A stretch of 7,380 nt of DNA from Flectobacillus sp. (GTDB lineage: Bacteria > Bacteroidota > Bacteroidia > Cytophagales > Spirosomataceae). A program made the position numbers and the translations under genes. The notes under the pieces are model-generated. The model was not told where the DNA came from. It saw only the letters and a program-made list of their open reading frames with translations, and did no database searches. Shown one piece after another: positions 1 through 7,380 of the stretch. Positions within the stretch are counted from its first letter, which is position 1, and each line of letters starts with the position of its first letter. Location of the stretch: contig JARXAV010000315.1 in assembly GCA_029865665.1 (NCBI GenBank), positions 1 to 7,380 on the forward strand, written 5' to 3'.

Positions 1-1
1 T

Positions 2-328
2 CAAGCTCCTCGTTGGATTTGGAATACAGAGTTCTCTTATTACCCGAAAGCTATCAAAAACTTACGTGCTTCGGTAGAATGGCAACACGTTGGAAGCTGG
101 TATCAGAACCAAGTGAATACCGTTTCTTACCCTGGTTATGATGTATTCAACGTGCGATTAGGTTACAAAATCTTTGGTGTTGAGGTATTTACGAATATTC
201 TTAATGCAAGCGATGCTCTTTATGCTTATAATGCAAGCCGTGGTAATGCCTCAACTGATAGAACCTCATTTACTCCTGCTGCACCTCGTACGTTTACGAT
301 GGGTATTCAGTATAATTTTGGGAAATAG
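2..328 (+). CDS. TonB-dependent receptor, C-terminal part (5' end outside window)
   Basis: The frame is open from the left edge and ends at a TAG at 326-328, giving 108 visible residues. They alternate aromatic/hydrophobic and polar residues as in outer-membrane beta strands (for example VEWQHVGSWY and FNVRLGYKIF). The run VEVFTNILNASDALY followed by a loop and the ending PRTFTMGIQYNFGK is the usual close of a Bacteroidota TonB-dependent receptor barrel, with a phenylalanine near the C terminus. The protein would import a ligand across the outer membrane using TonB energy; the plug domain and ligand are not visible. An internal GTG at 113 is not a start, because the frame and the barrel pattern continue upstream of it. 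The gene points the same way as the metal-handling genes from 1212 on, so it may be their receptor, now separated by the repeat-flanked minus-strand gene. That link is inferred. Confidence 0.85.
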   Translation, partial: QAPRWIWNTEFSYYPKAIKNLRASVEWQHVGSWYQNQVNTVSYPGYDVFNVRLGYKIFGVEVFTNILNASDALYAYNASRGNASTDRTSFTPAAPRTFTMGIQYNFGK

Positions 329-342
329 CGGTTGTTAGTCAG

Positions 343-590
343 ATTTTGGATGATGGATTTTGAATTTTGGATTCTGGGAAACGGATTATTCAACATCTAA
401 AGTCCATCATTTAGTGCAGTGATGATTTTGGATGTTGGATTTTGAATTTTTGGGAACAGGTTATTGAACATCTAAAGTCCATCATTAGTGCGGTGATGAT
501 TTTGAATTTTAGATTTTGAATTCAGAGGAACAAGTCATCCAAAATTCAACATCCAAAATTCAAAATTATCCCAGTGTCATCCAACATCAA
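343..590. repeat. Left repeat array: three degenerate hairpin units
   Basis: Three copies of a unit of about 73-76 bp lie in a row. Each has a left arm built from GATTTTGGATGTTGGATTTT-like words, a centre resembling TCTGGGGAACAGGTCATT (centres start near 373, 449 and 521), and a right arm such as AACATCTAAAGTCCATCATT, then AGTGCAGTGATGA. The arms are roughly reverse complements, so each unit can fold. The third unit has the best stem: 499-522 pairs with 543-566 with few mismatches around an 18-base loop. No coding frame is convincing here. The array lies between the 3' ends of the receptor gene and the convergent four-helix-bundle gene, so the third hairpin could act as a terminator for both. 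That role is inferred. Confidence 0.8.
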
Positions 591-596
591 CTTAAC

Positions 597-944
597 TCAT
601 TTTGTCTGAGAAGTCTTGATGATTGCTGTCAGGATATTAATAATGGAGTCAATTTGTTGTAAATAAGAGGTATAGTCAAGTTGAACTAGTTGGCTTCTTT
701 CTAAAAGTAAAAGCCAATATTTTGTTTCTCTAGCTTCTTTAGAGGCGATGCTCATTTTGTGGATGAAGTCATTTTTAGATTGAGCGGCTTCTGATTCGAC
801 AATATTCGCTCCGATACTGGTGGCACTTCGGACAAATTGTTTTGAGATAATAAACTCTTTTTCCTGCAATAAAACTTTATATAAAGCAATGGCAGACAAA
901 GCAAAATCAAAGCTCAAGCGTTGAATTAGGTTTTCTTTTTTCAT
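597..944 (-). CDS. Four-helix-bundle protein (23S rRNA intervening-sequence protein family)
   Basis: This gene encodes 115 residues starting MKKENLIQRLSFDFALSAIALYK. It belongs to the small four-helix-bundle family named after proteins encoded in 23S rRNA intervening sequences (S23/IVP type), related in fold to Avd, the accessory protein of diversity-generating retroelements. The diagnostic core is visible: RSATSIGANIVESEAAQSK, then DFIHKMSIASKEARETKYWL, with helices of the right length before and after. Length fits the family (about 110-125). The ATG at 944 is chosen; an upstream TTG at 977 would add 11 residues, MILHLFYHALF, that are not part of the family pattern. Family members form ring-like oligomers and some bind nucleic acid, but the cellular role is mostly unknown. 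The gene stands alone, opposite in direction to both neighbours, between two repeat arrays; no rRNA or reverse transcriptase is visible. This suggests a mobile or repeat-associated cassette. Confidence 0.88.
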   Translation of the reverse strand: MKKENLIQRLSFDFALSAIALYKVLLQEKEFIISKQFVRSATSIGANIVESEAAQSKNDFIHKMSIASKEARETKYWLLLLERSQLVQLDYTSYLQQIDSIINILTAIIKTSQTK

Positions 945-986
945 AAATAAAGCGTGATAAAATAGATGTAAAATCAAATCAATTTA

Positions 987-1020
987 TTTGAAAATAAGGG
1001 AATTTCCTAGAATAATTTTG
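987..1020 (+). promoter_or_regulatory. Possible Bacteroidota-type promoter for the PepSY-led gene run
   Basis: TTTG at 987-990 and TAATTTTG at 1013-1020, 22 bases apart, match the Bacteroidota pattern of a -33 TTTG and a -7 TAnnTTTG. It faces the PepSY gene, about 190 bases ahead, with the right repeat array in the leader. In DNA this rich in TTTTG a chance match is likely, so this is only a candidate. Confidence 0.22.
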
Positions 1021-1186
1021 GATGTTAAATTTTGGATGTTAAATTTTGGATTTTGAATTCTGGGGAACAGGTCATTGAAAATCTAACATCCATAATTTAG
1101 TGCAGTCTTAATTTTAGATTTTGAACTCTGGGTAACAACTCATCCAAAATTCAAAATCCAACATCCAAAATCATCAGAGTGTCATT
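1012..1186. repeat. Right repeat array: two units matching the left array
   Basis: Two further units of the same repeat lie in the same orientation as the left array. Their centres, TCTGGGGAACAGGTCATT near 1059 and TCTGGGTAACAACTCATCC near 1127, are about 68 bases apart. The first unit begins with a short tandem duplication: TTTTGGATGTTAAA occurs twice in a row around 1017-1045. The second unit ends with CATCCAAAATTCAAAATCC and ATCAGAGTGTCATTCATTC, closely resembling the end of the last left unit (CATCCAAAATTCAACATCC and ATCCCAGTGTCATCCAAC). The two-unit block is therefore a direct repeat of the last two left units, on the other side of the four-helix-bundle gene. It fills the gap up to the PepSY gene; nothing in it looks coding. 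Confidence 0.8.
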
Positions 1187-1211
1187 CATTCAAAATTTAT
1201 AAAATCCTCCC

Positions 1212-2738
1212 ATGATTAGAAAAAACATTTACCGTTGGCATCGCATTATTGGGCTTGTAACGGTCATTCCTGTCATATTTTGGACACTTTCGGGGTTGAT
1301 GCACCCTTTTATGTCGCACTGGTTTAAACCGAAAATTGCGAAAGAATTTATCGTTCAAAAGCCTGTCAAAAAGGAAAAATTGAAGCTGTCTATTCAAGAG
1401 GTTTTGAAGCAAGACAGCATTACCCAACTGAAAAATTTCAGAGTGGTTTCCTTTAATCATAAAACCTATTATCAGGTAAAACGAGTAGCAGGGAAACTGG
1501 CTTACTACGATGCTGCTACGGGAAAAGAACTCGAAAATGGCGATGTCCTATATGCTGAATGGATGGCAAGAGAATTATCAAAAGACTCTACATCTACGAT
1601 AAAATCCATTACGGTTCAAAGCGATTTCGACGGACAATATAAATTCGTCAATCGCCTGCTACCTGTCTATAAAGTTGAATTCGAGAAAGATAACGGCTTA
1701 GAAGTTTTTGTGGATACCGAAACTACTCGTATGGCAACCTTCAACACCAATGCTCGTAAGGCATTTATTTGGTTCTTTGATGTGTTCCATAACTGGTCAT
1801 TTTTAGATGCCATCGTTTCTACCAACATTCGTTTGGCGGTGATGATCCTGTTGTTGTCGATTATTATCCTTTCAACGGTTTCAGGATTAGTGATTTATGG
1901 GATTCTTTGGGGAAAATTTAAAAAGCCTCGTAGTGCCGATGACAAAGTAGGTATCTTAAAAAAATACCACCGTCAAATCGGTATTTGGGTGAGTTTTGTT
2001 ACCCTAACGTTTGCCTTTTCGGGGGCGTATCATGCCGCTAAAAAGTTTACCGCAGACGACCGTAATAAGTTTAGTTACGAACCTATTTTTAAGATAGAAG
2101 AGTTGGGCGTTAATCCTTTTGCCTTAAAAGTAGATTCTTCAAAAGTACTGAATATTGGTTTGTCTAAAATCAAGGACAAGGCATATTATACCGTATTTTT
2201 TAAGAAAGAAGAAGAGCAAACGCCAGAACCTGCTTTCTTTGATACCCAAACAGGGGAGGAGCTGAAAGACGGTAACTTGCTTTATGCTAAATATTTAGCA
2301 AATAAATTCTCGAACTTATCAGAAACAGCCATTGCAAAAGAACCCAAAGAAGGAGAGCAGGAGACAATGGCAGACTGTTGTGAGCCAGGTGCAGACGTTG
2401 CCAATGCCCAAGTGAATGATAAGAATTTGTTGAAGAGTGAATGGTTAACCAAATTTGACCGTGAATATGGCTTTGTAAATAAGCGTTTACCTGTGGTGAA
2501 AATTGCTTACGATACGCCAGAGAAGACTACGTATTACATCGAAACAGCAACAGGAAAACTAGCAGCCAAAGTTGAAAATGCAGACCGTAGAGAAGGCTAT
2601 AGTTTTGCGATTCTTCATAAATTCTTATTTATGGATTGGGCAGGAAAAGACGTTCGTGATATTGTAACAATGTTATCAGCATTGGGCGTTTTAGTGGTTA
2701 GCTTGTTTGGTTTAGCCTTGTTTTTGAAGGTGAAATAA
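1212..2738 (+). CDS. PepSY-associated transmembrane protein (PepSY_TM family), metal-uptake type
   Basis: This 508-residue inner-membrane protein has four predicted membrane helices near residues 11-33, 205-231, 255-275 and 481-506. Between helices 1 and 2, and again between 3 and 4, lie long extracytoplasmic segments with PepSY-like strands (YYDAATGKELENGDVLYAEW and FFDTQTGEELKDGNLLYAKY). The two halves are copies of one module: RWHRIIG matches KYHRQIG, FVNRLLPVYKVEF matches FVNKRLPVVKIAY, and FHNWSFLDA matches LHKFLFMDW. Histidines at the membrane edges (H10, H31, H193, H253, H274, H469) could bind heme or metal. The second half carries an insert of about 25 residues with a CC pair (C389, C390). 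Such proteins commonly sit beside TonB receptors in iron, siderophore or copper loci, and some are reductases; the exact activity is not known here. The ATG at 1212 puts the first helix right after a short basic N terminus. It leads the gene run. Confidence 0.88.
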   Translation: MIRKNIYRWHRIIGLVTVIPVIFWTLSGLMHPFMSHWFKPKIAKEFIVQKPVKKEKLKLSIQEVLKQDSITQLKNFRVVSFNHKTYYQVKRVAGKLAYYDAATGKELENGDVLYAEWMARELSKDSTSTIKSITVQSDFDGQYKFVNRLLPVYKVEFEKDNGLEVFVDTETTRMATFNTNARKAFIWFFDVFHNWSFLDAIVSTNIRLAVMILLLSIIILSTVSGLVIYGILWGKFKKPRSADDKVGILKKYHRQIGIWVSFVTLTFAFSGAYHAAKKFTADDRNKFSYEPIFKIEELGVNPFALKVDSSKVLNIGLSKIKDKAYYTVFFKKEEEQTPEPAFFDTQTGEELKDGNLLYAKYLANKFSNLSETAIAKEPKEGEQETMADCCEPGADVANAQVNDKNLLKSEWLTKFDREYGFVNKRLPVVKIAYDTPEKTTYYIETATGKLAAKVENADRREGYSFAILHKFLFMDWAGKDVRDIVTMLSALGVLVVSLFGLALFLKVK

Positions 2739-2764
2739 ATATAACCTCAATAAGAAAAAAAGTA

Positions 2765-2808
2765 GCTTGGGCAGTTCTAAAGGCTGTCCAAGCCTTATCC
2801 TATTTTGT
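2765..2808 (+). terminator. Hairpin after the PepSY gene: weak terminator or attenuator
   Basis: GCTTGGGCAG (2765-2774) pairs with CTGTCCAAGC (2784-2793), ten pairs including one G-U, around a nine-base loop. An A-rich run precedes it and CTTATCCTATTTT follows, only a partial T tract. It lies 26 bases after the PepSY stop and 24 before the next ATG, so it could end part of the transcription or stabilise the upstream message. Confidence 0.5.
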
Positions 2809-2817
2809 CATTTATTC

Positions 2818-3201
2818 ATGTTAAAAAATAGCATCCTATTTCTATTAATCCTCTTGTTGAATAGCTCTCTGTTCAACAAATGGGCGATTGTGGGCTATTA
2901 TGAAGCAAATCATGAATACATTGCCAAGGTGCTTTGTGAAAATAGAAAACATCCCGAGCTACATTGCGACGGGAAATGTTTTTTAGCTAAAAAACTCAAA
3001 AAAGCCGAAGAGCAAGAACAAAAACAAACTTCTGAAAAGCTAGAGAAAATCCAGAAAGTGACCTTGTTCTGTGTGCCTCTTTTGAGTTCAGAAAAAACCT
3101 TACTTACCTTTACTTCTTTAACAAAACGCATCGTATTTCCACCACATTTTTTCTTTGCTCAAGAAGAAAATTTTGGTGTCTTTCATCCCCCACAGGTTTA
3201 A
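2818..3201 (+). CDS. Small membrane-anchored Cys/His protein, unknown function
   Basis: The product is a 127-residue protein. Residues about 5-27 form one hydrophobic segment (signal anchor or signal peptide). Then comes an exported-looking segment with C40-ENR, H45, H49, C50, GKC54 and LAKKLKKAEE, that is, C-x9-C-x3-C with two nearby histidines, a plausible metal-binding cluster. Residues about 57-82 are highly charged and probably helical (KKLKKAEEQEQKQ). The C-terminal part has C85, H110 and H123 in a hydrophobic/aromatic stretch. From memory, small proteins with a CENR...C-GKC-L-KKL pattern occur in Bacteroidota beside metal-uptake genes, but I know of no assigned function. The ATG at 2818 is chosen; an upstream TTG at 2767 would start inside the hairpin stem and add a non-signal-like leader. 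Its position between PepSY and MbnP suggests a role in metal delivery or sensing; this is inference. Confidence 0.72.
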   Translation: MLKNSILFLLILLLNSSLFNKWAIVGYYEANHEYIAKVLCENRKHPELHCDGKCFLAKKLKKAEEQEQKQTSEKLEKIQKVTLFCVPLLSSEKTLLTFTSLTKRIVFPPHFFFAQEENFGVFHPPQV

Positions 3202-3229
3202 AATAAGCACTTCTTGTATGATTTTATGA

Positions 3230-3247
3230 CATGTCCTTCGGGTCATG
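3230..3247 (+). promoter_or_regulatory. UUCG-capped hairpin in the leader of the MbnP-like gene
   Basis: CATGTCC (3230-3236) and GGTCATG (3241-3247) close a C(TTCG)G tetraloop, with one T-T mismatch in seven positions. UUCG loops are unusually stable in RNA. No T tract follows directly, so it may be an RNA processing or stability element rather than a terminator. Confidence 0.4.
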
Positions 3248-3276
3248 GAAGATTTCTATTGTCTTATTATTAACCT

Positions 3277-3303
3277 GTCGAGTTTTCACTCGGCCCAATT
3301 TTG
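3277..3303 (+). terminator. Second leader hairpin followed by short T run
   Basis: GTCGAG (3277-3282) pairs with CTCGGC (3289-3294) around TTTTCA, with one U-G pair, then CCAATTTTG. It ends about ten bases before the MbnP-like ATG at 3313. It resembles a weak terminator or attenuator. The closeness to the start could also let it affect ribosome access. Confidence 0.35.
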
Positions 3304-3312
3304 TATTTACTC

Positions 3313-4119
3313 ATGACTAATAAATTATTCTCCTTTGCACTTATCGCTCTTATTTTCTCGTTAGTTTTTACTTCTTGTAAAAAGGAGGATGAAATTAATC
3401 CTAACGATAAAAACTCTCTTTTTGTCAATTTTGAAAACAAAGTAGGAGCGAGTGATTTGAAACTAGGAACAGCCTATACCAATGGTTCTGGCGAAGATTT
3501 TACTGTTACAATGCTGAACTATTTTATTTCTAATGTGTCTTTGAAAAAAGAAGACGGAACAACGGTTTCTTTCCCAAATCAGTATTTTTTGATTCGTCAG
3601 TCGGACGCAAGTACTTGGGCTCCAGAGTTAAAGGACGTTCCTGCAGGCAATTATACGGCCATTACCTTCAATGTAGGAGTTGATAGTACCAAAAGTGTTT
3701 CGGACGTAAGTCAGCGTACGGGTGCGTTGGATGTAGCTACGAACGGAATGTATTGGTCTTGGAATTCGGGATATGTATTTTTTAGATTTGAAGGGACTTC
3801 ATCAGTAGTACCAGCAAGTTCAAGTGGGGTTAAAGCATTCCAATTACACGTGGGAGGCTATGGCGGAATTGCAACAACTTCTAAAACCGTGAACAACAAT
3901 CGTAGCGTGGCTTTAGCTCTTCCAACAAAGGCAACTGTTCGTAATAACATTGCCCCCAAACTTCAGATGTATGCTGATTTGGCAAAGGTATTTAATGGAA
4001 CAACTGTGCTTAAATTGGCCGCAACGAATAGCGTACATAGTCCAGCGGCAGCCGTGCCAATTGCTAATAATTATGCAACGATGTTTAGTGTAAATCGTGT
4101 TGATAACGGTGCTAAGTAG
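3313..4119 (+). CDS. mbnP: MbnP-like copper-binding lipoprotein (partner of MbnH)
   Basis: This 268-residue protein is recognised by the MbnP pattern: SLFVNFENKVGASDLKLG near the N terminus, then MLNYFISNVSL, YFLIRQSD, ITFNVGVDS, GALDVATNGMYWSWNSGY followed by FFRFEG, FQLHVGG and the closing SVHSPAAAVPIANNYATMF. A signal peptide ends in a lipobox, FTSC, with C22 the lipidated residue, followed by KKED. W148 and W150 in MYWSWNSGY are candidates for the tryptophan that MbnH converts to kynurenine; H179, H242 and M257 could help bind Cu(I). In studied MbnP proteins kynurenine formation is needed for copper binding. The ATG at 3313 is preferred over a TTG at 3301, which would add only four residues. 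The paired di-heme gene lies downstream, with one small gene between. Attachment side (periplasm or cell surface) is not certain. Confidence 0.9.
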   Translation: MTNKLFSFALIALIFSLVFTSCKKEDEINPNDKNSLFVNFENKVGASDLKLGTAYTNGSGEDFTVTMLNYFISNVSLKKEDGTTVSFPNQYFLIRQSDASTWAPELKDVPAGNYTAITFNVGVDSTKSVSDVSQRTGALDVATNGMYWSWNSGYVFFRFEGTSSVVPASSSGVKAFQLHVGGYGGIATTSKTVNNNRSVALALPTKATVRNNIAPKLQMYADLAKVFNGTTVLKLAATNSVHSPAAAVPIANNYATMFSVNRVDNGAK

Positions 4120-4121
4120 GG

Positions 4122-4322
4122 ATGTTGAGTCGTAAACAATTAGAAAACTGGTTGGAAGGTACGAATATTGTCCTTCCACCACCTCCTTCTTTTTCGGAGC
4201 GAATCAAAGGAATGCTGACATTAACGAGTTTCGACAAATTACAAAAACTAATGTTAGCAGTTCATTTTTTTACGATGGCTACGCTGATTTTCAGTCTGAT
4301 GTATAAATTGTTATTGAACTAA
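4122..4322 (+). CDS. Small single-helix membrane protein, coupled to the MbnP-like gene
   Basis: I do not recognise this 66-residue protein. It begins MLSRKQLENWLEGTNIVLPP, with a proline run PPPP at 19-22, a short amphipathic region (SERIKGMLTLTSFDKLQKL) and one hydrophobic helix at about residues 43-63 ending YKLLLN. Without a cleavable signal, it probably sits in the inner membrane by a C-terminal anchor, with the N-terminal part in the cytoplasm. Its ATG is only two bases after the MbnP-like stop, so translation is probably coupled, which is the main reason to call it real. Candidate metal ligands are few (M31, M44, H48, M52, M60). Placed between MbnP and MbnH, it may help assemble or tether the pair, but this is a guess. 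Confidence 0.62.
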   Translation: MLSRKQLENWLEGTNIVLPPPPSFSERIKGMLTLTSFDKLQKLMLAVHFFTMATLIFSLMYKLLLN

Positions 4323-4328
4323 TTATGC

Positions 4329-4424
4329 TTGGGGTTGTGTGAAAAAGCACTTGATGTCAGAAGGTTGCTTCTTTACGTTTGTAAACTCATCAACTTTCAA
4401 CTTTACACAGCCCCAATTTTTCTT
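4329..4424 (+). promoter_or_regulatory. Branched RNA structure or long-stem attenuator ahead of the di-heme peroxidase gene
   Basis: TTGGGGTTGTGTGAA (4329-4343) pairs over 15 positions with TTTACACAGCCCCAA (4402-4416), with two G-U pairs, and is followed at once by TTTTTCTT. Inside lies TTGATG (4351-4356) with CATCAA (4388-4393), which encloses AGAAG-GTTG-CTTCT (4359-4372) and TTTAC-GTTT-GTAAA (4372-4385), sharing one base. This gives a possible three-way junction. The structure ends about 20 bases before the ATG at 4442. It could end transcription after the small membrane gene, or act as an attenuator. I do not recognise it as a known riboswitch class. Confidence 0.5.
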
Positions 4425-4441
4425 AAAAATAGGCTTCTTCC

Positions 4442-5542
4442 ATGAAAAAAATACATCGAATTATCAGTTGTTTATTCTTACTGGTGTGGGTATTGTCTTG
4501 TGCTGAAAGTGGTACAGAAATCGACCCCAATAAACTTTCTTATACGCCAAGTAATTTTCCAAAAGCGGAATATGATTTAACAAGTAATCCCGTAACCAAA
4601 GAAGGATTTGAATTAGGAAGAAGCCTTTTTTATGATGGGATTTTGTCAAGAGACGGTACGATTTCTTGTGGTGAATGTCACCGGCAAGACTTTGCTTTTA
4701 CACACCATTTACACGATTTGAGCCACGGAATTGATGGGAAAATTGGGTTGAGAAATACCCCTACACTTCAAAACCTTGCTTGGGGAAAAACGTTTGGTTG
4801 GGATGGTGGCGTTGTCGGCTTAGATTTTTTTGCGATTGCCCCCATTGAAAACCCTGTTGAAATGGATGAAACAACGGCGAATGTTTTGGATAAATTGAGA
4901 AAGACGGACAAATATCCAACCATGTTTAAAAATGCTTTTGGAACAACCGAAATTACGTCGGTACGTTTTTTAAAGGCCCTTTCGCAGTTTATGTTATCGT
5001 TGGTATCGGCAAATTCTCGTTACGACAAGTACATCCGTAAAGAGGAAGGAGGGACGCTTACCGAAACGGAATTGGCTGGACTCAGTGCTTTTAAACAAAA
5101 ATGTGCTTCGTGTCATGTAGGAGAACTTTTTACAGACGAAACATATCGCAATAATGGATTGCCTCCAACTGACCGTCAGCAAGTTGTTTATAAGGTTGTT
5201 AACGGTGTGACAACGGCTACCTTAGAACGAGTTTATGACGACGGACGAATGCGTATTACAGAATTAGCGGCCGATAAAAATAAGTTTAAAGTACCAACGC
5301 TCCGAAACATTGAAGCTAGCAGACCTTACATGCACGACGGACGTTTCACGACGTTAGAACAAGTGTTAGACCATTACAGCAGTACTGTTACAGAAACGGC
5401 AAACCTAGACCCAAGCCTCAAAAAAAATGGCGTGTTGGGAATCCCGTTGACCAGTACGGAAAAAACACAAATTATTGCGTTTTTGAAAACGCTGACAGAC
5501 CGTGATTTTTTGGCAGATAAACGGTTTGCTCCCACTTTATAA
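4442..5542 (+). CDS. mbnH: MbnH-like di-heme peroxidase lipoprotein (CcpA/MauG superfamily)
   Basis: This 366-residue c-type cytochrome has two heme sites: CGECH (C76, C79, H80) and CASCH (C221, C224, H225). Family marks follow in order: FAFTHH, LSHGIDGKIGLRNTPTLQNL, FGWDGG, PIENPVEM, then KVPTLRNIEASRPYMHDGRF and LEQVLDHY near the C terminus. W120 of FGWDG fits the inter-heme tryptophan by spacing from heme 1, E140 of NPVEM fits the conserved acidic residue near the active heme, and M297 of PYMHDG fits the methionine ligand position of bacterial CcpA enzymes. A signal peptide ends at lipobox VLSC, C20. Next to an MbnP-like gene, the likely job is peroxide-driven oxidation of a tryptophan in that partner to kynurenine; a plain cytochrome c peroxidase is the alternative. 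The stop is 11 bases before the next ATG, so the two are probably co-transcribed. Confidence 0.9.
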   Translation: MKKIHRIISCLFLLVWVLSCAESGTEIDPNKLSYTPSNFPKAEYDLTSNPVTKEGFELGRSLFYDGILSRDGTISCGECHRQDFAFTHHLHDLSHGIDGKIGLRNTPTLQNLAWGKTFGWDGGVVGLDFFAIAPIENPVEMDETTANVLDKLRKTDKYPTMFKNAFGTTEITSVRFLKALSQFMLSLVSANSRYDKYIRKEEGGTLTETELAGLSAFKQKCASCHVGELFTDETYRNNGLPPTDRQQVVYKVVNGVTTATLERVYDDGRMRITELAADKNKFKVPTLRNIEASRPYMHDGRFTTLEQVLDHYSSTVTETANLDPSLKKNGVLGIPLTSTEKTQIIAFLKTLTDRDFLADKRFAPTL

Positions 5543-5553
5543 GCATCAACAAG

Positions 5554-6468
5554 ATGAAAAAATATAGCTTCCTTTTTTTGATTTCTTTTTTTGTCACCAC
5601 TTCATCGTATGCCTGTGACCTTTGTGGCTGTGGGAATGGCGGTTCGTTTTTTGGCATTTTACCCCAAGCTCACAAAAGCTTTGTAGGCTTACGATACGGT
5701 TACAAAAGTTATGATTCGCATATCAAAACACCCAATTTACAAACGCACGAAGATTTCTGGAAAACAGAACTTTGGTTTAGAACGTATCCCATAAAACGAG
5801 TACAATTACTAGCTTTTGTTCCTTACCTTTTCAACAAACAAACGATTTTTCAGACGGGTAATCAGTTGGATTTACAGGGTTTAGGCGATATGACCTTACT
5901 CGCTAATTACAATGTGTTCAATACCTTAACGGATACCATTCCGCATCGTTTTGACCATAATTTACTGATTGGAGGAGGGGTGAAATTACCCACTGGAAAG
6001 TATCAATACGATGCCCTAAACGATAGCGAAGTCGCCAATGCCAATTTTCAGTTAGGCACAGGGAGTACAGACTTTCTGCTGAACTTAGTCTATACAATAA
6101 GGCACAAAGCGTGGGGGCTAAATTATGATGTTACCTATAAAATTAATACGCAAAACAAGAACGATTATCATTTTGGAAATCGCTTTACGAGCAATCTTTC
6201 GCTTTTGTATTTTCATCATTTGAGCGATGACATCACGCTGATTCCGAATGCTGGAATTACCTACGAATCAGCACCAAAAGATACTCAAAACGAAGTGCCG
6301 AATGCCAATACAGGAGGAAATGCTTTGTTGGCTTCGGTAGGATTAGAAGGGTATATACACCAATTTTCGGCAGGTATTAATTATCAGAATCCTATTGCCC
6401 AAGAGTTAGTCAATGGCGACTTACGAGCCAATCAGCGGTTGAATGTACATTTTACGTTTTTGTTTTGA
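5554..6468 (+). CDS. Outer-membrane beta-barrel protein with Cys-rich mature N terminus
   Basis: The protein has 304 residues and a signal peptide MKKYSFLFLISFFVTTSSYA, probably cut after A20, so the mature protein would begin CDLCGCGNGG (C21, C24, C26), a compact CxxCxC that could bind a soft metal. SYAC is a poor lipobox, so lipidation of C21 is possible but less likely. The rest is alternating aromatic and polar strands (FVGLRYGYKSY, WKTELWFRTYP, VQLLAFVPYLF, LNYDVTYKIN, FSAGINYQNP) ending LNVHFTFLF with a terminal phenylalanine, as expected of a barrel inserted by the Bam machinery. It resembles Bacteroidota proteins often annotated only as transporter or hypothetical. Closely spaced after the di-heme peroxidase gene, it is probably an outer-membrane part of the same metal system. 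No catalytic motif is seen. Confidence 0.78.
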   Translation: MKKYSFLFLISFFVTTSSYACDLCGCGNGGSFFGILPQAHKSFVGLRYGYKSYDSHIKTPNLQTHEDFWKTELWFRTYPIKRVQLLAFVPYLFNKQTIFQTGNQLDLQGLGDMTLLANYNVFNTLTDTIPHRFDHNLLIGGGVKLPTGKYQYDALNDSEVANANFQLGTGSTDFLLNLVYTIRHKAWGLNYDVTYKINTQNKNDYHFGNRFTSNLSLLYFHHLSDDITLIPNAGITYESAPKDTQNEVPNANTGGNALLASVGLEGYIHQFSAGINYQNPIAQELVNGDLRANQRLNVHFTFLF

Positions 6469-6478
6469 TGTTCAAAAT

Positions 6479-6510
6479 CCCCTAGCCAAACCATCACATT
6501 TAGCTAGGGG
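6479..6510. terminator. Bidirectional terminator between convergent genes
   Basis: CCCCTAGC (6479-6486) and GCTAGGGG (6503-6510) form a perfect eight-pair stem that can extend by AAA/TTT past one mismatch. It lies 10 bases after the barrel gene stop and 7 bases from the helicase stop. On the minus strand it is followed by ATTTTGAA; on the plus strand the T run is weak. It fits a shared terminator. Confidence 0.8.
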
Positions 6511-6517
6511 AGTTCAT

Positions 6518-7380
6518 TTATCCTTCCAAGTTCAATGTTCCCCAAACTAGCCGAATTTCGCCGTAGCTGTATTCATCGCCTAGCAATTCTTTCAACTCTT
6601 TGCTCTTGAAGGTGGGATTTTCTAGGATGGTTTCTCGAATGATTTTTATTTTATCTTCTTCCATTAATTCCTCAATATGCAACATTCCTTTTTTGACAAA
6701 CTCTGCCAAATGTCCTTCGATGGTAGTGGCAGAAAGCTGACGCATAGTTGCAATGGTTTCGACGCTGTTCCCTTCTTTGAATAAATTAAAACTCATGAGT
6801 TGCGTACTACCTTTGGGTGCCGCTTTTTTAGTTGGAGGTGTGACTTTCTCAAAAGTACTTGCTTCAATCCCATTTCGCTCGCAGTGGTCATTAATAAGGT
6901 CTAAAATTTGGTCTCCAAATTGTTGGATTTTTACCTTGCCAAGACCGCTAATTTTTGCTAATGCCGTTTTAGTACGAGGTAATTCTTCCGTTAAGGCTTG
7001 AATGCTTTTTTGTGATAAAACCATGTATTTTTCAATGTTTTTATCCAATGCAATTTCGTCTCGCCATGCTCTTAGTTGTTGGAATAAATCGCTCGTATTT
7101 TCATTTGTATTTACCTGTTTGCTTTTTAATAAACGTCCTTTTTCGGCTTCAAAATCAATATTAATATTAGCTTTGGTCGTTAAATAAGAGGTAGAGTCAA
7201 AGCCTGTTTGATTACATTGTAAGAGTTTTACTTTCTCGAAACTTTGTTGTAAGGCTTGTTCCCATATTTTCGCAACCGCTTTTTGTGTTTCCTTATTATC
7301 ACAGGCTAAATCCATACTTTTGAGAGGACTAAAAAGCAACTCTTCTACTTTTTGAGCTAAATACGTACTCCCTTTTTGAA
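6518..7380 (-). CDS. C-terminal part of a helicase with HRDC and HTH_40 domains (N terminus outside window)
   Basis: The minus frame is open to the right edge; 286 residues are visible, beginning QKGSTYLAQKVEEL and ending GTLNLEG. An HRDC domain (about 6884-7093) is clear from LFQQLRAWRDEIA, MVLSQKSIQALTEELPRTK, LAKISGLGKVKIQQFGDQIL. HRDC helps helicases contact DNA. After a basic, proline-containing linker (TPPTKKAAPKG) comes a helix-turn-helix region of HTH_40 type (about 6530-6793), with LFKEGNSVETIATMRQLSATTIEGHL. This pairing ends RecQ-like and Pif1-like helicases of Bacteroidota. The segment before HRDC (QTGFDSTSYLTTKANINIDF) does not look like the RecQ winged-helix RQC domain, so a Pif1/AAA-type helicase is slightly preferred. 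A TTG at 7339 is not the start, as similar sequence continues upstream. It is a DNA maintenance gene with no evident tie to the metal locus. Confidence 0.85.
   Translation of the reverse strand, partial: QKGSTYLAQKVEELLFSPLKSMDLACDNKETQKAVAKIWEQALQQSFEKVKLLQCNQTGFDSTSYLTTKANINIDFEAEKGRLLKSKQVNTNENTSDLFQQLRAWRDEIALDKNIEKYMVLSQKSIQALTEELPRTKTALAKISGLGKVKIQQFGDQILDLINDHCERNGIEASTFEKVTPPTKKAAPKGSTQLMSFNLFKEGNSVETIATMRQLSATTIEGHLAEFVKKGMLHIEELMEEDKIKIIRETILENPTFKSKELKELLGDEYSYGEIRLVWGTLNLEG

Follow-up and report, generated by a model that had tools for sequence, protein, structure and literature searches.

The window, a stretch of 7,380 nucleotides, begins inside a TonB-dependent receptor. Only its C-terminal end is present (2..328, + strand), recognized by homology and by a weak match to PF00593 (19.6 bits, below cut-off). 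A gene on the minus strand (597..944) encodes a four-helix-bundle protein of the 23S rRNA intervening-sequence family (PF05635, 83 bits; TIGR02436, above cut-off). It splits the receptor end from the next plus-strand gene and is probably not part of the system. That next gene encodes a 508-residue PepSY_TM inner-membrane protein (1212..2738), assigned by PF03929, by conservation, and by the receptor-PepSY context. A terminator-like hairpin (2780..2796, +) lies between PepSY and a candidate copper-sensing arrest-peptide leader of 127 residues (2818..3201, +), which the first-pass annotation had called a Cys/His protein. The leader contains a three-Cys motif, C40-x9-C50-x-G-x-C54 (2935..2979, +), and a C-terminal F-H-P-P-Q-V (3181..3198, +) that is a putative arrest motif. 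A second terminator-like hairpin (3277..3294, +) is found in the gap before MbnP, which starts 111 nt after the leader. MbnP (268 aa, 3313..4119, +) is a probable lipoprotein and is followed on the same strand by a probable single-pass membrane protein of 66 residues (4122..4322), an MbnH-like di-haem protein (4442..5542), also a probable lipoprotein, with CxxCH sites at 4667-4681 and 5102-5116, and a 12-stranded outer-membrane barrel (5554..6468). The C-terminal part of RecQ (HRDC, HTH_40; 6518..7378, −) is a converging, unrelated neighbor. The leader-peptide anatomy, a three-Cys tail on the barrel, and the inverted gene at 597-944 go beyond what the first-pass annotation described.

MbnP matches Pfam PF20243 with 179.8 bits (gathering cut-off 27) and TIGR04052 with 58.9 bits, below the NCBIfam cut-off of 140. 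Judged by these profile scores, it is a member of the wider family outside the TIGR04052 equivalog. Its fold matches the solved MbnP. In methanobactin clusters, MbnP binds Cu(I), and the first Trp of its WxW motif is the oxidized residue. The motif of the window, W148-S-W150 (3754-3762, +), has counterparts in 96 of the 97 relatives' ORFs, and the single exception (locus L052) has no MbnH beside its MbnP. M146 and H179 (3847-3849, +) are also present; the family here has a single conserved His, and the structure model is of poor quality at the WxW loop. Among 101 MbnH-like ORFs, 97 contain two CxxCH sites, two contain three, and two contain one, and Y312 is invariant in all aligned ORFs. The best PDB match of MbnH is 6e1c, which we take to be the M. 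trichosporium MbnH, and its score against TIGR04039 is 241.5 bits, below the cut-off of 362.85. The identities proposed in the first-pass annotation for MbnP, MbnH, and the barrel hold by family, fold, and conserved residues, and so does its view that the MbnP/MbnH pair, both of them probable lipoproteins, belongs to an envelope metal locus of the Bacteroidota. Its remark that methanobactin genes are not visible extends to the relatives: no MbnB family gene (PF05114) lies beside MbnP in 40 genomes, of which 35 have no PF05114 gene and five carry one elsewhere. MbnP/MbnH pairs outside methanobactin clusters were known earlier (PMC3621798, in the part consulted); the leader, the barrel, and the nos linkage described below distinguish the present variant. 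In the literature searched, largely open-access main texts, we found no account of this family of leaders and none of a link between MbnP and nos genes.

The receptor end is 56-71% identical to receptors at three related loci (L001, L035, and L039). An invariant Met/His set occurs in the plug of the receptor relatives (n = 41), and M147, M157, M492, and M674 (L035 numbering) are invariant in receptors of the window's type. Among NCBIfam models the receptor scores highest with TonB-siderophor (129 bits, short of the cut-off), and a comparison by sequence only with solved structures gave no match to OprC. In the PepSY family, a vicinal Cys-Cys pair (389-390) and seven His are invariant in 23 proteins including that of the window; the PepSY_TM protein is a candidate haem-dependent metal reductase. 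The barrel has a conserved N-terminal C21xxC24xC26 tail, and FapF is one of its two nearest folds.

The six plus-strand genes from PepSY to the barrel had been described as a set, seemingly self-contained, that follows the receptor. The genes are present as described and the link to the receptor is real, but the order is not a conserved unit, and the inverted gene intervenes. One conserved six-gene operon was rejected: within flanks of up to 10 kb, the window's receptor and PepSY types occur in only 3 and 2 of 78 MbnP loci, respectively. The recurring core consists of the Cys protein, MbnP, MbnH, and the barrel, with the Cys protein and the barrel both present in 63 of 78 related loci. The barrel is encoded by 94 genomes out of 220, and MbnP accompanies it in 93 (Fisher p 5e-16; the genomes include relatives and are not independent samples). 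The receptor and PepSY form a second module, which is linked to MbnP-MbnH in 15 of the 23 genomes carrying PepSY of the window's type; the leader-receptor-PepSY triad holds for 22 of 23 homologous PepSY genes. The 66-residue protein is restricted to certain loci (L002, L004, L010, L017, L019, and L157), where it lies between MbnP and MbnH.

The small Cys protein had been read as a metal binder. Its anatomy instead suggests a leader peptide. Each of the three Cys is 99% conserved in 74 aligned relatives, and a hydrophobic N-terminal stretch is present in 76/76 leaders by Kyte-Doolittle analysis alone. A PP pair falls within the last 12 residues in 75/76 leaders, compared with 22/1359 other ORFs and 10/363 small ORFs. 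The stricter pattern [FL][HRQK]PP plus 1-5 terminal residues is found in 68/76 leaders and 1/1359 other ORFs. In a larger set, gathered in part with a profile that includes the Cys and PP columns, PP lies 1-5 residues before the stop in 129/134 leaders, and all 133 proteins measured, out of 135 unique ones, have a Cys-to-PP spacing of 65-72 residues. The spacer is only 28% identical, yet its length stays within this range. The profile matches 1611 database proteins, and the 120 matches listed are named hypothetical, uncharacterized, or secreted protein. No DUF2946 similarity was detected in 27 leaders at E ≤ 10. On this anatomy, the best reading of the protein is a copper-sensing leader that acts as an arrest peptide, comparable to the Proteobacterial CruR and CutF but without DUF2946 similarity.

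The genomic position of the leaders is consistent with a regulatory role. Across 24 genomes chosen from MbnP carriers, 42 leader copies were counted (41 seen, one inferred). Every copy stands ahead of same-strand genes for MbnP/MbnH, a TonB receptor, or SCO, 36 of them directly and 6 with a small gene or another leader in between. A genome may hold as many as four copies, each ahead of its own module, and an OprC-like receptor was also found with a leader at its head. A same-strand gene lies upstream of the leader in 50/76 cases, so transcription may begin ahead of the leader. An RNA structure common to the gaps between leader and gene was considered and rejected (60 gaps against 150 sampled control gaps, p 0.44); these gaps are no more structured than others, which gives no sign of an attenuator. 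Terminator-like sites occur in 15/69 gaps compared with 8.2 in simple shuffles. Within the window, Rfam gave no match, sites resembling promoters or terminators are no more frequent than in shuffles, and the hairpins at 2780..2796 and 3277..3294 belong to a class not above chance.

Copper, which the first-pass annotation had inferred as the substrate, gains support from context rather than from measurement. Neighbors of the related loci include SCO1, YHS, HMA, and HMBD genes. One SCO-like protein (locus L140), which has no NCBIfam match, is named by its 67% identity to a protein of locus L005 that Pfam calls SCO1-SenC. In 17 of the 41 genomes with NosZ, a leader is found downstream of NosZ at a distance of up to about 12 kb. 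Co-occurrence of NosZ and MbnP by genome was discarded as evidence, being not above chance (32/41 versus 130/179, p 0.56). It is probable that this bacterium, an inhabitant of water or soil, uses the genes to capture and handle copper.

We consider it reasonably probable that the locus belongs to a leader-controlled Bacteroidota regulon for copper acquisition and handling, working as follows. The leader would be threaded co-translationally into or through the membrane, and the ribosome would pause on reaching its C-terminal F-H-P-P. Copper bound to the three-Cys motif would alter the pause and thereby set how strongly mbnP, mbnH, and the barrel are expressed; the likelier sign is repression by copper, as in CruR. 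MbnH, with two haems and an oxidant, would convert W148 of MbnP to kynurenine, which together with H179 and probably M146 would form a Cu(I) site. The barrel with its three-Cys tail may be a channel that MbnP/MbnH load or unload. As a partner import module, the receptor and PepSY would take up a copper chelate and then reduce the metal to Cu(I).

Alternatively, the MbnP-MbnH-barrel set may buffer or export copper for protection, which we regard as unlikely. FapF, one of the two barrel folds nearest to that of the window, is an export channel, and the genes most often found next to CutF-like leaders are those for outer-membrane efflux (PMC9973294, in the part consulted). However, the same leaders precede TonB receptors and SCO genes and follow nos clusters, which depend on a supply of copper, and CorA is copper-repressed according to the consulted part of PMC3912023. 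Slightly less likely still, the small Cys protein may be a non-regulatory, membrane-anchored chaperone that shuttles Cu(I) between MbnP and the inner membrane, with PP as a structural or docking end. The conserved Cys, the uniform hydrophobic N-terminus, the adjoining copper-type genes, the missing DUF2946 similarity, and the lack of an RNA structure common to downstream gaps would all suit a chaperone, whereas a divergent spacer of near-constant length with PP close to the stop suits a ribosome ruler better, and up to four copies, each ahead of a module, also argue for a leader. It is improbable that the receptor-PepSY pair imports iron or another metal chelate while MbnP/MbnH merely ride along: the receptor's siderophore-type class and the ferrisiderophore reductases that make up the other known PepSY_TM enzymes (PMC13038864, in excerpt) point that way, but the SCO1, nos, HMA, and OprC-like neighbors point to copper, as do the Cys, Met, or Cys pairs that are conserved in the leader, the barrel, the receptor, and PepSY.

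To our knowledge, copper uptake in Bacteroidota is poorly understood. A distance of 65-72 residues is about the length needed to span the ribosome tunnel and the translocon, so the Cys site of the proposed leader would face the periplasm as the ribosome reaches PP. CruR, which has a spacing of 45 residues and is signal-independent (PMC9426467, in part), would read cytoplasmic copper instead. We tentatively suggest that Bacteroidota may have a large, separate class of arrest peptides that are threaded into the membrane, sense periplasmic copper, and switch the modules of MbnP/MbnH, TonB receptors, SCO, and the post-nos genes together as a single regulon. If so, one small unnamed protein would mark the copper regulon across Bacteroidota, the kynurenine-type copper protein MbnP would be tied to a real copper demand, including that of nitrous-oxide reductase, a copper enzyme relevant to climate, and the leader would sense metal as a nascent chain, the length of its ruler predicting the membrane side that it reads.

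The pair resembles the MbnP/MbnH of methanobactin clusters (Methylosinus; 7l6g, 6e1c) and CorA/CorB in adjacency, WxW, fold, and two CxxCH sites. Unlike in those systems, the relatives here have no MbnB beside the pair, both partners are probable lipoproteins, and a barrel with a three-Cys tail is present. CorA uses two His, compared with the one conserved His in MbnP here (PMC3912023, in part). The barrel is 14-17% identical to the 12-strand COG4313/FapF outer-membrane channels and differs from them by its conserved CxxCxC N-tail. CutF-like proteins were selected as having fewer than 150 residues, PP in the last 15 residues, an N-terminal signal, and a same-strand gene within 1000 nt; 19-40% of them came from Bacteroidota, TonB-like genes were frequent neighbors, and some were tied to nitrous-oxide reductase (PMC9973294). 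The window leader agrees with these filters in length, in its FHPPQV end, and in its distance to MbnP; the word MbnP does not occur in the portion of PMC9973294 consulted. A further close parallel is the Bordetella pertussis copper operon of CruR, CrtA, and CrpH, comprising cruR, a TonB receptor, and PepSY_TM (excerpts of PMC9426467, PMC12914433, PMC13038864). CruR operons also include MbnPH-like genes (PMC9426467, in part), and the word Bacteroid is absent from the text of PMC9426467. In both systems, a small Cys leader with a C-terminal PP at a fixed spacing precedes the TonB receptor and then the PepSY_TM protein, and the leaders here also precede MbnPH genes. CrtA has two conserved His and no conserved Met or Cys in the part of PMC12914433 consulted, whereas the receptors here have invariant Met. 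The leaders themselves differ from CruR in having no DUF2946 match, in the Cys motif (C-x9-C-x-G-x-C versus CXXC), in the end motif (F[HRQK]PP versus RAPP), and in the Cys-PP spacing, which is about 68 residues here and 45 in CruR.

The reading frames proposed in the first-pass annotation are real and were all recovered in the window. They comprise the end of a TonB-dependent receptor (2-328), PepSY_TM (1212-2738), a Cys protein of 127 residues, here called the leader (2818-3201, plus strand), MbnP (3313-4119), a 66-residue membrane protein (4122-4322), an MbnH-like di-haem protein (4442-5542) and an outer-membrane barrel (5554-6468). A four-helix-bundle gene (597-944) lies in the opposite orientation between the receptor and PepSY, and the end of recQ converges on the locus from the opposite side of the window. 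By eye, imperfect repeats like GATTTTGGATGTTGGATTTTGAATT flank the four-helix-bundle gene on both sides (340-600 and 1010-1190), and the flanks look as if a small element had inserted between receptor and PepSY. Inspection by eye also showed, at 4329-4416 between the 66-residue gene and mbnH, a long inverted repeat (TTGGGGTTGTGTGAAA / TTTACACAGCCCCAA) with T's after it, a possible attenuator. The best match in GTDB is Arcicella rosea, whose MbnP is 63% identical. Lacihabitans soyangensis (related genome G005, locus L032) is presumably a member of Spirosomataceae.

An MbnP alignment scanned against GTDB genomes gave 78 loci, from 80 of 171 confirmed matches. Leader and barrel both accompany MbnP in 63 loci, the leader only in three, the barrel only in three and neither in nine, counting some loci that end at contig ends. 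The run leader-(MbnH)-MbnP-MbnH-barrel is unbroken in 39 of the 78; in the remaining loci YHS, PepSY or other genes interrupt it. Eleven loci carry an extra MbnH upstream of MbnP, and the order MbnH-MbnP-MbnH-barrel, with one substrate protein and two di-haem enzymes, is seen in L002, L004, L006, L007, L009, L010, L011, L012, L015, L017 and L019. Locus L052 (9965-11808) is a natural loss case, in which W-S-K replaces the WxW motif of MbnP, the barrel adjoins and there is no MbnH. In L155 (8565-8960 and its neighbour), mbnP is broken into two frames.

At E<=1e-40, 23 of 220 genomes carry PepSY of the window type, and every one of them is on the MbnP list. We inspected the surroundings of all 23, and 22 show the arrangement leader-receptor-PepSY. 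MbnP-MbnH lies on the same stretch in 15, in at least three distinct orders, and is unlinked in eight within the stretch inspected (on most sides at least about 5 kb). These eight include the three copies most similar to the PepSY of the window, and two of the eight stretches end in an MbnH-like fragment. Receptor-PepSY and MbnP thus constitute two distinct modules that are repeatedly joined; they are adjacent in the window and in Arcicella (L001). As a whole, the six-gene order of the first-pass annotation is not conserved; what recurs is a core of leader, MbnP, MbnH and barrel. The PepSY family (n=23, including the window's) has an invariant CysCys pair and seven invariant His, and plug residues M147, H155, M157 and H186 (numbering of locus L035) are invariant across 41 window-type receptors, mostly gathered from leader or PepSY contexts. 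In L135, L136, L137 and L144, a window-type receptor comes before a protein that matches BNR weakly (below cut-off), and MbnP-MbnH follow that protein.

The leader family has no credible Pfam match. Its profile gave 1611 database matches, and the 120 matches listed are named hypothetical, uncharacterized or secreted protein. In the 78 MbnP loci, 75 of 76 leader copies contain CxGxC. PP occurs within the last 12 residues of 75/76 leaders, compared with 22/1359 other ORFs and 10/363 small ORFs, and 68/76 leaders end in [FL][HRQK]PP plus 1-5 residues (1/1359 other ORFs). Among 135 unique leader proteins, drawn from loci partly via a profile that already contained the Cys and PP motifs, the CxGxC-to-PP distance is 65-72 residues in all 133 measurable cases, and the spacer is 28% identical whereas the Cys motif is 69% identical. 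Such a length roughly bridges the ribosome tunnel and the translocon. The spacing fits a Cys site that would arrive in the periplasm as the ribosome sits at PP.

In the 78 MbnP loci, the gene after the leader is MbnP in 52, MbnH in 11, a receptor in three, the barrel in two and others in eight, including two ORFs on the opposite strand, possible miscalls. The upstream neighbour is on the same strand in 50/76, so the leader may also be inside longer transcripts. We also inspected all 42 leader copies found in 24 genomes, which were selected among MbnP carriers and are for the most part assembled into few contigs. On the same strand, the leader is followed by a window-type receptor (15), MbnP (12, one inferred from the stretch end), a more distant receptor (4; 21-27% identity), SCO (2) or an OprC-like receptor (1; best family TIGR01778, 215 bits, below the 472 cut-off). 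In the others, MbnH stands between leader and MbnP (2), a small protein between leader and SCO (3) or leader and receptor (2), and a second leader between leader and receptor (1). The small protein between leader and SCO in L039 (12861-13310), L143, L148 and L149 (cluster 24) has no Pfam match above cut-off.

NosZ is present in 41 of the 220 genomes (TIGR04246 over cut-off). At least 17 of these have a leader on the NosZ strand, no more than about 12 kb downstream and usually preceded by nosY and a fasciclin gene. Seven links came from MbnP loci, three from the leader survey with NosZ coordinates (intervening genes read in part) and seven from 30 other genomes inspected. The count is a lower bound because five negatives have stretches shorter than 7 kb. 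These 17 leaders are followed by a window-type receptor (8, with a small gene intervening in six), MbnP-MbnH (6), a receptor and then a second leader with MbnP-MbnH (1), an OprC-like receptor (1) or a 745-residue protein (1). At a density of about one leader per 4 Mb (42 in 24 genomes), hand arithmetic puts the chance expectation at about 0.1 of 41; since relatives are not independent, this shows only that chance does not explain the link. Pfam confirmed the identities of NosL, NosD and fasciclin on examples. In locus L131 (934-3663), nosY, fasciclin and leader precede an OprC-like receptor that contains the motif C-P-N-R-M (CxxxM), and in L050 MbnP-MbnH adjoins nos without a leader. Other neighbours, clustered and named from one tested representative each, are YHS (15 loci), HMBD-DJ1 type (5), SCO1 (3) and HMA (3). 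At the genome level NosZ and MbnP occur independently, which counts against the copper reading.

Gene identities and genomic linkage are direct observations, to which we add, as what we infer, copper as the metal, the arrest, the sign of control and the direction of transport. The receptor would import a copper chelate, which PepSY may reduce. MbnH would make kynurenine at W148 of MbnP, and MbnP would then hold Cu(I). The barrel is a candidate channel matching MbnP/MbnH, and the leader would report copper via a paused nascent chain.

The MbnP/MbnH pair and the style of regulator are already known. What this variant adds is a Bacteroidota leader family, a barrel with a Cys tail and a nos linkage; the literature consulted contained no description of the leader family or of a link between MbnP and nos. 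MbnP/MbnH away from methanobactin clusters was noted in 2013 (PMC3621798). The first-pass annotation saw no methanobactin genes in the window, and in 40 relatives' genomes no MbnB-family gene lies at the MbnP locus; the family is absent from 35 and present, distant from MbnP, in five. CorA of Methylomicrobium is described as binding Cu(I) beside kynurenine and as copper-repressed (PMC3912023). In B. pertussis, cruR-receptor-PepSY_TM is reported as a copper-repressed operon (PMC9426467, PMC12914433). CutF-like proteins are defined by rules in one study, which assigns 19-40% of them to Bacteroidota and ties some to nitrous-oxide reductase genes; the window leader satisfies these rules (PMC9973294). 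By sequence, the leader is not a member of DUF2946, the CruR family, but because its anatomy and context agree with the cruR operon and the CutF-like rules, it appears to work like CruR and CutF.
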